This document shows, piece after piece, positions 1 to 64,000 of a stretch of DNA of 64,000 nucleotides. The stretch comes from Blautia sp. An81 (lineage in GTDB: Bacteria; Bacillota; Clostridia; Lachnospirales; Lachnospiraceae). The first letter of the stretch is position 1, and every line of letters begins with the position of its first letter. Below the pieces are notes generated by a model. The model was given only the letters and a program-made list of their open reading frames with translations, ran no database searches and was not told the origin of the DNA. Both the position numbers and the translations under genes were made by a program. The DNA lies in contig NZ_NFHH01000005.1 of the NCBI RefSeq assembly GCF_002161285.1, positions 1-64,000 of the forward strand, written 5' to 3'.

Positions 1-69
1 AGGTCTTTCCAATGGAAGTGGATAAAACCAATGGAAAAGCCGGAGAATGTAGATAACCCGTTTTTTTAG
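1..69 (+). CDS. possible 3' end of an upstream ORF (partial)
   Basis: Frame 1 is open from the window edge to a TAG at 67-69, giving 22 residues that end in DNPFF. A terminator-like hairpin follows at 170-188, which would suit the end of a plus-strand gene. The fragment is too short to identify and may be chance; frame 3 is also open for a similar length. Confidence 0.2.
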   Translation, partial: RSFQWKWIKPMEKPENVDNPFF

Positions 70-169
70 AAAACTCTCCATCCTAAAGCAGGCAGATATA
101 TTTTTACCTTTCAAAACTGCCGAAACAATTCCACAGTTGCATGTTTTTTCCAACTCTGATAAAATGGTT

Positions 170-188
170 CCAGGCTTATGACGCCTGG
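170..188 (+). terminator. probable intrinsic terminator of an upstream gene
   Basis: CCAGGC (170-175), a 7-nt loop and GCCTGG (183-188) form a perfect 6-bp stem, followed by GATTTCGTTTTT. It ends about 65 nt before the next gene. The stem is short and the T-run is offset, so it is moderate evidence only. Confidence 0.45.
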
Positions 189-255
189 GATTTCGTTTTT
201 GCTTTACACTTTCGGGATCCTGAAAACTTTACAGATCAGTGTCAGGAGAAAAAAC

Positions 256-1362
256 ATGGGTTTTAAAAAAGCAAAGGTTCTCCTGGGGGGCATGGTACTG
301 GGACTCTGTCTTCTGACCGGATGCACCTCCAAAAGCCAACGGGCTGCCAAAGAATCAGTGGAAGAGGAGCTAAAAAAACTGCAAAGCTCTGACATCCAGA
401 CAATCCAGAACACCATAGATACTCAGGAACTGCTGCCTTCTTCTCAATACACCGAAGAAGCGGCAGAAGAAATCGGAAATATTTTTTCGCTATTTTATAA
501 AGATTTTTCTTTTAAAGTAAAAAACGTAAAGACAGATGAGGAAAAAGGTACTGGAACGGCAAAGACAGCCATAACTACCATTGATGCCTACAGCCTGGCA
601 AAAGACTACTCTCTTGTTCTTCTGAAAAAGCAGATAGAGCTGGATGCCAGTCCTCAGGAAGTAGAATTTTCACTTAACGACTCCTGCCTGCTTCTGAAAG
701 AGCTTCTTGAAGAAAAAGATTACGATATGGAAACATCTGAAGCTGATATTTCTCTGGAAAAAGAAGGGGATACCTGGAAAGTTGTCCACACTGCAGAGTT
801 GGACAGCCTGCTAACTGGCAACTTTGCCTCTTATATGTCAGATGCTCAGCTCCTCTCTCCCTCTGAAATCGTAGATGCCCATTTTGGTACGATTAAAGAC
901 TTTGACAGCGAACAGCTGAAAATTTATCTGTCTCTTGACCATCTGGTAGAAACAGACGATTCCTACAATAATTCTCTGTCCATGGCTATTGCACAACAGA
1001 TTGATAAGGCTTTCGACTATGAAATTACAGAAGAAGAACAGGAGGGCAGTACCGCTGCTGTTCAGGTCTCTGTCACAAGCCCTGACTTTGAAAGTATTCT
1101 GACTTCTTACAAAGAGCGGCTGACCCAATGGCTGAAAACTTCCGAATCCCTCTCTGCTGGAGCTCAGGGAAGGCGGGAGAAAGAAAGGGAACTTCTTCTT
1201 TCCTGTATTGAAGATAATGAAACTGTTACTTCCAAAAATATTGCCGTAACTCTTTATAATGATGGCATAAACTGGAAGATTCAGATGGATTCCAATATAG
1301 CAGAAGCTGTATTTGGAGATATTCCTTCTGCAATATCTTCCGTTTCAGAAGATATACAGTGA
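256..1362 (+). CDS. putative lipoprotein with two similar tandem domains
   Basis: A 368-residue protein with a type II signal peptide: basic start (MGFKKAK), hydrophobic stretch, lipobox LTGC with the lipidated Cys near residue 23. I chose ATG 256 because AGGAG sits 8 nt upstream and the longer reading frame adds a non-signal N-terminus. The mature part seems to repeat itself. Each half has an acidic helical opening, a Y/F-D-[FY] strand, a run of beta residues, a K-rich helix and a WK[VI] strand (DTWKVVHTAEL in the first half, INWKIQMDSNI in the second). I do not recognise the family. It probably sits on the outer face of the membrane. It converges on aspS with a shared terminator. Confidence 0.7.
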   Translation: MGFKKAKVLLGGMVLGLCLLTGCTSKSQRAAKESVEEELKKLQSSDIQTIQNTIDTQELLPSSQYTEEAAEEIGNIFSLFYKDFSFKVKNVKTDEEKGTGTAKTAITTIDAYSLAKDYSLVLLKKQIELDASPQEVEFSLNDSCLLLKELLEEKDYDMETSEADISLEKEGDTWKVVHTAELDSLLTGNFASYMSDAQLLSPSEIVDAHFGTIKDFDSEQLKIYLSLDHLVETDDSYNNSLSMAIAQQIDKAFDYEITEEEQEGSTAAVQVSVTSPDFESILTSYKERLTQWLKTSESLSAGAQGRREKERELLLSCIEDNETVTSKNIAVTLYNDGINWKIQMDSNIAEAVFGDIPSAISSVSEDIQ

Positions 1363-1364
1363 AC

Positions 1365-1418
1365 AATGATAAAAGACCGGGAATATGGCAGCCGCCTCTC
1401 CCGGTCTCTTTTATCATT
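1365..1418. terminator. bidirectional terminator between lipoprotein gene and aspS
   Basis: AATGATAAAAGACCGGGA pairs with the complementary arm ending at 1418 (TCCCGGTCTCTTTTATCATT), with one bulged region and a loop around 1383-1396. The A-rich and T-rich outer arms give a U-run in both directions, so it serves both convergent genes. Confidence 0.85.
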
Positions 1419-3236
1419 TTACATATCTTTCTTTTCTTCTGTCTCCTGCTCTTTTTTTTCCACTACCGCAATGCCCAGCTCTTCAAGCTGCTTGGGGTCT
1501 ACCACGTCAGGAGCCTCTGACATCAGACAGGAGGCGTCTTTCACCTTCGGGAAAGCGATAACGTCCCGGATAGAATCCTCCTTTGCCATGAGCATTACCA
1601 GACGGTCCAGACCATAGGCCAGTCCTGCGTGAGGAGGCACACCGTATTTGAAAGCATCCAGAAGGAAGCCGAAACGGTTATAAGCCTCTTCCTTAGTGAA
1701 TCCCAGAACCTCGAACATCTTTTCCTGGATATCATCCTGGAAAATACGGACAGAGCCGCCGCCGATCTCATTTCCGTTTAACACGATATCATAGGCTTTT
1801 GCCCGGACTCTTCCCGGATCAGAATCAAGATACTGCAGATCCTCTTCCATAGGCATAGTGAAAGGATGATGCATAGCCGCAAAACGATTCTCCTCCTCAG
1901 ACCACTCCAGAAGAGGGAACTCTGTGATCCATACAAACTTAAACTCATTCTTGTCCAGAAGCTCCATCTGTTTTGCCAGCTCCAGACGAAGAGCGCCCAG
2001 CACATCCCAGACCAGTTTGGTCTTATCTGCCGCAAAGAGCAGAAGGTCACCGTTCTCTCCCTTCATGGCCTGGATAAGAGCGGTCATCTCCTCTTCTTTC
2101 ATAAACTTAGCGAAAGAAGATTTCACTGTGCCGTCCTGGCCGATGGCAATATAAGCCAGTCCCTTGGCGCCGTAGCCCTTGGCAAACTCTACCAGCTTGT
2201 CGATCTTCTTTCTTGGCATAGCTCCCTGTCCCTTGGCATTGATACCACGAACACTGCCGCCATTTTCCAGAGCACCTTTAAATACTGCAAATTCACAGTC
2301 CTTCACCACTTCGGACACATCGGTAAGCTCCATGCCAAAGCGGATATCCGGCTTGTCGGAACCGAAGCGGTCCATAGCTTCCTGCCAGGTCATTCTCTGG
2401 ATAGGAAGAGGAACCTCCACGTTCAGAACTTCCTTAAAGAGGAAGGCCAGCATTCTCTCGTTTACATCAATTACATCATCTACGTCTACAAAGGACAACT
2501 CCATGTCGATCTGGGTAAACTCAGGCTGACGGTCTGCTCTTAAGTCCTCGTCTCTGTAGCATCTTGCAAGCTGGAAATACCGGTCATAGCCAGAGCACAT
2601 CAAGAGCTGCTTGAAAATCTGCGGTGACTGAGGAAGGGCATAAAAACTTCCAGGATGCACACGGCTGGGCACCAGATAATCCCTGGCTCCCTCAGGGGTG
2701 CTCTTAATAAGTGTAGGTGTCTCAATCTCCAGAAATCCCTCATTGGCCAGGAACTGACGTACCAGAGTAGAAACTCTGGAACGAAGGATCATATTCTTCT
2801 GAAGATCCGGTCTCCTCAGGTCCAGGTAACGATATTTCAGTCTTACTTCCTCTCTGGTCTTACTGTTCTCTTCAATAGGGAAGGGAGGTGTCTGTGCTTC
2901 GGAAAGAATACGGAGCTCTCTGGCCCGTACCTCAATCTCTCCTGTAGGAAGGTTGGGATTCACTGCGCCGGAACGGGCCTCTACCCGTCCTACAACGGCA
3001 ACCACAAACTCGCTTCTCAGCTTTCCTGCCTTTTCAAATACTTCCTGATCAATTTCTCCATTTTCAAAGATCACCTGCATGATACCGGAACGGTCTCTTA
3101 AGTCTACAAAGACAATCCCGCCTTTGTTCCTGCTTTTCTGCACCCATCCCATTAAAGTAACGGTGCTGCCGATATCTGCCTTTGTCACCTCTGCACATCT
3201 ATGGCTTCTTTTCAGCCCCTTCATTGATTCTGCCAT
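1419..3236 (-). CDS. aspS: aspartate--tRNA ligase
   Basis: Class II aminoacyl-tRNA synthetase that charges tRNA-Asp (or both Asp and Asn tRNAs) in the cytoplasm. At 605 residues it is the long bacterial type. It starts with an OB-fold anticodon-binding domain (about 1-110), then the catalytic core with motif 2 YRDEDLRADRQPEFTQ (about 220-235), an inserted GAD-type domain (about 290-420), and motif 3 GLAYGLDRLVML near 540. The start has AAGGAGA 9 nt upstream. It is the last gene of the housekeeping run, 27 nt after hisS; the hisS-aspS order is common in Firmicutes. Whether it is discriminating or not cannot be told from sequence alone. Confidence 0.97.
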   Translation of the reverse strand: MAESMKGLKRSHRCAEVTKADIGSTVTLMGWVQKSRNKGGIVFVDLRDRSGIMQVIFENGEIDQEVFEKAGKLRSEFVVAVVGRVEARSGAVNPNLPTGEIEVRARELRILSEAQTPPFPIEENSKTREEVRLKYRYLDLRRPDLQKNMILRSRVSTLVRQFLANEGFLEIETPTLIKSTPEGARDYLVPSRVHPGSFYALPQSPQIFKQLLMCSGYDRYFQLARCYRDEDLRADRQPEFTQIDMELSFVDVDDVIDVNERMLAFLFKEVLNVEVPLPIQRMTWQEAMDRFGSDKPDIRFGMELTDVSEVVKDCEFAVFKGALENGGSVRGINAKGQGAMPRKKIDKLVEFAKGYGAKGLAYIAIGQDGTVKSSFAKFMKEEEMTALIQAMKGENGDLLLFAADKTKLVWDVLGALRLELAKQMELLDKNEFKFVWITEFPLLEWSEEENRFAAMHHPFTMPMEEDLQYLDSDPGRVRAKAYDIVLNGNEIGGGSVRIFQDDIQEKMFEVLGFTKEEAYNRFGFLLDAFKYGVPPHAGLAYGLDRLVMLMAKEDSIRDVIAFPKVKDASCLMSEAPDVVDPKQLEELGIAVVEKKEQETEEKKDM

Positions 3237-3263
3237 GGCATAAAATCTCCTTCTTTGTTCCTT

Positions 3264-4514
3264 TTAGTCGTTATATACTTCCTCGATCACAGAATAGCCT
3301 TCATTGGCAAGCTGCTCTTTCTGGAATTTTTTGTTCTTCTTAGCATATACGATATTTACGCTCTGGCCTTCTTTCCGCTCCTTGGCAGCTTTCTTCATAA
3401 CTTCCAGAAGTTTTTCCTGGGAAAGTTTTTTGTCCAGAAGATAAGCCTTCTTTTCCTTTGTTCCAGGAACTTTAAAGCCCTTCTCCATAAGAAGCATAAC
3501 AATACGCTCAAATCCAATAGAGAATCCTGTAGCCGGAGTAGGCGTGCCTGTAAATTTGCCGATCATCTCATCATAACGGCCACCGCCTCCTACGCTTCCG
3601 GAAAATCCATCAATAGAAATTTCAAAAATCGGTCCTGTATAGTAAGACATACCTCTTACCAGAGTAGGATCAAATTCCAGTGTAAAGTTCGCAGTTTTTG
3701 CCTCCATTACACACTCGATGATCGTAGTCAGGTCATCTGCCACTTTCGGGTCCAGAAATCCCTCCAGTTTTTCTTTGCAGTATTTTACTCCATCTATTCC
3801 GGCTCCCATGGTCTTAAAGAGCTCCAGATATTTTTCCACGCTCTCCTTTGCAAAGCCAGACTCTTCCAATTCCGCTGCAACGCCTTCCATACCGTTCTTG
3901 TCCATCTTATCCAGGATAATAAACACCTGAGTAAAGGAATCCTCCGGGAATCCGCTGTAGGCAGCCATAGCCTTCAGGATCCTTCTGTCGTTGATGCGGA
4001 TGGTGAAGCTGTCAAAATCCAGTTTTCCTACAAGAGTAGAAGTTGCCAGGATCACATCGATCTCAGCCAGGAAAGTAGGGTCACCCAGAATATCAATATC
4101 ACACTGCATAAACTGACGGAACCGGCCTCTCTGGGGGCGGTCTGCACGAAATACATTTCCAATGTGCAGAGCTTTGAAAGGCTGAGGCAGCTCATTGGCA
4201 TTGTTAGAATAGAAACGGCACAGAGGCACAGTAAGGTCATAGCGAAGTCCGCTGTCTACCAGATCATCCTGGGATTTTGCCTCTTCAATTCTTAATTTTT
4301 CTCCTCTTTTCAGGATACGGAAGATGAGCTTTTCGTTATCTCCCCCCTGTTTGCTGGTCAGGTTCTCGATGTGTTCCACACAGGGAGCCTCCATGGAAGT
4401 AAATCCAAACTGTTTGTAGGTCTCCTTGATCAATCCGATTACATAGTCACGGATTTCCATCTCCTGAGGCAGGATATCTTTCATGCCTGTTACTGGTTTT
4501 TTCTTTAACTGCAT
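3264..4514 (-). CDS. hisS: histidine--tRNA ligase
   Basis: Class II synthetase of 416 residues, the usual length, charging tRNA-His. Motif 2 appears as FRADRPQRGRFRQF near residue 120, the histidine-binding loop as GGGGRYDEMIG near 305, and motif 3 as GFSIGFERIV near 325. The C-terminal ~90 residues form the small alpha/beta anticodon-binding domain and are Lys-rich. The ATG overlaps the 3' end of the HD-GYP gene by 10 nt, suggesting translational coupling. Confidence 0.97.
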   Translation of the reverse strand: MQLKKKPVTGMKDILPQEMEIRDYVIGLIKETYKQFGFTSMEAPCVEHIENLTSKQGGDNEKLIFRILKRGEKLRIEEAKSQDDLVDSGLRYDLTVPLCRFYSNNANELPQPFKALHIGNVFRADRPQRGRFRQFMQCDIDILGDPTFLAEIDVILATSTLVGKLDFDSFTIRINDRRILKAMAAYSGFPEDSFTQVFIILDKMDKNGMEGVAAELEESGFAKESVEKYLELFKTMGAGIDGVKYCKEKLEGFLDPKVADDLTTIIECVMEAKTANFTLEFDPTLVRGMSYYTGPIFEISIDGFSGSVGGGGRYDEMIGKFTGTPTPATGFSIGFERIVMLLMEKGFKVPGTKEKKAYLLDKKLSQEKLLEVMKKAAKERKEGQSVNIVYAKKNKKFQKEQLANEGYSVIEEVYND

Positions 4515-5080
4515 TGTTCTATTCTCCTCTCTTTTTCCTGGTCATCTTTGTGGACCGCTTTCATAAACGCAAGAAACACCTGCATATCAAAATTTTTGAT
4601 CTCATCTATCATCAGCCGTATGGCTGTCTCCGGGTCAAAAGCCTCCCGGTAAGGTCTTTTCTCTGTAAGAGCTGCGTAGGTGTCGCAAACTCTCAGGATC
4701 CGGCTTCCCAAAGGAATTTCTTCTCCCCGAAGATTCTGGGGATAGCCGCTGCCGTCATAGTTCTCATGATGATAATAAATACTCTCCAGCACAAAACTGG
4801 AATATCCCCGATTCTGAAGAGCCTCGCAGCCAAGCTGAGGGTGACGGCGGACATATTTGATCTCTTCCACCACTAAAGGATCTTCTGTGCCGGACACGTA
4901 CCTGGAAAGCCTAAGTTTCCCGATATCGTGAAGGATTCCCGCCAGAGCCAGCTCGTAGCACTGGTCCTTGGGAAGCGCCATGGCTTCTCCTACCTCATAA
5001 GCCAGATTGCTCACTGTAATGCCATGGCTGATCACCGACATCAGATCATAATCAATCATTTTTATATTTCTTTCAGCCAT
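4505..5080 (-). CDS. HD-GYP-type phosphohydrolase domain protein
   Basis: A single-domain protein of 191 residues. The metal ligands of the HD-GYP superfamily are visible: HDIGK near residue 51, then HHENYDGSGYPQ near 100-112 and RILRVCDTYAALTEKRPYR near 128-146. Family members with the GYP motif often hydrolyse cyclic di-nucleotides, but there is no sensory domain here and the substrate is unknown. ATG 5080 overlaps hemZ by 19 nt; a second in-frame ATG at 5059 lies just after the hemZ stop and is an equally possible start. It sits between hemZ and hisS in the operon. Confidence 0.8.
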   Translation of the reverse strand: MAERNIKMIDYDLMSVISHGITVSNLAYEVGEAMALPKDQCYELALAGILHDIGKLRLSRYVSGTEDPLVVEEIKYVRRHPQLGCEALQNRGYSSFVLESIYYHHENYDGSGYPQNLRGEEIPLGSRILRVCDTYAALTEKRPYREAFDPETAIRLMIDEIKNFDMQVFLAFMKAVHKDDQEKERRIEQCS

Positions 5081-6528
5081 GTGTCAATCCCGACCTTTTT
5101 TCGTTGAATCATCTCGTCGATGCGGTTTATGTAATTAGTAACATCTTTTACATTCTCCGCTCTCTCTATCCGTTCCCCGTTCCGGAACACAAATTTAGTA
5201 GAGGCCCCGGCTCCTGCCGCCATGATAGACTGTTTCTCCTCCATCATTAGTATATTGTAAATTCCCGCTTTGTCAACTTTTGCAAAGCCTGTATTTTCCA
5301 GATTTCCGCACATATTTTTCTGCCGATAGAGATAATAGGGGCCCATGTCCATCTCATAGGCATATTTCATGGCCATATCCATGATCTCCTGGTTATTTTC
5401 AAACTCCATCTCCTGGTACTGGTCCCGGAAAATATTCAGTCTGGCCGCCCTCTTCACGGCAAGGGAATGGACCGTAAGGCTGTCTGGCTGGAGTTTTTTT
5501 ACTTCTTCCAGGGTGTGTTCCACATCTTCCTTATGTTCTCCCGGCAGTCCCACGATCAGGTCCATGTTGATGTTGTCAAATCCACAGTCCCTGGCCAGTA
5601 AAAAGGCTTTTATGGTATCCTCCACACTATGCTTTCTTCCAATAAGCTCCAACGTTTTCTGGTTCATAGTCTGAGGATTTACGGAAATCCTGGTCACAGG
5701 AAATTCCCGAATAGCCAAAAGTTTCTCTCTGGTAATGCTGTCCGGTCTTCCCGCCTCAATGGTATATTCTGAAACTTCCTCTACAGGAAATTTCTCCTGT
5801 ATGTGGCCCAGAAGCCGCCGGAGCTGATCCGGTTCCAGTGTAGTTGGCGTTCCCCCGCCTATATAGATGGTGTTTAAAGGCCTGCCCTTCATAGCCTGGG
5901 CGATAAAGTCCAGTTCCTTCAGCAAAGCTGTCAGATAGTCATCTACCCGGTCTCTCCACTTCTCCAGTGGAGAAGAACTGAAAGAGCAGTAAAGACATAT
6001 ACTGGGGCAGAAGGGAATTCCCACATACAGGCTGTATCCTTTCTGATAGTCTATATCCTTCAGGATATCCCTTTCTCTGTTGGCAATGGCGATGGCCAGC
6101 GCCGTTTTCTCATTGCTTGTAAAATAAGTGTTCCTCATATAATCTGCGGCCTGGGCATTGGTCATTCCCTCTTCGATCAGTCCCATGGCGATCTTCACAG
6201 GACGGATCCCTGTCAGATTTCCCCAGGGGAGGGTATGTCCTGTTTCCTGTACCAGCAGCTTATAAAGAATCTGTTTCAAGATGTTTTTTCTTTTTTTTCT
6301 GTCTTCCCCCTCATCATAGGGAGCTGCATCTTCCAGGGTCTGATCCCTGGTATGGACTCCTATGACTACCTGGTCCCCATAAGAAATAGAAACCAGCTTT
6401 TCATAATCTTTGGGCTTTTCTTCCTCTAAGGTACAGTACATCTTAACTTCCTCTTTGGGATAAAAGGCCTTTACAAGAGTATAAGCGTCGTATTCAAACT
6501 CTTTTTTATTAAAAGAAATTCCTATCAT
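5062..6528 (-). CDS. hemZ: coproporphyrinogen dehydrogenase-like radical SAM protein HemZ
   Basis: An oxygen-independent coproporphyrinogen III oxidase-like radical SAM enzyme of 488 residues. The [4Fe-4S] motif CPSICLYC (CxxxCxxC) lies near residue 175-182, followed by the IYIGGGTPTTL strand near 222 and DLIVGLPGE near 325, all standard for the HemN/HemZ group. The N-terminal ~160 residues are the HemZ-specific region. In anaerobes lacking heme these proteins may have other roles, so the exact reaction is not certain. Upstream and downstream genes are spaced within 30 nt, consistent with one transcript. Confidence 0.85.
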   Translation of the reverse strand: MIGISFNKKEFEYDAYTLVKAFYPKEEVKMYCTLEEEKPKDYEKLVSISYGDQVVIGVHTRDQTLEDAAPYDEGEDRKKRKNILKQILYKLLVQETGHTLPWGNLTGIRPVKIAMGLIEEGMTNAQAADYMRNTYFTSNEKTALAIAIANRERDILKDIDYQKGYSLYVGIPFCPSICLYCSFSSSPLEKWRDRVDDYLTALLKELDFIAQAMKGRPLNTIYIGGGTPTTLEPDQLRRLLGHIQEKFPVEEVSEYTIEAGRPDSITREKLLAIREFPVTRISVNPQTMNQKTLELIGRKHSVEDTIKAFLLARDCGFDNINMDLIVGLPGEHKEDVEHTLEEVKKLQPDSLTVHSLAVKRAARLNIFRDQYQEMEFENNQEIMDMAMKYAYEMDMGPYYLYRQKNMCGNLENTGFAKVDKAGIYNILMMEEKQSIMAAGAGASTKFVFRNGERIERAENVKDVTNYINRIDEMIQRKKVGIDTWLKEI

Positions 6529-6557
6529 TTCCTACTGTCTCTTCTCATATTTTCTTT

Positions 6558-7190
6558 CTATAAGTATGGATTATGAGCCTTCTCAAAAGCAGCATCCGTC
6601 TCTTCTCCGTGTCCAGGGAAAATCTGGGTTTCCTCTGGAAGGATTTCAAAAAGCCGGTGAAGGCTGTCTCTCATCTGGCTCATACTGCCTGTGGGCAGAT
6701 CTGTTCTGCCGCAGGAACCGCAGAAAACAGTATCCCCTGACATACACACCCCTTCTTCCTTCAGCCAGTAACAGCAGGAACCGGAAGTGTGACCAGGGGT
6801 ATGAAGAACTGTGACAGAAAAGCCTGCCAGGATCTCTTCCTGCCCGTCTTCCAGCCACTGATCCGCTTTCACGGTATAAGGCGTTCCTGACCAGGCTCCG
6901 GAAAGATTTCCCATAGGATCTTCCATAAGCTTTTCTTCTGCTTTCGGGGCATAGACAGGTATTTTATAATATTCCCGCAGCTCATTAGCTGCACAGATAT
7001 GATCATAATGGCCATGGGTCAGAAGGATTCCCACGGGCTTTCCTTCTAATTTTGCAAGGGCCGCCTGGATCCGTTCCTCCTGTGCTCCCGGATCTATGAT
7101 CAGTATCTCTCCTGTTGTTTTGTTCCTGAGAAAATAGCAGTTGGTCTGTACCGGACCAACTACAATTCCTCTCAATATGAGATTTTTCAT
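6558..7190 (-). CDS. MBL-fold metallohydrolase (glyoxalase II-like)
   Basis: A cytoplasmic metallo-beta-lactamase-fold hydrolase of 210 residues. The dinuclear metal motif is THGHYDH near residue 59-65; further ligands lie in HTPGHTSGS near 131, GDTVFCGSCGRTD near 152, and FPGHG near 191. This arrangement is that of YqgX/GloB-like proteins, which hydrolyse thioesters such as S-lactoylglutathione analogues, but substrate cannot be inferred. It lies 18 nt behind relA, a common neighbour in Clostridia. Confidence 0.85.
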   Translation of the reverse strand: MKNLILRGIVVGPVQTNCYFLRNKTTGEILIIDPGAQEERIQAALAKLEGKPVGILLTHGHYDHICAANELREYYKIPVYAPKAEEKLMEDPMGNLSGAWSGTPYTVKADQWLEDGQEEILAGFSVTVLHTPGHTSGSCCYWLKEEGVCMSGDTVFCGSCGRTDLPTGSMSQMRDSLHRLFEILPEETQIFPGHGEETDAAFEKAHNPYL

Positions 7191-7208
7191 AATTTCTGTC
7201 TCCCTTAG

Positions 7209-9518
7209 TTATCCTGCAGTACGTTCGATATCTTTCACACTTTCAATCTGGCGGATTTTCTCGATAATACCATTTAATTCCTCTTTGCTGGCTACTTCAA
7301 AGGAGATATCAATAGTCGCCACTCCCTGCTTGCTGGTTCTTGTATTCAGGGCAGAGATATCGATCTTTCTTTCTGTGAAGATTTTTGAAATGTCTACAAT
7401 AAGACCTGTACGGTTGTAGGCATATACATTCAGCTCTGCCATATACCGTTCCCCTGCTGTGCTATCCGGTGCCTGCCACTCAGCATCGATAAGGCGGTGT
7501 CTGTCATCTTCAGACATATTGATCACATTGATGCAGTCTGTCCGATGAATGGTCACGCCTCTTCCACGGGTCACATATCCTACGATTTCATCTCCCGGAA
7601 TCGGATTGCAGCATTTAGAAAATCGCACGGCTACATCATGGATTCCTTTTACTACAATTCCGCCTTTTACTTTGCCAATGTGAAGTTTTTCCTTATTGTC
7701 TGCTGCAGCCTCCAGAACCTTCTCGTCTGTAAGCTCTGCTTTATGGTCTTTGTTGTAGGCCTCCTGGAGCTTGTTGATGATCTGCCCTTCCTTCAGACCT
7801 CCGTGGCCTAAAGCTGCCAGAACAGAATCCCAGTCCCGGAAACCATATTTTTTCATAACTGCTTCCTGATATTTGGGTTTCAGGATATTGCTCAGAGTAA
7901 CTGCCTTAATCTTGGCATATTGAACCAGCATTTCCTTCCCCTTCAGGATATTGTCTTCTTTTAATTCCTGTTTGAACCACTGGTTAATCTTATTTTTGGC
8001 CTGGGTGCTCTTCACCACTTTCAGCCAGTCGCGGCTGGGGCCTTTGGAGTTCTGGGAAGTAATGATCTCCACCTGATCTCCGTTTTTGATCACATATTCG
8101 ATGGGTACAAGTTTTCCGTTTACTCTGGCTCCAACCATCTTGTTGCCCACAGCACTGTGTACATTGTAAGCAAAATCAATGGGAGTAGAGCCGTTCGGCA
8201 GGGTTTTTACATCTCCCGCCGGTGTGAAACAATACACGCTTTCTGAAAACAGATCCAGATCGCTTTTTAAAAGACTTAAAAATTCTTTGTTATCTGACAT
8301 GTCTCTCTGCCATTCCAGGATCTGGCGGAGCCAGTTCATTTTTTCCTCTTCTGACTGAGTGACAGTAGCTTTGCCATTATTGGATACTTCTTTGTACTTC
8401 CAGTGGGCGGCAATACCATATTCCGCCGTCCTGTGCATTTCAAAGGTACGGATCTGTATTTCAAAAGGCTGCCCGTTAGGACCGATCAGCGTGGTGTGCA
8501 ATGACTGGTACATATTGGGCTTGGGCATGGCGATGTAATCCTTAAACCGTCCTGGAATAGGCTTATACATTTCATGAATGATTCCCAGCGACGCATAACA
8601 GTCTTTCACTGTGTCTACGATAATCCGTACGGCAAACAGATCGTATATCTGATCCAGGGTCTTATCCTGATTCACCATTTTCTTATAGATACTGAAGAAA
8701 TGTTTGATCCTGCCGTCAATCTGTGCATGGATACCGGCATTGTCGATGTGCTGCCGGACCTCATTTACAATCTGGTCGATAAAGGCCTGACGTTCACTTT
8801 TTTTCAGGTTGATTTTATCCACCAGATCATAATAAACTTCCGGCTTCAGATATTTTAAGGAAAGGTCATCCAGCTCGATCTTGACCTTGGAAATACCCAG
8901 CCGCTGGGCAATGGGCGCGTAAATGTCCATGGTCTCTCTGGCCTTTTCTTTCTGTTTCGCCGGCGGCATATATTTCAAAGTCCGCATATTGTGGAGCCGG
9001 TCTGCCAGCTTGATAAGGATAACCCGGATATCCTTAGCCATAGCCAAAAACATCTTCCTCAAGTTTTCTGCCTGAACTTCTACCTTATCTGCAGAATAGC
9101 TTAACTGTCCCAATTTGGTAACACCGTCCACCAGCAGCTCTACCTCGTCTCCGAACTCCTGCCGGATTTCCTCTGAAGTCATCACCGTATCCTCCACTAC
9201 ATCATGGAGGAGCCCGGCCACAATGGTCTCTTTATCCAACTCCAGGTCTGCCAGGATAATACCCACGCAAAGGGGATGTATGATGTAAGGTTCCCCGGAT
9301 TTTCTCACCTGTCCCTTATGGGCGTTGTTGGCAATGTTAAAAGCCTTCTCGATCATGGTGATATCCGTGGAAGGATGATACTTTTTCACACTGGATATCA
9401 ATTCATCATATAAGACATCCGGACTGGTGAAGTCCTCCATTGCTTTTACGCTGGCATCTGCCTTTTTAATCTTCTCTATTTCATCTTTCTGCAGTGTTGA
9501 TTCTCTTCTTTCTTCCAT
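7209..9518 (-). CDS. relA: bifunctional (p)ppGpp synthetase/hydrolase Rel
   Basis: Long RelA/SpoT homologue of 769 residues that makes and degrades (p)ppGpp in the stringent response. Domain order: HD hydrolase (about 55-200; HDVVEDT and KLADRLHNMRTL intact, so hydrolase activity is expected), synthetase (about 245-360; GRFKDYIAMPKPNMYQSLH), TGS (about 405-465; FTPAGDVKTLPNGSTPIDFA), a middle zinc-finger-like segment (RFSKCCNPIPGDEIVGY near 640), and a C-terminal ACT domain (about 695-769). AGGTGA precedes the ATG. It lies 18 nt downstream of apt, the usual Firmicutes apt-relA pair. Confidence 0.96.
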   Translation of the reverse strand: MEERRESTLQKDEIEKIKKADASVKAMEDFTSPDVLYDELISSVKKYHPSTDITMIEKAFNIANNAHKGQVRKSGEPYIIHPLCVGIILADLELDKETIVAGLLHDVVEDTVMTSEEIRQEFGDEVELLVDGVTKLGQLSYSADKVEVQAENLRKMFLAMAKDIRVILIKLADRLHNMRTLKYMPPAKQKEKARETMDIYAPIAQRLGISKVKIELDDLSLKYLKPEVYYDLVDKINLKKSERQAFIDQIVNEVRQHIDNAGIHAQIDGRIKHFFSIYKKMVNQDKTLDQIYDLFAVRIIVDTVKDCYASLGIIHEMYKPIPGRFKDYIAMPKPNMYQSLHTTLIGPNGQPFEIQIRTFEMHRTAEYGIAAHWKYKEVSNNGKATVTQSEEEKMNWLRQILEWQRDMSDNKEFLSLLKSDLDLFSESVYCFTPAGDVKTLPNGSTPIDFAYNVHSAVGNKMVGARVNGKLVPIEYVIKNGDQVEIITSQNSKGPSRDWLKVVKSTQAKNKINQWFKQELKEDNILKGKEMLVQYAKIKAVTLSNILKPKYQEAVMKKYGFRDWDSVLAALGHGGLKEGQIINKLQEAYNKDHKAELTDEKVLEAAADNKEKLHIGKVKGGIVVKGIHDVAVRFSKCCNPIPGDEIVGYVTRGRGVTIHRTDCINVINMSEDDRHRLIDAEWQAPDSTAGERYMAELNVYAYNRTGLIVDISKIFTERKIDISALNTRTSKQGVATIDISFEVASKEELNGIIEKIRQIESVKDIERTAG

Positions 9519-9536
9519 ATGATTATCACCTGATTT

Positions 9537-10076
9537 CTATTTGCCTTCATAACGGATTACAGATGCCACGTCATATTCTGCCAGTCTATCCCTTCCTTTC
9601 AGTCCTGCCAGTTCCATGAGGAAAATCATCTTTACCACTTTTCCTCCTAATCTCTCTATCATTTTGGCAGCTGCTTCCACCGTGCCCCCTGTAGCCATAA
9701 GATCATCAATGATCACAACCTTCTGTCCCGGCTTAACGGAATCCTTATGCATTTCCAGAACCGCGCTGCCATATTCCAGTTCATAACTCTGTTCTATAGT
9801 TTCTCTTGGAAGCTTGCCTTTTTTGCGGATCAATACTAATGGCTTATGTAAATTGTATGCGATAGGCGCTCCAAAAATAAATCCTCTGGACTCCGCCGCA
9901 GCGATCACATCTACATCTACTCCCTCCAAAAGTTTCTGAAGAGAATCTATCGCCAGCTTAAACCCCTCCTGGTCCTGAAGAACGCTGGTCACGTCTCTGA
10001 AAATAATCCCTTTCTCTGGAAAGTCGGGAATACTGACAATATAGTCTTCAATACTTTTCTTTTCACAACTGCCCAT
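9537..10076 (-). CDS. apt: adenine phosphoribosyltransferase
   Basis: Salvages adenine to AMP using PRPP. At 179 residues it is of normal length. The PRPP-binding loop VVIIDDLMATGGT is near residue 118-130, and the AAESRGFIFGAPIAY segment typical of Apt is near 60-74. GGAGAT precedes the ATG. The 92-nt gap upstream holds a plausible promoter, so apt-relA and the genes beyond may be transcribed separately from the upstream secDF-recJ genes as well as by read-through. Confidence 0.96.
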   Translation of the reverse strand: MGSCEKKSIEDYIVSIPDFPEKGIIFRDVTSVLQDQEGFKLAIDSLQKLLEGVDVDVIAAAESRGFIFGAPIAYNLHKPLVLIRKKGKLPRETIEQSYELEYGSAVLEMHKDSVKPGQKVVIIDDLMATGGTVEAAAKMIERLGGKVVKMIFLMELAGLKGRDRLAEYDVASVIRYEGK

Positions 10077-10134
10077 CTTATCTCCATCCTTTTATATCGA
10101 ATAATGTCTTTTACTAAATTAATATGTAGATTTT

Positions 10135-10163
10135 AGTATAACATCTTTTTTTCCCATACGCAA
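10135..10163 (-). promoter_or_regulatory. candidate promoter for apt-relA
   Basis: On the minus strand TTGCGT (10158-10163) and TATACT (10135-10140) are separated by exactly 17 nt, in the only intergenic gap of this stretch. The -35 box is weak; the -10 is good. Sequence-only evidence. Confidence 0.5.
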
Positions 10164-10168
10164 ATTAT

Positions 10169-11884
10169 TTATCGGATATTCTGTATGATCATCTCTATAC
10201 TGTCCCTTCCCATATAGGAATTTACAGAAGGATAATAGATCATATCCCATTTTTCTTTCTCCTGAAGCCGCTTTGCAAACTCATCCCCGTCTCCAAACCA
10301 GACTCCCTCTGCCCGAAACCCATAATCATCAGAAAGGTTCATCTTTACCACATTCCGGTTTTTACCCAGGATCCGAAAATTCAGCACCTTCATATCCTTC
10401 TGAGCAAATACAGGTTTTGTATTTCCTTTTCCAAAGGGCTCCAGAAGGGAAAGCTGCCGGATCAGGGGAATAGTCACATAGGACATAGGCATAGGCACGT
10501 CAATGACAATTTTTTCCGTCATGTCTTCCTGGGTCAGGGTACAGTTCTCATTCAGCTTTCTCCGAAAAGCCTCCACATTTGCCTCAGGAAGGGACAGGCC
10601 CGCTGCCATGGGATGTCCCCCGAATTTTGTGAGAAGTTCCTTACATTTCACCAGCTCCTGGAACATATGATAAGCCTCTATGGAACGGCCTGAGCCTTTC
10701 ACCCCTTCCTCGCCTTTTGTAAGAACAAATGTGGGGCGTACATACCGCTCCCTCACCCGGCCTGCAATAATTCCTGCCAGGCTTTCGTGACAGTGAGGAA
10801 GATAGATTACTAATACCCGGTCATTTTTCAGGTCCGTATGCTCTACCATCTCTACTGCCTCTTCCACTCCTTTGGCCGTCATATCTTTTCTGCTGTCATT
10901 TAAGGATTTCAGGTCTTCTGCTAATGTAGCTGCCTCTTTTGGATCTTCTGCCAAAAGAAGTCTCAAGGCCCGTTTGGCTGTGCTCAGCCTTCCGCTGGCG
11001 TTCATACAGGGGCCAATGATAAATCCAATATGGTAGGCGGAAATTTCCCTGTTTTCCAGATTATTGACACGGATCAGGGCTTTTAATCCTTCATTCTCAG
11101 GATTCTGCAGCCTTCTCAGTCCTTCTCTTACAATAATCCGGTTCTCATCTGTCAGATCCATCACGTCTCCCACTGTGGCAATGGCAGCAAATGGAATCAA
11201 CTCCTCTATCTCCTTTTCCGGTATTCCCATTCTCTCATAAAGCCCCTGGATGACCTTGAAAGCTACCATACCGCCGCAGATTCCCTTAAAGGGATAGGTA
11301 CAGTCCGGCTGCTTGGGATTTACAATGGCATCTGCCGGGGGAAGGATGCTGCGGACAGTTTGGCCCTCCTCTTCCTCATAGGGCACCTCGTGATGGTCTA
11401 TAACCAGCACTGTCATCCCCAGTTCTTTTGCATAGCCAATCTGCTCTATGGCACTGATGCCGTTGTCACAGGTAATAATAGTATCCACTTCTGCTTCTTC
11501 TGACAGATCAATAAGCTCCCGGCTGATCCCGTAACCATCCTTGATCCTGTCTGGAATATCCACATCTGCCAGGGCCCCGGCTCTGGTAAGTCCCTTCAGC
11601 AGTATATAGGTGGAGCACACTCCGTCAATGTCGTAATCTCCGATGATCCGTATCTTTTTCTTTTCCCGGATCTTTTCTGTCAGTTTATCCAGGAGTTCTT
11701 CCATTCCTTTCAACAGTTTCCAGGAATGGAGACCGGACAGTTTTCCATGAAGGTATGTATCGATTTCCTGATCTGTAATCTGGTCACGGTTCCGGATCAG
11801 CCTGGCAATTACCGGGTCAACGCCGAATTTTTTCCCGATTTCCTGAAAATCCGCCTTTTTAGCAGATACAACCCACTTTTCCAT
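10169..11884 (-). CDS. recJ: single-stranded-DNA-specific 5'-3' exonuclease RecJ
   Basis: DHH/DHHA1-family exonuclease of 571 residues acting in recombination and repair. Metal-binding motifs are visible: DYDIDG near residue 86, TCDNG near 138, DHH (VIDHHEVP) near 163, and the GGHPMAAGL motif of the DHHA1 domain near 430. A C-terminal OB-like domain follows. I set the start at ATG 11884 because AGAGGAGAA lies 6-9 nt upstream; the reading frame is open 22 codons further but without a ribosome site. The gene follows secDF in the conserved Clostridia order. Confidence 0.93.
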   Translation of the reverse strand: MEKWVVSAKKADFQEIGKKFGVDPVIARLIRNRDQITDQEIDTYLHGKLSGLHSWKLLKGMEELLDKLTEKIREKKKIRIIGDYDIDGVCSTYILLKGLTRAGALADVDIPDRIKDGYGISRELIDLSEEAEVDTIITCDNGISAIEQIGYAKELGMTVLVIDHHEVPYEEEEGQTVRSILPPADAIVNPKQPDCTYPFKGICGGMVAFKVIQGLYERMGIPEKEIEELIPFAAIATVGDVMDLTDENRIIVREGLRRLQNPENEGLKALIRVNNLENREISAYHIGFIIGPCMNASGRLSTAKRALRLLLAEDPKEAATLAEDLKSLNDSRKDMTAKGVEEAVEMVEHTDLKNDRVLVIYLPHCHESLAGIIAGRVRERYVRPTFVLTKGEEGVKGSGRSIEAYHMFQELVKCKELLTKFGGHPMAAGLSLPEANVEAFRRKLNENCTLTQEDMTEKIVIDVPMPMSYVTIPLIRQLSLLEPFGKGNTKPVFAQKDMKVLNFRILGKNRNVVKMNLSDDYGFRAEGVWFGDGDEFAKRLQEKEKWDMIYYPSVNSYMGRDSIEMIIQNIR

Positions 11885-11987
11885 AACAAATTCTCCTCTG
11901 TCTCTTATTATCCTTTTGTAAATAAGAAGAAGCTGTCCCATAGAACACATATCAGGAATATTCCATGGGGCAGCTCCCGCATTTTAT

Positions 11988-14231
11988 CTATTTTGCTTTT
12001 TTGATTTTCGTTTTCATCACATACCACATAGCGCCTGTCAGGCAGACAGAAGAATATCCGCCGCAGACAATGCCTACCATAAGAGGCAGAGCAAATTCCC
12101 GGATGGAAGATACTCCCAGCAGGAACAACATAAAGATGCTGATAAAAGTGGTCAGTGAAGTATAGATACTTCTTGTCAGGGTCTGAGTAATGCTGGCATT
12201 TACCAGTGTTTCCAGCTCCTTATCATTTTTCACTTTGTTTGTCTTCAGATTCTCCCGGATACGGTCAAAGATAACTATGGTAGCATTGATAGAATATCCC
12301 AGAATCGTCAGCATACAGGCGATAAAGGTATTGCCCACAGAGACTCTTGCCAGTACATAAAAAGCAAACACGATCAATACGTCATGAAGCAGGGCAAGGA
12401 CCGCGCTGCTGGCAAAGCGGATATCTTTAAACCGGAACCAGATATAAAAAAGCATCATAACTGCGGCCACAGCTACAGCCAGGACTGCATCTCTGCGCAT
12501 TTCACTGCTGACTGTGGAGGAAATGCTTTCTGAAGTAATGGTAGATGCATCTACCCCGAAGTCGTCCACCAGAGCCTGCTCCAGAGCCTCTCTCTGATCC
12601 ACGTCCAGGGTCACAGTCTTAATGATGACCTGATTGCTGTCTACTACCTTAGTAGCCTGGACATTGGCATCACCTGTGATCTCTTCCACCACCGGCACTA
12701 CCTGGGAATCAATCTCGTCCATGGAAAGTTCTTCGTTAAAGGTTACGTTTGTAGAAGTACCTCCCTGGAACTCCAGACTGTAATTAAGAGGACTTCCTGT
12801 AGCAGCATTGTAGGCGACCATTCCCACAGGTCCTGAAATGATCAGAACAGCAGAGACGATAAAGAAAATCTTTCTCTTCTGAAGGAAGGGAATAGGTTTT
12901 CTCTCTTTACGTTTTCCATAGAACTTCTCATTGCGAACACCTACGGCATAAATGGCATTGATCAGCAGTCTGGAAATCACCAGGGCTGTGAACATAGATA
13001 AAACAATACCAAGGGCCAGGGTCTGAGCAAAGCCTTTAATGGTACCGGATCCCAGCCAGTTCAATACAAAAGCAGCGATCAGTGTCGTAACGTTTCCGTC
13101 AAAAATAGCAGAAAAGGCTTTGCTGAAACCATTCTTCAAAGCAGTCCGGACACTTCTTCCTGCTGCGATCTCCTCCTGGATACGGGCGTAAATAATAACG
13201 TTTGCGTCTACGGCCATACCGATAGACAGGATAATACCTGCGATTCCCTGAAGGGTAAGTGTCAGGTCAAAGGCATTTAACGCAATAAGGTCCAGGCATA
13301 CATAGATGACCAGGGCTATGCCGGCAACAAATCCCGGAATCCTGTAAACAAAGATCATAAATAAAATGATCAGCGCCAGACCGATGGCTGCTGCCAGCAG
13401 GCTGGTAGAGATGGCCTCCTGGCCCAGCTGTGCAGCTACCACGCTGGAACGGAGTTCAGAAAGCTCCAGGTTCAGGCCGCCGATACGGATGGTAGATGCC
13501 AGCTCTTCTGCCTCCTGGGCATCTTCCATACCCTCGATCATAGCCTGTCCATCTGTAATTTCCGCATTTACACTTGGTACGCTTACAAAATGTCCGTCAT
13601 AATAAATACCGATGCTCTCATTATTCTCATAAGCTTTTGCTGTAGCATCTGCAAATTTTTTGGTTCCTTCTTCTGTCAGAGACAGGTTGACCACATTTTG
13701 TGTATTGTTTCCCAGATCATCCTGACCTACCACAGCTCTGGCGTCGCTAACATCAGTTCCAGTAAGGACGATACTTCCGTCTTCCTGAAGTTCTTCAATA
13801 GTTTTGTTCAGCTCAAATTCGCCTGTCTGGCTATTCTGAGTATAATTCTGATTTCCATCTGCATCAGTCTGTGCGATAAAATACAGAGAGCCTGGCTTAC
13901 CCAGCTCTTCCAAAATAGCGTTAGCATCGGTTACCCCGGGAATCTCCACGACGATACGGTTATTTCCCTCCTGGTAAACCTGAGATTCTGTGCTGTACTG
14001 CTCCACTCTTTGCTGGAGCTTATAGATGGTATCTGACATGTCGTCTGCACTTGGATTCTCTTCGGAAGCTTCATAAGTAATACTTACGCCTCCTGCCAGG
14101 TCCAGACCTGTGTTAATATTCTTTGCAGCTCCTGTTCCTGTCGGACCCCAGCCCACTGCTGACGTAAAAATCAAAAGTGCTGTAACGATCACTGTCAGCA
14201 CCAGGACCAGTACGCCTCTGCTTTTCTTCAT
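11988..14231 (-). CDS. secDF: fused protein translocase subunit SecDF
   Basis: A 747-residue fusion of SecD and SecF, the membrane components that use the proton gradient to pull secreted proteins out of SecYEG. The N-terminal half has one signal-anchor helix, a periplasmic P1 domain containing DLAGGVSI and GLNLELS segments, then a six-helix block with GIAGIILSIGMAVDANVII near 330. The second half starts at about residue 445 with its own anchor, the SLEFQGGTS motif near 478, and a second six-helix block with LTILGYSINATIVIFDRIRE near 650. Fused SecDF occurs in Bacilli and many Clostridia. The start is 14 nt after scfB. No yajC is seen nearby. Confidence 0.96.
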   Translation of the reverse strand: MKKSRGVLVLVLTVIVTALLIFTSAVGWGPTGTGAAKNINTGLDLAGGVSITYEASEENPSADDMSDTIYKLQQRVEQYSTESQVYQEGNNRIVVEIPGVTDANAILEELGKPGSLYFIAQTDADGNQNYTQNSQTGEFELNKTIEELQEDGSIVLTGTDVSDARAVVGQDDLGNNTQNVVNLSLTEEGTKKFADATAKAYENNESIGIYYDGHFVSVPSVNAEITDGQAMIEGMEDAQEAEELASTIRIGGLNLELSELRSSVVAAQLGQEAISTSLLAAAIGLALIILFMIFVYRIPGFVAGIALVIYVCLDLIALNAFDLTLTLQGIAGIILSIGMAVDANVIIYARIQEEIAAGRSVRTALKNGFSKAFSAIFDGNVTTLIAAFVLNWLGSGTIKGFAQTLALGIVLSMFTALVISRLLINAIYAVGVRNEKFYGKRKERKPIPFLQKRKIFFIVSAVLIISGPVGMVAYNAATGSPLNYSLEFQGGTSTNVTFNEELSMDEIDSQVVPVVEEITGDANVQATKVVDSNQVIIKTVTLDVDQREALEQALVDDFGVDASTITSESISSTVSSEMRRDAVLAVAVAAVMMLFYIWFRFKDIRFASSAVLALLHDVLIVFAFYVLARVSVGNTFIACMLTILGYSINATIVIFDRIRENLKTNKVKNDKELETLVNASITQTLTRSIYTSLTTFISIFMLFLLGVSSIREFALPLMVGIVCGGYSSVCLTGAMWYVMKTKIKKAK

Positions 14232-14245
14232 GATTTTTCCCTTCT

Positions 14246-15622
14246 TTACTGATTATTTTCTTCTGCATCTTCCGCTTCTGCTGCTTTTAGCATAATGGCG
14301 CATTCTACTCTTTTTCTCTGAAGCTCACAGCCAATGTCATAAACATCATTGATAGAGCCATGGAAATTGTAGGAATTAGCAGCACAGCCGCCGCTGCAGT
14401 AAAATTTTGCAAAGCACTTCTGACATTTTTCCTTTGCATAGACATTACAGTCTTTGAATTCTTCCCGTATGTCATCCCGTTTCACGCCGTCCCATACATT
14501 GCCCATAAGGAACTTTTCTTCCCCTACGAACTGGTGGCAGGGATATAAGTCTCCCCAGGGCGTCACGGCCAGATATTCGGTACCTGAACCGCAGCCGGAA
14601 AGCCGCTTATACACACAGGGACCTCCTGTAAGGTCTATCATAAAATGGAAAAAGTTAAAACCTTTTCCTTCTCTCTTTCTCTTGATCATCTCCTGGGCCA
14701 GTTTATCATATTCTTCACAGATTCTTGGCACATCTTCCCACCTCAGGGCATACTCTTCTTTCTCATCTGCCACTACAGGCTCTACTGAAATCTGGTCAAA
14801 GCCCAAATCTGCCAGATGAAGGACATCCTGTGAAAAATCCAGGTTATGACGGGTAAAGGTTCCTCTGGCATAGTAACTCTTTTCCCCTCTGCTTTTGGCA
14901 AATTTCTGGAATTTCGGCACTACCAGATCGTAGCTGCCGGCCCCTTTACGGAAAGGACGCATAAAGTCATGTACTTCTTTTCGCCCGTCAATGCTCAGCA
15001 CCACATTTGCCATTTCTTTATTGGCAAACTCCATGATCTCGTCATTTAAGAGAACTCCATTGGTGGTAAGTGTAAAACGGAACTTCTTATTATGAAGCTT
15101 TTCCTGTTCTCTTCCATATTCTACCAGACGTTTTACCACGTCCCAATTCATGAGAGGCTCACCGCCGAAGAAATCTACTTCCAGATTTACCCGGTTTCCG
15201 GAATTGGCGATAAGAAAATCCAGAGCCTGTTTTCCCACCTCATAGGACATCAGAGCTCTTCTGCCGTGGTACTCTCCCTCCTCTGCAAAGCAGTACCGGC
15301 AGGCAAGATTACAGTCATGGGCAATGTGAAGACACAATGCTTTTACTACTGTCTCTCTTTCTTTAAAATGGTCGATTGCCTTTCTATAAATATCTTCTGT
15401 AAAGAGCATTCCCTGATTTTTCAGCTCCTGGATCTCATTAAGAGCCTGACTGATTTCTTCTCTTTTATAATCTGCCTCCATCGTCTGGCAGATTTCTTCC
15501 TGGGCTTTACCCTCATCTAAAAGTCCAATAATGTCATACACCAGTTCATCCACCACATGTACAGAACCGCTGTTTACATCCAGCACAATGTTATAGCCAT
15601 TATTTTTATAACGATGAATCAC
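14246..15622 (-). CDS. scfB: SCIFF peptide maturase (radical SAM/SPASM thioether-forming enzyme)
   Basis: Radical SAM enzyme of 458 residues that installs thioether cross-links in the SCIFF precursor encoded just upstream. The radical SAM cluster motif is CNLACRYC near residue 104-111. An N-terminal RRE-like region (residues 1-90) precedes it. The C-terminal SPASM domain carries a Cys-rich set from CGSGTEYLAVTPWGDLYPC near 345 to KCFAKFYCSGGC near 405 and a final Cys around 433, enough for two auxiliary clusters. The start is a GTG with GGGGAA upstream; an ATG is not available. The pairing with ScfA and secDF is the standard Clostridia arrangement. Confidence 0.95.
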   Translation of the reverse strand: MIHRYKNNGYNIVLDVNSGSVHVVDELVYDIIGLLDEGKAQEEICQTMEADYKREEISQALNEIQELKNQGMLFTEDIYRKAIDHFKERETVVKALCLHIAHDCNLACRYCFAEEGEYHGRRALMSYEVGKQALDFLIANSGNRVNLEVDFFGGEPLMNWDVVKRLVEYGREQEKLHNKKFRFTLTTNGVLLNDEIMEFANKEMANVVLSIDGRKEVHDFMRPFRKGAGSYDLVVPKFQKFAKSRGEKSYYARGTFTRHNLDFSQDVLHLADLGFDQISVEPVVADEKEEYALRWEDVPRICEEYDKLAQEMIKRKREGKGFNFFHFMIDLTGGPCVYKRLSGCGSGTEYLAVTPWGDLYPCHQFVGEEKFLMGNVWDGVKRDDIREEFKDCNVYAKEKCQKCFAKFYCSGGCAANSYNFHGSINDVYDIGCELQRKRVECAIMLKAAEAEDAEENNQ

Positions 15623-15661
15623 CGTGCTTCCCCTTTCTCTTTTCTCTTATGCACTAAAGTA

Positions 15662-15709
15662 TGGGGCTGCTGCATGAAACAGATTTCTCCGTCTCACACA
15701 ACAGCCCCA
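15662..15709 (-). terminator. hairpin between scfA and scfB (partial terminator?)
   Basis: On the minus strand TGGGGCTG pairs perfectly with CAGCCCCA, separated by a ~32-nt loop that can extend the stem, in the 107-nt gap between precursor and maturase genes. There is no strong U-run, so it may be an mRNA-stabilising or attenuating hairpin that sets a higher level of the peptide than of the enzyme. That role is inference. Confidence 0.55.
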
Positions 15710-15729
15710 CTCCTCGTATGCCGTTTTTC

Positions 15730-15870
15730 TTATTTATTCTCGCAGCTCTGATTTCCTACTGTGCAGGATGTCTTGCAGGCTGACTGGCAGGATGTCTGAC
15801 ATTCACCGCATCCGCCTTTTTTCACTGTATTCTGTAAACTTTTTGTATTCAATGTTTTAATATGTTCCAT
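15730..15870 (-). CDS. scfA: SCIFF ribosomal peptide precursor (six cysteines in forty-five)
   Basis: A 46-residue precursor peptide read directly from the sequence. It begins MEHIKTLNTKSLQNTVKKGG, a Lys/Asn-rich leader, followed by a core with six cysteines at residues 21, 24, 28, 32, 36 and 43 (CGECQTSCQSACKTSC then GNQSC). This matches the SCIFF family, whose members are near-universal in Clostridia and whose cellular role is unknown. AAGGAGG lies 8-9 nt before the ATG and a strong promoter lies upstream, so it is expected to be well expressed. ScfB is known from other species to cross-link a Cys to a Thr in this core. Confidence 0.95.
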   Translation of the reverse strand: MEHIKTLNTKSLQNTVKKGGCGECQTSCQSACKTSCTVGNQSCENK

Positions 15871-15909
15871 GATACCTTTCCTCCTTATGTCTTTTAACAT
15901 CTATGCGGT

Positions 15910-15938
15910 ATTATAGCATAGCTCTTTGTACCAGGCAA
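15910..15938 (-). promoter_or_regulatory. promoter for scfA-scfB-secDF
   Basis: On the minus strand TTGCCT (15933-15938), a 17-nt spacer and a consensus TATAAT (15910-15915) lie about 40 nt upstream of the scfA start. This is the best-looking promoter of the whole housekeeping block. Confidence 0.75.
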
Positions 15939-15961
15939 GTATTTCTTTTGTCTGGATCTTT

Positions 15962-16333
15962 CTAAGACAACATTCCTCCCAGGGCTCCTCCCAGAATGCA
16001 GATAAAAAACATCAGGATTGTCTCTTTTAAATCCCCTCCAGAATGTTCTGTAAGATAGGTCACCGCCCATAGAAGAGCTGCATATCCTAATCCCAGCCCC
16101 ATCCCCCACAAAAAACGCCGGTTTTTTCCCTTTCTGCCCATATAAAATCCACCAGCCAGACAGGATATTATGTAGGTTACCATGATTCCCAGATTCACCT
16201 GGCTCTCTCCCAGCCCCAGCTTATACAGCAGGAAAGCCAGCCCCAGGAGCAGGATTCCTGTAATGGCGTAGGAAAGGAGCAGAGCTTTCATCATCTGCAG
16301 AGGTCTTGAAGCTTTTACCATGATCTGTTCCAT
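15962..16333 (-). CDS. TIGR04086-type small membrane protein
   Basis: A 123-residue protein with four predicted membrane helices (about 15-37, 45-65, 72-92 and 100-121) and short basic loops (MGRKGKNRR). Its size, topology and position directly before scfA match the TIGR04086 family, which was defined by co-occurrence with SCIFF systems in Clostridia; no function is established. I chose ATG 16333 (MEQIMVKASRP) because GGGAGGG lies 8 nt upstream; the longer frame starts inside the preceding terminator hairpin. A role in export or handling of the SCIFF peptide is only a guess. Confidence 0.75.
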   Translation of the reverse strand: MEQIMVKASRPLQMMKALLLSYAITGILLLGLAFLLYKLGLGESQVNLGIMVTYIISCLAGGFYMGRKGKNRRFLWGMGLGLGYAALLWAVTYLTEHSGGDLKETILMFFICILGGALGGMLS

Positions 16334-16337
16334 TAGA

Positions 16338-16371
16338 AAACCCTCCCTTATGTAAATATATGGGAGGGTTT
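16338..16371 (-). terminator. terminator hairpin that also masks the next ribosome site
   Basis: On the minus strand AAACCCTCCC and GGGAGGGTTT form a perfect 10-bp stem with a 14-nt loop, followed by TTC TAATG. It lies directly after the surface-protein gene, so it can act as its terminator. Its 3' arm is the ribosome-binding site of the TIGR04086 gene, so translation of read-through RNA would be blocked. Confidence 0.75.
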
Positions 16372-16388
16372 CTTTCTGCATGACTGAT

Positions 16389-18725
16389 TTATGATCTTTT
16401 TTTCTTACCTATTATAAAAGTTACTGCTGCCAGGATCAAAGCTGCCGCTGCTGTTGCTGCATATAGGATGATCGGTGCATTATCACCGGTCTTTACCACA
16501 TGGGTTACCTTGGAAGAGCTGCTCTGATTTCCGGTTTTTCTGCTCTGACTGCTGCTGGTGCTTGTCTGGCTGCCGGAATTTCCAGAAGGCTGGATCACAC
16601 TCTGTCCTGAAGAAGAACTGCCAGTCTGAGAATTTCCAGTAGAGCTTGTTCCTGCGGAAGTACCGGAAGAACTGTTATTTCCAGTATTCTGACTGGAAGA
16701 ACCGCTCTGGGGAAGCTGTGTTCCCGGACCTACCAGCTGGCTTCCGCCTACGTTAAAGGGACTGAAAGAAGCAGTTTCAAAAGTCAGATACTCAATTCCT
16801 TCTATAGTAATGATCGTCAGATTACCCGGGTACTCCTCTGTAGGAAGGGTATAATATTCATACTCACTGTTTCCCAGATAATGGGCAATGGAAAGCTGTG
16901 AAAAGCTGTCTGCATTTTCCGGAAGGGGGATCATTACTCTTACTTTGTTTCCTTCGGGAATCTTATATTCCTCATTTTCCTTTAAATCCCAGAGCTTAAT
17001 CTCGTAGGCCGAAAGAATCTGGCCAATACCTGCATCTGGAAGCTGATCCAGCTCATCATTGTAGCTGACCTGAAGGTCCACATAATATGGAAGGAAGTCT
17101 CCTTCCACCCGCACTCCGGTATTCTCATCTATAAGACTTCCCACCGGAATAGCCTGAGGAATTTCCTGGGCAACTTCTCCGGTCTTTCCTTCCTCAGCCT
17201 GGACAAAATCTTCTTCTGTTTCCTGGGTATTTTCTTCCTGGGAAGCTTCCTCATCCTTGGAAGTTTCTTTCTCCTGATCGTTGGAAGATTCCTGAGACTC
17301 CTGTTCTTCTTCCTTCTGATCATTGGAAGTTCCCTGGTCCTCTTCTGCTGTTCCAGGATCTTTCTCCTCTGTATCAGGATTTTCTGTCTGGTCTTCTATA
17401 TTATCCTGATCTGATGCATTTTCCTGGTCTGAACCCGTCTGGTCCTGTTTGCCCTGTTCCGTATCTGCATCTTCTTTTGTGTTATCGCCGCTTTCCCCGT
17501 TTTCCTTTTCATTATCTTTATCTTTATCTGTGTTATCAGCCGGGGCGTTATCTGTATTGGAATCTTCTTTTAAGGATTCTACCAATACTTTCACTGTACG
17601 GATCACCTGATTTTTCTGGGCATCCCAGCCTTCTACCTGAGAATAATCCTTTCCTTCTATATCCGAAGGAGTAAAAACGACTTTTATCTCAGTCTCATAG
17701 GCTGTAGGAACAGTCTCCTCTTCCCATGCAAAAGAACCTTCTCCTGCAAATCCGGCCTTTCCAAAATCAAAATTTTTTATATCCTCTGGTTTGGAAAGTG
17801 TTATCTCTCCAGGAACTGTTACAGAGCCTGCAGCAGGAACAGTCTCCTCCGGTTCCTGTTCCTCGGGAGTTTCAGGCGCTTCCACAGTTTCTTCCGGAGG
17901 CGTCTGTTCCTGGGTATTATTTTCCCCAGTATCCCCTTCCGAAGAGGCAGGCTCAGAAGGTTTCAAAGACTCTACAGTCACTTCTACATTTCTTATCACT
18001 GCTCCTTTTGCCGCATCCCAGCCTTCTACCTTGGAATAGTCGTAGTTTTTGGTATCTGCAGGGGTGAAGATCACCTGAACCGTAATCTGATATTCTTCAG
18101 GCGCTGTCTGAGAAGCCCAGGCAAAAGAGCCTTCTCCGGAAAAACCTGCTGCAGCAAAATCAAAGGAATTCCATGCTTCTGGCGATGCTATGGTGACCTG
18201 AGAATTCATAGTTATCTGACCGGCTTTTTTGGCTTCTGTCTTTGTTCCCTGGACAAAGGCTTCCTTTCCAAGCTCGGCACCTGAGGTATCCACATCTGAA
18301 GACTGGAGATTTCCTCCTGTCAGAGTCAGCTTTCCTTTTCCTGTGATCTTCATAATTGCTCCGGTATAACCATCGGCCCTTTTAATCTGTACTCCTTCAG
18401 GAATTGTTACAGCTTTCTCGCTGGATATAGTCACCGGACCGCATACCAGAATGGTTCCCTTGCTGCCAGCCAGCTTTAAGGCCTGGTCAATGGAAGACAC
18501 TGCTTTTTCCTTCGTAGTTCCGTCTCCCTGATTATCTCCTGACAAAGTCCCGTTCAGGTAAACAGAAACACCTGTTCCGGAGTTTTCCGTCTGAGAGCTT
18601 TCTGCGGCATAGACAGGCACAGCTGAAACCGCCTCGCCTACAGTGCCGGCTGCCATAACAGAGGCAAGCGTAAGACTTAAAACATTGGCGGTCACTTTAT
18701 GTAAACCTTTTTTATTTCTATTCAT
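16389..18725 (-). CDS. large wall-anchored surface protein with repeats
   Basis: A 778-residue exported protein. It has a Sec signal peptide (MNRNKKGLHK, hydrophobic core, cleavage after PVYA). A short region resembling the start of a right-handed beta-helix follows (YLNGTLSGDNQGDGTTKEKA). Two ~85-residue repeats come next, each with F[DF].AGF.GEGSFAW, VIFTP or VVFTP, and KVEGWDA or QVEGWDA. Then there is a ~150-residue acidic low-complexity Glu/Asp/Gln/Asn/Thr segment, a globular domain (about 545-680), a Ser/Gly/Thr/Asn/Gln stalk, and a C-terminal signal: VKTGDN, hydrophobic helix, KKKRS tail. The last part resembles the (P)KTGD-type sortase sorting signals of Firmicutes. Start at ATG 18725 is supported by AGGAAAGGG 10 nt upstream. 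Ligand unknown. Confidence 0.75.
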   Translation of the reverse strand: MNRNKKGLHKVTANVLSLTLASVMAAGTVGEAVSAVPVYAAESSQTENSGTGVSVYLNGTLSGDNQGDGTTKEKAVSSIDQALKLAGSKGTILVCGPVTISSEKAVTIPEGVQIKRADGYTGAIMKITGKGKLTLTGGNLQSSDVDTSGAELGKEAFVQGTKTEAKKAGQITMNSQVTIASPEAWNSFDFAAAGFSGEGSFAWASQTAPEEYQITVQVIFTPADTKNYDYSKVEGWDAAKGAVIRNVEVTVESLKPSEPASSEGDTGENNTQEQTPPEETVEAPETPEEQEPEETVPAAGSVTVPGEITLSKPEDIKNFDFGKAGFAGEGSFAWEEETVPTAYETEIKVVFTPSDIEGKDYSQVEGWDAQKNQVIRTVKVLVESLKEDSNTDNAPADNTDKDKDNEKENGESGDNTKEDADTEQGKQDQTGSDQENASDQDNIEDQTENPDTEEKDPGTAEEDQGTSNDQKEEEQESQESSNDQEKETSKDEEASQEENTQETEEDFVQAEEGKTGEVAQEIPQAIPVGSLIDENTGVRVEGDFLPYYVDLQVSYNDELDQLPDAGIGQILSAYEIKLWDLKENEEYKIPEGNKVRVMIPLPENADSFSQLSIAHYLGNSEYEYYTLPTEEYPGNLTIITIEGIEYLTFETASFSPFNVGGSQLVGPGTQLPQSGSSSQNTGNNSSSGTSAGTSSTGNSQTGSSSSGQSVIQPSGNSGSQTSTSSSQSRKTGNQSSSSKVTHVVKTGDNAPIILYAATAAAALILAAVTFIIGKKKRS

Positions 18726-18864
18726 GAATAACATTCCCTTTCCTATTGTTGCAAAAGCTGAATTTTTTATATTCATTATAAACCTATATTTAACTCTGCC
18801 TAAGTATATCACAGTTTTCCATTTTTCGACACCCCCTAAAAACAACTTTTTTCAACCGGTTTTG

Positions 18865-18893
18865 TTGCAATCCCTGCAAAAATCATGTATATT
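18865..18893 (+). promoter_or_regulatory. candidate promoter for the CNNM/CorC gene
   Basis: TTGCAA (18865-18870), 17 nt, TATATT (18888-18893), about 90 nt upstream of the TTG start. It sits in the divergent spacer between the surface-protein gene and this gene. Moderate match. Confidence 0.45.
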
Positions 18894-18983
18894 ATAGAGA
18901 TATCAGGGTCTCATCCCTATGGTCATATGACTCTTTGTCATGCCAGTATCTACAAATTCAAAAATTCAAAGGAGTTGAATAAG

Positions 18984-20258
18984 TTGGATTCCAGTGATGC
19001 CATACAGTTTCTGGTCCTGATTATTTTAATTTGTCTTTCGGCATTTTTCTCATCAGCAGAAACTTCTATGACAACCGTTAACAAAATACGCATACAGACC
19101 CTTGCCCAGGAGGGTGACAGCCGGGCTTCTACTCTCTTAAAAGTAATAGAAAATCCCGGAAAGCTGCTGAGCACCATACTGGTCGGCAACAATATAGTGA
19201 ATCTTTCCGCATCCTCCCTGGCTACTACGCTGACCATGCGCCTCTTTGGCAATGCGGCAGTAAGTATCAGCACCGGAATCATTACCCTGCTGGTTCTGAT
19301 CTTCGGAGAGATTACTCCTAAAACCTTGGCATCCCTAAACGGTGAACGTCTGGCTTTGGCCTATGCCAAACCTATACGGATTCTGATGGTCATTATGACT
19401 CCGGTCATCTTCCTTATGAACCGGTTTTCCGGAGGAGTGCTTAAGATTCTTGGGGCAGATGCCCAACCAAAAAGCAATACTATTACAGAAATGGAGCTTC
19501 GTACACTGGTCAACGTTGGGCATGAAGAGGGCGTCATAAAAACAGAAGAACGGCAGATGATCTACAATGTCTTTGATTTTGACGATTCCAGAGCGGAAGA
19601 TGTTATGGTTCCCCGGATAGATGTAACATTTGCCGATATCAATAGTTCCTATGAAGATCTGATTCAGCTGTTCCGGGAGGAAAAGCATACCCGCTTTCCT
19701 GTATACAAAGACAGCACAGACCACATTGTAGGAATTGCCAACATCAAGGATCTTCTTTTGTGTGATAAGGAAAATTTCTCTCTGGAGAAAATCCTTCGGG
19801 AGCCTTATTTCACCTATGAATCGAAAAAGACTTCTGAACTTCTCATGGATATGAAAGAAAATTCCGTATCCTTTGCCATTGTCCTGGATGAATACGGAGC
19901 GACTTCCGGTATCATCACTCTGGAGAATCTGGTGGAAGAGATTGTGGGGGATATCCATGATGAATATGAAGATCAGGAAGAAGAAGAGGTAAAAGAAATC
20001 CTGCCTGAGAGAGAATACATTGTTCTGGGTTCTTCCCGTTTGGATGACTTGGATGAACTTCTTTCCCTGAACATTGAGTCTCAGGATTATGATTCTATCG
20101 GCGGCTATATCATTGAACAGCTGGACCGTTTCCCGGAAGAGGGTGAGTCTGTTACAACGGAATCTGGTATACGTCTTGTGGTAGATAAGGCAGATCGGAC
20201 CCGTATCGAAAAAGTCCACATTTACCTTCCTCCAAGAGAAAAAGAAGAAGCAGAATAA
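18984..20258 (+). CDS. CNNM/CorC-type membrane protein with CBS pair
   Basis: A 424-residue protein of the hemolysin C/CorC group. An N-terminal DUF21 (CNNM) domain has about four membrane helices (residues 5-180; NPGKLLSTILVGNN and GEITPKTLA are characteristic). Two CBS repeats follow (about 205-320; VPRIDVTFADI and DEYGATSGIITLENLVEEI), then a CorC_HlyC domain at the C-terminus. Relatives take part in Mg2+ or other divalent cation efflux/homeostasis. I use TTG 18984, because AAAGGAG is 9 nt upstream and the preceding 33 codons read through non-coding sequence without a ribosome site. Confidence 0.88.
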   Translation: MDSSDAIQFLVLIILICLSAFFSSAETSMTTVNKIRIQTLAQEGDSRASTLLKVIENPGKLLSTILVGNNIVNLSASSLATTLTMRLFGNAAVSISTGIITLLVLIFGEITPKTLASLNGERLALAYAKPIRILMVIMTPVIFLMNRFSGGVLKILGADAQPKSNTITEMELRTLVNVGHEEGVIKTEERQMIYNVFDFDDSRAEDVMVPRIDVTFADINSSYEDLIQLFREEKHTRFPVYKDSTDHIVGIANIKDLLLCDKENFSLEKILREPYFTYESKKTSELLMDMKENSVSFAIVLDEYGATSGIITLENLVEEIVGDIHDEYEDQEEEEVKEILPEREYIVLGSSRLDDLDELLSLNIESQDYDSIGGYIIEQLDRFPEEGESVTTESGIRLVVDKADRTRIEKVHIYLPPREKEEAE

Positions 20259-20302
20259 AAATAAAAAAGAAAAAACGTATTAGGAAAGGACATTTTATTA
20301 TT

Positions 20303-21022
20303 ATGAGCAGTTTTTTTAATATGGACAGCCCCATCATGCGTTTTCTGTCCAGAGTTTGCGATCTGATCATTTTGAACCTTCTGGCAATTGCCTGCTGTAT
20401 TCCCATTGTAACAGCAGGGGCTTCTATTACCGCCCTCTTTTCTGTTACACTGAAAATGGTCAAAGGGGAAGAGTCTTATATTTTCAAAGGGTTTTTCAAA
20501 GGGTTTAAGGAAAACTTTAAACAGTCTACCATTATCTGGCTGATCCTGCTGGTCCTGGGACTTTTCCTTTTCATTGATTACCGGGCAGCAACCATTCTGC
20601 CAGGAAATATGAAAAGTATTTTTCAGGTATTGATTGGCGCTATTGTTGTTATTTATTCAATGGTATTTACTTATATTTTTCCCTACACAGCAAGATTCCG
20701 CAATGATATCAAGAATATTTTCAAAAACTCCCTGCTGATTGCAGTGCTGAATCTCCCCTGGACTCTTGTAATGATCATTTGTCCTCTGGCTTTATTCATT
20801 GTTACCTTCCTTACTACCACAACACTGGTATACGGAAGTATGATCTGGATTCTGCTGGGCTTTGCAACCGTCGCTTATTTTAACTCTATCATCTTCCGCA
20901 AGGTTTTCGCCAAATACGAGCCTAAAGAAGAGGAGGAAGATCAGGGCATTCCGGATTCTTACGAACTTCCTGAAGACATTCCGGAGCAGCTGCCAGACCA
21001 GGATAATACTGCTGCCAAATAG
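20303..21022 (+). CDS. DUF624 (YesL-like) membrane protein
   Basis: A 239-residue integral membrane protein. It begins MSSFFNMDSPIMRFLSRVCD, the typical DUF624 opening, and has about five hydrophobic helices between residues 20 and 205, ending with an acidic, proline-containing cytoplasmic tail (KEEEEDQGIPDSYELPEDIP). Family members such as YesL often sit beside carbohydrate ABC transporters; here there is no such neighbour and the function is unknown. AGGAAAGGA lies upstream of the ATG, 44 nt after the CNNM gene, so the two are probably co-transcribed. Confidence 0.8.
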   Translation: MSSFFNMDSPIMRFLSRVCDLIILNLLAIACCIPIVTAGASITALFSVTLKMVKGEESYIFKGFFKGFKENFKQSTIIWLILLVLGLFLFIDYRAATILPGNMKSIFQVLIGAIVVIYSMVFTYIFPYTARFRNDIKNIFKNSLLIAVLNLPWTLVMIICPLALFIVTFLTTTTLVYGSMIWILLGFATVAYFNSIIFRKVFAKYEPKEEEEDQGIPDSYELPEDIPEQLPDQDNTAAK

Positions 21023-21052
21023 CAGGGTCTGCAAAAATTAAAATCAGAAAAT

Positions 21053-21117
21053 AAAACAGGAATATTTATACGGTATTTTTGTAATGATACCAGGTATAGA
21101 TGTTCCTGTTTTTTTGT
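21053..21117 (+). terminator. terminator after the DUF624 gene
   Basis: AAAACAGGAA (from 21053) pairs with TTCCTGTT (21103-21110), with a second nested hairpin (TACGGTAT / ATGATACC) inside, followed by a run of seven or more T. It isolates the pfl operon from the gene before it. Confidence 0.7.
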
Positions 21118-21142
21118 TTTTGATTCTGTACATCTTATAATC

Positions 21143-21171
21143 TTGACTTTTTTAATCTGGTACTATACAAT
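21143..21171 (+). promoter_or_regulatory. promoter of the pfl operon
   Basis: TTGACT (21143-21148), exactly 17 nt, TACAAT (21166-21171). It lies about 70 nt upstream of the pflB start and directly before the dyad at 21184-21201. Confidence 0.7.
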
Positions 21172-21179
21172 CCACATAT

Positions 21180-21212
21180 AGATTTAGTTACTTGTAACTA
21201 ACTACCAAATCT
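21180..21212 (+). promoter_or_regulatory. dyad operator or leader hairpin before pflB
   Basis: TTAGTTA (21184-21190) and TAACTAA (21195-21201) are perfect complementary arms around CTTG. A second outer pair, AGATTT (21180-21185) and AAATCT (21207-21212), can extend it. Being just past the -10 box it would overlap the transcription start, a usual place for a repressor. A similar dyad is found before the flavodoxin operon at 61847. The binding protein is unknown; the half-site resembles those of DtxR-family metal regulators. Confidence 0.55.
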
Positions 21213-21241
21213 AGAAATTTTTACCAAAGGAGGCAATACAC

Positions 21242-23323
21242 ATGTATAAAGAATGGGAGTCTTTTCACAGCGGCATCTGGGAAAAGGAAATCAATGTCCG
21301 AGACTTTATCCAAAAAAACTATACCCCCTATGATGGAAAGGAAAATTTCCTTCAGGGACCTACCCAGAGGACCAAAGACCTGTGGGAACAGGTTCTGGAG
21401 CTTACAAAAGAAGAGCAGGCCAAGGGAGGTGTTCTGGATATGGATACAAAAATCATATCTACGATTACCTCCCATGGCCCTGGTTATCTGAATAAAGAAA
21501 AAGAAACCATTGTAGGCTTCCAGACAGATAAACCTTTTAAACGTTCTCTCCAGCCTTACGGGGGTATCCGTATGGCCATAAAAGCCTGTGAGGACAACGG
21601 CTACCATGTAGACCCTCAGGTAGTAGAATTCTTCACCAAGCACAGAAAAACCCACAACGACGGGGTTTTTGACGCTTATACCCCGGAAATGCGGGCCTGC
21701 CGTTCCAGCCATATTATCACCGGCCTTCCAGACGCTTACGGACGGGGCCGTATCATCGGTGACTACCGGAGAGTAGCTCTCTATGGAGTGGACCGGCTTA
21801 TTGAAGACAAGCAGCATCAGAAGGATACCACCAGAACTATTATGTACTCTGACGTTACCAGAGAAAGAGAAGAGCTTTCCGAGCAGATCAAGGCATTAAA
21901 AGAGCTGAAAGAGCTTGGAAATATCTATGGTTTCGATATCTCCAGACCGGCTGCCAATGTTCAGGAGGCCATTCAGTGGCTGTATTTCGGCTATCTGGCC
22001 GCAATCAAGGAGCAGAACGGCGCTGCCATGTCTCTTGGAAGAACCTCCACTTTCCTGGATATCTACGCCCAGCGGGATCTCCAGAATGGCACCTTTACAG
22101 AAGAAGAAATCCAGGAGTTTGTGGACCATTTCATTATGAAGCTGCGCCTTGTAAAATTTGCCAGAACTCCGGAATACAACGCTCTGTTCTCCGGAGACCC
22201 TACCTGGGTCACAGAATCTATCGGGGGCATGGGTATAGATGGCCGTCACATGGTAACAAAAATGTCCTACCGCTATCTTCACACCCTGGAAAACCTGGGA
22301 ACAGCTCCGGAACCAAACCTTACCGTACTTTGGTCCACAAAGCTTCCCATGAACTTTAAACGTTTTTGTGCCAAGACCTCAATTATGTCCTCTTCAATCC
22401 AGTATGAGAATGATGACCTTATGCGGGTAACCCATGGAGATGACTACGCCATTGCCTGCTGCGTGTCTTCGATGCGTGTAGGAAAAGAAATGCAGTTCTT
22501 CGGAGCCAGAGCCAATCTGGCTAAGTGCCTACTCTATGCTATTAATGGAGGAGTGGATGAAATTTCCAAGAAACAGGTAGGTCCTAAGTACCGTCCTATT
22601 ACTTCTGAATATCTGGATTATGAAGAGGTTATAGAACGTTTCCGGGATATGATGAAGTGGCTGGCCCAGGTCTATGTAAACACCTTGAACATCATCCACT
22701 ATATGCACGACAAATATTCCTATGAGAGGCTGCAGATGGCCCTTCATGACAAGAAAGTGACACGCTGGTTTGCCACTGGGATCGCAGGACTTTCTGTAGT
22801 GGCCGATTCCCTCTCCGCCATTAAATATGCCAAAGTAAAAGCCATCAGAGATGAAGACGGAATCGCTGTAGATTATGAGATTCAGGGAGACTTTCCTAAA
22901 TACGGAAATGATGATGACCGGGCAGACAGTATTGCCTATGATATTGTTCACGAATTTATGTCCTATATAAAAGGAAATCACACTTACCGGGGCGGCATCC
23001 CCACAACATCTATCCTTACCATTACCTCAAATGTGGTATATGGCAAGGCTACTGGCTCCACCCCTGACGGCAGAAAGGCCGGAGAAGCCTTTGCACCGGG
23101 AGCAAATCCTATGCATCACAGAGACAGCCACGGTGCCGTTGCTTCTTTAAGCTCTGTATCCAAGCTGCCCTTTATGGACGCCCAGGATGGTATTTCCAAT
23201 ACTTTCTCCATTATTCCCGGCGCTTTGGGCAAAGATGACGCCATTTTCTTCGACGATATTACTTTTGAACTGGGAAAAGACTGCGCCTGCTGCGAACCTG
23301 GCTCAGAATTAGAAATCGAATAA
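21242..23323 (+). CDS. pflB: pyruvate formate-lyase, catalytic part lacking the glycyl-radical domain
   Basis: Formate C-acetyltransferase body of 693 residues, which would convert pyruvate and CoA to acetyl-CoA and formate. The catalytic cysteine pair is present ([15 protein letters not shown] near residue 400), as are [35 protein letters not shown] (in pieces) and the [20 protein letters not shown] segment near 600. It stops where normal PFL (about 750 residues) would continue into the glycyl-radical loop; instead it ends in an unusual Cys-rich tail, [15 protein letters not shown]. The missing domain is encoded by the next gene, 33 nt downstream, with its own AAGGAGG. AAAGGAGG precedes this ATG. 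I read this as a true two-gene PFL rather than sequencing error. Confidence 0.9.
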
Positions 23324-23356
23324 TCAAAACACACAAATTCAAGGAGGAATCTTTTT

Positions 23357-23599
23357 ATGAAAATAAGTGACGCACAGATCGATAACCTGGTAGGGCTGCT
23401 GGACGGCTATGCAGAAAAAGGAGGACACCACTTAAACGTAAATGTCTTCACAAAAGAAACCCTTCTGGATGCCCAGAAGCATCCGGAAAAATATCCTCAG
23501 CTTACGGTACGCGTATCCGGATATGCGGTAAATTTCCATAAGCTGACAAAAGAACAGCAGGACGAAGTAATCTCCCGTACCTTCCATGAAGGAATGTAA
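23357..23599 (+). CDS. grcA: separate glycyl-radical domain of pyruvate formate-lyase (GrcA-like)
   Basis: An 80-residue protein equal to the C-terminal domain of PFL. The radical site lies in [10 protein letters not shown] near residue 52-61 (the Gly is the radical carrier), preceded by [10 protein letters not shown] and HPEKYPQLT and followed by the usual [13 protein letters not shown] ending. In E. coli, YfiD/GrcA is a spare domain that rescues oxygen-cleaved PFL; here the main enzyme has no such domain of its own, so this protein must be an essential subunit if the enzyme works. It has its own start (ATG 23357) and AAGGAGG 9 nt upstream. It overlaps pflA by 14 nt. Confidence 0.92.
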
Positions 23600-24350
23600 A
23601 GACAGAGGATTTATCCACTCCATAGAGAGCTTCGGTACAGTTGACGGCCCTGGAATACGCCTGACGGTGTTCTTCCAGGGCTGTCCCATGCGGTGTCTGT
23701 ACTGCCACAATCCGGATACCTGGGCCCCTGGCAGGGGGACTCCTATGACAGTGGAAGAAATTCTGGAAATCTATAGAAAAAACAAAAGTTTTTATCAGAA
23801 AGGCGGCATTACCGCCACTGGAGGAGAACCTCTTATGCAGCTTTCCTTTCTCACGGAGCTGTTTGAAAAGGCCAGGGCCGAAGATATCCACACCTGCCTG
23901 GACACTTCAGGAATCCTCTTTAGACGGAGCCGCAAAGAGGAGTACCAAAGGCTTCTGAAATCTACCCGGCTGATCCTTCTGGATATCAAACATGCTTTCC
24001 CGGAGGAGCACAAAAAACTCACCGGACAGCCTCAGGCCCCGGTGCTGGATTTTCTGGATCTTACTGCAGAGGAAAAAGTACCAGTGATCATCCGCCATGT
24101 GATTGTAAAAGGGTTCACCGATTCTCCCAAAGAACTGGAGGAAGTGGGGAAGCTCCTTGCCAGGTATCCAAATATAAAGGGCCTGGAGGTCCTTCCCTAC
24201 CACAACATGGGGGAACAGAAATATGAAAGCCTGAATCTTCCTTATCCTTTAAAAGGCATGGAAAATCTTTCTCAGGATGAGGCGGCCAAAGCCAGAAAGA
24301 TCATTCTGGAGAGTTTTCAGCGGCATCGTTCTCCCTCATCTCTCTCATAA
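23586..24350 (+). CDS. pflA: pyruvate formate-lyase activating enzyme
   Basis: Radical SAM glycine-radical activase of 254 residues. The cluster motif CPMRCLYC (CxxxCxxC) is near residue 33-40, preceded by [19 protein letters not shown], which is nearly invariant in PflA; GGEPLMQ lies near 79. It would abstract the hydrogen from the glycine of the 80-residue subunit encoded just before it. The start overlaps that gene by 14 nt, so the three genes form one translational unit. Its 3' end overlaps the convergent ydcF-like gene by 50 nt. Confidence 0.95.
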
Positions 24351-24927
24351 TATCATGAAACTGAATACCGATCCTTTCAATCTCGCCCAGGACAATCTTG
24401 GTTCCTTTTTCTGTAAGGAACCAGTTTTCTCTGGTCACATCACTTTCTCTCACCGGACACACCAGAAATCTGGTGTCCGGGAAGAGAAGCTGATAATAAA
24501 GAAGACTCCTTCTGGCATGATAAGGCTTGCAGCAAAGGATGGCCCTGTGGATTTCCATGCCCAGGCTGTCTGTGACCTTTCTGGAATAAATAGCGTTTTC
24601 ATAAGTGTAAGTGGCCTGATCTTCTTTTAATACAGCCTTTTCCGGCACCTGCTGCTTTATGAGAACTTCCTTTAAAAACTCCCATTCTGTCTCATAATCT
24701 CCGGGATACATCCAGGCCTTTTCCTGAACGCCTCCGAAATGCCCGGTCAAAATGCTGTACCGCCCGGAAGGCAGGATATAAGGGGCATATCCTCTGTGGT
24801 AAAGACCTGCCGCCTCCTCTGCAAGCTGGGGAAAGCCGCTGCCGGGAATAAAAATGATGTCCGCCTTCTCCGGCAGATCCTCTACAAAAATAAACTCTGT
24901 AAGCTGCTCTAAAAATTTCTGGTTCAT
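24301..24927 (-). CDS. YdcF family (DUF218) protein
   Basis: A 208-residue protein with the DUF218 layout: FIPGSGFPQLAEEAAGLY near residue 26, an ILPSG turn near 52, ATYTYENAIYSRKV near 108 (the family's T-x-E-N segment), and a CKPYHARRSLLYYQ helix near 133. The family is found in envelope biology (ElyC, SanA) and in soluble YdcF proteins that bind SAM; this one lacks a membrane anchor, so it resembles YdcF. The gene faces pflA and their last 50 nt overlap, with no terminator between them. Confidence 0.75.
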   Translation of the reverse strand: MNQKFLEQLTEFIFVEDLPEKADIIFIPGSGFPQLAEEAAGLYHRGYAPYILPSGRYSILTGHFGGVQEKAWMYPGDYETEWEFLKEVLIKQQVPEKAVLKEDQATYTYENAIYSRKVTDSLGMEIHRAILCCKPYHARRSLLYYQLLFPDTRFLVCPVRESDVTRENWFLTEKGTKIVLGEIERIGIQFHDIMREMRENDAAENSPE

Positions 24928-25007
24928 ATATCTTCTCCCGTTCTTTTATCACTTTATCTCCATGTAACTTCTGCCTTCCCGGCAGGGCAGCACTAAAGGC
25001 CCTCTTC

Positions 25008-25280
25008 TTATTTCAGAATGTCTTTATATTCCTCATGGCTGTCAAACCACTTTATCGCATAGGAACAGCTAAGGACTGCCTTTTTCCCTTCTTTCCGGAT
25101 TTGTCTGGCAGCTGCCTCCATAAGCTTTCCTGCCATTCCCATTCCTCTGAGGGAAGAATCCACAAACGTATGATTAATGTTCACGGTATCTTCATCAATA
25201 GGAGGAAAGGTTACTTCTCCCTTTTTTTCCTGATTCTCGTCAAAATACTCTACCTTGTAATCTCCTGTTATGATTCCCAT
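25008..25280 (-). CDS. small GNAT acetyltransferase (YjdJ/NATD1-like)
   Basis: A 90-residue minimal GNAT-fold protein. The acetyl-CoA pyrophosphate loop is visible as SSLRGMGMAGKLM near residue 43-55; the preceding strand INHTFVD and the ending SCSYAIKWFDSHEEYKDIL match the small NATD1/YjdJ group. Substrate unknown. It stands alone, 80 nt downstream of the ydcF-like gene's start and 95 nt from asnB's end. Confidence 0.8.
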   Translation of the reverse strand: MGIITGDYKVEYFDENQEKKGEVTFPPIDEDTVNINHTFVDSSLRGMGMAGKLMEAAARQIRKEGKKAVLSCSYAIKWFDSHEEYKDILK

Positions 25281-25375
25281 AGCTTTCTCCTTTTTCGTTT
25301 TCTATATTCTACCATGAATCCCTTTCTGCAACAACCGTATACTGCCATGGCATTTATCCAGGAATACCTGCACAT

Positions 25376-27229
25376 TTATAGAAGAATCCGTACCTGATAT
25401 TTTTCCAGCCAGTAATTGACCTGGAGCATGTAAGCCAGCATCTGAGGCCCTGCCATAAGCTGGCCGTACCAGGGCTTTCCATAATCAGAGGGACTCTTCA
25501 CAAATTTTTCGGCCTTTTCTCTGTCTACAAGCTGCCTTACAGGCGCTGCCGAATCTGCCAAAACATCCAGAAGTCTTTCTCCCAGCATAGCTTCATAATC
25601 CGGATGATAAGTTTTGGGATAAGGACTTTTTCTTCTCCAAAGGACTTCTTTGGGAAGTTTTCCTTCCCCGCTTCTCCTGAGAAGGGCTTTTACCACCCCG
25701 TCCCGGCATTTCATGGACCAGGGCACATTCCACACATATTCTATGATCCGATGGTCTGCAAAAGGCACTCTGGCCTCCAATCCGGAATACATAGCTGTCC
25801 GGTCCATCCGGTCCAGAAGGGTGGCCATAAACCATTTCAGGTTCAGATAAGAAATTTCCCGACGCCTTTTTTCCTGTGGACCTTCTTCTGGAAGTACCGG
25901 CGTCTCCCCAATAGTCTTTTCATAGGCGGCTCTGGCATAGTCTTCCATAGGGAGAACATGGAGCAGTTCCTCAGACAGAAGTGTCTGTCTCACCTTCATA
26001 TCCGGGGACCAGGGAAAGGCATGGGTATCAAAGGCCTCCTGCTTATGGAACCAGGGATAGCCTCCAAAGATTTCGTCCGCACATTCTCCTGTTAAAGTAA
26101 CCTTATTATGCTCTGCCACCAGAGAACAGAAATAAAGCATAGAAGATTCTACATCTGCCATACAGGGAAGGTCTCTGGCGTCTACAGCTTTATAGAGACA
26201 GTCGATCATCTCCTGATTTCCACAGGTAAGGAAATGGTGGCTGGTACCGGAAAATTCTACCATTTTTTCTACCCAGGGCCGGTCCTGAGACGGCTGGAAG
26301 GCATTGGCCTTAAAGTACTTTTCATTTCCCTGAAAATCAAAGGAGAATGTGTGCAGTACCTTTCCCTGCTTCTTCAGTTCTCTGGCACAGATAGCTGTAA
26401 CCAGAGAACTGTCTATGCCTCCGGAAAGAAAGGTGCAGATCGGGATATCAGAAAGCATCTGAAGCTTTACTGCGTCTTCCACCAGCCAGGAAGTTTTTTC
26501 TACTGTCTCTTCAAAGCTGTCTTCATGGGGAAGGCTCTGAAGCTGCCAGTATTTCCGCTCCTTCAGTCTTCCCTCCTTCCAGAGGAGACGGCTGCCACCT
26601 TCTACCTCCAGTATATTCCGAAAAACTCCTTTTCCGTAAGATTTCGCCGGTCCCAGAGCAAAAATTTCGCAAAGGCTCTCTCGATCTGCTACAGCCTCCA
26701 CTCCAGGATACTGGAACAGACCTTTCATCTCTGAAGCGAATACCAGGGTATCTCCCTGGATAGTGTAAAACAGAGGCTTTACTCCAGCCCGGTCCCGAAA
26801 AAGATACAGGGCCTCCTCTTTCTGGTCCCAGAGAGCTATGGCAAATATACCGTTCAGCTTCTCTATAAACTCTTCTCCCTCTGTGAGATATCCCTGAAGG
26901 ATCACCTCCGTATCACTGTTGGTAGTGAAAAGGACGCCTTTTCTCTCCAGTTCCTTCCGGAGGGTTTTCATATTATATATTTCCCCATTATAAGCTATGG
27001 TACAGCTCTTTTCTCCTGCCCTTCTTGTCATAGGCTGTGTGCCTCGCTCCAGGTCAATGATCGAGAGCCTCACATGGGCCAGACCGCATTTTTTCTCTAG
27101 GAAAATCCCTTCCTCATCAGGACCCCTTCTCTTTTGCGCACGGTTCATACTCTCCAGTATCCTGGGCCACTTTCCTGACTCTTGGGTATAAGCCGCCCGG
27201 CTGCTGGAAAATCCTCCTATTCCACACAT
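25376..27229 (-). CDS. asnB: asparagine synthetase (glutamine-hydrolysing)
   Basis: A 617-residue class II amidotransferase that makes asparagine from aspartate, glutamine and ATP. The N-terminal nucleophile is Cys2 (MCGIGGF), with the glutaminase domain to about residue 200 (YNGEIYN near 79, and FRDRAGVKPLFY near 146). The synthetase domain has the PP-loop SGGIDSSL near 269 and ECADEIFGGYPWF near 380. Length is typical. Its start lies 79 nt from the end of dpaB, and it may be transcribed with it, though no promoter was resolved. Confidence 0.95.
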   Translation of the reverse strand: MCGIGGFSSSRAAYTQESGKWPRILESMNRAQKRRGPDEEGIFLEKKCGLAHVRLSIIDLERGTQPMTRRAGEKSCTIAYNGEIYNMKTLRKELERKGVLFTTNSDTEVILQGYLTEGEEFIEKLNGIFAIALWDQKEEALYLFRDRAGVKPLFYTIQGDTLVFASEMKGLFQYPGVEAVADRESLCEIFALGPAKSYGKGVFRNILEVEGGSRLLWKEGRLKERKYWQLQSLPHEDSFEETVEKTSWLVEDAVKLQMLSDIPICTFLSGGIDSSLVTAICARELKKQGKVLHTFSFDFQGNEKYFKANAFQPSQDRPWVEKMVEFSGTSHHFLTCGNQEMIDCLYKAVDARDLPCMADVESSMLYFCSLVAEHNKVTLTGECADEIFGGYPWFHKQEAFDTHAFPWSPDMKVRQTLLSEELLHVLPMEDYARAAYEKTIGETPVLPEEGPQEKRRREISYLNLKWFMATLLDRMDRTAMYSGLEARVPFADHRIIEYVWNVPWSMKCRDGVVKALLRRSGEGKLPKEVLWRRKSPYPKTYHPDYEAMLGERLLDVLADSAAPVRQLVDREKAEKFVKSPSDYGKPWYGQLMAGPQMLAYMLQVNYWLEKYQVRILL

Positions 27230-27308
27230 ATGCCCTCCTTTTTCATAATGGAGATTTTCTCATTTTTTCCCTGTCTCCTCTGTGTATACAAAATCTTCTT
27301 TCAGCCTT

Positions 27309-27893
27309 TCACCCTCCCATGATCAAAGGCTGGTACTGCTTTCCTTCAAGAGCCGCCTGGGCCGCCGGAATCAGCAGTTCCGTGTGAGCGATCATGGAAT
27401 TCGGCTTTTTCTGGGGATTATCCTGACCAAAGGGGATAAAGTAGATGTGCTTCGCATTTAACAGCAGTCCGATGTTCTTCATATTCATGCCTAAGGCGTC
27501 GTTGGTGGAAATAGATAAAAGAAGTGGTTTTTCATTTCTCAGATGTGCTTTGGCAGCCATAAGAGCCGGCGTATCCGTAATGCCGTTCGCCAGTTTTGCA
27601 ATGGTATTTCCCGTACAGGGAAGAAGGATCAGCAGATCCAGAAGGCTTCCTGGGCCGATAGGCTCTGCCTCAGAAATGGTAAGCATAGGCTTTATCCCAG
27701 TAATCCGTTCTGCTTCTTTTACAAAATCTTCCGCCTTTCCAAAGCGGCTGTCAATACTCTGAGCCGCATCAGAAAAAATCGTCTGTATCTGGGCTCCTTC
27801 CTCTGCCAGTTTTTCCAGTTCCTGAAAAACTTTTTTATAGGTGCAGAATGACCCGGTAAGGGCCACTCCGATTTTCTTTCCTTTTAAATTCAT
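27309..27893 (-). CDS. dpaB: dipicolinate synthase subunit B
   Basis: A flavoprotein-fold subunit of 194 residues that, with DpaA, makes dipicolinic acid for the spore core. It opens MNLKGKKIGVALTGSFCTYK and contains ILLPCTGNTIAKLANGITD near residue 93, both typical of SpoVFB. The reading frame stays open far upstream, but ATG 27893 is the real start: it has GGAGG about 7 nt upstream and overlaps the dpaA stop as ATGA. Confidence 0.93.
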   Translation of the reverse strand: MNLKGKKIGVALTGSFCTYKKVFQELEKLAEEGAQIQTIFSDAAQSIDSRFGKAEDFVKEAERITGIKPMLTISEAEPIGPGSLLDLLILLPCTGNTIAKLANGITDTPALMAAKAHLRNEKPLLLSISTNDALGMNMKNIGLLLNAKHIYFIPFGQDNPQKKPNSMIAHTELLIPAAQAALEGKQYQPLIMGG

Positions 27894-28789
27894 AGTGCGC
27901 CCTCCTGCTGCACAGATTCTGATAACTTTCCAAGGGCAGCCAAAGCCAGAATTTTTCCTGAAGCTTTCGGAGCATACTTTCCTGGTATGCCAAGAAGATG
28001 CAAAGGAGAAAGTCCCAGCTCTTGGGCAGCCGGATAATCCAAACCTCCCGGTAAGGAGGCAATGTCTATGATACATGTATCCTTCCTTATATATTTCAGC
28101 TTTTCTTTTTCCAGGACAACACAGGGAGCAGTCTGAAAAATAAAAGCTGCCAAAGACAGGGCATGGGGAAGTTCTCCCTCTTCCAGCGCCTGAAGTCCTG
28201 CGGCTTTTGCCTGGGCAGCCTTTTCCCTGTCCTTCTCCCAGACCATTGTCCGGCAGAACATATTCTGAAGGTACCCTGCCAGTGTCCTGCCGCATCTGCC
28301 GTACCCGATCACCAGGCATAAACTGCCTCTCAGGTTTTCCGGGCTTCGGATAATTGCCTGGGCAACGGCCCCTTCTGCGGTGGCTATGGTGTTCTCCATA
28401 GCTGTAAAGGAATCCTCCAGAAAATCAAAACATCGGATTCCTCTTTCCCCTACTTTCTTATGAAAGCTCTCCGGTATGCCTCCGGCGCAGAAGAGACTGC
28501 CCTTTTTCAAATATTTTAGAAAATTTTCCTCGGTTAAATCTATATAGAAATCCTGCCCCTGTATTCTCCCTTCTTTCCGAAAAGGAACAGGAGCAATGAC
28601 CAGATCTGCATTTTCCAGTGCATCCTTCAGAGAGGACGCCTTCTTCACTTGTTCCTGCTCCGGGTCTTTTGGAAGACCGTAAACCATAACGGAAAATCCC
28701 TTCTCCCCCAGAGCTTCCGCCACATAGACCTGACGCATATCCCCGCCGGTCACTGCAGCTTTCCAGGAATGTCTGTTCAAATCTTTCAA
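27890..28789 (-). CDS. dpaA: dipicolinate synthase subunit A
   Basis: NAD(P)-dependent subunit of 299 residues of dipicolinate synthase, expressed in the mother cell during sporulation. It has the AAVTGGDMRQVYVAEAL opening and a Rossmann motif GYGRCGRTLAGYL near residue 156; the IDIASLPGGLDYPAAQELG segment near 248 matches SpoVFA. There is no ATG: TTG 28789 overlaps the stop of the upstream permease gene (TTGA), while TTG 28780 has a better distance (10 nt) from AAAGGA, so either may be used. Its presence marks the organism as a spore former. Confidence 0.92.
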   Translation of the reverse strand: MKDLNRHSWKAAVTGGDMRQVYVAEALGEKGFSVMVYGLPKDPEQEQVKKASSLKDALENADLVIAPVPFRKEGRIQGQDFYIDLTEENFLKYLKKGSLFCAGGIPESFHKKVGERGIRCFDFLEDSFTAMENTIATAEGAVAQAIIRSPENLRGSLCLVIGYGRCGRTLAGYLQNMFCRTMVWEKDREKAAQAKAAGLQALEEGELPHALSLAAFIFQTAPCVVLEKEKLKYIRKDTCIIDIASLPGGLDYPAAQELGLSPLHLLGIPGKYAPKASGKILALAALGKLSESVQQEGAL

Positions 28790-29844
28790 ATCCTTTTTTC
28801 TTTTATTCTATGCACAGCAGGTGTAAAATGCCAGCTGTCTTTTGGGCTCCATGCTGCAGCCAGCATCTCAAAGAAAAGACCTGACAGAGCCAGAAGAACC
28901 GTTTCCAGGGTTCCCCCCAGAATATAACTGTCTGCCTGACAGAGACTGCTTTCCGTAAGCTCCCGGAAGCCTTTTATTTTCTCTTCTATCAGCTGGGGAT
29001 AAAAGGACAGCTCCGACCACATGGAGGGGAAATAGTCCGGAGAAAGGCGGACACTTCTTCCCAGTCCCCAGAAAAACAGCAGCCAAAAGATACCTGCCAG
29101 AAGGTACCAGAAAAGTTTTCTCCTTTTCTCCCTTTGCTTCCCGGCTGTTCTGAAACTGCAGACTCCCCCCAGAAAGCTGCCGGCCAGGATCGGAAGGAAA
29201 AGAAAAAATCTGGACAGAGCGCCGTAAAGGTTTCCTTCGAAAGTTCTGTCAGGCTCTGCTCCAGTCATCTGATAAAGAAATTCTTCTGCCTGTGAAACCG
29301 GTTCTAAATCCGAATCATAAGAAAGCCGAAAATTTTCCAGCTCCTGGTCTTCCTCTGCCCACACAGCCAGCAGGTTTTCCTCTCCCTTCAGGATTCCACG
29401 AACCAGATAGCTCTCCCCTTCAACCTGGATCTCATTTCCAATTCCCTTATCTGTTCCAAACAGCTCCTGGCTCAGTCTCCGGGAGATCACACAGCCCTGA
29501 TAGTCTTCTTTCCAGGGGAAATTTCCCTGGATAAGCTGACGGGAAAAAAGTGTTTTCATTTCTCCTCTTACTTCCAGGAAGCTCCCCTGTCGGACAAGGT
29601 CTGTGTTTCCTGTAAAGTTCTCCTTATCTGTCTCCTTCCAGGCTGCCACAGAAGGCAGGTCCTCCTCTTTTCTTTCCTGTATAAAAAATTCCATCTCTTT
29701 TCCTGTAAGGACCGGGCTGTCGTAATAGAGGGTAAATTCCTGATTTCCCCGGCGGTTTCCCAAAAAGCCTGTCAGAGCCAGGCCCCAGCAGGCCAGAGCC
29801 AGAAATCCCCAGAGGATAAAAGCGCCATATCTGTTTTTATTCAT
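28786..29844 (-). CDS. FtsX/MacB-like transmembrane protein
   Basis: A 352-residue membrane protein. A first helix (residues 8-28) is followed by an extracellular domain of ~180 residues with segments such as SRRLSQELFGTDKGIGNEI that recall the MacB periplasmic core domain. Three more helices follow near 215-235, 245-268 and 310-335. Four helices with a large loop after the first is the FtsX/MacB layout, but the loop and helices are divergent and the assignment is a pattern match. It overlaps the HlyD-like gene by 8 nt, and no ATPase gene accompanies the pair. Its partner and substrate are unknown. Confidence 0.6.
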   Translation of the reverse strand: MNKNRYGAFILWGFLALACWGLALTGFLGNRRGNQEFTLYYDSPVLTGKEMEFFIQERKEEDLPSVAAWKETDKENFTGNTDLVRQGSFLEVRGEMKTLFSRQLIQGNFPWKEDYQGCVISRRLSQELFGTDKGIGNEIQVEGESYLVRGILKGEENLLAVWAEEDQELENFRLSYDSDLEPVSQAEEFLYQMTGAEPDRTFEGNLYGALSRFFLFLPILAGSFLGGVCSFRTAGKQREKRRKLFWYLLAGIFWLLFFWGLGRSVRLSPDYFPSMWSELSFYPQLIEEKIKGFRELTESSLCQADSYILGGTLETVLLALSGLFFEMLAAAWSPKDSWHFTPAVHRIKEKRI

Positions 29845-31420
29845 CTCTCAGCCTCACCTTATCCCTTTCTGCGATGTCTTTGGTACTGCCGGAAATGATC
29901 AGGTCGTCTTTTCCCAGATTTCCGGTTACTGCCGCCTGGGTGCTGTCCTTATCCTCAACTGTAATGTTTACCCGTGCCGCCCGATATTCTGTTCCCAGAA
30001 CAGTTTCCCTGGATTCTGCGATCAGGCAGTAAGTACCCTGAGCATCTTCTCTCACTGCCCCAAGAGGGATCAGCATTTCATAGGAAGAACCACTCTGCTT
30101 ATCAATGGAATAGGAAACCTGGGTCCCCCAGGAAGCTGCCCTTTCTTCTATGTCTGCATAAAAATACCCTGCCATATCCTGGCTTTCCTCAGAAGTGCCA
30201 GAACTGCTGCCAGCTTCTGCCTGCTGGCCGTCACCGCCGGCGCCTACCTGGGTAACTTTTCCCTGGATTTTTTTCCCCTGGCCGGAGACAGATATTTCTA
30301 CGGTATCCTCTGCCTCCACTTTCTCCAGATCCTGAGTCTGAAGACTTCCTTTTATCTGTAATCCTCCAGTTCCCAGAAGAAGATAGCTGCTGTCGTCTGT
30401 AATGCCTCCGGTCTGCACATTCATGCCAGTGACCACCCCTGCCTTGGAAGCCGTTACCTGTCCATTGGACTGCTGAAGCTTTTCCAGATCTGAAAGTTCC
30501 TTTTTAGCCAGATCCAGATCTACCTGTATAGACTGCTGGTTATAACTGCTCTCTGCCTGGGTTTTCTGGTCATTTGCCGCCGCTGCTGCATCTTCCTCCT
30601 GGGCAGAGGTATATGCATTCTGAGCCTGAGCCTGAGATTGGGTCTGGGCATTTAGGGAAGCCTCTGCCTCCTCCAGAGAAGCCTGAGCCTGGGAAACTGC
30701 CGCCTCATACTCTGACTGGGCCTGGGAAGCCGCCGCCTCATAGGTCTGGTCAGCCTCCTGACGGAGACTCTCTGCTTCTGCATACAGAGACTGGGCATTT
30801 TCCGTCTCCCCTTGGGCCTCCAGCTCCTGGGCCTGGGTTTCCAGCTCCTGAGCCTGATTATATGACTCCTCCTTGGCCTGAGCCGCTGCTGCCAGTCCAT
30901 TGTCATAATTACTCTGGGCCTGAGACTGGGCATTCTGACTGTCACTGAAAGCCTGATCATAATCGCTCTGGGCCTGGGCCAGACTCTGGTTAGCCAGATC
31001 CAGGTCCCTGGCCGCACTGTCTGCAGCAGCCACCCGCTCCTGGGGTTCTCCCTGGAGTCTGGCCTGCTCCAGAGATAATTCCAGCTTTTTTACCTCTGCC
31101 TGCTTCTCCTCTATAGCTTTCTGAAGATACTGGGTATCATACTGAAGCAGTACATCTCCTTGCTCCACCTGGGTTCCAATCCTGACTGTGCTGAGGATTC
31201 TCTGTTCCTTTACAAGAGATACCAGATTCTCCTCTTTGGTCTCCACCACTGCAGTTCCGGTCAGATTCAGGTTCAGCCGCCCGGACTGATACTTCTGGGT
31301 ATCTGCTATAGGAACAGTCATAGACGCTGCAGCTCTGGACAGCCCTCCTGCAGCAGCCATCAGTATGAAAAAGGCTGCGAAAGCCTTTGCCGCCATTCTT
31401 TTTTTATCTTCTAGTTTCAT
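29837..31420 (-). CDS. HlyD/MacA-like membrane fusion protein with long coiled coil
   Basis: A 527-residue adaptor. It has an N-terminal membrane anchor (residues 10-30), a lipoyl/barrel-sandwich half near 60-100 (IGTQVEQGDVLLQYD), and a very long Ala/Gln/Glu/Ser coiled-coil hairpin (about 100-310) rich in AQAQSDYD, QAQELEAQ and SQAQASLEEAE repeats. Then come the second lipoyl half (ASKAGVVTGMNVQTGGI near 320) and beta-barrel domains to the end. The Gln/Ala hairpin is unusually long and may be prone to length change. The gene lies 6 nt after the MalG-type permease and overlaps the FtsX-like gene by 8 nt. A Gram-positive adaptor of this sort normally works with a MacB-type exporter. Confidence 0.8.
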   Translation of the reverse strand: MKLEDKKRMAAKAFAAFFILMAAAGGLSRAAASMTVPIADTQKYQSGRLNLNLTGTAVVETKEENLVSLVKEQRILSTVRIGTQVEQGDVLLQYDTQYLQKAIEEKQAEVKKLELSLEQARLQGEPQERVAAADSAARDLDLANQSLAQAQSDYDQAFSDSQNAQSQAQSNYDNGLAAAAQAKEESYNQAQELETQAQELEAQGETENAQSLYAEAESLRQEADQTYEAAASQAQSEYEAAVSQAQASLEEAEASLNAQTQSQAQAQNAYTSAQEEDAAAAANDQKTQAESSYNQQSIQVDLDLAKKELSDLEKLQQSNGQVTASKAGVVTGMNVQTGGITDDSSYLLLGTGGLQIKGSLQTQDLEKVEAEDTVEISVSGQGKKIQGKVTQVGAGGDGQQAEAGSSSGTSEESQDMAGYFYADIEERAASWGTQVSYSIDKQSGSSYEMLIPLGAVREDAQGTYCLIAESRETVLGTEYRAARVNITVEDKDSTQAAVTGNLGKDDLIISGSTKDIAERDKVRLRDE

Positions 31421-31426
31421 ACACGG

Positions 31427-32272
31427 TTACTCCTTTAGTCCTGAAGCAATGATCCCCTGTTCCAGATAGCTCTGGCCCCAGGCAAAAAGAAACACCGAAG
31501 GAGCCATGATCAGTACCGAGGCAGCAAAGGATGTTCCCACATCGTTTAAGGTAATGCTGCTCAGATACAGGGAAACAGGAAATTTGCTTTTTGTTTTCAA
31601 AAAAGTCATTGGAGGCTCAATGGCATTCCAATATTCCAGAAAGTTCAGGATCAGGGAAGAAATGATCCCCGGAAGTCCCAGAGGCAGCCCTACATAGAAA
31701 AAGGCCTGGATTTCTCCTGCCCCGTCTACCTTTGCCGCCTCCAGAAGGGAGTCTGGTATCCCCTGAAAAAACTTGGTCATAAGGAAAACGGGAAGAGCAG
31801 AAAAAACTCCGGGAAGGATCACCGCCCAGTGTGTGTCCAGAATATTGAAAAAGGAAAGGACACTGTAACTGGACACCATGGTCACCTGAAAAGGAAGGAT
31901 CATCAGGATCATATACAGATAGACCAGGATTCTCCGTCCTCTGAAGGAATACCTGCCCAGGGCCCAGGCTGCGGGAATTCCGAAAAGAAGCTGTCCGAAA
32001 AGGATGGGAAATACCTGCCTTACGGAATTCCAGAACATAACGAAAAAGTCCGGACTATCCAGCAAAAGCTGAATATAAGCTCTCAGTGTGGGATACAGAG
32101 GAAACAGCTTCCATTCCAGATTTCCCTTATTCCCATAAAGGATACTTCCATAACTGGCGGTCAGCTCTTCCTGGCCCATAAGAGAATTTACCCCCAGGAG
32201 TATCACCGGAAACAGAAACACAAGAACCGCTGCTGTGAGAAAGATCCAGATCAGTATTCTCTTTTTTCGCAT
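31427..32272 (-). CDS. carbohydrate ABC transporter permease (MalG type)
   Basis: Inner-membrane permease of 281 residues with six predicted helices. The EAA loop, which docks the ATPase, is DSLLEAAKVDGAGEIQAFFY near residue 177-196 and continues with GLPLGLPGI. The N-terminus MRKKRILIW leads directly into helix 1. It starts 2 nt after the stop of the partner permease. It would import an oligosaccharide or similar solute captured by the lipoprotein encoded first in the operon; the ATPase must come from elsewhere (MsmX-like sharing is known in Firmicutes). Confidence 0.88.
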   Translation of the reverse strand: MRKKRILIWIFLTAAVLVFLFPVILLGVNSLMGQEELTASYGSILYGNKGNLEWKLFPLYPTLRAYIQLLLDSPDFFVMFWNSVRQVFPILFGQLLFGIPAAWALGRYSFRGRRILVYLYMILMILPFQVTMVSSYSVLSFFNILDTHWAVILPGVFSALPVFLMTKFFQGIPDSLLEAAKVDGAGEIQAFFYVGLPLGLPGIISSLILNFLEYWNAIEPPMTFLKTKSKFPVSLYLSSITLNDVGTSFAASVLIMAPSVFLFAWGQSYLEQGIIASGLKE

Positions 32273-32273
32273 A

Positions 32274-33128
32274 TCACTGTTTCCACCTCTCTTCTGCTTT
32301 CTGGCAGAGAATCAGAAAGATTCCCAGCACAGCCGCCAGCATCACCGCTCCTGCGGTCATCTTCTGCATGTCTAACTTCGTAAACCAGTTATTAAAAAGA
32401 TTCTGCAGCATGTATATGCTGTCATGGGGATAATTCCCGGCGATCATCCAGGCCTCCCGGAAAACCTTGAAAGCATTGACCAGGGACAGAGTTCCTGTAA
32501 GGAATGCGGTCTGGACCAGCAGGGGCCTGGTAATAAACCAGAAACACTGAACTTCTCCGGCTCCGTCTATCCTGGCCGCTTCATAAAGACTCTCCGGGAT
32601 CCCCAGAAGGCCGGAGAGCCACAGGATCATGTCGTAGCCCAGATTTTTCCAGATATAGACTGCCACCAGCACTCCGAAAGCCCCGGAACTGTTCATATAA
32701 TCCGGTCCCTGTATGTGGAAAATTTCCAGGATATGGTTCAGAATTCCTTCCCGGTCAAAGAAAAGCTGCCAGAAAAGCACCACAGAAGCCGCCGGCACCG
32801 CCATGGGAAGGAGAAAGCCGCTTTTTAAAAGATTTCCTTTTCTCCCCAGTCTTTCAAGAAGAAGGGCAACGAAAAGGGAAAGGCCCAGAAGGAGGGGAAG
32901 ACAGACGAAAAGGAATCTTCCTGTGTTCCCTGCTGCCAGCTGAAAGGCCTGATTGTCCAGCACTGTCCGGTAATTTCCTAGCCCCACAAATCCAGTTCCC
33001 ACTGCTTTCTGAAAAGACCGGCGGAATACGTCTGCAAAGGGAATCAGTGTAAAGATTCCAACCCCCAGAAGACTGGGGGCCAGTAGAAGCCAGGGCAGCA
33101 GATTCTTTTTCTTATTTTGTTTCTTTAT
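32274..33128 (-). CDS. sugar ABC transporter permease (MalF type), start unresolved
   Basis: Permease with six helices, beginning at about KKKNLLPWLLLAPSLLGVGI. The EAA loop is ESLYEAARIDGAGEVQCFWF, in the expected position about 90 residues from the end. The start is a problem: no ATG, GTG or TTG with a ribosome site lies near the first helix. The nearest sensible codon is an ATA at 33128 behind AGGA, giving about 284 residues; the nearest ATG (33206) would overlap the preceding gene by 50 nt and add a very basic leader. Coordinates here use the ATA as the minimal form. The gene is the second of its operon. Confidence 0.8.
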   Translation of the reverse strand: MKKQNKKKNLLPWLLLAPSLLGVGIFTLIPFADVFRRSFQKAVGTGFVGLGNYRTVLDNQAFQLAAGNTGRFLFVCLPLLLGLSLFVALLLERLGRKGNLLKSGFLLPMAVPAASVVLFWQLFFDREGILNHILEIFHIQGPDYMNSSGAFGVLVAVYIWKNLGYDMILWLSGLLGIPESLYEAARIDGAGEVQCFWFITRPLLVQTAFLTGTLSLVNAFKVFREAWMIAGNYPHDSIYMLQNLFNNWFTKLDMQKMTAGAVMLAAVLGIFLILCQKAEERWKQ

Positions 33129-33156
33129 ACAGTTTTTCCTGCTGCCCTGCTTTCTC

Positions 33157-35454
33157 CTATTCCGCCAGGTACAGTTCCATTTTGTCCACCATATCCTGTG
33201 CCGCATCCTGCGCACTGACATCGCCTCCTGCATAATTTTCCACACATTCCAGGAAGGTATTTCTCACCGTCAGCTCCAGCATAAGAGGTGTGTCAACTGC
33301 TTTAGCTATATCCACAATCTGCTGTACCTGGTCAGCCTTAGGCATGCCATATTCCCTGGCAGCGCCTCCGTCATAGCTGCTGCTGATGGTCATATCCGAA
33401 GCGTCTGAAATCTGTGGCAGTTTCTCCAGGCTTTCTGTTCTTATGGGAAGACCTTCCAGGTAATCTCCTGTCTGGATTTCGTCAGAAAGTACCGTTTCTA
33501 TAAAATCTTCAGCTAAAGTCTTATTCTGAGAGGAGCTGTTGATCCCCATCCGGTTTGCCGGAATGTACATATTATTTATATTTTCCACTGTCATTTCCGG
33601 ATGTTTCGAAAGAATGTCAAACATCATGGCCATACTGCTGATTCCTGTTATATCCTGCACACCTGTAATGTCAGTTTCGTCATAAAGTTCATCCATTCCA
33701 ATAGAGCCAAAAACTGAAATTCCCTTTCCTGATTTTATCTGACTGCTGAAACCAGTTACCCAGGCCTCTTCCATAGCGTCAGAGGGATTGGCATCCCAGA
33801 CAGCCTTTGCGGTCTCTAAAATCTTCACCAAGGCTTCCTGAGAAAACACTTCTTTTTCCTGAATATCCTGATAGTTGGCTGCAAACAGCAGATAGGCTAC
33901 CTGCTGAAGAGAAGCCGCTCCCAGCACCTTGCTGTCAGGATTTTTATCCATATAGTCTGAAATACTGTCCAGACTGTCAAGTCGGTCTATGGTTTCCTGA
34001 ACACCGTAAAATACCGGAAGAGAAAAGGCTGCCGGCAACTCGTAGTTTTTCCCGTCAGAAGCTGTACCTTCCACAATATTCTCCAGTATGGTCCCATCTG
34101 AAATAAGCTGCTGGACAAAATCAGTCATATCTGCCAGTACCCCTCTTTCTATATAAGAGTCTACCGGCAAGTCATCCAGGAGAAGCACATCTGGCCCTTC
34201 TTTGTTTAAAAGCTGGGTATTCAAAGTGTCGATAGCATCTTCCGGATTTCCTGAACCGTCACTTTCCACCGCATATTCATAGGTAATCTCTGTTTCTGGG
34301 TGTTCCCGCTGGTATTTCCGCACTGCATCCTCGATCATTGCGCTTTCATAGAGACTGTAAACAGACAGCTCATTTTCTACCTGGCTGGTAACAGAGCCGT
34401 TGTAATAGTAATAGCAGATACTCAGCTTCTGGGTCTCGTAGTCCGTATACAGGGCATAAAAATCATCATCTTCTCCTTCCAGGAAATTGTTCATAATAAG
34501 ATTTCCTGCCATTTCTCCCATGATTCCCCGGCTTGCGTCATAAATCTGCTCCACGATGCTTCCATCTTCCTTGTAAACAAAGATCCCCTTGGAATTTGCA
34601 AGATAAAAAGTACCATCTCCGGCGGCACAGAGATGCCCCCGGTCCTGATCTCCAAAATCAATGGTTCCTGTTTCTTCTCCTGTCTGGGTATCATAAAGAA
34701 TCAGTTCCTTATCTTCATTTCCCAGGACTGCCAGGGTATTGCCGCTGATATCCGCCATTTTGTCAGAAGTATTCATCAGCATATAGGCAGGAAAAGTGTA
34801 CTGTTCTTTCCCTGTTTCTGCATTATATAGGATAATATCAGACCCCATTCCCATGAAGGCCGGATTTCCATCCTGGTTTACACCGAAATAATATGGAAAA
34901 AATCCTCCTGCTTCTCTCTGTCCTTCCTCTGTAAGACACTCCGGTATAAGCTCCTGGGGTTCTCCCTCTCCGGTATATCGGTAGAGATGCCAGTCCTGGA
35001 TCAGGTCTTCTATATCCACCTCCCCGGATTCTGCTGCCTGCTCCTCTTCCTGCTCAGTGCTTTCTTCCTGGGTATTTCCTAAAGTCATCAGATAAAGATT
35101 CTGGTCTTCTCCCTGTATCATGGAATAGATGCTTTTATCTGTTCCCAGAAGGTTTTCTGTCCAGGTTTCTTCCTGCTGTTCCCAGTTTCCTCCTCCTGTG
35201 TAGGTATAGGAGAAAATCTGACTGGATCCGCTGTCGGAAGAAAGCTCTGTATATACCTCCAGGTTTCCCTCCTGATCATAAAAGCTTCCCAGATAGTATT
35301 CTCCCTCCTGCCAGGGAGCCTCCATCTCTTCCTCTATGTACCCGCCTTTGGCACTGGCTGTATCTTCTGTATTATCTTCCTGACTGCATCCTCCCAGAGT
35401 CCCTAATCCAAGGGTTCCTGCCAGAAGAAGGCAGATTCCTTTCTTCAGATTCAT
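33157..35454 (-). CDS. solute-binding lipoprotein with N-terminal propeller-like region
   Basis: A 765-residue lipoprotein. Signal peptide and lipobox: MNLKKGICLLLAGTLGLGTL then GGC, with the Cys near residue 23. Residues ~45-370 are rich in short beta repeats resembling propeller blades (ILYDTQTGEETGTIDFGD, GTFYLANSKGIFVYKEDGS, DDDFYALYTDYE). Residues ~375-765 look like a type 1 ABC solute-binding protein (IEDAVRKYQREHPETEITYE, GPDVLLLDDLP). Typical binding proteins are 400-450 residues, so this one is a fusion. Start at ATG 35454 is fixed by AAAGGAGAG. It is the first gene of the operon and is divergent from a two-component system. The ligand is unknown. Confidence 0.8.
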   Translation of the reverse strand: MNLKKGICLLLAGTLGLGTLGGCSQEDNTEDTASAKGGYIEEEMEAPWQEGEYYLGSFYDQEGNLEVYTELSSDSGSSQIFSYTYTGGGNWEQQEETWTENLLGTDKSIYSMIQGEDQNLYLMTLGNTQEESTEQEEEQAAESGEVDIEDLIQDWHLYRYTGEGEPQELIPECLTEEGQREAGGFFPYYFGVNQDGNPAFMGMGSDIILYNAETGKEQYTFPAYMLMNTSDKMADISGNTLAVLGNEDKELILYDTQTGEETGTIDFGDQDRGHLCAAGDGTFYLANSKGIFVYKEDGSIVEQIYDASRGIMGEMAGNLIMNNFLEGEDDDFYALYTDYETQKLSICYYYYNGSVTSQVENELSVYSLYESAMIEDAVRKYQREHPETEITYEYAVESDGSGNPEDAIDTLNTQLLNKEGPDVLLLDDLPVDSYIERGVLADMTDFVQQLISDGTILENIVEGTASDGKNYELPAAFSLPVFYGVQETIDRLDSLDSISDYMDKNPDSKVLGAASLQQVAYLLFAANYQDIQEKEVFSQEALVKILETAKAVWDANPSDAMEEAWVTGFSSQIKSGKGISVFGSIGMDELYDETDITGVQDITGISSMAMMFDILSKHPEMTVENINNMYIPANRMGINSSSQNKTLAEDFIETVLSDEIQTGDYLEGLPIRTESLEKLPQISDASDMTISSSYDGGAAREYGMPKADQVQQIVDIAKAVDTPLMLELTVRNTFLECVENYAGGDVSAQDAAQDMVDKMELYLAE

Positions 35455-35481
35455 GATTGTCTCTCCTTTCTCGTTTCTGCA

Positions 35482-35526
35482 GCGTCGGTATACAAGGGGC
35501 CAAGCGCCTCCCTTGTATGTCGACGC
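35482..35526. repeat. palindromic hairpin, copy 1 of a dispersed element
   Basis: GCGTCGGTATACAAGGG pairs at 15 of 17 positions with CCCTTGTATGTCGACGC around the loop GCCAAGCGCCT. The core TACAAGGG.CCAA.CG.C.CCCTTG.A recurs at 55589-55636. On the minus strand it would sit in the leader of the transporter mRNA, about 10 nt before the ribosome site. Confidence 0.7.
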
Positions 35527-35542
35527 TATCATCATAACAGGA

Positions 35543-35599
35543 AATTCTCTAAAAATCTTGAAAAATACAGAGGGATTTTTCGAGAATTTTTAGAGAATT
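35543..35599. repeat. 24/25-nt inverted repeat over the transporter promoter
   Basis: The left arm 35543-35566 (AATTCTCTAAAAAT then CTTGAAAAAT) is complementary to the right arm 35575-35599 with one gap and one mismatch. It overlaps the minus-strand promoter area, so a binding site for the adjacent OmpR-type regulator is a reasonable inference. Confidence 0.65.
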
Positions 35600-35637
35600 C
35601 TGTGATAGAATGGAATTGTCACATGAAACAAAATCGA

Positions 35638-35732
35638 GAATATTTATACATTTTATTGCTCAGTCTGCGCTGCTTTGAGCCTATGGTCTCAAAGCTGTGC
35701 TCGACAAATTCGCATAAAATGTATAAATATTC
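35638..35732. repeat. 95-bp palindrome with perfect 19-bp arms
   Basis: GAATATTTATACATTTTAT (35638-35656) is perfectly repeated in inverse at 35714-35732. The inside carries another perfect 8-bp stem, GCTTTGAG (35672-35679) and CTCAAAGC (35688-35695). It has no ORF. It could be a cruciform-forming control site or a miniature mobile element. Confidence 0.75.
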
Positions 35733-35783
35733 CTGATATATGTTTTGCTATGCTCCATATTATATAGGAAAAGGTAGGTTTTT

Positions 35784-36467
35784 ATGAGGATATTATTCGT
35801 AGAAGATGATAAAGATCTATGCCAGGCTCTGCTGATTCACTTTAAGAGCCAGGGTTATGATACAGATATATGTAATAACGGGACCGACGGGCTGTTTTAT
35901 GCCCTCCAGAATGTCTATGATCTTATGATCCTGGACCGTATGCTTCCCGAGCTGGACGGCCTGACACTGCTGAATACCATAAGAAAGCGAGGCATCCAGA
36001 CCCCTGTGATATTGGCTACAGCTATGGACACTCTGGATGACAAGATCCATGGGCTGGATGAAGGGGCTGATGATTACATTACCAAACCCTTTGCTCCAGA
36101 AGAGCTTCTGGCACGTATCCGGGCCCTTACCAGAAGACCCCGGCAGCTTCAGGCTCCCGGACAGCTTGTCTGGAAAGACCTCTCCTTTGATCCTCAGAAA
36201 CTGGAGCTTTCCTGTGGGGAAAATACTCTTTCCCTGTCCAAAAAGGAATCCGGTCTTATGGAATATTTCATGAAAAATCCAGAGCAGTGCCTGAAAAGAG
36301 CCATGCTCCTCTCCTATGTATGGGGAGCTGACGCAGAAGTGGAAGACGGAAATCTGGACAACTATATCTATTTTCTCCGAAGACGGCTCAGAGCTTTAAA
36401 AACAAAAGTAAAAATCACCACAGTCCATGGTGTGGGCTACAAAATGGAAGCAGGGGAGGAAAAGTAA
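35784..36467 (+). CDS. OmpR/PhoB-family response regulator
   Basis: A 227-residue regulator. The receiver domain (1-115) has the acidic pocket ED near residue 8-9, the phospho-acceptor Asp near 51 (LMILDRMLPELDG), the switch Thr in ILATAMDT and the conserved KPF near 102-104. A winged-helix output domain (about 127-224) follows, with SLSKKESGLMEYFMKNP and the KITTVHGVGYKM ending. It sits 15 nt before its kinase's start region and is divergent from the solute-binding lipoprotein operon, its probable target. Confidence 0.92.
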   Translation: MRILFVEDDKDLCQALLIHFKSQGYDTDICNNGTDGLFYALQNVYDLMILDRMLPELDGLTLLNTIRKRGIQTPVILATAMDTLDDKIHGLDEGADDYITKPFAPEELLARIRALTRRPRQLQAPGQLVWKDLSFDPQKLELSCGENTLSLSKKESGLMEYFMKNPEQCLKRAMLLSYVWGADAEVEDGNLDNYIYFLRRRLRALKTKVKITTVHGVGYKMEAGEEK

Positions 36468-36468
36468 C

Positions 36469-37764
36469 ATGTTCCGGAAGCTCCAGAAACGACTGACTTT
36501 TTTCTATTCTCTTACCTGTGGGATTATTCTGGCTGGAATCCTTCTGGTCTGCTTCTTTTACATGAAAGGAGCTGTAGAGTCCAGGAACCAGGCCCTATTT
36601 TCCAGCCTGTTTCTGAATATTTCCAATCAGTTTCAGTCTCAGTCCTTCTTCTCTGACCAATGGCTGGCTCAAATGGAAACAGATAACCGTCTGATCATCC
36701 ATGTAGAAGAAAATGGGGATTCCCTATTCTTTCCCGGAGCATGGGAGCCTGCCACAGACCGTAAAGTGCTGATTGATAAGGCTATGGAACAGGCCTCTTT
36801 AGAAGGCCTTTCTGATAATAATCTTTCTCCGGGAAGTACCCGGCAGAGCGCTCTTTTTTATCTTTCGGGAAATTCCGGGGATTCCTACTGTGGTATGGCT
36901 CTCCAGTCAGCTACAGACGCCGGTAAAAAGACTCTTCTGGTCCTTCAGGATATTACCTTATCTGAAAGACAGGCATTTTTTCAGGGCCTGTTCTTTGCAG
37001 CAGCAGGAATTCTGGGATTTCTTCTGCTGGGAGGAGTAAGCTGGAAATTTGTAGGAAAAACCCTGGCTCCGCTAAAAGAAAGCAAGCAGAAACAGGCGGA
37101 ATTTATCGCCGCCGCTTCCCATGAGCTGCGCTCTCCCCTTGCCGTGATCCAAGCCAGCGCCTCTGCCATAAAGACTTCTCCTCAAGACACTCCAGCCATG
37201 ATAGAAAATATCGAAAAAGAGTGTTCCCGCATGAATACGCTGATAAAAGACCTGTTAATCCTGGCTTCTGCAGACTCCCAAAAGTGGAATCTTACTCTGG
37301 AACTCTGTGACGGGGATACCCTGCTTTTAGATGTCTATGAAATTTACCAGCCTCTGTGCAGGCAAAATCAGATTCCTTTGGAGCTGAAGCTGCCGGATAT
37401 GGAACTTCCTAAAATCCGCTGTGACAGAAACCGGATCATCCAGATCCTGTCTGTTCTTATGGACAACGCCATGTCTTACACCGGTCAGGGGAAATCCATA
37501 GAGCTGGAAATCTTTCTTGAGAAAAAATATCTCTGCTTTTCCGTAGCAGACCATGGCAAAGGTATTCCCGATTCTGAAAAAGAAGCTGTTTTTGACCGAT
37601 TTTACCAGCAGGATAAATCCCGAAATCAAAAAGGCCACTTCGGCCTGGGCCTTCCTGTTGGAAAAGAGCTGGCAAAGCTCCACAAAGGAGACCTTGTTTT
37701 AAAAGATACGCCTGGAGGAGGCTGTACTTTTCTATTAAAGATTCCTTTCAGCGAGCAGCCGTAA
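36469..37764 (+). CDS. sensor histidine kinase
   Basis: A 431-residue kinase. Helix 1 (residues 10-33) and helix 2 (about 170-192) enclose an extracytoplasmic sensor domain of ~135 residues. The H-box is AASHELRSPLAVIQASASAI near 215-235; N-box ILSVLMDNAMSYT near 330; G-boxes ADHGKGIPDSEKEAVFDRF and GHFGLGLPVGKELAKLHKG near 365-405. No HAMP domain is obvious. ATG 36469 follows GGGGAGGAAAAG and begins one nucleotide after the regulator's stop. It would phosphorylate the preceding regulator. Confidence 0.92.
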   Translation: MFRKLQKRLTFFYSLTCGIILAGILLVCFFYMKGAVESRNQALFSSLFLNISNQFQSQSFFSDQWLAQMETDNRLIIHVEENGDSLFFPGAWEPATDRKVLIDKAMEQASLEGLSDNNLSPGSTRQSALFYLSGNSGDSYCGMALQSATDAGKKTLLVLQDITLSERQAFFQGLFFAAAGILGFLLLGGVSWKFVGKTLAPLKESKQKQAEFIAAASHELRSPLAVIQASASAIKTSPQDTPAMIENIEKECSRMNTLIKDLLILASADSQKWNLTLELCDGDTLLLDVYEIYQPLCRQNQIPLELKLPDMELPKIRCDRNRIIQILSVLMDNAMSYTGQGKSIELEIFLEKKYLCFSVADHGKGIPDSEKEAVFDRFYQQDKSRNQKGHFGLGLPVGKELAKLHKGDLVLKDTPGGGCTFLLKIPFSEQP

Positions 37765-37786
37765 GTTTCACTGATTTTCAGAAGTT

Positions 37787-37840
37787 CAACAGCCGGAGAA
37801 CACTGTTATAAACTCTTTGCAATGTTCACCGGCTGTTTTT
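37787..37840 (+). terminator. terminator after the histidine kinase gene
   Basis: AACAGCCGGAGAACA pairs with TGTTCACCGGCTGTT (one mismatch) and is followed by TTTTTCTG. It closes the plus-strand two-component operon. Confidence 0.8.
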
Positions 37841-37872
37841 CTGTTTAGATTCACAATTATAACAAAAGGATA

Positions 37873-38587
37873 TTATCTCTGGTCTTCTTTTATTTTTTCT
37901 TCATATTCCTCCCATTTTCCTTCCGGGATTCCCAGAGCTTTCATAGCCTCCCTCTCGCTCCAGCCCATATTCCGTAATACACTCTGTCACTGCTCTCTCC
38001 ACAGCCTCCTCTAAAATCATGGTCTTCGCATACTTTCTTACCCGCTCCACAAACTCTGCATATTCCCTCAGGGTCCTGCTGGCCTCCATCAGACTTTCAT
38101 TATGTCCTAGTCGGATATTCAGCATGACTGTTTCCAGCTCCAGCTTTGGCTTCTCCTCTTTTACTGTATAAAGACTGGAAAGCCGCATAATCTCCCGGTC
38201 CGGCACTTCCTTCTCTCCATTGTAAAAGATCACAAACTGGGGAGATGGTATGGAAAGAGGCGTACTTCCGTAAATATCTTTATGCAAAGTCATTTTGGAA
38301 TAGGTGTCTGCCACGTAAAGCAGATATCGCAAAGGAAGATTCGGGTTATAAGTCGATTGATGTTCATACAAAGACAGACTGGAATCAATGATAAAGGACA
38401 GATCATTTTTTATAGACATATAAATAGCATTTTCCAGTGTATTGATTTCCAGTTCTTCCGGATCCTCATAGTGTTTGCCGCTGACTGCATTATATAGTTC
38501 CAGCAATTCTTTCTTTTCCTGAAATACCATGACGAATACCGAAGATTTATAGGTGCGGTTTGCAGTTACGTTCTTGTCTTGTTCCAT
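37873..38587 (-). pseudogene. Rpn/PD-(D/E)XK nuclease-like protein gene, 3' frameshift
   Basis: The main frame gives 228 residues (stop at 37901). It opens MEQDKNVTANRTYKSSVFVMVF and has DLSFIIDSSLSLYEHQST near residue 60-77 and PQFVIFYNGEKEVPDRE near 110-127, the pattern of Rpn-type (YhgA-like) nucleases with a PD-(D/E)XK fold. The last ~20 residues (REGGYESSGNPGRKMGG) look out of frame. One base over, the DNA reads MGWSEREAMKALGIPEGKWE and continues to a TAA at 37873, which is a plausible native tail. A single-base indel near 37965 is therefore likely. The catalytic core remains intact, so the product may still function. GGAGG precedes the start. Confidence 0.7.
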
Positions 38588-38817
38588 AGACAGACCTCCT
38601 TATGATAGATTACATGGGCAGAAGGTCTCTCCTTTATCGTCTCCTGAGAAAACTCTCTGCCGGTTTACTGGGGTTTTTAAAGCATTGAGATTTCTCAGAC
38701 TGGTTTTCAGAAATGTTGACTGGACAAAAGTCCCATAGATAAGAACATAAGAAATATAATGCTTTGCTTGTATTGTAACACGGGGGCGTAGAACAGGCAA
38801 TGCCGTTCTCTGATTTC

Positions 38818-39768
38818 TTACTCCCCGTTCAGTTTCTGGAATACAGATACTGCGTCTAAGATATGATAAGGCTGGGTATCATGGCTGCCGTCTGCCTTGG
38901 CGGTGATCAGTGCATAGGTCTTATCTCCGACAGTTCCCACACTGGCCAGACACAAACCTGCCTCAGAGGTATAGCCGGTCTTTCCCCCTAAAATATAATC
39001 ACTGGCAACACCGGACTGATCCATTTCCTGAAACATCAGGCTGTAAAAGGAAAAGCCCTCCGGATGGCCGTCTGTAGGAGGCACGGTGTAAGACCTTGTT
39101 GTAAAGATTGCACGGAAGTCCCCGTTTTCCCAGGCATACTCCAAAAGCCGGGCCAGATCTCTGGTGGTGGTATAATGCTTTTTATCCGGAAGGCCTGTAG
39201 AATTCGTAAAATGCGTATCCCTCATTTTCAGTTCCTGAGCTTTATCATTCATAAGTTCAGCAAACTTTTCCTCTGAGCCTGCCACTTCTTCTGCCAGGGC
39301 CTTACAGCATTCTCCTCCGGAAGGAAGCATAGCTCCATAAAGCAGATCTCTTACGGAAGCATGCTCTCCCGGCACAAATCCTGCCATAGAAGCCCCCTCT
39401 TCATAAAGTTCTGGAAAAATGTCCTCAGAAAGCCTCACCTGCTGCTCTAAATCTTCTGTATTCTCCAAAACCACAAGCACAGTCATCATCTTCGTCAGCG
39501 AAGCCGGATAGATTCTTTCCCTCCCTTTCTTCTGAGCAGCAATTTTTCCTGTATCCAAATCCAGGAGCACTGCGCTTTCACTATATAAGGAAGACAAGTC
39601 CACCTGATTTCCTGCAGGATTCCCGGTTTCCTCTATCCTCTTTCCCAGTTCCTTCAGATCTCCTGTACTGTATATCACTGCTGCTGCAAGAATAAGCCCA
39701 TAAACAGCTCCTATCAAAAGAATGAATTTTCCTAAAAAATGGTTTCTTCTTTTTCTTCTTCTGCTCAT
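38818..39768 (-). CDS. serine D-alanyl-D-alanine carboxypeptidase
   Basis: A 316-residue penicillin-binding-protein-type peptidase (S11 family). After a basic start (MSRRRKRRNHF) and one membrane helix (12-35), the active-site motifs appear: SLTK in YPASLTKMMTV near residue 88, SGGECCKAL in the SxN-equivalent region near 150, and KTGYT near 262. It trims the terminal D-Ala of peptidoglycan stem peptides outside the membrane. The SGGE motif has Gly in place of the usual Asn, which is seen in some clostridial members. ATG 39768 is backed by AAAGGA. It lies 178 nt behind a VanS-like kinase gene on the same strand. Confidence 0.88.
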   Translation of the reverse strand: MSRRRKRRNHFLGKFILLIGAVYGLILAAAVIYSTGDLKELGKRIEETGNPAGNQVDLSSLYSESAVLLDLDTGKIAAQKKGRERIYPASLTKMMTVLVVLENTEDLEQQVRLSEDIFPELYEEGASMAGFVPGEHASVRDLLYGAMLPSGGECCKALAEEVAGSEEKFAELMNDKAQELKMRDTHFTNSTGLPDKKHYTTTRDLARLLEYAWENGDFRAIFTTRSYTVPPTDGHPEGFSFYSLMFQEMDQSGVASDYILGGKTGYTSEAGLCLASVGTVGDKTYALITAKADGSHDTQPYHILDAVSVFQKLNGE

Positions 39769-39946
39769 AAAAATCCCGTCCTTTATCTGAATTTTCTCCT
39801 GCCTGTCTGATACTGACATATCCTCTCAAAATACCTGCGAAAGGATTATCAGTATACTGGCTGATTTAAAAATATCAAATAAAGAGCGGGATTGTTTTAA
39901 TATTTCCTTGCTAAATTCCTAAGAAAAAATGAAGATGAAAGTATGC

Positions 39947-41086
39947 TCAGTTCACCGGCAGCTCCACCGTAAATATAACCCTCTCATTTTCGCTTTTTGC
40001 TGAGATACTTCCTCCATGGAGCTCTACGATTTCCTTTGCAATGGCCAGTCCCAGCCCTGCCCCTCCGGTATTACTTCTCCTGGAACTGTCCAGACGGAAG
40101 AACTTCTCAAAGATCATGTCCAGTTTTTCCTTAGGAATATTCTTTCCCTGATTTTCAAAGGAAATCAAAACTCTTTCTTTTTTCTGAAATGCCTGGACCT
40201 TAATAGGCGTATCCGGATAACTGTAAGCTACTGCGTTTTTCAGGATATTATTAAATACCCTGGCCATTCTGTCCGGGTCAGCATCTATATGAAGATTTTC
40301 TTCTGTCTCCAGTTTTATCTCATTTCCATGGGCAGACAAAATAGGGTAAAACTCTTCTGTCATCTGCATGAGCATATAAGATAAGTCCAAGTTTTCTTTT
40401 TCCAGATAGATATTCTGGAAATTATACTGAGTAATCTCAAAGAATTCCTCAATCAGGTCTTCCAACCGTTCCGCCTTTTCCAGAGCGATATGGGTATATT
40501 TCGCCTTCTGGGCTGTCGGCATATCCGGAGCCTCGTCAAGAAGATGGAGATATCCCAGAACGGAAGTCAGGGGCGTTTTCAGGTCGTGAGCAAGATACGT
40601 GATCAGGTCGTTCTTTCTCTGGGCCTCTCGCTTCAGGGTTTCCTCCTTTTGAATCATGCCGGATTTCAACTGCAGCATCTGAGCTCCCACTTCCGTATAG
40701 GGGGCCGGAAAGACTTCATCCATGTCCAGGTCTTTCGTCATATATCTGTGGATTTTTTCATTAAGGTCCTCCACGTTTTTCCTGGTCTTTCTTTTTCCAT
40801 AAAAATGAAGAATGGCAGTTACTGCCAAAACAAGGGCAAATACAAAGACAGTAAAAAATATCATAAGAAAAGCTTTCAGGCTATACCAGTCGATTACCTT
40901 CTGCACATACTCTCCTCCGAATTCATCACTATATGCCGACTGTGTATAGGTAAACTGGCTTTCAAACCAGTCTACAAAGCTTCCGTTCATAATATAATCC
41001 ACTTGAAAGAAGATCAGATAGCATACTCCCCCTGTTATGAATAAAATCAGTAAAAGCTTTAAGATCTGTTTTGTTCTATCCTTCAA
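39947..41086 (-). CDS. VanS-like sensor histidine kinase
   Basis: A kinase of about 379 residues. Two helices (about 8-28 and 75-100) bracket a ~45-residue external loop. The catalytic part is strikingly like that of VanS: YLAHDLKTPLTSVLGYLHLL near residue 168-187, DEAPDMPTAQKAKYTHIALE, EEFFEITQYN near 220, MARVFNNILKNAVAYS near 278, and GGAGLGLAIAKEIVELHGG near 345. There is no ATG; TTG 41086, inside the end of the regulator gene, is my preferred start (overlap 11 nt), and TTG 41134 is the alternative. Similarity to VanS does not show that glycopeptides are sensed. Confidence 0.88.
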   Translation of the reverse strand: MKDRTKQILKLLLILFITGGVCYLIFFQVDYIMNGSFVDWFESQFTYTQSAYSDEFGGEYVQKVIDWYSLKAFLMIFFTVFVFALVLAVTAILHFYGKRKTRKNVEDLNEKIHRYMTKDLDMDEVFPAPYTEVGAQMLQLKSGMIQKEETLKREAQRKNDLITYLAHDLKTPLTSVLGYLHLLDEAPDMPTAQKAKYTHIALEKAERLEDLIEEFFEITQYNFQNIYLEKENLDLSYMLMQMTEEFYPILSAHGNEIKLETEENLHIDADPDRMARVFNNILKNAVAYSYPDTPIKVQAFQKKERVLISFENQGKNIPKEKLDMIFEKFFRLDSSRRSNTGGAGLGLAIAKEIVELHGGSISAKSENERVIFTVELPVN

Positions 41087-41771
41087 TTTTATATCCGCAC
41101 CCCCAGACTGTCTTAATGTACTTGGGCTTTTCAAAGGAGTCTCCCATTTTCTCTCTTAAATGCCGGATATGGACTGTAATAGTATTATTATTTTTCTGGT
41201 AGTATTCATCCTTCCAAACTTCGTGGAAAAGCTCCTCAGCACTGACTACGGTTCCTTTCCGTCTGCAGAGTACAGACAAAATCGTAAATTCTGTAGGTGT
41301 AAGAGATAAAGGCTTTTCATTCAGTGTACACTCATGGGTTCTGAGATTCAAAACCAGCCCCTTATGGAAAAATACTTCTTCCTGTTTGGCACTGCTTTTG
41401 TCGTACTGTTTATATCTTCTCAGCTGGGCTTTTACTCTCGCCACCAACTCCAAGGGAAGAAAAGGCTTTGTCACATAATCATCTGCTCCCAGGGTAAGGC
41501 CGTTGATCTTGTCAATTTCCGCTCCTTTAGCCGTGAGCATGATAATGGGGTAGGTATATCTTTCCCGTATAAATCTACACAATTCCAGGCCGTCTATCCC
41601 CGGCATCATAATATCCAGTACAGCCAAGTCCATCTCTTCTTTTTCTGCATAGTTCATAGCCTTCCGGGAGTCATAGAATTTAAAAACCTGGAAGCCTTCA
41701 TTTTCCAGATACAGAGTCACTAAATCTGTAATCTCCTTCTCGTCATCCACCACTAAAATTTTTCCTTCCAT
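41076..41771 (-). CDS. VanR-like response regulator
   Basis: An OmpR-family regulator of 231 residues. The receiver has KILVVDDEKEITDLV, the phospho-acceptor in LAVLDIMMPGIDGLELC near residue 52, and ADDYVTKPFLPLELVARVK near 95-113. The DNA-binding domain includes SLTPTEFTILSVLCRRKG and ends NTITVHIRHLREKMGD then KTVWGCGYKIEG. Most of these segments match VanR closely. ATG 41771 (AAGGAGG upstream) is preferred to GTG 41774. No vanH, vanA/B or vanX genes accompany it in this window. Confidence 0.9.
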   Translation of the reverse strand: MEGKILVVDDEKEITDLVTLYLENEGFQVFKFYDSRKAMNYAEKEEMDLAVLDIMMPGIDGLELCRFIRERYTYPIIMLTAKGAEIDKINGLTLGADDYVTKPFLPLELVARVKAQLRRYKQYDKSSAKQEEVFFHKGLVLNLRTHECTLNEKPLSLTPTEFTILSVLCRRKGTVVSAEELFHEVWKDEYYQKNNNTITVHIRHLREKMGDSFEKPKYIKTVWGCGYKIEG

Positions 41772-41810
41772 CACTGCCTCCTTAATCCTGGGTCAAAAAT
41801 CGTTTTTTTT

Positions 41811-41839
41811 ATCTTACCATAGAATAAGGTCCTGGACAA
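41811..41839 (-). promoter_or_regulatory. promoter for the VanRS-like operon
   Basis: On the minus strand TTGTCC (41834-41839), 17 nt, TAAGAT (41811-41816), 40 nt upstream of the regulator start. Confidence 0.5.
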
Positions 41840-42227
41840 TTTCAAAAGCAAAGTGGGCAAGCCCACCTCAGCTTCCCCTCCCATCAATCTTGAGGAGCTT
41901 GAACACTTTGTGCGCCGCCGCAATACCGCAAGAGGACTTTCCTATTATGCGGAATAGCCGCACCTATCCTAGGCGCTATAAAAATGTTTGACTATCTGTT
42001 AAATCTACGGATTCCGTTTATCCAGAATATGCAGATCGCTTTTTATGGTATTATAAACTTAAACCCTGTAGCAGAATTTTTCTGTTCTGGGATTACTGGC
42101 ATTCTTCTGTTTTTCCTGGGCCGGGGCGCATGGAAGCTCCTGCTCCTGTATCTTGGAAAAATAAGCTGTGCAAAAAAGAGTTTATTATAGTGTACGGTAT
42201 CAAAATTATATTTTCAGAAAATATTTA
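41840..42227 (+). other. gene-poor spacer with probable degraded sequence
   Basis: No convincing gene. A plus-strand frame to a TAG at about 41959 reads LEELEHFVRRRNTARGLSYY, and a second frame (41984-42190, 68 codons) encodes a hydrophobic peptide (FCSGITGILLFFLGRGAW) without any ribosome site. The stretch 41853-41895 resembles 49751-49793 (about 31 of 42 positions, mostly transitions). I read this as decayed DNA or repeat remnant. Confidence 0.35.
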
Positions 42228-42272
42228 AGGGGATATCACAGCACCGAAGACCGGTGTCCTGCAATATCCCCT
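42228..42272 (-). terminator. terminator of the 163-residue protein gene
   Basis: AGGGGATAT (from 42228) and ATATCCCCT (to 42272) form a perfect 9-bp stem; a second stem (CACCG / CGGTG) lies inside. The following T-run on the minus strand is interrupted. It lies 48 nt after the gene's stop. Confidence 0.6.
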
Positions 42273-42319
42273 GTCTAAAAATTCTGTTTTATTCGTGTCC
42301 CCCATACGTGGCAGAACGT

Positions 42320-42811
42320 TTACATAGAGTCAGTTTGTAAATGAAGCTGTTCCAGTGCATTTTTTACTCCGGCCTTGTTTTTTATATAATAGTATCTGTC
42401 ATCTATTCCAAAGTATCCGCCGCCAAAGAACAGCCTATATTCTTTTCCTTCTTTTGTAGTCACTCTATAGTTCACAAATTCTCGGTAGGAAATAATCTGG
42501 CTGCTTTTAGTAAAGAAGCTTCTTCTGGAAAGTCTCCTCTTGTTGGAAACTCTTCCTTCAAGTCTGACCTTTCGGAGAAGCTGAATAAATTCATCAAATT
42601 TTTCTTCTGGCAGATACTGCCCATAATTTATCTGGACAGTATCTGCCATTCCTGTATAATAAACCGTACTTATCTGTTCCTTCTCCAGTATGGAGATTAC
42701 CCTTCTAAGTCCCGGCTGATAGTAGAGGGCAATCGCTCCGAAAACAAGCACCCACAATACAATAAAAGCCTGCACAAATCCTTTCCTCTTCCAAAATTTT
42801 TCCAACTTCAT
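42320..42811 (-). CDS. hypothetical membrane-anchored protein
   Basis: A 163-residue protein with a short basic N-terminus (MKLEKFWKRKG), one membrane helix (residues 12-32) and an extracytoplasmic domain of ~130 residues. The domain is rich in Tyr and basic residues and has strands such as DTVQINYGQYL, EYRLFFGGGYFGIDDRYYYI. I do not recognise a family; the pattern fits small clostridial cell-surface or immunity-like proteins, but nothing in the sequence fixes a role. It lies 54 nt downstream of the VOC gene and may be its partner in one transcript. Confidence 0.55.
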   Translation of the reverse strand: MKLEKFWKRKGFVQAFIVLWVLVFGAIALYYQPGLRRVISILEKEQISTVYYTGMADTVQINYGQYLPEEKFDEFIQLLRKVRLEGRVSNKRRLSRRSFFTKSSQIISYREFVNYRVTTKEGKEYRLFFGGGYFGIDDRYYYIKNKAGVKNALEQLHLQTDSM

Positions 42812-42865
42812 CCTCCTGTCACCTCACAGGATTCCCAGAGCCTTCTGTATAAGAGACCTGGTTCC

Positions 42866-43207
42866 TTACCGCTGCACCACACAGAACGGATTGCCATCCG
42901 GGTCCTGCAAAACCACGTAATCTGCTCCCTCCTCATAATTCCATGGTTTCCTTGTCGCCCCTAAAGCCAGCAGTCTTTCTACTTCCCTTTGCTGATCATC
43001 TGTAAATAAGTCCAGATGATGTCTTCTGGCTTTCGGAGAAGACACCTTATTCAAAGAAAGCTGAATGCCGCTGCCCTGAACAGGAACTAATATCGCCCAC
43101 CCTTCTGAGGCCGGGTATTTTAATCTATAATTTAATGCTTTACTCCAAAAAGCCACACTGCCTGAAACATCCTGTACGCCCCAGACTACAGCACCTATTT
43201 CTAACAT
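42866..43207 (-). CDS. VOC-family (glyoxalase/bleomycin-resistance fold) protein
   Basis: A 113-residue single-domain protein of the vicinal oxygen chelate superfamily. It opens with GAVVWGVQDVSGSVAFWSKA, the usual betaalpha-beta module, has HHLDLFTDD near residue 57 (candidate metal His) and ends VVLQDPDGNPFCVVQ, the classic closing strand. Members act as glyoxalases, dioxygenases or drug-binding proteins; the substrate is not evident. Confidence 0.8.
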   Translation of the reverse strand: MLEIGAVVWGVQDVSGSVAFWSKALNYRLKYPASEGWAILVPVQGSGIQLSLNKVSSPKARRHHLDLFTDDQQREVERLLALGATRKPWNYEEGADYVVLQDPDGNPFCVVQR

Positions 43208-43271
43208 CGTCTCTTACGCCTCCTATAAATCGTTATTCTTTACGAAATATCAGCAGCTTCTCTTTGTTGTA

Positions 43272-44408
43272 CTAAGACAATCTCCCCTTAAAGTCCTCAT
43301 ACCCGAACTTCTTCACCAGCACTTTCTCCCCGTCCGCCTTTTCCCAGACAATGTCCGGAAGGGGCATTCCGTTGAAAGTATTGGTCTTCACCATGGTATA
43401 AAGAGCCATATCTTCCAGAATAATCTGATCCCCCGGCTTTAAAGGCTCATCAAAAGAGTAATCCCCGATCACATCTCCAGCCAGACAGGTAGGTCCTGCA
43501 AGGCGGAAAGTATAGACCTTTTCCCCCGGCTCTCCGCTGTTTTCCACCGGAGGGCGGTAGGGCATTTCCAGCACATCGGGCATATGGCAGGCTGCAGAAG
43601 TATCCAGTATGGCAATATCCATATCATTGTGGACCACTTCCAGCACAGAAGAAACCAGCAGTCCTGCATTTAAGACCACTGCCTCCCCAGGCTCCAGGTA
43701 GACCTCTAAATCATAGGTCTCTTTCAGCCGCTTTACCATTGCAATGAGCTTTTCTATATCATATCCCTCTTTTGTAATATGATGTCCCCCTCCCAGGTTC
43801 AGCCAATTCATCTGATACAGATATTTTCCAAACTTTTCCTCCACAGCCTGAAGGGTGATCTCCAAGTCCTCAGCTCCCTGTTCACAGAGAGTGTGGAAGT
43901 GCAGTCCGTCCAAAAATGGCAGAAGGCTCTCATCAAAATTCTCCAGAGTGGTTCCCAGCCTGGATCCCGGTGCACAGGGATCATAAATAGCATGTCCCTC
44001 CTGGGTGGAACACTGAGGATTGACCCGCAGACCTATGGATTTTCCCGCTTTTTTTGCCCGTTCTCCAAAGAGTCTTACCTGTCTGGGAGAGTTGAATACC
44101 AGATCATCTGCGTACTGTAAGATTTCCTCAAACTCCTCTTCCCGGTAGGCAGGAGAAAACACATGGGTTTCTCCTCCAAAACATTCATGACCCAGCCGGG
44201 CCTCATATACTCCGCTGGCCGTGGTTCCTGCCAGATATTTCCGGATCAGAGGGTAAGCATAAAACATGGAAAAAGCCTTCTGAGCCAGAAGGATTTTACA
44301 GCCTGCCCGTTCCTGTACATCTTTTAAAATTTCCAGATTGTGGAGCAGGCTTTTCTCCTCCACCAGAAAATAGGGGGTAGAAAAGCCTGCCTGTGTATTC
44401 CCGCTCAT
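43272..44408 (-). CDS. nspC: carboxynorspermidine (carboxyspermidine) decarboxylase
   Basis: PLP-dependent decarboxylase of the alanine-racemase fold, 378 residues. It converts carboxyspermidine or carboxynorspermidine to spermidine or norspermidine. Visible landmarks: ILLAQKAFSMFYAYPLIRK near residue 38-56 with the PLP lysine, the GLRVNPQCS strand near 130, LNLGGGHHITK near 205, EPGEAVVLNAGLLVSSV near 240 and CHMPDVLEMPYRP near 275. ATG 44408 overlaps the stop of the preceding dehydrogenase gene (TAATG), so translation is coupled. It is the last gene of the polyamine operon. Confidence 0.93.
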   Translation of the reverse strand: MSGNTQAGFSTPYFLVEEKSLLHNLEILKDVQERAGCKILLAQKAFSMFYAYPLIRKYLAGTTASGVYEARLGHECFGGETHVFSPAYREEEFEEILQYADDLVFNSPRQVRLFGERAKKAGKSIGLRVNPQCSTQEGHAIYDPCAPGSRLGTTLENFDESLLPFLDGLHFHTLCEQGAEDLEITLQAVEEKFGKYLYQMNWLNLGGGHHITKEGYDIEKLIAMVKRLKETYDLEVYLEPGEAVVLNAGLLVSSVLEVVHNDMDIAILDTSAACHMPDVLEMPYRPPVENSGEPGEKVYTFRLAGPTCLAGDVIGDYSFDEPLKPGDQIILEDMALYTMVKTNTFNGMPLPDIVWEKADGEKVLVKKFGYEDFKGRLS

Positions 44409-45610
44409 TAATCCACCAGAACCGGATCGTGGCTTTCTCTCCATGGCAGTCCCCATTTATTCAGGGCTTCCATAAATGGATCCGGATCAAATTCTTCAAT
44501 GTTATGGACTCCCGGTTTGTTCCACTTTCCTGTCATGATCATCATAGCGCCGATCATAGCAGGAACGCCTGTGGTATAGGCAACTGCCTGGGAGCCTACC
44601 TCTGCATAGCACTTCTCATGGTCGCAGATGTTGTACAGATAATAGTTCTTGTCCTTTCCGTCTTTCTTTCCCTGGAAAATACAGCCGATATTGGTCTTTC
44701 CTTTGGTTCTTGGTCCCAGAGAAGCCGGATCAGGAAGAACTGCCTTTAAGAACTGGAGAGGCACGATTTCTTTTCCCTCAAACATAATAGGCTCAATAGA
44801 GGTCATTCCTACATTCTCCAGACATTTTAAGTGGGTAAGATAGCTCTGTCCAAAGGTCATGAAGAAACGGATTCTCTTGATCCCTGGAATATTCAGAGCC
44901 AGGCTTTCGATTTCCTCATGGTGGAGCAGATACATATCCTTCTCTCCTACTTCTTCAAAATTATAAACTCTCTTGATCTCCATAGGTTTGGTCTCCACCC
45001 AGTGTCCGTCTTCCCAGTAAGAGCCGTTAGCAGAAACCTCCCGGATATTGATCTCCGGGTTAAAGTTGGTGGCAAAAGGATAGCCGTGATCGCCGCCGTT
45101 GCAGTCCAGGATATCAATATAGTTAATCTCATCAAATTCATGTTTCAGAGCATAGGCAGAGAATACTCCTGTAACTCCCGGATCGAAACCGCTTCCCAAA
45201 AGGGCGGTGATCCCGGCTTTTTCAAACCTTTCTCTGTAAGCCCACTGCCAGCTGTATTCAAATTTTGCCGTGTCTTCCGGCTCATAATTGGCAGTATCCA
45301 CATAGTGGGTCTTTGTAGCCAGACAGGCGTCCATAATAGTCAGATCCTGATATGGCAGAGCCAGATTCAGCACCACATCTGGTTTTTCCCTGTTGATCAG
45401 ATTGATCAGTTCCTCCACATTGTCTGCATTTACCTGTGCAGTGGTGATCTTTGTCTTGGTGGTTCCCTGAAGTTTTTCCTTCAGAGCGTCGCACTTGGAC
45501 ACTGTCCTGCTGGCAATGCAGATCTCCTCAAATACTTCACTGTTCTGGCAGCATTTGTGAATAGCTACAGAAGCTACGCCGCCGCATCCGATGATCAATG
45601 CTTTTCCCAT
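44408..45610 (-). CDS. carboxynorspermidine/carboxyspermidine dehydrogenase (saccharopine dehydrogenase family)
   Basis: A 400-residue NADPH-dependent enzyme with an N-terminal Rossmann motif, ALIIGCGGVASVAIHKC. It contains GSGFDPGVTGVFSAYALKH near residue 140-158 and VAYTTGVPAMIGAMMIMTG near 350. Its coupling to nspC identifies it as the dehydrogenase that condenses aspartate-semialdehyde with putrescine (or diaminopropane), rather than a lysine-pathway enzyme. It follows speB after a 106-nt gap, longer than the others in this operon, so a second promoter is possible. Confidence 0.9.
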   Translation of the reverse strand: MGKALIIGCGGVASVAIHKCCQNSEVFEEICIASRTVSKCDALKEKLQGTTKTKITTAQVNADNVEELINLINREKPDVVLNLALPYQDLTIMDACLATKTHYVDTANYEPEDTAKFEYSWQWAYRERFEKAGITALLGSGFDPGVTGVFSAYALKHEFDEINYIDILDCNGGDHGYPFATNFNPEINIREVSANGSYWEDGHWVETKPMEIKRVYNFEEVGEKDMYLLHHEEIESLALNIPGIKRIRFFMTFGQSYLTHLKCLENVGMTSIEPIMFEGKEIVPLQFLKAVLPDPASLGPRTKGKTNIGCIFQGKKDGKDKNYYLYNICDHEKCYAEVGSQAVAYTTGVPAMIGAMMIMTGKWNKPGVHNIEEFDPDPFMEALNKWGLPWRESHDPVLVD

Positions 45611-45716
45611 GATTTTTCCTCCGATTTCTTTTTTGCCTTCAACTTTCGGCTATTGTATTTATAATGTTACTATCTTTTTACCTTTTTCGTGTTTCCATGC
45701 ATTCGTATGCTTACTT

Positions 45717-46571
45717 CTATTTACCCAGCGCCAGAAGCATCTCCCGGACGATCTTGCAGGCCACGGCAGTGGAAGCCCCGCTCTGGTCGTAGTGAGGGCT
45801 CAGCTCATTTACGTCGCAGGCAACCACATTGCCCTTTTGGCAGACTAGGGTGGCTGCTTTGCGAAGCTCCTCAAAGGAGACCCCGCCAGGTTCTGGCGTA
45901 CCTGTTCCCGGAAATACGGAAGGATCCAGCACATCCAGATCCAGAGTAAAGTAAACAGGAACATCCTTCAGTTGTTCCAGGATTTCCTCAAGGCCCTCAA
46001 AATCAAATTTTCTGGTTTTTACATGGTCTTTTCCCCAGTAAAATTCTTCCCGGTCTCCAGAGCGGATACCAAACTGATAGATACGTCCGTCTCCTGCCAG
46101 CTCCCAGCATCTTCTCAGCACACAGGCGTGGGAAAGTTCTGCTCCCAGATAGTCCTGGCGCAGATCTGCATGGGCGTCAAAATGAATCACATGGATGTCC
46201 GGAAATTTTTTAATCGCTGCCCGGAAAGCACCCAGGGTCACCAGATGTTCTCCTCCCAGCATAAAAGGTATCTTCCCGTCATTCAGTATGGTCTGTGCCC
46301 GTTCTTCAATATCTGCCAGGGCCAGCTTGGTATTTCCGAAACTCAGCTCCAGATCTCCCGAATCCATGATCCGGTAATCTCTCAGATCCCGGTCCTGATA
46401 AGGACTGTAGCTTTCCAGCCCAAAAGACTCATGGCGGATAGTGCTGCTCCCGAATCTGGTTCCCGGTCTGAAGGAAGTGCTGGAATCAAAAGGCGCTCCG
46501 AAAAGCACGATATCCGCTTCCTCATAGTCTCTGTCACATTCCAGATAAGTCTCAACGTTTGTTCTCAACAT
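45717..46571 (-). CDS. speB: agmatinase
   Basis: Ureohydrolase of 284 residues that turns agmatine into putrescine and urea. The binuclear manganese ligands are visible: GGEHLVTLG near residue 95, HFDAHADLRQDYLG near 117-130, and TLDLDVLDPSVFPGTGTPEPGG near 200-219. The start overlaps speE by 20 nt. Together with the SpeA-type decarboxylase it makes putrescine by the arginine-agmatine route. Confidence 0.93.
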   Translation of the reverse strand: MLRTNVETYLECDRDYEEADIVLFGAPFDSSTSFRPGTRFGSSTIRHESFGLESYSPYQDRDLRDYRIMDSGDLELSFGNTKLALADIEERAQTILNDGKIPFMLGGEHLVTLGAFRAAIKKFPDIHVIHFDAHADLRQDYLGAELSHACVLRRCWELAGDGRIYQFGIRSGDREEFYWGKDHVKTRKFDFEGLEEILEQLKDVPVYFTLDLDVLDPSVFPGTGTPEPGGVSFEELRKAATLVCQKGNVVACDVNELSPHYDQSGASTAVACKIVREMLLALGK

Positions 46572-47412
46572 CTTTTAATAGCTCCTCTACATATGCCGGG
46601 AGGTAAAAAGCTCCCTTGTGCAGTGTGGTGGTATAATACCTGGTAGTAATTCCCCTGTCATTCCACTCCTTTTCCCTCAGGTCCCGGAGAGGATGATATT
46701 TCTTGGAGGCAAAGCCAAAAAGCCAGTGGCCCGATGGATAAGTTGGAATATGGGCCTGATATACCCGGCTTATGGGGAAAGATTCTGTTATATTTCTATG
46801 GGCCCGCTGGCAGGCCAGGGCGTCCTCCTCATAAAAAGGACTTTCATGCTGGTTTACCATGATCCCGTCTTCCTTCAGGGCTTTATAGCAGTTCCCATAA
46901 AACTCTCTGGTAAAAAGCCCCTCTCCCGGGCCAAAGGGATCTGTAGAATCCACAATGATCAGATCATATTCTTCCTTACATCTGCGGATAAACTTCAGGC
47001 CGTCCTCATAATGGATCTCTACCCGTTCATCATCCAGACGGCAGGCAGTCTGGGGCAGGTATTTCTTACACACCTCCACCACCATCTCGTCAATTTCCAC
47101 CAGGTCGATCCGCTGGATCTCCGGGTACCTGACCAGCTCCCGGATAACTCCACCGTCTCCTGCTCCAATGACCAGCACCTTCTCCACATGGGGGTGTACT
47201 GCCATAGGAATATGGGTGATCATCTCATGGTAGATAAACTCATCCTTTTCCGTCAGCATCATATAACCGTCCAGAGTCAGAAAACGGCCAAACTCCGGTG
47301 ACTCAAACACATCGATCCGCTGGAAATCACTGTGGCCGCTGTAAAGCTGCCGGTCAACCCGGATGGAAAGCTTCACATTCTTTGTCTGTTTTTCAGAAAA
47401 CCAAAAATCCAT
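46552..47412 (-). CDS. speE: spermidine synthase
   Basis: Aminopropyltransferase of 286 residues, transferring the aminopropyl group from decarboxylated SAM to putrescine. Landmarks: DGYMMLTEKDEFIYHEMITH near residue 48-67, VLVIGAGDGGVIRELVRYP near 80-98, and DLIIVDSTDPFGPGEGL near 150-166. It lies 2 nt after speA and overlaps speB. SpeD upstream in the same operon provides its co-substrate. Confidence 0.95.
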   Translation of the reverse strand: MDFWFSEKQTKNVKLSIRVDRQLYSGHSDFQRIDVFESPEFGRFLTLDGYMMLTEKDEFIYHEMITHIPMAVHPHVEKVLVIGAGDGGVIRELVRYPEIQRIDLVEIDEMVVEVCKKYLPQTACRLDDERVEIHYEDGLKFIRRCKEEYDLIIVDSTDPFGPGEGLFTREFYGNCYKALKEDGIMVNQHESPFYEEDALACQRAHRNITESFPISRVYQAHIPTYPSGHWLFGFASKKYHPLRDLREKEWNDRGITTRYYTTTLHKGAFYLPAYVEELLKDVENKR

Positions 47413-47414
47413 GT

Positions 47415-48869
47415 CTATACTCCTTTCAGCACATTGAGATGGCGGATTTCAAGATCCTCCGCTCCTGTTAAAGTACAGCCTTTTTCTCTGGCATATTCAA
47501 TATGTTCCCGGATTTCCTGAGTCACCCGCTCTCCCGGTGCCAGAATAGGGATTCCCGGAGGATAGCACATGACAAATTCACCGGAAATCCGTCCCGGCGC
47601 ATCCTTCAGCTCCACCTTTTCTTTATCTGCGTAAAAAGCATCCTGGGGAGACACCGCTACCTGAGGATCCACATATTCCTGGGTCATAAGATTCACTTTT
47701 TCTTTCCCGAATCTCCTGGAAATCTCCGCAAGAGCAGATACCAGACGCTCAATATCCTGCTTTCTGTCTCCAATAGACAGATAAGCCAGAAAGTTTCCAA
47801 AGTCCCCGAATTCTATCTGAATATCATACTCGTCTCTCAGAAGATCATAGACCTCGATTCCCGCCAGCCCTACATCCAGGGTATGGACCGCCAGCTTGGT
47901 CACATCAAAGTCATAGACGCTGTTTCCATTGATCAGCTCTCTGCAGAAAGCGTAATACCCTCCAATATCGTTAATCTCTGCTCTGGCGTATTTTGCATAG
48001 CTTCTTACCTTTTCAAAGGTCTCCTTGCCTCTGAGAGCCAGATTCCTCCTGGAAATATCCAGACTGGAGAGAAGAAGATACGAGCCGCTGGTAGTCTGGG
48101 TCAGGTTTATGATCTGGCGGACATACCCCTCGGACATATTGGGTCCCAGAAGGAGAAGGGAACTCTGTGTGAGACTTCCCCCTGATTTGTGCATAGACAC
48201 TGCAGCCATATCTGCTCCTGCTTCCATAGCAGATACCGGAAGCTGGTCGGAAAAATAAAAATGAGTTCCATGGGCCTCGTCTGCCAGACAATACATGCCA
48301 TGGTCATGGGCCATCTTCACAATGGTTTTTATGTCAGAACAAATTCCATAATAAGTAGGATTGTTCACCAGCACCGCTTTGGCATCCGGATTTTCTTCAA
48401 TGGCCCTCTTAACATCCTCCACCGTCATTCCCAGGGGAATTCCCAGCCGGTCATTGCACTGAGGATTTACATATACCGGCACTGCTCCGCAGAGTACCAT
48501 AGCTCCGATCACGCTTCTGTGGACGTTTCTGGGAAGAATGATCTTCTCCCCTCTCTTTGCCACAGAAAGGACCATAGCCTGAACTGCGGAAGTGGTCCCT
48601 CCTACCATCAGAAATGCATTGGCTGCTCCAAAAGCCTCTGCTGCCAGCTCTTCCGCCTGACGGATCACCGACACGGGATGGCAGAGATTATCCAGGGGCT
48701 TCATAGAATTTACATCCATACTCATGCATTTCTCTCCCAGAAGCCTGGCAAGCTCCGGATTTCCTCTTCCTCTTTTATGTCCGGGTACGTCAAAAGGTAC
48801 CACCCTCATCTTTCTCAGTCTTTCCAATGCCTCGTAAATCGGGGCGTTTTCCTGGGATATTTCACCCAT
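47415..48869 (-). CDS. speA: arginine decarboxylase, SpeA/YaaO (aminotransferase-fold) type
   Basis: PLP enzyme of 484 residues of the Orn/Lys/Arg decarboxylase group, in its short Firmicutes form. Near the N-terminus it has VPFDVPGHKRGRGNPEL; the PLP site is DEAHGTHFYFSDQLP near residue 200, with the Schiff-base lysine in VSMHKSGGSLTQSS near 230. Based on the agmatinase next door it most likely decarboxylates arginine to agmatine; lysine or ornithine activity cannot be ruled out from sequence. Spacing to speE is 2 nt. Confidence 0.9.
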   Translation of the reverse strand: MGEISQENAPIYEALERLRKMRVVPFDVPGHKRGRGNPELARLLGEKCMSMDVNSMKPLDNLCHPVSVIRQAEELAAEAFGAANAFLMVGGTTSAVQAMVLSVAKRGEKIILPRNVHRSVIGAMVLCGAVPVYVNPQCNDRLGIPLGMTVEDVKRAIEENPDAKAVLVNNPTYYGICSDIKTIVKMAHDHGMYCLADEAHGTHFYFSDQLPVSAMEAGADMAAVSMHKSGGSLTQSSLLLLGPNMSEGYVRQIINLTQTTSGSYLLLSSLDISRRNLALRGKETFEKVRSYAKYARAEINDIGGYYAFCRELINGNSVYDFDVTKLAVHTLDVGLAGIEVYDLLRDEYDIQIEFGDFGNFLAYLSIGDRKQDIERLVSALAEISRRFGKEKVNLMTQEYVDPQVAVSPQDAFYADKEKVELKDAPGRISGEFVMCYPPGIPILAPGERVTQEIREHIEYAREKGCTLTGAEDLEIRHLNVLKGV

Positions 48870-48928
48870 ATGCCCACCTCCTGCTCATACAATATGCTCT
48901 CTTTTGAAAGCATGCTTAACTGCTAAAA

Positions 48929-49687
48929 TCAGTAAATATTCCGTCCGCTGAAGATTTCAATCATTTCTCTTCGCAGACTGTTCATAATATCCAGCCGCTT
49001 TTTCGGCGGAAGCTCATAGATGTCCGTATTAAACAGATAGTTCTGGAGATCGATCTCCTTCACCATCATCTTCGTATGAAAAATATTTGCCTCATATACA
49101 TTAATATCCACTGCGTCATACCTTTCCAGAGTACGGCTGTCGATATAGTCCTGGATAGATGTGACCTTGTGGTCCATAAATAATTTTTCCCCGTTTACGC
49201 TTCTGGTAAATCCCCTGACCCGGTAATCCATGGTAATGATATCCGAATCAAAAGAACCGATGAGATAATCCAGGGTGGAAAGAGGGGTGATCTCCCCGCA
49301 GGTAGCTACATCAATATCCACCCGGAAGGTAGCCAGGCAAGTCTCCGGATGATACTCCGGATAAGTATGGACCGTCACATGGCTTTTATCCAGATGGGCT
49401 ACCTGAGTGCTTCCCGCCGGGATCATGGATCCCTCTGCGATAAGCAGAGTAACCGAAGCTCCCTGAGGCTCGTAATCCTGCTGGGCGATATTCAGCACCT
49501 GAGCCCCGATCATATCTGTAAGAGTTGTCAGTATGGTCCTGAGTCTGTCAGAATTATACTGCTCGTCAATATAGGCAATATAATCCTTCTGCTCTCTGGC
49601 CGTCTTGGCGTAACAGACGTCGTAAATGTTAAAGCTCAGCGCCTTCGTTAAATTATTAAATCCATATAACCTTAGTTTTTCGCCCAT
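48929..49687 (-). CDS. speD: S-adenosylmethionine decarboxylase proenzyme (E. coli type)
   Basis: Pyruvoyl-dependent enzyme of 252 residues that makes decarboxylated SAM for SpeE. The self-cleavage site is visible in [18 protein letters not shown] near residue 98-115, where the Ser becomes the pyruvoyl group; the catalytic Cys is probably that of [14 protein letters not shown] near 135. Its length fits the class 1a (E. coli-like) form, not the ~125-residue class 1b common in many Firmicutes. AAAAGGAGT lies before the ATG. It is the first gene of the polyamine operon, 60 nt before speA. Confidence 0.94.
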
Positions 49688-50360
49688 ATCAGGAACTCCT
49701 TTTAACTTATAGAATCAATACAAGTGCAATCCCTTTTTTATTCTTTCTTACTTAAACCAAGATAGGCAGGCCCGCTTTAACTCCCCCTCTCCTCCGTCTT
49801 GAGGGGACAGTCCGAAGGACTTTTCTATAGAATAAAAAAACGCAGGCAATCTGCATTTCGGCACATTACTTGCGTGATCCTTCCACATTCTTCTCATTCT
49901 TCTGAAAGTTCCCTTTTCAGGAACTTACCGTCAAAAAAATATGGAACCCAAAAGTTCAGAGTCTATATAGCAAATATCTCACTTTTACTACTCTTATTGA
50001 CCGTTTCACAAGTTGATGTGCACCTTTCTCATGCACTGGTTGTAAAGTTACCAACTTATAAAATTTGAGCTTCTAACTCAATCAATAATGCAGCCCTTGC
50101 TGCTGTCGGCAGTTGACCCGGCTGTCCGTATGGCCTTAACCCAAAGGGTGGTCAAAAAATATTTGCATGGAACCTCTGTCGAACTTTGTATCCCATAGCA
50201 CTTCTACTATAAATGATTTTTCTTTCTTTGTCAATTCCCAGTTATCAAAACTCTCCTCTTTTTCTGCATGGTCAAAAACCCCGCATCTCCAGCAGAACTG
50301 CATCACCGGATATACGGGGTTTTAAGGTTTTCAGAAACTTTTTTCCTTCTGTTTCAGGGG
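49688..50360. other. 673-bp spacer upstream of speD with structured, gene-free DNA
   Basis: No convincing gene on either strand. On the minus strand short open stretches (ending LPTAARAALLIELEAQIL and LVKRSIRVVKVRYLLYRL) have the look of a decayed coding end, but I cannot name the source. A nested hairpin lies at 50010-50057. Near speD a 42-nt segment (49751-49793) resembles 41853-41895. The speD promoter and any leader should lie here; I could not fix them. Confidence 0.4.
50010..50057. repeat. nested inverted repeat in the speD upstream region
   Basis: AAGTTG (50010-50015) pairs with CAACTT (50052-50057); inside, GTGCA (50018-50022) pairs with TGCAC (50032-50036). It could be a subterminal hairpin of a decayed element or part of an untranslated RNA. 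Confidence 0.4.
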
Positions 50361-50984
50361 TTATGAATTTTTCATTACAACACTTTCTACTGTATCCGCC
50401 ACATGCTCGCAGGCATCTGCACATCTCTCCAGATAGATGTAAATCTCTCTCCAGACAATGATGTGAAGAGGATCGCTGCACTCTGTGTGGAGCTTTCTCA
50501 TACTCTTCATAAACAGCCGGTCTGAGGTTTCCTCCAGATCATTAATCTCAATGATCCGATTCTTCATCTCCTTAGAATGGCGGAAATCAGAAAAGGTTTT
50601 CAAAAGGTCCCGGACTTTCTCACAGCACTGGATCACTACGTCTGTCATCTCCAGAGCATCCGGCTCAATTTCCTGAACATTGCCCATATAAATCCGCATC
50701 AATACATCTTCCACCTGATCGGTCATCGTATCAATATTCTGGCTTAACTCTACAATATCCTCCCGCTCAATAGGAGGAATAAATTCCTTTGCCAGCCTGT
50801 CCAGCATTTCATGCTTTTTCCCATCTGCCCTGTGTTCAATTTCATGAATCTCTTCCAGATATTTTTCCAGCTCCTGGGGTTTGAAATCTCCCAGAACCTT
50901 CCGCAGAAGGCTGGCTGCCTGGCAGGATTCTTCTGCACACGCTATAAAATTATCGAAGTAATATGCATCCTGTTTTCTTGCCAT
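50361..50984 (-). CDS. DUF47/PhoU-like Pit accessory protein
   Basis: A 207-residue all-helical cytoplasmic protein. The pattern of a PhoU-like repeat is visible twice: EIHEIEHRADGKKHEMLDRLAKEF (in part) with IDTMTDQVEDVLMRIYM, then EINDLEETSDRLFMKSMRKL. The E/DxxxD metal-binding signatures of DUF47 proteins are present. These proteins accompany PitA-type transporters and modulate phosphate uptake. It starts 12 nt after the transporter gene, with GGAGG upstream. Confidence 0.9.
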   Translation of the reverse strand: MARKQDAYYFDNFIACAEESCQAASLLRKVLGDFKPQELEKYLEEIHEIEHRADGKKHEMLDRLAKEFIPPIEREDIVELSQNIDTMTDQVEDVLMRIYMGNVQEIEPDALEMTDVVIQCCEKVRDLLKTFSDFRHSKEMKNRIIEINDLEETSDRLFMKSMRKLHTECSDPLHIIVWREIYIYLERCADACEHVADTVESVVMKNS

Positions 50985-50995
50985 TTTTTATCCTC

Positions 50996-52048
50996 CTAAA
51001 AAATCATCATAAATATTTTTGCCATAATGAAACTGATCAGTCCGCAGCCCGGAAACGTAAAAATCCAGGTCAGCATCATATCCTTTACCACGCCGAAATT
51101 AATGGCAGACAGACGTTTCACTGCCCCAACGCCCATGATGGCGCTGGTCTTTGTATGGGTGGTAGACACCGGGATACCGGAAACGCTGGCCAGCAGCAAA
51201 CAGAAGGCTCCTGCCAGGTCCGCGGAAAATCCCTGGAATTTTTCCAGCTTTACCATGTCCATTCCCACTGACTTGATGATCTTCTCACCGCCCACACTGG
51301 TTCCTACACCCATAACAATGGAGCAGAGCATCATCAGCCACACTGGGATCACCATTCCCTCTACACTGTTCTGTCCATTGCAGAAAGCCATGCCCAGGAA
51401 TAAAACGCCGATAAACTTCTGTCCGTCCTGAGCTCCATGCATGAAACTCATAAAAGCAGCTCCGAAAATCTGTCCGTTTCGGAAAAAGGTATTTGTCCTT
51501 CTCCGGTCCATCCTTCCGCAGATAATGGTGATTCCCTTACAGATAACCCAACCCACGAAAAATCCCAGAGCCAGGCTCAGTACCAGACCATAAAGCACCT
51601 TTACCCATTCATTAAAATTGATGCCTCCGATGCCGCCCTGGACAGCAATGGCTGCTCCTGAAAGACCTGCGATCAGGCTGTGGCTTTCACTTGTAGGAAT
51701 CCCGAATATAGAAGCCGCCACACTGTACACCACAATAGAAAATAATGCAGCACACAAAGCTACCAGAGCCTGGTCAGTCCTGCCTCCGAAATCAACCATA
51801 TTGCTGATGGTAGAAGCCACAGAACTGTTGATGTGTGTCATGACCAGAACGCCCAGAAAGTTAAACACCGCACTCATCCAGATGGCGTGGCGTACATTCA
51901 TACTGCGAGTACCGATACAAGTGGCAATGGCATTTGGCGCATCTGTCCATCCATTTACAAAGATAACTCCCAGAGTCAAGGCTACAGTAACAAGCATCAC
52001 CGGATTCGAAATAACTGCCTGGCAAAAATAAGAAAATGATAAATCCAT
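50996..52048 (-). CDS. pit: inorganic phosphate transporter, Pit family
   Basis: Membrane transporter of 350 residues importing metal-phosphate with protons. The two PHO4 signature repeats are visible: FVNGWTDAPNAIATCIGTRSM near residue 31-50 (split here) and FMHGAQDGQKFIG near 210, each with the GxxDxxNA/Q-like core. About ten helices are predicted. ATG 52048 is chosen because GGAGAGG lies 8 nt upstream; the frame extends 35 codons further without a site. It pairs with the DUF47 gene behind it. Confidence 0.93.
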   Translation of the reverse strand: MDLSFSYFCQAVISNPVMLVTVALTLGVIFVNGWTDAPNAIATCIGTRSMNVRHAIWMSAVFNFLGVLVMTHINSSVASTISNMVDFGGRTDQALVALCAALFSIVVYSVAASIFGIPTSESHSLIAGLSGAAIAVQGGIGGINFNEWVKVLYGLVLSLALGFFVGWVICKGITIICGRMDRRRTNTFFRNGQIFGAAFMSFMHGAQDGQKFIGVLFLGMAFCNGQNSVEGMVIPVWLMMLCSIVMGVGTSVGGEKIIKSVGMDMVKLEKFQGFSADLAGAFCLLLASVSGIPVSTTHTKTSAIMGVGAVKRLSAINFGVVKDMMLTWIFTFPGCGLISFIMAKIFMMIF

Positions 52049-52250
52049 ATATGCCTCTCCTTCTTCTTTTGTCTTATATTTTTCTTTTTTCCAGCAAAAA
52101 ATGACAGAGGGAAGACTAATCATGCATAGCCATAAAGGCTTAGGCATCCTCATACTTTCTTTTTTTGTCTTCCTCCTGTCATTATATTTTACACAGATTT
52201 AATCCAAATATAACATTCAATCTTTTCATTGTCAACAGGACACATTATAC

Positions 52251-52305
52251 AAAAAACCTGTTCCGTTTTCCCCCATCTTAGACGGTTTTCACGGAACAGG
52301 TTTTT
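52251..52305. terminator. bidirectional terminator between pit and degV regions
   Basis: ACCTGTTCCGT and ACGGAACAGGT form a perfect 11-bp stem with a loop of about 24 nt, flanked by AAAAAA and TTTTT. It would serve the degV-like gene, which ends at 52326 on the minus strand. Confidence 0.8.
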
Positions 52306-52325
52306 CTTGAATTTTTTCTTGAATA

Positions 52326-53165
52326 TCAGATAACTACGATAACGCCGCCGTCATTGGCATACATAGTGCTGACCCCTGCAGTATCCAGAAGCACTACATC
52401 TTTTACAGGAATCCTCTTTAATATGGCGTCTTTCACGATTTCTGCCCTGGCCGGACAATTGCAGTGGGTAATGCCCAATACTTTATTCTTGCTGTCCACA
52501 GCTCCCTTAGCCACGTAGTCTACCATCTTCACCAGGGCTTTGTTGATTCCTCTGGCCTGGTCAAGCTGGTCAATGGTTCCTTCAGGAGTAGAGCCCATTA
52601 CTGGTTTGATCTTCAGGGCGCTGGCAACAAAAGCTTTTAAATTGCTGAGCCTTCCGTTCTTTCTCAGGGTCTCCAGATTTTCCAGAACAAAATAGGTGTT
52701 CTGAGACTCTATATATTTATTTACGGTCTCCACAGTTTCCTCAAACTCCATGCCTGCCTGCTCACATTCTTCAATCTTCAAAGCGATTAAAGTCTCTCCT
52801 ACAGAAGCTGAACAGGAATCGAATACATGAATTTTTTTCTCCGGTTTATTCTCCAGGAGCAGGTTTCTTCCCAGTACAGCGCTGTTGTAAGAACCGCTGA
52901 GATTAGAGGAAAGAGTCACTGCATAAACATGTTCTGCATCACAGTCAAAGGCATCCATATATTTTTCCGGGGATGGACAGGAAGACTTTGGACAGTTGGG
53001 GCTGTCTGCAATCTTTTTCAGGAAATATGCCTGGTCAAAAGTTTCATCATCCACAATGTCCTCTCCGTCTACTGTCAGTGTAAGGGGAGCGCTTTCAATG
53101 TGCTCATCTGTTTTCCATCTCTCTAAAAGCTCTCCGCAGCTATCTATAATAATTTTATAACTCAT
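52326..53165 (-). CDS. DegV family fatty-acid-binding protein
   Basis: A 279-residue cytoplasmic protein of the DegV family. It starts MSYKIIIDSCGELLERW (the usual D-S motif of the fatty-acid pocket), has SSCPSPEKYMDAFD near residue 60, LSSNLSGSYNSAVLGRN near 85, and ends with GVSTMYANDGGVIVV, the family's closing segment. Relatives (FakB) present fatty acids to FakA kinase. No fakA is seen in the window. It is transcribed alone. Confidence 0.9.
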   Translation of the reverse strand: MSYKIIIDSCGELLERWKTDEHIESAPLTLTVDGEDIVDDETFDQAYFLKKIADSPNCPKSSCPSPEKYMDAFDCDAEHVYAVTLSSNLSGSYNSAVLGRNLLLENKPEKKIHVFDSCSASVGETLIALKIEECEQAGMEFEETVETVNKYIESQNTYFVLENLETLRKNGRLSNLKAFVASALKIKPVMGSTPEGTIDQLDQARGINKALVKMVDYVAKGAVDSKNKVLGITHCNCPARAEIVKDAILKRIPVKDVVLLDTAGVSTMYANDGGVIVVI

Positions 53166-53293
53166 TTTTCACAACCTCTTTATGTAGTTTTTAATACCAT
53201 GTCTTATGATAACACACCTGATTCTATTTGAAAAGGTTTTTTCCGGGAAAACTCTAGGATTTTTTTCTCTTTTCGTTTATACTGTTATTGGTT

Positions 53294-53324
53294 CTGTTCA
53301 AAAAGGCTGTTCCTCTTTGAACAG
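53294..53324. other. hairpin in the DegV/DUF5721 divergent spacer
   Basis: CTGTTCAAA (53294-53302) and TTTGAACAG (53316-53324) are perfect 9-nt complementary arms around a 13-nt loop, 36 nt before the DUF5721 start. It may be an operator or an mRNA leader stem; there is no T-run to make it a clear terminator. Confidence 0.5.
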
Positions 53325-53359
53325 TTCCAGAACTTATCAGAAATGAGGCCTGTATTTAA

Positions 53360-53863
53360 ATGATTGCTGTAAAAATTCAGGATATTAAAGATTTCATGTC
53401 AAAGCTTTTGATCGGTAATGCCTTTGACTCCTTCTGGCTCAGCGAAGCATCTATTACCACTTCTGTGACTTACTCCATTGAAGGAAATCTCCATGAAGAG
53501 TTCTTTGACACAGAAGAGAACCAGCAGCTTCAGGAAGAACGGCGGAATTACGCTTTATGGAAAGATATCAAGCCTTTCTGCTTTTCTATAATAAGGGGAA
53601 AAAAGACTCCTCTTCATTTTAAGATCATATTCCGTCTTTCCAGCAAAAATACAGAAAAGCTGCTTCAGGGAAGCGGGCTTTCTTACACAACTGAAGAAAT
53701 TTTTGGTCTGTTTTTAAATTTTCAGTATGACGGAGCCCATCTTACCTGTACCACAGGTACTTCTCTGAAGACCTTTACTCTGGACAAGTCCCTGGACCAC
53801 GCCTGGGACGAGCTTGTCCTGAAATATTTTAAACAACAGCAGATTCTCTGGGAATCTGTATAG
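53360..53863 (+). CDS. DUF5721 family protein
   Basis: A 167-residue cytoplasmic protein that matches, by its opening (MIAVKIQDIKDFMSKLLIGN) and the DSFWLSEASITTSVTYSIEGN and KDIKPFCFSIIRGKKTP segments, the DUF5721 family of Lachnospiraceae. No function is known. It precedes nudC by 18 nt on the same strand, which is a recurring arrangement in this family, so a link to nudC is possible but not shown. Confidence 0.7.
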   Translation: MIAVKIQDIKDFMSKLLIGNAFDSFWLSEASITTSVTYSIEGNLHEEFFDTEENQQLQEERRNYALWKDIKPFCFSIIRGKKTPLHFKIIFRLSSKNTEKLLQGSGLSYTTEEIFGLFLNFQYDGAHLTCTTGTSLKTFTLDKSLDHAWDELVLKYFKQQQILWESV

Positions 53864-53881
53864 AAAACGGAGGTTATATCT

Positions 53882-54718
53882 ATGATCCAGGATCTTGGCA
53901 GTCACTGCTATCATAACGAATACCGTCCGGTGCCTCCAAAGGGCGGGGACTGTATTCTTTTCTTTCAGGAGCGGAAAGTACTGGTAAAAATCACAGAAGA
54001 TACTTTTTCCTTTCCTGATTTCCAGTATACTGGGGAATATTATCCCCGGATTTATAAATCTTATACCTATCTATTCTCCATTGATGGAAGGAATTATTAT
54101 CTTACCCAAGAAGAATCTTTAGAAGCCCTTCCTGGTTATACTATGGAGGACATTATCATCTTCCGGAATCTGGGACCCCAGGTAAACGGCTTCGCCCTGA
54201 TTACCGGTTATCAGCTTTACAACTGGTACTCCACCAGAAAATTCTGCGGAAAATGCGGACATTCTCTGATCCACGACACTAGAGAAAGGATGATGTACTG
54301 TCCTCACTGCAAAAACACCGAGTATCCCAAAATTTCTCCTGCTGTAATCGTAGCTGTGCGGAACGGAAACCGGCTTCTCATGTCTAAATATGCAGGAGGA
54401 ACTGCCCGGCGCTACGCTCTTATCGCAGGTTTTGCAGAAATCGGGGAAACTTTAGAAGAAACGGTAAAGAGGGAAGTTATGGAGGAAGTGGGACTAAAGG
54501 TCAAAAATATCCGCTATTATAAAAGCCAGCCCTGGTCTCTGTCCAGCAGTCTCCTGATGGGATTCTACTGCGACCTGGACGGCAGCGACCACATCACTCT
54601 GGAGGAAGACGAGCTGTCTGAAGCAGAGTGGTTTGAAAGAGAGGATATTCCCTATGACGAATATGATGTGAGCCTGACACGGGAGATGATGATCCAGTTT
54701 AAGAAAGGGCTGGATTGA
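53882..54718 (+). CDS. nudC: NAD(+) diphosphatase (NudC-type Nudix hydrolase)
   Basis: A 278-residue Nudix enzyme that cleaves NAD(H) to NMN(H) and AMP and, in other bacteria, removes NAD caps from RNA. It has an N-terminal domain (1-115), a zinc ribbon (CGKCGHSL and CPHCKNTEYP near residues 121-150), and the Nudix box GFAEIGETLEETVKREVMEE near 182-201, with the downstream SQPWSLSSSLLMGFY motif characteristic of NudC. CGGAGG lies before the ATG. Confidence 0.92.
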   Translation: MIQDLGSHCYHNEYRPVPPKGGDCILFFQERKVLVKITEDTFSFPDFQYTGEYYPRIYKSYTYLFSIDGRNYYLTQEESLEALPGYTMEDIIIFRNLGPQVNGFALITGYQLYNWYSTRKFCGKCGHSLIHDTRERMMYCPHCKNTEYPKISPAVIVAVRNGNRLLMSKYAGGTARRYALIAGFAEIGETLEETVKREVMEEVGLKVKNIRYYKSQPWSLSSSLLMGFYCDLDGSDHITLEEDELSEAEWFEREDIPYDEYDVSLTREMMIQFKKGLD

Positions 54719-54742
54719 TCTTAGCCAAATGGAGGAATTGCT

Positions 54743-55566
54743 ATGCAGTACGATATTATCATTATAGGAGCCGGGCCAGGAGGAATCTATTCTGCCTATG
54801 AGCTCACAAAAGAACAACGGAATCTGTCTGCCGGCAGCTCTCCATCCCCACCCTTTCCAACCGGGTAGATCTGGGAGTCCGGGTAGAACTTCCGGCAGTA
54901 ATCTTCTCTCATCTCACCGATGAGCTCTACGAAAGCAAGATTGTATACAGAACGGAAAAGTTTGAGGACAATGTCCGTACCTTCTGTATGAATCCCTATG
55001 GCATTGTAGTAAACGAAAATACTAACGGCATTATTACAGCCAACGGCCACAGTTATGAAGATGTCAATATGCGGACGGAAAACACTAACTTTGCCTTGCT
55101 GGTTTCCAAGCACTTTTCTGAGCCTTTCCGTGACAGCAACGGCTATGGAGAGAGTATTGCCCGGTTGTCCAACATGCTGGGAGGAGGAGTTATTGTCCAG
55201 CGCTTCGGAGATCTGATGCGAGGCCGGCGCAGTACTGCCCGCCGTATTGATGAAGGACTGGTGCGTCCTACCCTCAAAGCCACACCTGGAGACCTAAGCC
55301 TGGTACTGCCTAAACGAATTCTGGACGGTATCATCGAAATGATCCAGGCTCTGGATAAAATTGCTCCCGGCACTGCCAATGACGATACGCTCCTCTACGG
55401 CGTAGAAGTGAAATTTTATAATATGGAAGTCAAGATTGGTGAAAACCTGGAAAGTCCTTATAAAGGCCTTTATATCATTGGAGACGGCAGCGGCGTTACC
55501 CATTCCCTTTCCCACGCTTCTGCCTCAGGAGTCTATGTAGCCAGACATATATTAGAACATTTATAA
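54743..55566 (+). pseudogene. NAD(P)/FAD-dependent oxidoreductase, internal deletion
   Basis: The gene starts properly (ATG 54743, GGAGG upstream) with MQYDIIIIGAGPGGIYSAYE, an FAD-binding Rossmann motif. After about 25 codons the frame breaks off into a TAG at 54866. From about 54827 a different frame reads QLSIPTLSNRVDLGVRVELP and continues to the stop at 55566 with good family sequence (NMLGGGVIVQRFGDL, GLYIIGDGSGVTHSLSHASA). Full members have well over 450 residues; the part between the first strand and IPTLSNRVD, roughly 200 codons, is gone. The deletion also shifted the frame, so this is dead. Confidence 0.88.
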
Positions 55567-55588
55567 ATTTTTGCTTTCCAGATATAAG

Positions 55589-55636
55589 TACCCTCAGTGT
55601 ACAAGGGACCAAACGGCCCCTTGCACACTGAGGGTA
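55589..55636. repeat. palindromic hairpin, copy 2 of the dispersed element
   Basis: TACCCTCAGTGTACAAGGG pairs with CCCTTGCACACTGAGGGTA around ACCAAACGGC. The inner part, TACAAGGGACCAAACGGCCC, resembles the hairpin at 35482-35526, with the outer stem sequence unrelated but compensated to stay paired. Confidence 0.7.
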
Positions 55637-55658
55637 AACAGAAATTTCCACAAAAAAC

Positions 55659-55723
55659 GCTCTGAGATTCTTCTCCTACACGAAATTTTCGCGTTTAGAA
55701 AAACTCTCAGAGCATTCTTTTTC
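55659..55723. terminator. terminator for htpG
   Basis: GCTCTGAGA (55659-55667) pairs with TCTCAGAGC (55705-55713). On the minus strand it is followed by GTTTTTTG, 34-98 nt past the htpG stop; on the plus strand by ATTCTTTTTCTC, so it can work both ways. Confidence 0.8.
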
Positions 55724-55756
55724 TCTGTCAGGCATTTTATAGCCTGTTTTATGAAT

Positions 55757-57844
55757 TTATTGAGCCAGCTTCAGCATGATCTCATTGCTTCTGGCAACAA
55801 ATTTTGTCATTTCTTCAGGAGTGAGCTGTCTGTGGCTGAGCAGAGCCAGGTCATAGAGCTGCTCACAGAACATCTGGATATTCTCTCCATCCTTGTGCTC
55901 CAGTACATACTGTACCAGCTTGTTTTTGGCATTTAATACCAGTGTCTCCTGTCCGCCGAACATAGATGGGTCCATGCCATACATGTTGTACATTTTCATC
56001 ATTTCCTGCATACGGCGGCTTTCTTCGGAAATCGTCATCATAGAAGATACATTCTCATTTTTCAGATTTTCTACCTTTACTGTCAGGTTTTCCTTATTCA
56101 GGGCCTTCTTGAAGATTTCTGACAGTTCTTTGGTCTCCTCTTCCAGATTCTTTCCATCCTCTTCCTTTACCGCTTCAGATACATCGGCATCAATACGAAG
56201 GAATCTTACATTCTCCTTTGACTGCTCAACGTGAGAGATAAAAGGGGAGTCAATGTTGTGTTTCAGGATTACTGCATCCAGCCCCTGTTCCTTAAACATG
56301 TTAATATACTGGCTCTGCTGCACTTCATCTGTCACATAATAGATGTTTATCTTTTCAGGCTCTTTTTTAGCTTCTTCCACAGCTTCTTTCGCTGTCTCCT
56401 CTTTATTCTCTTCAGTTACCTGTTCCTGCTCTTCCTTTACCTCTTCTTCTGTTTTCTCAGGCGTATTTTCTTTGATGCAATCCTCCAGTGTAAGGTATTT
56501 TCCATCCAGGTTCTTATAGAGGATATAATCCATCATTCTCTCAGAGAATTTGCTGTCTTTAATGCAGCCAAACTTGATAAACGGGCTGATATCGTCCCAG
56601 TATTTCTCATAATTTTCTCTGTCAGTCTTGCACATTCCAGTAAGCTTATCTGCTACCTTCTTGCTGATATAGTCAGAAATCTTCTTCACAAATCCATCAT
56701 TCTGAAGCGCGCTTCTGGATACGTTCAAAGGCAGATCCGGACAGTCGATAACACCCTTTAACAGCATAAGGAACTCCGGGATCACCTCTTTAATATTATC
56801 AGCTATGAATACCTGGTTGTTATACAGTTTAATAGTTCCCTCAATAGATTCATACTCCATATTGATCTTCGGGAAATACAGAATACCCTTTAAGTTAAAA
56901 GGATAATCCATATTCAGATGGATCCAGAACAGAGGCTCTTTATAGTCCATAAAGACTTTCCGGTAAAACTCTTTGTATTCCTCTTCTGTACACTCATTGG
57001 GATGCTTCATCCACAGAGGATGGGTGTCGCTTAAAGAAACCGGGCGCTTGTTGATCTTCACCATATCTCTGGCAGGAGAAACTTCTACCGTCTCTTTTTC
57101 ACCTTTGTCATTCTCTTTTTCTTCTGTCTTGGCATCTTCGTGGATATGTTCTACAACCACGTCATCTTCTCTCAGTTCAGACTCTTCAATGGTCTCATAT
57201 TCCTGAGGGGCATTGGCTTTGGAAAGGAAGATTTCCACAGGCATGAAAGAACAGTATTTTTCAATGATTTCTCTCATTCTATACTCATTGGCAAACTCCA
57301 GGCTGTCCTCATTTAAGAACAGGGTAATCTCTGTACCTACCTGAGTACGGTTTCCTTCTCCCATTTCATATTCGGTGCCGCCGTCACATTCCCAGTGAAC
57401 AGGGGCAGCCCCTTCTTTATAAGAAAGAGTATCAATATGCACCTCATCAGCAACCATAAATGCAGAATAGAATCCCAGTCCAAAATGGCCGATGATCTGA
57501 TCGTCATTGGTCTTGTCTTTGTATTTTTCCAGAAACTCTGTAGCACCTGAGAAGGCGATCTGGGTAATATATTCTTCTACCTCATCAGCAGTCATACCAA
57601 GACCCGTATCAATAAACTTCAGAGTTTTCTCTTCCGGATTTACGATAACTTCGATTTTATTCTTATGACCTTCCGGGAAAGTATAGTCTCCCATAACCTC
57701 CAGTTTTTTCAGCTTTGTAATGGCGTCGCAGCCATTAGAAATCATCTCACGGACAAAAATGTCATGATCAGAATACAGCCATTTTTTAATGATTGGAAAA
57801 ATATTGTCACTATTAATTGATAAAGTACCACGCTTATTAGCCAT
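55757..57844 (-). CDS. htpG: molecular chaperone HtpG (Hsp90)
   Basis: Bacterial Hsp90 of 695 residues. The N-terminal ATPase domain has DIFVREMISNGCDAITKLKK near residue 22-41, FIDTGLGMTADEV near 80 and GHFGLGFYSAFMVADEV near 120; the middle domain has NVSRSALQNDGFVKKISDYI near 385; the C-terminal dimer domain follows an acidic Glu/Lys linker (about 470-510) that is longer than in E. coli HtpG. ATG 57844 has AAGGAGAT at good distance. Its promoter lies directly next to a perfect CIRCE operator, so it should be repressed by HrcA and induced by heat. Confidence 0.96.
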   Translation of the reverse strand: MANKRGTLSINSDNIFPIIKKWLYSDHDIFVREMISNGCDAITKLKKLEVMGDYTFPEGHKNKIEVIVNPEEKTLKFIDTGLGMTADEVEEYITQIAFSGATEFLEKYKDKTNDDQIIGHFGLGFYSAFMVADEVHIDTLSYKEGAAPVHWECDGGTEYEMGEGNRTQVGTEITLFLNEDSLEFANEYRMREIIEKYCSFMPVEIFLSKANAPQEYETIEESELREDDVVVEHIHEDAKTEEKENDKGEKETVEVSPARDMVKINKRPVSLSDTHPLWMKHPNECTEEEYKEFYRKVFMDYKEPLFWIHLNMDYPFNLKGILYFPKINMEYESIEGTIKLYNNQVFIADNIKEVIPEFLMLLKGVIDCPDLPLNVSRSALQNDGFVKKISDYISKKVADKLTGMCKTDRENYEKYWDDISPFIKFGCIKDSKFSERMMDYILYKNLDGKYLTLEDCIKENTPEKTEEEVKEEQEQVTEENKEETAKEAVEEAKKEPEKINIYYVTDEVQQSQYINMFKEQGLDAVILKHNIDSPFISHVEQSKENVRFLRIDADVSEAVKEEDGKNLEEETKELSEIFKKALNKENLTVKVENLKNENVSSMMTISEESRRMQEMMKMYNMYGMDPSMFGGQETLVLNAKNKLVQYVLEHKDGENIQMFCEQLYDLALLSHRQLTPEEMTKFVARSNEIMLKLAQ

Positions 57845-57909
57845 GATAAATCCATCTCCTTTTTCTTCTTTTAGCATTGGGACCTCTACACTTGCCCCGT
57901 CTAAAGAAC

Positions 57910-57938
57910 ATATTAATACCCAAAATCTGAAAAGTCAA
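57910..57938 (-). promoter_or_regulatory. promoter of htpG
   Basis: On the minus strand TTGACT (57933-57938), exactly 17 nt, TAATAT (57910-57915), 66 nt before the htpG start and 7 nt downstream of the CIRCE site. Confidence 0.85.
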
Positions 57939-57945
57939 GAAAAAA

Positions 57946-57972
57946 TTAGCACTCATTTTTCATGAGTGCTAA
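57946..57972. promoter_or_regulatory. CIRCE operator (HrcA binding site)
   Basis: TTAGCACTC, 9 nt, GAGTGCTAA: identical to the published CIRCE consensus in both arms and in spacer length. It lies just upstream of the -35 box of htpG and just after the end of the methyltransferase gene. HrcA normally controls groESL and dnaK; here the target is htpG. Confidence 0.95.
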
Positions 57973-57978
57973 TAATTC

Positions 57979-58626
57979 TTATTTCTTTTCTACTTTCTGT
58001 GCTACAATAAAGATATTCGGAGGATTCTGATGGAGGTTTACAATCTCCAGAATCAGAAAACCATGTTTCTGGATTTTCCGCATAAGGCCAATAGGCGTTT
58101 CAAAAGAAACATAGGGCATCAGGCCCAGCTTGCTTTTCCAGAATTTCTCCACGGCCACAGGAGAAAAGTTTCTCGCCAGACAGTCCGTAGCAGAGATAAA
58201 AATTCCTCCTGGTTTCAGAAGATCATGAATCCTTCTGAGAACTTCATCCTGATTCTTCATATAAAGCAGTACATTATAGGCTGTCACTGCATCATAACTC
58301 TCCGCTTTTTCTTTTAGTTCCATAAGGTCCTTTTTCACAAAATGGATATTGTTTTTTCCAGCTTTCCCGGCTTTTTCTTTAGCCTTGTCCATCATATCTT
58401 TTGATGTATCTATGGCTGTAATTTCCTTAACATAGCCGGCAAGAGGAATCGTAGCGTTTCCCGTACCGCAGCCAATCTCCAACACGATATCTTCCTTATC
58501 TAAAAAACGTGCCGAGCGCTTCACTGTTTTTTTATAAGCGCTTTTATATTCCGGGATCACCTGAGCATCATATACTTTTGAACGCCCGTTCCAAAATTTC
58601 TGGCTGTCCTGCCTGTTACTTTTCAT
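57979..58626 (-). CDS. class I SAM-dependent methyltransferase
   Basis: A 215-residue methyltransferase. Motif I is VLEIGCGTGNATIPLAG near residue 47-63, followed by ITAIDTSKDMMDKAKEKA (motif II) and a YDAVTAYNVLLYMKN motif near 113. The closing LKPGGIFISATDCL strand is typical. It resembles UbiE-like and small-molecule methyltransferases; the acceptor is unknown. The gene ends 7 nt before the CIRCE site and is not expected to share the htpG promoter. Confidence 0.85.
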   Translation of the reverse strand: MKSNRQDSQKFWNGRSKVYDAQVIPEYKSAYKKTVKRSARFLDKEDIVLEIGCGTGNATIPLAGYVKEITAIDTSKDMMDKAKEKAGKAGKNNIHFVKKDLMELKEKAESYDAVTAYNVLLYMKNQDEVLRRIHDLLKPGGIFISATDCLARNFSPVAVEKFWKSKLGLMPYVSFETPIGLMRKIQKHGFLILEIVNLHQNPPNIFIVAQKVEKK

Positions 58627-58704
58627 GGTCTCACTCCTGTTCCTGGTTTATCATTATTTCGTCTGTACCTATCTTGACCACTTCTTATTTCTGCTTTCCG
58701 CAGC

Positions 58705-58968
58705 CTACCCCTCAACGATCAGATATCCTCCTCCCGGCAAAGGAAATACCTCGCTGGATTCCTCCAATTCTTCATCGGACATTCCATCCACGTCCATACC
58801 GCTTTCCTCAAAATATTCCCGTACTTCTTTCAGAGAATCCACTACCTCAGCCATGCAGTCCTCCAGAAAGGCCTCTGCCTCTTCCATAGTCTCTGCAACC
58901 GGCTCGGAAAAAAGCTGTCCCTGGTTTTTCAAAAAGGTTAAAATGCATTCATCGCTGTATTCGTTCAT
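58705..58968 (-). CDS. small acidic conserved protein, function unknown
   Basis: An 87-residue acidic protein (MNEYSDECILTFLKNQGQLF, ETMEEAEAFLEDCMAEVV, PLPGGGYLIVEG). Homologues of this size are common in Lachnospiraceae and are sometimes labelled glyoxalase without evidence; I see no VOC metal residues. ATG 58968 is chosen because AGGGAGG lies 8 nt upstream; another ATG two codons before it is too close to the site. Confidence 0.65.
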   Translation of the reverse strand: MNEYSDECILTFLKNQGQLFSEPVAETMEEAEAFLEDCMAEVVDSLKEVREYFEESGMDVDGMSDEELEESSEVFPLPGGGYLIVEG

Positions 58969-59029
58969 TCTCATTTCCTCCCTTATATTTTGTATGTATG
59001 CAGTGGTTTTTATCCCCATTCTCTTTCTG

Positions 59030-59707
59030 TTATAATTTCTGATTTTCTCTAGATTTCTTTAAAAATTCCAAAATCTGAGCCGGCCTGTCCACAATCAGGT
59101 CCGCTCTATGCTCCTCCAGTTCTTTTCTGGGTCTAAATCCCCAAGTCACACCAATAGTAAACATTCCCGCGCCATGTCCGGTCTCCATATCTGTATCCGT
59201 ATCTCCCAGGTACAGACATTCCTGAGGTTCTACAGAAAATTCCTCTGCAATAGTCAGTGCTCCTATGGGGGAAGGTTTTCTTGGCACCTTTTCCGTCTGT
59301 CCCTGGACTTTATGGAACATCTCCTGTCCGAAAATTTTTTCCACTACCTCCACAGCAGCTTCATGGGGCTTATTAGAAAGAACAGCTATCTTCATCCCTT
59401 CTTTTTTCAGCTCCTCCAACATCTCTATAATCCCTTCAAAAGGCTTCACATGGTAAAACGGATCTTCCGCAAACCATTTTCTGTACAGTCTGCGGACCTG
59501 CTCATAATCTGCTTTGTCGCCTCCGGGTACAGCGGCAAGCATCCTCCGCACCAATTCATCGGCTCCGTTTCCCGCGTAAAAATTATAATCCTCTACCGGA
59601 ATAGGGGGCAGATGAAAATGGGCCAGGGTTCGATTTCCCACATAAGCAATAGACTCTACTGTATCAGCAATGGTTCCATCCAAATCAAAAATACAGGCTT
59701 TATACAT
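59030..59707 (-). CDS. HAD-family phosphatase (phosphoglycolate phosphatase-like)
   Basis: A 225-residue haloacid dehalogenase-like hydrolase with a C1-type cap. Motif I CIFDLDGTIADTVESI near residue 5-20, motif II AVLSNKPHEA near 110, and motif IV YLGDTDTDMETGHGAGM near 169-185 are intact. It resembles Gph/PpaX-type phosphatases. It starts 6 nt after the end of maf and is probably co-transcribed with it. Confidence 0.88.
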   Translation of the reverse strand: MYKACIFDLDGTIADTVESIAYVGNRTLAHFHLPPIPVEDYNFYAGNGADELVRRMLAAVPGGDKADYEQVRRLYRKWFAEDPFYHVKPFEGIIEMLEELKKEGMKIAVLSNKPHEAAVEVVEKIFGQEMFHKVQGQTEKVPRKPSPIGALTIAEEFSVEPQECLYLGDTDTDMETGHGAGMFTIGVTWGFRPRKELEEHRADLIVDRPAQILEFLKKSRENQKL

Positions 59708-59713
59708 GTCTTC

Positions 59714-60298
59714 TCACTCCCTAATCTGAATTCCCATAGTTTTCATTTCCTGGTAGAGCCTTGCCACCGGCAGCCCTACTACATTGTTATAATCGCCCTG
59801 TATCTCCCGGACAAAAACCGCGCCTTTCCCCTGAATGCCATAGGCGCCGGCCTTGTCCATAGGCTCGCCGCTGTGAACATAATCCTGTATTTCCCTGTCT
59901 GACATTGGATAAAAACTTACCTGAGAGGACTCATGAAAAGTAAGGGTCTGAACATTTTCTCCTTCTCTGCTCATGACCGTTACCCCGGTAAATACCTGAT
60001 GAGACCTTCCGCGAAGCATAGAAAGCATTTTGACAGCATCCTCTTGGGAACTGGGCTTCCCCAGAATTTTTCCATCCAGAGTCACAATCGTGTCTGCTCC
60101 GATCACAGTCACATCATCTTTCTGTTCAGAAAAAATCTCCCGGCATTTCCCCAAAGATAATTCTTCTACTGCCTCTCCCGGGTCTGTCTTTGTGATTTTC
60201 TCCTCTCCTTTTGCCGGACAGACTTCAAACACAGCGCCAATCTGTTCCAATAGCTCCCGACGCCGGGGAGAAGCGCTTGCAAGTATGATTTTTCTCAT
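59714..60298 (-). CDS. maf: Maf-like nucleoside triphosphate pyrophosphatase
   Basis: A 194-residue Maf/HAM1-fold enzyme that hydrolyses non-canonical or excess dTTP/UTP-type nucleotides. The N-terminal signature ASASPRRRELLEQIG (residues 7-21) and the catalytic VIGADTIVTLDGKILGKP (near 65-82) are complete, followed by SHQVFTGVTVM and AGAYGIQGKGAVFVREIQGD near 155. Length is typical. Confidence 0.93.
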   Translation of the reverse strand: MRKIILASASPRRRELLEQIGAVFEVCPAKGEEKITKTDPGEAVEELSLGKCREIFSEQKDDVTVIGADTIVTLDGKILGKPSSQEDAVKMLSMLRGRSHQVFTGVTVMSREGENVQTLTFHESSQVSFYPMSDREIQDYVHSGEPMDKAGAYGIQGKGAVFVREIQGDYNNVVGLPVARLYQEMKTMGIQIRE

Positions 60299-60372
60299 GT
60301 CATGCTCCTTTTGTATTTCTCTGTTTCTTTGCTTTTAAGTATAGCCTGTCTCTGAAAGGTATGCAACTAAAA

Positions 60373-60410
60373 AATCAGAGACCTTACAGCAAGCTGCAGG
60401 ATCTCTGATT
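60373..60410 (-). terminator. terminator of the flavodoxin operon
   Basis: AATCAGAGA and TCTCTGATT form a 9-bp outer stem with TGCAGC / GCTGTA pairing inside; on the minus strand TTTTTTAG follows. Confidence 0.85.
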
Positions 60411-60450
60411 CTTTATTTCTATCAAAACTGTTCGTTAACCTTCTGGGATA

Positions 60451-60873
60451 TTACTGGGCCAGGGTCTTTCCCAGATTTCTGCAGGCCTCTTTTGCCTCGT
60501 CATCTGGCTCTTCGTTGCAGATCACGCCATCCTGTATCAAATTTGCTCCCGCTTCTTTGCAGGAGGCTTCCCAGTTCCGCATCCATTCACCGTCTCCCCA
60601 GCCATATGAGCCGAAAAGGCCGATTTTCTTTCCTGACAAGCCGTTTTTGCAGTCATCGAACATTGGTGCAAATTCTGTATCTTCCAGTTCTTCGTCACCC
60701 ATAGAAGGGCAGCCAAAAGCAATGGCGTCATATTCTGCCATCTTATCACCGGAGAAAGCCGCTGCTTCAAACACCTCTGCTTCTGCTCCTGCATCTTTCA
60801 TTCCCTGTTCTACTTCCTGAGCCATAGCCTCTGTATTTCCTGTTCCACTCCAGTATACAACTGCTGTTTTCAT
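60451..60873 (-). CDS. flavodoxin
   Basis: A 140-residue short-chain flavodoxin. The FMN phosphate loop is WSGTGNTEAMAQEVEQGM near residue 8-25; the FMN-stacking segments are AIAFGCPSMGDEELED near 51-66 and LFGSYGWGDGEWMRNWE near 86-102. It is a low-potential electron carrier that often replaces ferredoxin when iron is short. It is the last gene of the DUF2325-DUF3793 operon. Confidence 0.94.
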   Translation of the reverse strand: MKTAVVYWSGTGNTEAMAQEVEQGMKDAGAEAEVFEAAAFSGDKMAEYDAIAFGCPSMGDEELEDTEFAPMFDDCKNGLSGKKIGLFGSYGWGDGEWMRNWEASCKEAGANLIQDGVICNEEPDDEAKEACRNLGKTLAQ

Positions 60874-60906
60874 AGTATATACCTCTCTTTAAAATTATTT
60901 TGTATG

Positions 60907-61458
60907 CTAAGCAGCCACGATCAGCTGCCTCACAGGCTTTCCTGCCAGAAACAGTCTCTGATAAACTTCTTCGCATTTTTTAAATTTGCAGAAGGTCTTC
61001 ATGGCAGAACATTCATCACAATACACTTTCCAGCATCCACAGCACTTACAGTTCTTTCCCTGATTCACCATAAATCCCCAGACGTCATCTTCAGGGTATC
61101 CCAGGAAAAGGCCTACCTCATGGGGGAACTCTCCCTCGTCTCCCATTCTGTCTTTCAGGATTTCAATAGCTTCCTCTGCAGTCTCATAGCAATATCCCTG
61201 AGTCTTTAAAATTGCTCTGGTCTTTTCCCTTTTCAGCTCCTCATCCAGCTTTCCAACTCGAAAAACATACAGGAGGGCTCTGTGTCCGTTTACTTTCATC
61301 ACATGAAGATCCAGGCCTTTTTCCTGAAAAATTTTTCTCCACTGAGAAAGGACTTCACGGAACTCCTCTTCTTTTTCCCAGGGATACCAGAAAAGATTTG
61401 CAGTCTTCAGTCCTGCTAGTGTAGGGGCGCTGTGCCTTATCAGAAACTTATCCAGCAT
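60907..61458 (-). CDS. DUF3793 family protein
   Basis: A 183-residue protein of the clostridial DUF3793 family. The N-terminal MLDKFLIRHSAPTLAGLKTANLFW is typical; the middle HEVGLFLGYPEDDVWGF segment near residue 116 and the Cys-rich CKCCGCWKVYCDECSAMKTF patch near 135-154 are family hallmarks, the latter a possible metal site. It lies 33 nt before the flavodoxin gene and overlaps the DUF2325 gene by 11 nt. The recurring link with flavodoxin suggests redox or iron homeostasis, not shown. Confidence 0.8.
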   Translation of the reverse strand: MLDKFLIRHSAPTLAGLKTANLFWYPWEKEEEFREVLSQWRKIFQEKGLDLHVMKVNGHRALLYVFRVGKLDEELKREKTRAILKTQGYCYETAEEAIEILKDRMGDEGEFPHEVGLFLGYPEDDVWGFMVNQGKNCKCCGCWKVYCDECSAMKTFCKFKKCEEVYQRLFLAGKPVRQLIVAA

Positions 61459-61747
61459 TTACCTGCCCTCCTTTAATATCTTCCAGAACCGACTGAAGAG
61501 CTGATGTGCTGCTTCTGTGGATCCTGACAATCGGTATATTATTTCTCTTTGCCTCCTGAGAAGCATTCATAACCATTTTATGAGAAACTGTGTTTGTAAA
61601 TAAAAGAAGCAGATCCGGACAGCCCATCTTTTTCTTGATGGAGCCATGCTCCTTTACAAAAACCTTTGCCTTACATCCATAGTCCTGACAGAGGTTTTCA
61701 TATCTTGTTACCATTCTCTCATTGCCGCCTATAATTACAATACTCAT
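61448..61747 (-). CDS. DUF2325 domain protein
   Basis: A 99-residue protein with the DUF2325 fold: MSIVIIGGNERMVTRYENLC, KVFVKEHGSIKKKMG near residue 31 and LLLFTNTVSHKMVMNASQEA near 47-66. No function is established; family members often sit beside iron transport or flavodoxin genes. It is the first gene of the three-gene operon and has GGAG upstream of the ATG. Confidence 0.8.
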   Translation of the reverse strand: MSIVIIGGNERMVTRYENLCQDYGCKAKVFVKEHGSIKKKMGCPDLLLLFTNTVSHKMVMNASQEAKRNNIPIVRIHRSSTSALQSVLEDIKGGQVNAG

Positions 61748-61765
61748 ATGGAATCGCTCCTTTCT

Positions 61766-61819
61766 GGTTAGCTTTTTCTAACTCCCTATGGAAAAAGAAA
61801 ACGGATCCTCTATCCGTTT
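61766..61819 (-). promoter_or_regulatory. structured leader of the DUF2325 operon
   Basis: Two hairpins lie in the ~100-nt leader on the minus strand: AAACGGAT / ATCCGTTT with a 5-nt loop (61799-61819), followed by TTCTTTTTCC as in an attenuator, and GTTAG AAAAAG CTAAC (about 61768-61783) close to the ribosome site. No known riboswitch was recognised. Confidence 0.5.
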
Positions 61820-61846
61820 CATATTCCTTAAATTAATTTTATTTGA

Positions 61847-61860
61847 TTAGTTTTAACTAA
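61847..61860. promoter_or_regulatory. dyad operator at the DUF2325 operon start site
   Basis: TTAGTT, TT, AACTAA: a perfect dyad, extended to GATTAGTTTTAACTAACTATC (61845-61865 in part). It lies immediately downstream of the -10 box on the minus strand. The half-site resembles that of DtxR-family metal repressors and recurs before pflB. Confidence 0.6.
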
Positions 61861-61865
61861 CTATC

Positions 61866-61894
61866 ATATTACTTGCTTTTTCTCTTCCTGTCAA
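61866..61894 (-). promoter_or_regulatory. promoter of the DUF2325-DUF3793-flavodoxin operon
   Basis: On the minus strand TTGACA (61889-61894), exactly 17 nt, TAATAT (61866-61871). The -35 is a perfect consensus. Confidence 0.85.
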
Positions 61895-61908
61895 CAGGTT
61901 TTTAAAAT

Positions 61909-61937
61909 TTGACGGAAAATTTTTCATATGCTAAACT
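61909..61937 (+). promoter_or_regulatory. promoter of the Cof-type phosphatase gene
   Basis: TTGACG (61909-61914), 17 nt, TAAACT (61932-61937), 32 nt before the start codon and divergent from the flavodoxin-operon promoter only 15 nt away. Confidence 0.65.
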
Positions 61938-61969
61938 AAAACCATTGTACAGATATAAGGAGGCTCCCA

Positions 61970-62779
61970 ATGAAAATTTTATTCACCGATTTAGACGGTA
62001 CTCTCCTGAACCGGGACAAGAAAATATCTTCTGAAAATCTGGAGGCCATCGATTATGCCTCACGCCAGGGGAACATAACTGTAATCTCTACCGGACGCTC
62101 CCTTTCTTCCGCCCTGCCTTATATAGAAGAGCTGGCATCCGTTCAAAAGCAGTCCTATGCCATAACCTACAACGGAGGCCTGATCTACGATTGTACCTCT
62201 CAGAAAATACTCTATAAGAAAACAATCCCTCTTCCTTATGTTCAGTATATTTTTCAGCAGGCGAAAAAATTCCATATTCATTGTCAGACTTATGAGGATG
62301 GATATGTACTGGCAGCAACAGACAGTGAGGAGCTGCGAGAATATGCTGCCCATACCAGTATGCCTGTCCGCATCCTCCCGGACCCTCCAGGAGAAATGAC
62401 GAAAGAACCTTTCAAAATCCTTACTTCCTGCCTTCATGGCCGAGAGCATCATCAGGCATACCGCCGTTCTCTGGAGGATTGGTCAAAAGATAAAATTTCA
62501 CTGTTTTTCTCCAGTGATTATTATCTGGAACATGTACCTTTAGGAGTGTCCAAAGGCAATGCCATCCATATACTCTGCCAGCTTCTGAATGTCCCCATAG
62601 AAAACACTTATGCGGCAGGTGATGCAGAAAATGACATAGCCATGCTGAAAGCAGCTCATACAGGTATTGCCATGGCAAATGGCACAGCAGAAGTCAAAAA
62701 AGTGGCTGATTACATCACAAAATCCGATAATAATCACGGCGGAATCCGTGAAATCATTAAAAACTTTATAGAAAATTAA
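61970..62779 (+). CDS. Cof-type HAD-IIB phosphatase
   Basis: A 269-residue HAD hydrolase with a type C2b cap. Motif I is LFTDLDGTLLNRDKKIS near residue 4-20, motif II VISTGRS near 38-44, motif III lysine in GVSKGNAIHILCQ near 197-209, and motif IV YAAGDAENDIAMLKAAHTGI near 219-238. These enzymes dephosphorylate sugar phosphates and cofactors such as FMN or PLP. AAGGAGG lies before the ATG. Confidence 0.9.
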   Translation: MKILFTDLDGTLLNRDKKISSENLEAIDYASRQGNITVISTGRSLSSALPYIEELASVQKQSYAITYNGGLIYDCTSQKILYKKTIPLPYVQYIFQQAKKFHIHCQTYEDGYVLAATDSEELREYAAHTSMPVRILPDPPGEMTKEPFKILTSCLHGREHHQAYRRSLEDWSKDKISLFFSSDYYLEHVPLGVSKGNAIHILCQLLNVPIENTYAAGDAENDIAMLKAAHTGIAMANGTAEVKKVADYITKSDNNHGGIREIIKNFIEN

Positions 62780-62888
62780 TGAAAACCCCTTCCATTCTTC
62801 TTATAAGTTGGATTATAATAGAGAAAATATTATTAGACGGGTAGTTGCATTACAAATGTCTGAATTGTAAAGAAAGGATTTAGAGAAT

Positions 62889-63323
62889 ATGGGAAATTTT
62901 GGCAAAAAACTTTTAGGTGCAGGGGCTCTTGGAGCCGCTGCAGGCGCAGCAGTTTATTACTTCGTAAAAAAGAAAAGCGAAGATCCTGATCTCCAGGAGG
63001 AATTTGCAGATTTTCAGGATAATATTAAGGAAACTGCCGCCTCAGCGGTCAATGTTGCCTCCCGGCTGAAAGACGTTGTAGAAAAATCTGTGGATAATGC
63101 GGTAAGTAAGGTAAAAGAGCACACCGATGATTTCGTTGACGATGACATCTTTGAAGAAGAAGAGTCTTTTTCCTCAGCAGCATCTGAAGTCGCTGAAGAA
63201 GTAAAAGAGGCTGGAAAGGAAGCCGTATCTGATGCAGCTGAGACTGTAGAAAAGGCAGCGGAAAAGGTAGAAGAAACCGCAGAAAATATTAAAGAAGCAG
63301 TTGATGATTCAAAAGAGTCATAA
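62889..63323 (+). CDS. YtxH-like membrane-anchored acidic helical protein
   Basis: A 144-residue protein. A single glycine/alanine-rich helix near the N-terminus (KKLLGAGALGAAAGAAVYYF, residues 5-24) is followed by KKKSEDPD and ~110 residues of charged amphipathic helix rich in Glu, Ala, Val and Lys (VEKAAEKVEETAENIKEAV). This layout is that of YtxH-like or apolipoprotein-like general stress proteins. Function unknown. GAAAGGAT precedes the ATG, and TATAAT at 62813 may be its -10 box. Confidence 0.65.
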   Translation: MGNFGKKLLGAGALGAAAGAAVYYFVKKKSEDPDLQEEFADFQDNIKETAASAVNVASRLKDVVEKSVDNAVSKVKEHTDDFVDDDIFEEEESFSSAASEVAEEVKEAGKEAVSDAAETVEKAAEKVEETAENIKEAVDDSKES

Positions 63324-63505
63324 ACTGTTGATGCATTTGTGCAAATATCATACTTTATTGGCCGCAAAGGGGCGGCCTCTCTTGAAGGAGTAACTTTTAA
63401 TCCGTAGTTTTTGGGAGTTTTGTGGTAAAACACGCAGATAAGACTTCGATTATTTTCCTGCTGTTTCACCATAAATCTCCCTTTTTTTGTAAAGGAGGAA
63501 TGCTT

Positions 63506-64000
63506 TTGAATGAAGTATTACTGTTAGTTGGAATTGTAATTATGATCTGTATCCTTTTAGGACGTTTTGCTGAAAATCTTCCTGTTCCTTCCCTTCTGAT
63601 TTTTATAGGATTAGGCATGTTTTTCGGAGCAAACGGTCCCATTGGAATACAGTTTGATGACTATTCTGTGTCCGAGAGTATCTGTACTATCTGTTTGATA
63701 TTCATTATGTTCTATGGAGGCTTTGGCACCAATATTGCTTCCGCCAGGCCTGTTCTGGGAAAATCTCTCTGTTTATCTACCCTGGGGGTTATTCTTACCG
63801 CCGGCTTTACCGGAGCTTTTATACATTTCGTTCTCCGTCTATCCTGGACGGAAAGTATCCTTATCGGAAGCGTGATCGCTTCCACAGATGCGGCCTCAGT
63901 CTTTAACATACTCCGTTCCCAAAGCCTGGCTCTAAAAGACAATACAGCTTCTCTTTTAGAGGTAGAATCCGGCTCCAACGACCCGATTTCCTATATGCTG
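63506..64000 (+). CDS. potassium/proton antiporter (CvrA/NhaP2-like), partial
   Basis: The first 165 codons of a membrane protein that runs off the window. About five hydrophobic helices are seen, with LPVPSLLIFIGLGMFFGANG near residue 30, the ICLIFIMFYGGFGTN helix near 75 and SVIASTDAASVFNILRSQSL near 127-146, which is a strong signature of the NhaP2/CvrA K+/H+ antiporters; EVESGSNDP closes the visible part. TTG 63506 is preferred because AAAGGAGG is 7 nt upstream; the in-frame ATG at 63500 is too close to it. Confidence 0.88.
   Translation, partial: MNEVLLLVGIVIMICILLGRFAENLPVPSLLIFIGLGMFFGANGPIGIQFDDYSVSESICTICLIFIMFYGGFGTNIASARPVLGKSLCLSTLGVILTAGFTGAFIHFVLRLSWTESILIGSVIASTDAASVFNILRSQSLALKDNTASLLEVESGSNDPISYML

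What the first reader, a model, noticed from the sequence alone, without database searches (positions are those of the whole stretch)
21242..24350. Pyruvate formate-lyase split into a catalytic protein and a separate glycyl-radical subunit
The 693-residue pflB has the CC active site but ends before the glycyl-radical domain. The next gene (80 residues) is exactly that domain, RVSGYAVNF included, with its own AAGGAGG and ATG, and overlaps pflA. A stop, a 33-nt spacer and a new ribosome site argue against a simple sequencing error. In E. coli GrcA/YfiD is only a spare part for a complete PFL; here the two-part form would be the enzyme itself. A replaceable radical subunit would allow repair after oxygen cleavage without remaking the large subunit. 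The large subunit also gained a Cys-rich tail ([11 protein letters not shown]) at the break. Similar splits may exist in relatives; I cannot check.
Basis: partly seen in the sequence, partly recalled or inferred. Interest (0 to 1): 0.72.

Follow-up and report, generated by a model that had tools for sequence, protein, structure and literature searches.

The report
Two-part pyruvate formate-lyase with cysteine tail
In this bacterium, as in many relatives, a central fermentation enzyme is encoded as two separate proteins, with the oxygen-sensitive radical part as its own small subunit, and it usually comes with a cysteine-rich element that is either attached to the big subunit or made as a third small protein.

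Summary
The window holds a 693-aa pyruvate formate-lyase (PFL) body, an 80-aa glycyl-radical domain with its own start and ribosome site, and pflA. It is not an error: 15 of 20 genus genomes have the split, 7 of the 15 with the small gene in another frame, and no other PFL was found in the window's genome. NCBIfam already names the small protein "GrcA3", but ten searches of an open-access library gave no paper on split PFL. GrcA3 passes that cut-off in 129 of 397 genomes of the family and occurs beyond it. The new part is the cysteine element. Of 142 distinct split large subunits, 71 end in a tail with two or more Cys and 64 have no such tail but an unnamed small protein in the same stretch. 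None has both; 7 have neither. The unnamed protein is a degenerate radical domain: its first half matches GrcA3, the radical loop is gone, and it has a Cys stretch. The two forms replace each other repeatedly on the tree. Best reading: a two-part (elsewhere three-part) PFL with an exchangeable radical subunit. The Cys element's role, perhaps thiol-redox protection or place-holding, is inferred, not shown.

The parts
21227..21233 (+). ribosome-binding site AAGGAGG of the large subunit gene
   Evidence: sequence
21242..23323 (+). PFL large (catalytic) subunit without radical domain, 693 aa
   Evidence: TIGR01255 1104.3 bits, profile 2-667/744; PF02901
22457..22462 (+). active-site Cys-Cys codons (C406-C407; motif ACCVS, equivalent of E. 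coli C418/C419)
   Evidence: ACCVS in 81 of 81 large subunits examined
23234..23320 (+). 29-residue C-terminal tail with Cys motif DCACCEP (Cys codons 23282-23284, 23288-23293)
   Evidence: DCACCEP in 14 of 14 genus relatives printed; alternates with a separate protein elsewhere
23324..23356 (+). 33-nt spacer with AAGGAGG at 23341-23347
23357..23599 (+). GrcA3: separate glycyl-radical subunit, 80 aa; radical Gly55 codon 23519-23521 (RVSGYAV)
   Evidence: RV/ISGYAV in 91 of 91 small subunits examined, Cys in 0 of 91
23586..24350 (+). pflA: radical-SAM PFL-activating enzyme, overlaps GrcA3 gene by 14 nt
   Evidence: TIGR02493 279.8 bits

Best explanation
This is a working two-subunit pyruvate formate-lyase. 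The large subunit carries the substrate site and the Cys-Cys pair; the 80-aa GrcA3 is the whole glycyl-radical domain as a separate protein. Inferred mechanism: PflA puts the radical on Gly55 of free GrcA3, GrcA3 docks into the groove that the fused domain fills in E. coli PFL, the radical passes to the Cys pair, and pyruvate is split to acetyl-CoA and formate. Oxygen would then destroy only the small subunit, which can be replaced. The Cys element next to the break (fused tail here; a separate degenerate radical domain with a Cys stretch in nearly half of the relatives examined) is a second, conserved component. My best guess is a thiol-redox guard or place-holder of the large subunit when GrcA3 is absent or damaged. 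Shown: anatomy, conservation, no other PFL found, homology of the separate Cys protein to the radical domain, and mutual exclusion of tail and separate protein. Inferred: activity, exchange, and the role of the Cys.
For: Split in 15 of 20 genus genomes, each with a single PFL over cut-off; GrcA3 over cut-off in 129 of 397 family genomes (at least 3 of these places are in fused PFL frames) and in 16 of 291 genomes drawn from the class; at E<=1e-42 18 of 291, 13 of them outside the family. Cys pair in 81 of 81 bodies, radical loop in 91 of 91 small subunits. Window versus 14 genus relatives: large dN/dS 0.014-0.029 in the 10 comparisons with a measurable dS, 4 saturated; small dN 0.008-0.042. 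Read-through model: pLDDT 84.3, pTM 0.87; best solved match E. coli PFL 2pfl_A, TM 0.94 of target, 2.1 A, 793 columns. Cys element: of 142 distinct split bodies, 71 tail with >=2 Cys, 64 separate protein, 0 both, 7 neither (corrected in 95 and 98); 16 changes between the two states. In 8 well-supported independent pairs that differ in the protein the tail went the opposite way in 7.6 on average and never the same way, sign test median p 0.008; asked the other way round, 10 pairs, 7.7 opposite, 2.3 no difference, same p. Homology of the separate protein to GrcA3: its profile hits the first ~35 residues of 90 of 90 GrcA3 and of the window's (E 4e-9 to 3e-5). Of the 7 bodies with neither, 2 lie in genomes that have the separate protein elsewhere (L288, L290), and 2 related ones have a thioredoxin gene beside the PFL. 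Fourteen contigs of a viral collection carry GrcA3.
Against: No activity, radical or complex has been measured. The model tethers the two parts and its alignment contains fused PFLs, so docking was favoured. The model of large plus separate Cys protein was poor (pLDDT 66.7), and its best solved match spans about the body only (669 columns), so its docking is untested. Three bodies (L124, L232, L251) have no Cys element that I could find. The lineage of L242/L254 and three viral copies lack it too, as do the shorter loci L179 and L238, so it is not strictly needed. Cys spacing varies (CxCC 25, CxxxxC 13, CC 6 of 70 tails), which fits redox better than metal but proves neither. The thioredoxin clue rests on one clade. 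Three genomes of the genus do without the split form. No expression data.
Confidence: 0.85

Rival explanations
1. The large gene is a broken PFL (stop mutation or sequencing error), and the small protein is an ordinary spare part like E. coli GrcA.
For: The break in this window is one in-frame TAA, and no further stop lies in the 33 nt; NCBIfam calls the small protein an autonomous cofactor.
Against: The same break in 15 of 20 genus genomes, out of frame in 7 of 15; purifying selection on both parts; no intact PFL found in this genome that could be rescued; the small protein scores under the cut-off of the GrcA model TIGR04365 (94.2 against 170), and its match to solved GrcA (6owr, E. coli YfiD by recollection) covers residues 20-79 only, whereas its match to E. 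coli PFL runs from 7 to 80.
Confidence: 0.04
2. Stop-codon read-through makes a fused PFL; the separate small protein is a by-product.
For: In the window the two genes share a frame with a single TAA between them; 8 of 15 genus loci are in frame, where about 5 would be expected by chance.
Against: 7 of 15 genus loci are out of frame, and in-frame L012, L015 and L021 have 2 to 9 stops between the parts; an AGGAG or GGAGG lies before the small gene in all 14 relatives and in the window.
Confidence: 0.03
3. The Cys element is a metal or Fe-S site, as in the small subunits of 4-hydroxyphenylacetate decarboxylase or benzylsuccinate synthase (recalled), rather than a redox thiol or place-holder.
For: 2-4 Cys in each of 70 tails and 64 separate proteins.
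Against: Spacing is not fixed, and 34 of 70 tails and 30 of 64 proteins have only two Cys; the separate protein has no Pfam match over a cut-off (best E 0.03, 3 proteins) and no solved relative (best E 0.3).
Confidence: 0.25
4. The separate Cys protein and the tail are decoys of the radical domain that bind the empty groove and are displaced by active GrcA3 (place-holder without redox chemistry).
For: The first half of the separate protein is homologous to the start of the radical domain; by eye its end PTLHEGMD resembles the GrcA3 end RTFHEGM.
Against: The fused tails lack the homologous first half and keep the Cys stretch, so the Cys stretch seems to be the essential part; no structural support.
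Confidence: 0.3

Closest known systems
E. coli PflB with GrcA/YfiD (autonomous glycyl radical cofactor)
   Same: A small protein with the radical loop serves a PFL body; PMC12338860 (passages) says that GrcA with PflA rescues oxygen-damaged PflB, and its table gives intermediate formate production for a G734A PflB strain that has GrcA and none without GrcA.
   Different: In E. coli the PFL is complete and GrcA is a spare; here the PFL lacks the domain altogether, the break lies before the whole domain and not at the Gly (E. coli cleavage site recalled), and no complete PFL was found in the genome.
NCBIfam NF038360, GrcA3
   Same: The small protein is a member (170.7 bits against 158).
   Different: The model names only the small protein; none of my 10 literature searches turned up a description of the body without domain, the Cys tail or the separate Cys protein.
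Glycyl-radical enzymes with extra small subunits (benzylsuccinate synthase, 4-hydroxyphenylacetate decarboxylase)
   Same: Small accessory proteins with Cys beside a glycyl-radical enzyme (recalled; a BSS alpha-beta-gamma complex appears).
   Different: There the radical domain stays in the large chain (recalled); no sequence match of the separate Cys protein to any solved chain below E 0.3.
T4-type phage glycyl-radical cofactor (Y06I, recalled)
   Same: A phage-borne separate radical domain; 14 contigs of the viral collection carry the GrcA3 type.
   Different: GrcA3 type, near whole domain; three of these contigs also carry a domain-less PFL body.

Membership tests
Pyruvate formate-lyase (TIGR01255) | Family profile over curated cut-off | tested here: met
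   Large subunit 1104.3 bits, cut-off 994.2
Pyruvate formate-lyase (TIGR01255) | Vicinal Cys pair in the active site | tested here: met
   ACCVS at residues 405-409; in 81 of 81 large subunits
Pyruvate formate-lyase (TIGR01255) | Glycyl-radical domain in the same chain | tested here: not met
   Large matches only 2-667 of 744; the rest is in the next gene
Pyruvate formate-lyase (TIGR01255) | Cleaves pyruvate to acetyl-CoA and formate with a glycyl radical | not testable with these tools
   needs enzyme assay and EPR
GrcA3 (NF038360) | Profile over curated cut-off | tested here: met
   170.7 bits, cut-off 158
GrcA (TIGR04365) | Profile over curated cut-off | tested here: not met
   94.2 bits, cut-off 170
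Autonomous spare-part cofactor (as E. coli GrcA) | A complete PFL is present that can be rescued | tested here: not met
   One PFL-like locus found in the genome, the truncated one
PFL-activating enzyme (TIGR02493) | Profile over curated cut-off | tested here: met
   279.8 bits, cut-off 231.75

The most novel reading that the evidence does not exclude
An old lineage of PFL works as a three-component enzyme: body, exchangeable radical subunit GrcA3, and a dithiol module that evolved from a dead copy of the radical domain and guards or reduces the body's catalytic Cys pair. The module has been fused to and separated from the body many times, and in one lineage its place may be taken by a thioredoxin gene.
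Probability: 0.35. Interest if true: 0.82.

Novelty: new variant of a known kind. Interest (0 to 1): 0.66.

Why it matters
PFL makes formate and acetyl-CoA from pyruvate; in gut bacteria that lack formate dehydrogenase, Blautia among them, it is predicted to supply the formate for the Wood-Ljungdahl pathway (PMC11338639, passages). A naturally separate radical subunit would let radical making, docking and oxygen repair be studied apart, which is hard in fused enzymes. The alternating Cys element points to an undescribed component of glycyl-radical enzymes whose separate form matches no named family over a cut-off here.

Tried and rejected
Frame error, single mutation and read-through: rejected on the genus comparison. 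A second PFL elsewhere in the genome: none found; the other radical protein is NrdD. Modelling the separate Cys protein on its large subunit: poor model, no conclusion. The first alignment for that model (A4) put the short rows in the wrong place and was replaced by A5. L252 was first counted as having no Cys because the fetched stretch ended inside the tail; more DNA shows DCAC, and the table and the pair test were run again. Literature: 10 searches gave no paper on a split PFL or on GrcA3 by name; the library holds open-licence papers only. A collection scan with the Cys protein alignment was not possible for lack of a conserved stretch. Solitary GrcA3 and Cys-protein loci were looked at by ORF only; their neighbours were not named by family searches.

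Rows not among the 142 split bodies: four duplicates in all (L230, L190 split; L159, L160 full-length); loci without a full-length body in the fetched stretch (L123, L137, L147, L151, L156, L163, L164, L168, L173, L174, L188, L199, L209, L213, L217, L228, L233, L235, L237, L238, L241, L244, L249, L261, L262); the short loci L175-L185, of which L177, L178, L181-L184 show a Cys tail, L175, L176, L180, L185 the separate protein, and L179 neither; and 19 loci fetched later (L266-L284), all with the separate protein and no tail Cys. Two of the 64 separate proteins counted (L107, L148) are cut short. The state 'separate protein' means a profile match in the same fetched stretch.

Full report
WHAT IS THERE. 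The window has three co-directional genes: a 693-aa PFL body (21242-23323), an 80-aa protein (23357-23599) and pflA (23586-24350), with a 33-nt spacer and AAGGAGG before the small gene and a 14-nt overlap between small gene and pflA. The body matches TIGR01255 from position 2 to 667 of 744 and the small protein 663 to 744; the small protein is over the cut-off of NCBIfam NF038360, GrcA3, and pflA over that of TIGR02493.

IS IT THE ONLY PFL. A PF02901 search of the own genome (82 contigs, completeness given as 100) finds this locus alone. A PF01228 search finds it and one other place, which is an anaerobic ribonucleotide reductase (TIGR02487 464.5 bits, PF13597 666.1 bits). In the genus search (20 genomes) 15 have a truncated body and a separate small match close by, each with one PFL over cut-off; 3 larger genomes have two full-length PFLs each; 2 have none (completeness 76 and 93).

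NOT AN ERROR OR READ-THROUGH. In the 15 split loci of the genus the spacer is 23 to 261 nt; the small gene is in frame with the body in 8 and out of frame in 7; an AGGAG or GGAGG precedes it in all 14 relatives. Between the window and these relatives the large subunit has dN/dS 0.014-0.029 in the 10 comparisons where dS could be computed (4 were saturated), and the small subunit dN 0.008-0.042. The body keeps ACCVS in 81 of 81 and the small protein RV/ISGYAV in 91 of 91 sequences examined; no small protein of these has a Cys.

HOW WIDE. GrcA3 is over the curated cut-off in 129 of 397 genomes of the family (the list of places was cut; among those shown, G270, G114 and G092 lie in PFL-length frames, i.e. 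are fused, and G410 is fused and just under the cut-off). In 291 genomes drawn from the class it is over the cut-off in 16; at E<=1e-42 in 18, of which 5 are of the same family and 13 are not. By my recollection the window's genus is Blautia-like, but no call names it.

THE CYSTEINE ELEMENT. The tail motif DCACCEP of the window is in all 14 genus relatives printed. Elsewhere the tail differs but mostly keeps Cys (ECGNQACNIPN, CPDEACRIPN, CDCGPDMSCGIPN, PGCCQANLN, PDCGCC). In other loci the body ends short and an extra ORF of roughly 55-95 aa lies near, usually between body and GrcA3, of the form IDDIVAMLDxFM..GGGHMNV...DCAxGNxACxVPTLxEGMD (alignment A1 of 26, invariant G, H, N, C, C, P). Three of these proteins have no Pfam match over a cut-off (best E 0.03) and among NCBIfam models only weak hits, the best each time to the first half of GrcA3 (E 3e-6 to 4e-3); the profile has no solved relative (best E 0.3). 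The profile hits the first ~35 residues of 90 of 90 GrcA3 and of the window's at E 4e-9 to 3e-5, and a few full-length PFL ends more weakly. Of 64 such proteins none carries SGYA and 62 have C-x-x-P, as have 52 of 70 tails. So it is a dead copy of the radical domain's first half with a Cys stretch in place of the radical loop.

HOW COMMON THE SEPARATE PROTEIN IS. In the family it has 98 places at E<1e-11 in 98 of 397 genomes (counted by hand from the list; 120 genomes at E<=1e-5, the weaker matches in the list being mostly GrcA3 itself). For 25 of the 98 the neighbouring GrcA3 was not visible in the cut list, so I fetched the DNA: 20 have GrcA3 close by (L266-L284, L291), 5 do not (L285-L289).

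ONE OR THE OTHER. I collected 186 PFL bodies, 182 after dropping 4 duplicates: 142 split and 40 full-length. By separate tests (profile match in the stretch for the protein; two or more Cys after ALGK for the tail) one search gave 70 tail only, 64 protein only, 8 neither, 0 both. One of the 8, L252, had been cut by the end of the fetched stretch and has DCAC, so 71, 64, 7, 0. The two states change 16 times on the tree. In 8 independent pairs on well-supported branches that differ in the protein, the tail goes the opposite way in 7.6 on average and never the same way; sign test median p 0.008, range 0.008-0.03. Asked from the tail, 10 pairs: 7.7 opposite, 2.3 without difference, none the same way. 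Of the 7 with neither, L132 and L166 lie in genomes that have such a protein elsewhere (L290, L288), and L242 and L254 are related species with a thioredoxin gene (PF00085) between pflA and the body. A phmmer search with that thioredoxin over the fetched loci up to L293 and the window finds only two other, weak hits, in L256 and L168, neither in a locus with a body lacking the element. L124, L232 and L251 stay unexplained; in the genomes of L232 and L251 the profile found partial matches only, one of them in L251's genome to a different small protein.

TREE. In a FastTree tree of 182 bodies all split forms except L242 and L254 fall in one 154-row set (support 96) with 14 full-length bodies nested in three places; full and split change 5 times. 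The root is not inferred, but with the other full-length PFLs outside this reads as one old split with several later fusions. Two nested fused forms, L065 and L161, have two or more Cys in the linker and L258 has one; no other of the 40 full-length forms showed Cys there (a fourth printed row, L051, is a parsing slip, its Cys lying in the body).

STRUCTURE. A read-through model of the window pair (TAA read as Gln; alignment A3 of 89) has pLDDT 84.3 and pTM 0.87, with residues 665-705 (tail and spacer) under pLDDT 50. Its best solved match is E. coli PFL, TM 0.94 of the target, 2.1 A over 793 columns, so the separate domain fits the usual groove. The tether and the fused rows in the alignment favour this. 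The body plus Cys protein model (L152) is poor, and its best match spans 669 columns, about the body only.

VIRUSES. Apart from each other, L242 and L254 are closest to this viral form (82% and 81% to L295).

MECHANISM. Best supported: PflA activates GrcA3, GrcA3 docks on the body, the radical moves to the Cys pair. In E. coli, GrcA with PflA works on a PflB that cannot hold its own radical (PMC12338860, passages), which shows that a separate domain can serve. That oxygen damage is limited to the small part follows from chemistry known for PFL and was not tested. For the Cys element I put redox guard or place-holder first: two Cys suffice, spacing varies, and one lineage without it has a thioredoxin beside the gene; metal binding stays open.

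NOVELTY. NCBIfam has named the small protein; ten literature searches gave no paper on a split PFL that I could tell from the listings, and of their hits I saw passages of PMC12338860, PMC11338639 and PMC6325248 and only listings of the rest. I rate it a new variant of a known kind, with the Cys component as the most novel part.

Noticed in passing
L294-L307 (viral contigs): Fourteen contigs of the viral collection, 7 of them over 100 kb, carry a near whole-length GrcA3; L295, L298 and L307 also a domain-less PFL body, in L298/L307 in two open frames.
   Followed up: partly
L242 and L254: Thioredoxin-like gene with SCANC between pflA and a split PFL that lacks the Cys element.
   Followed up: partly
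L285-L290: Solitary Cys proteins (degenerate radical domains) without a PFL gene in the fetched DNA; L287 and L288 lie near genes that look like proline synthesis, L285 and L289 near a MoxR-like ATPase (by eye).
   Followed up: no
L292, L293 and L362: Small proteins matching the first part of the Cys-protein profile but with the stretch HHGRCDxGSP, perhaps a further relative; no PFL seen nearby.
   Followed up: no
L123, L151, L156, L163, L164, L168, L173: GrcA3 genes without a PFL body in the fetched stretch, perhaps true spare parts.
   Followed up: partly
L107, L078/L081, L148: Cys proteins cut short after GCTDCAK (L107; L078 and L081 by profile) or GCTTCSQ (L148), without the second half of the motif.
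   Followed up: no
G003, G007, G008: Three large genomes of the same genus have two full-length PFLs and no split one; one of the two PFLs (L005-L007) nests inside the split tree.
   Followed up: partly
window 27309-28789, - strand: Dipicolinate synthase genes: subunit B over its cut-off, subunit A below it, near the PFL operon, pointing to a spore former.
   Followed up: no
window 16389-18845, - strand: 818-aa Ser/Glu-rich surface-like protein without Pfam match.
   Followed up: no
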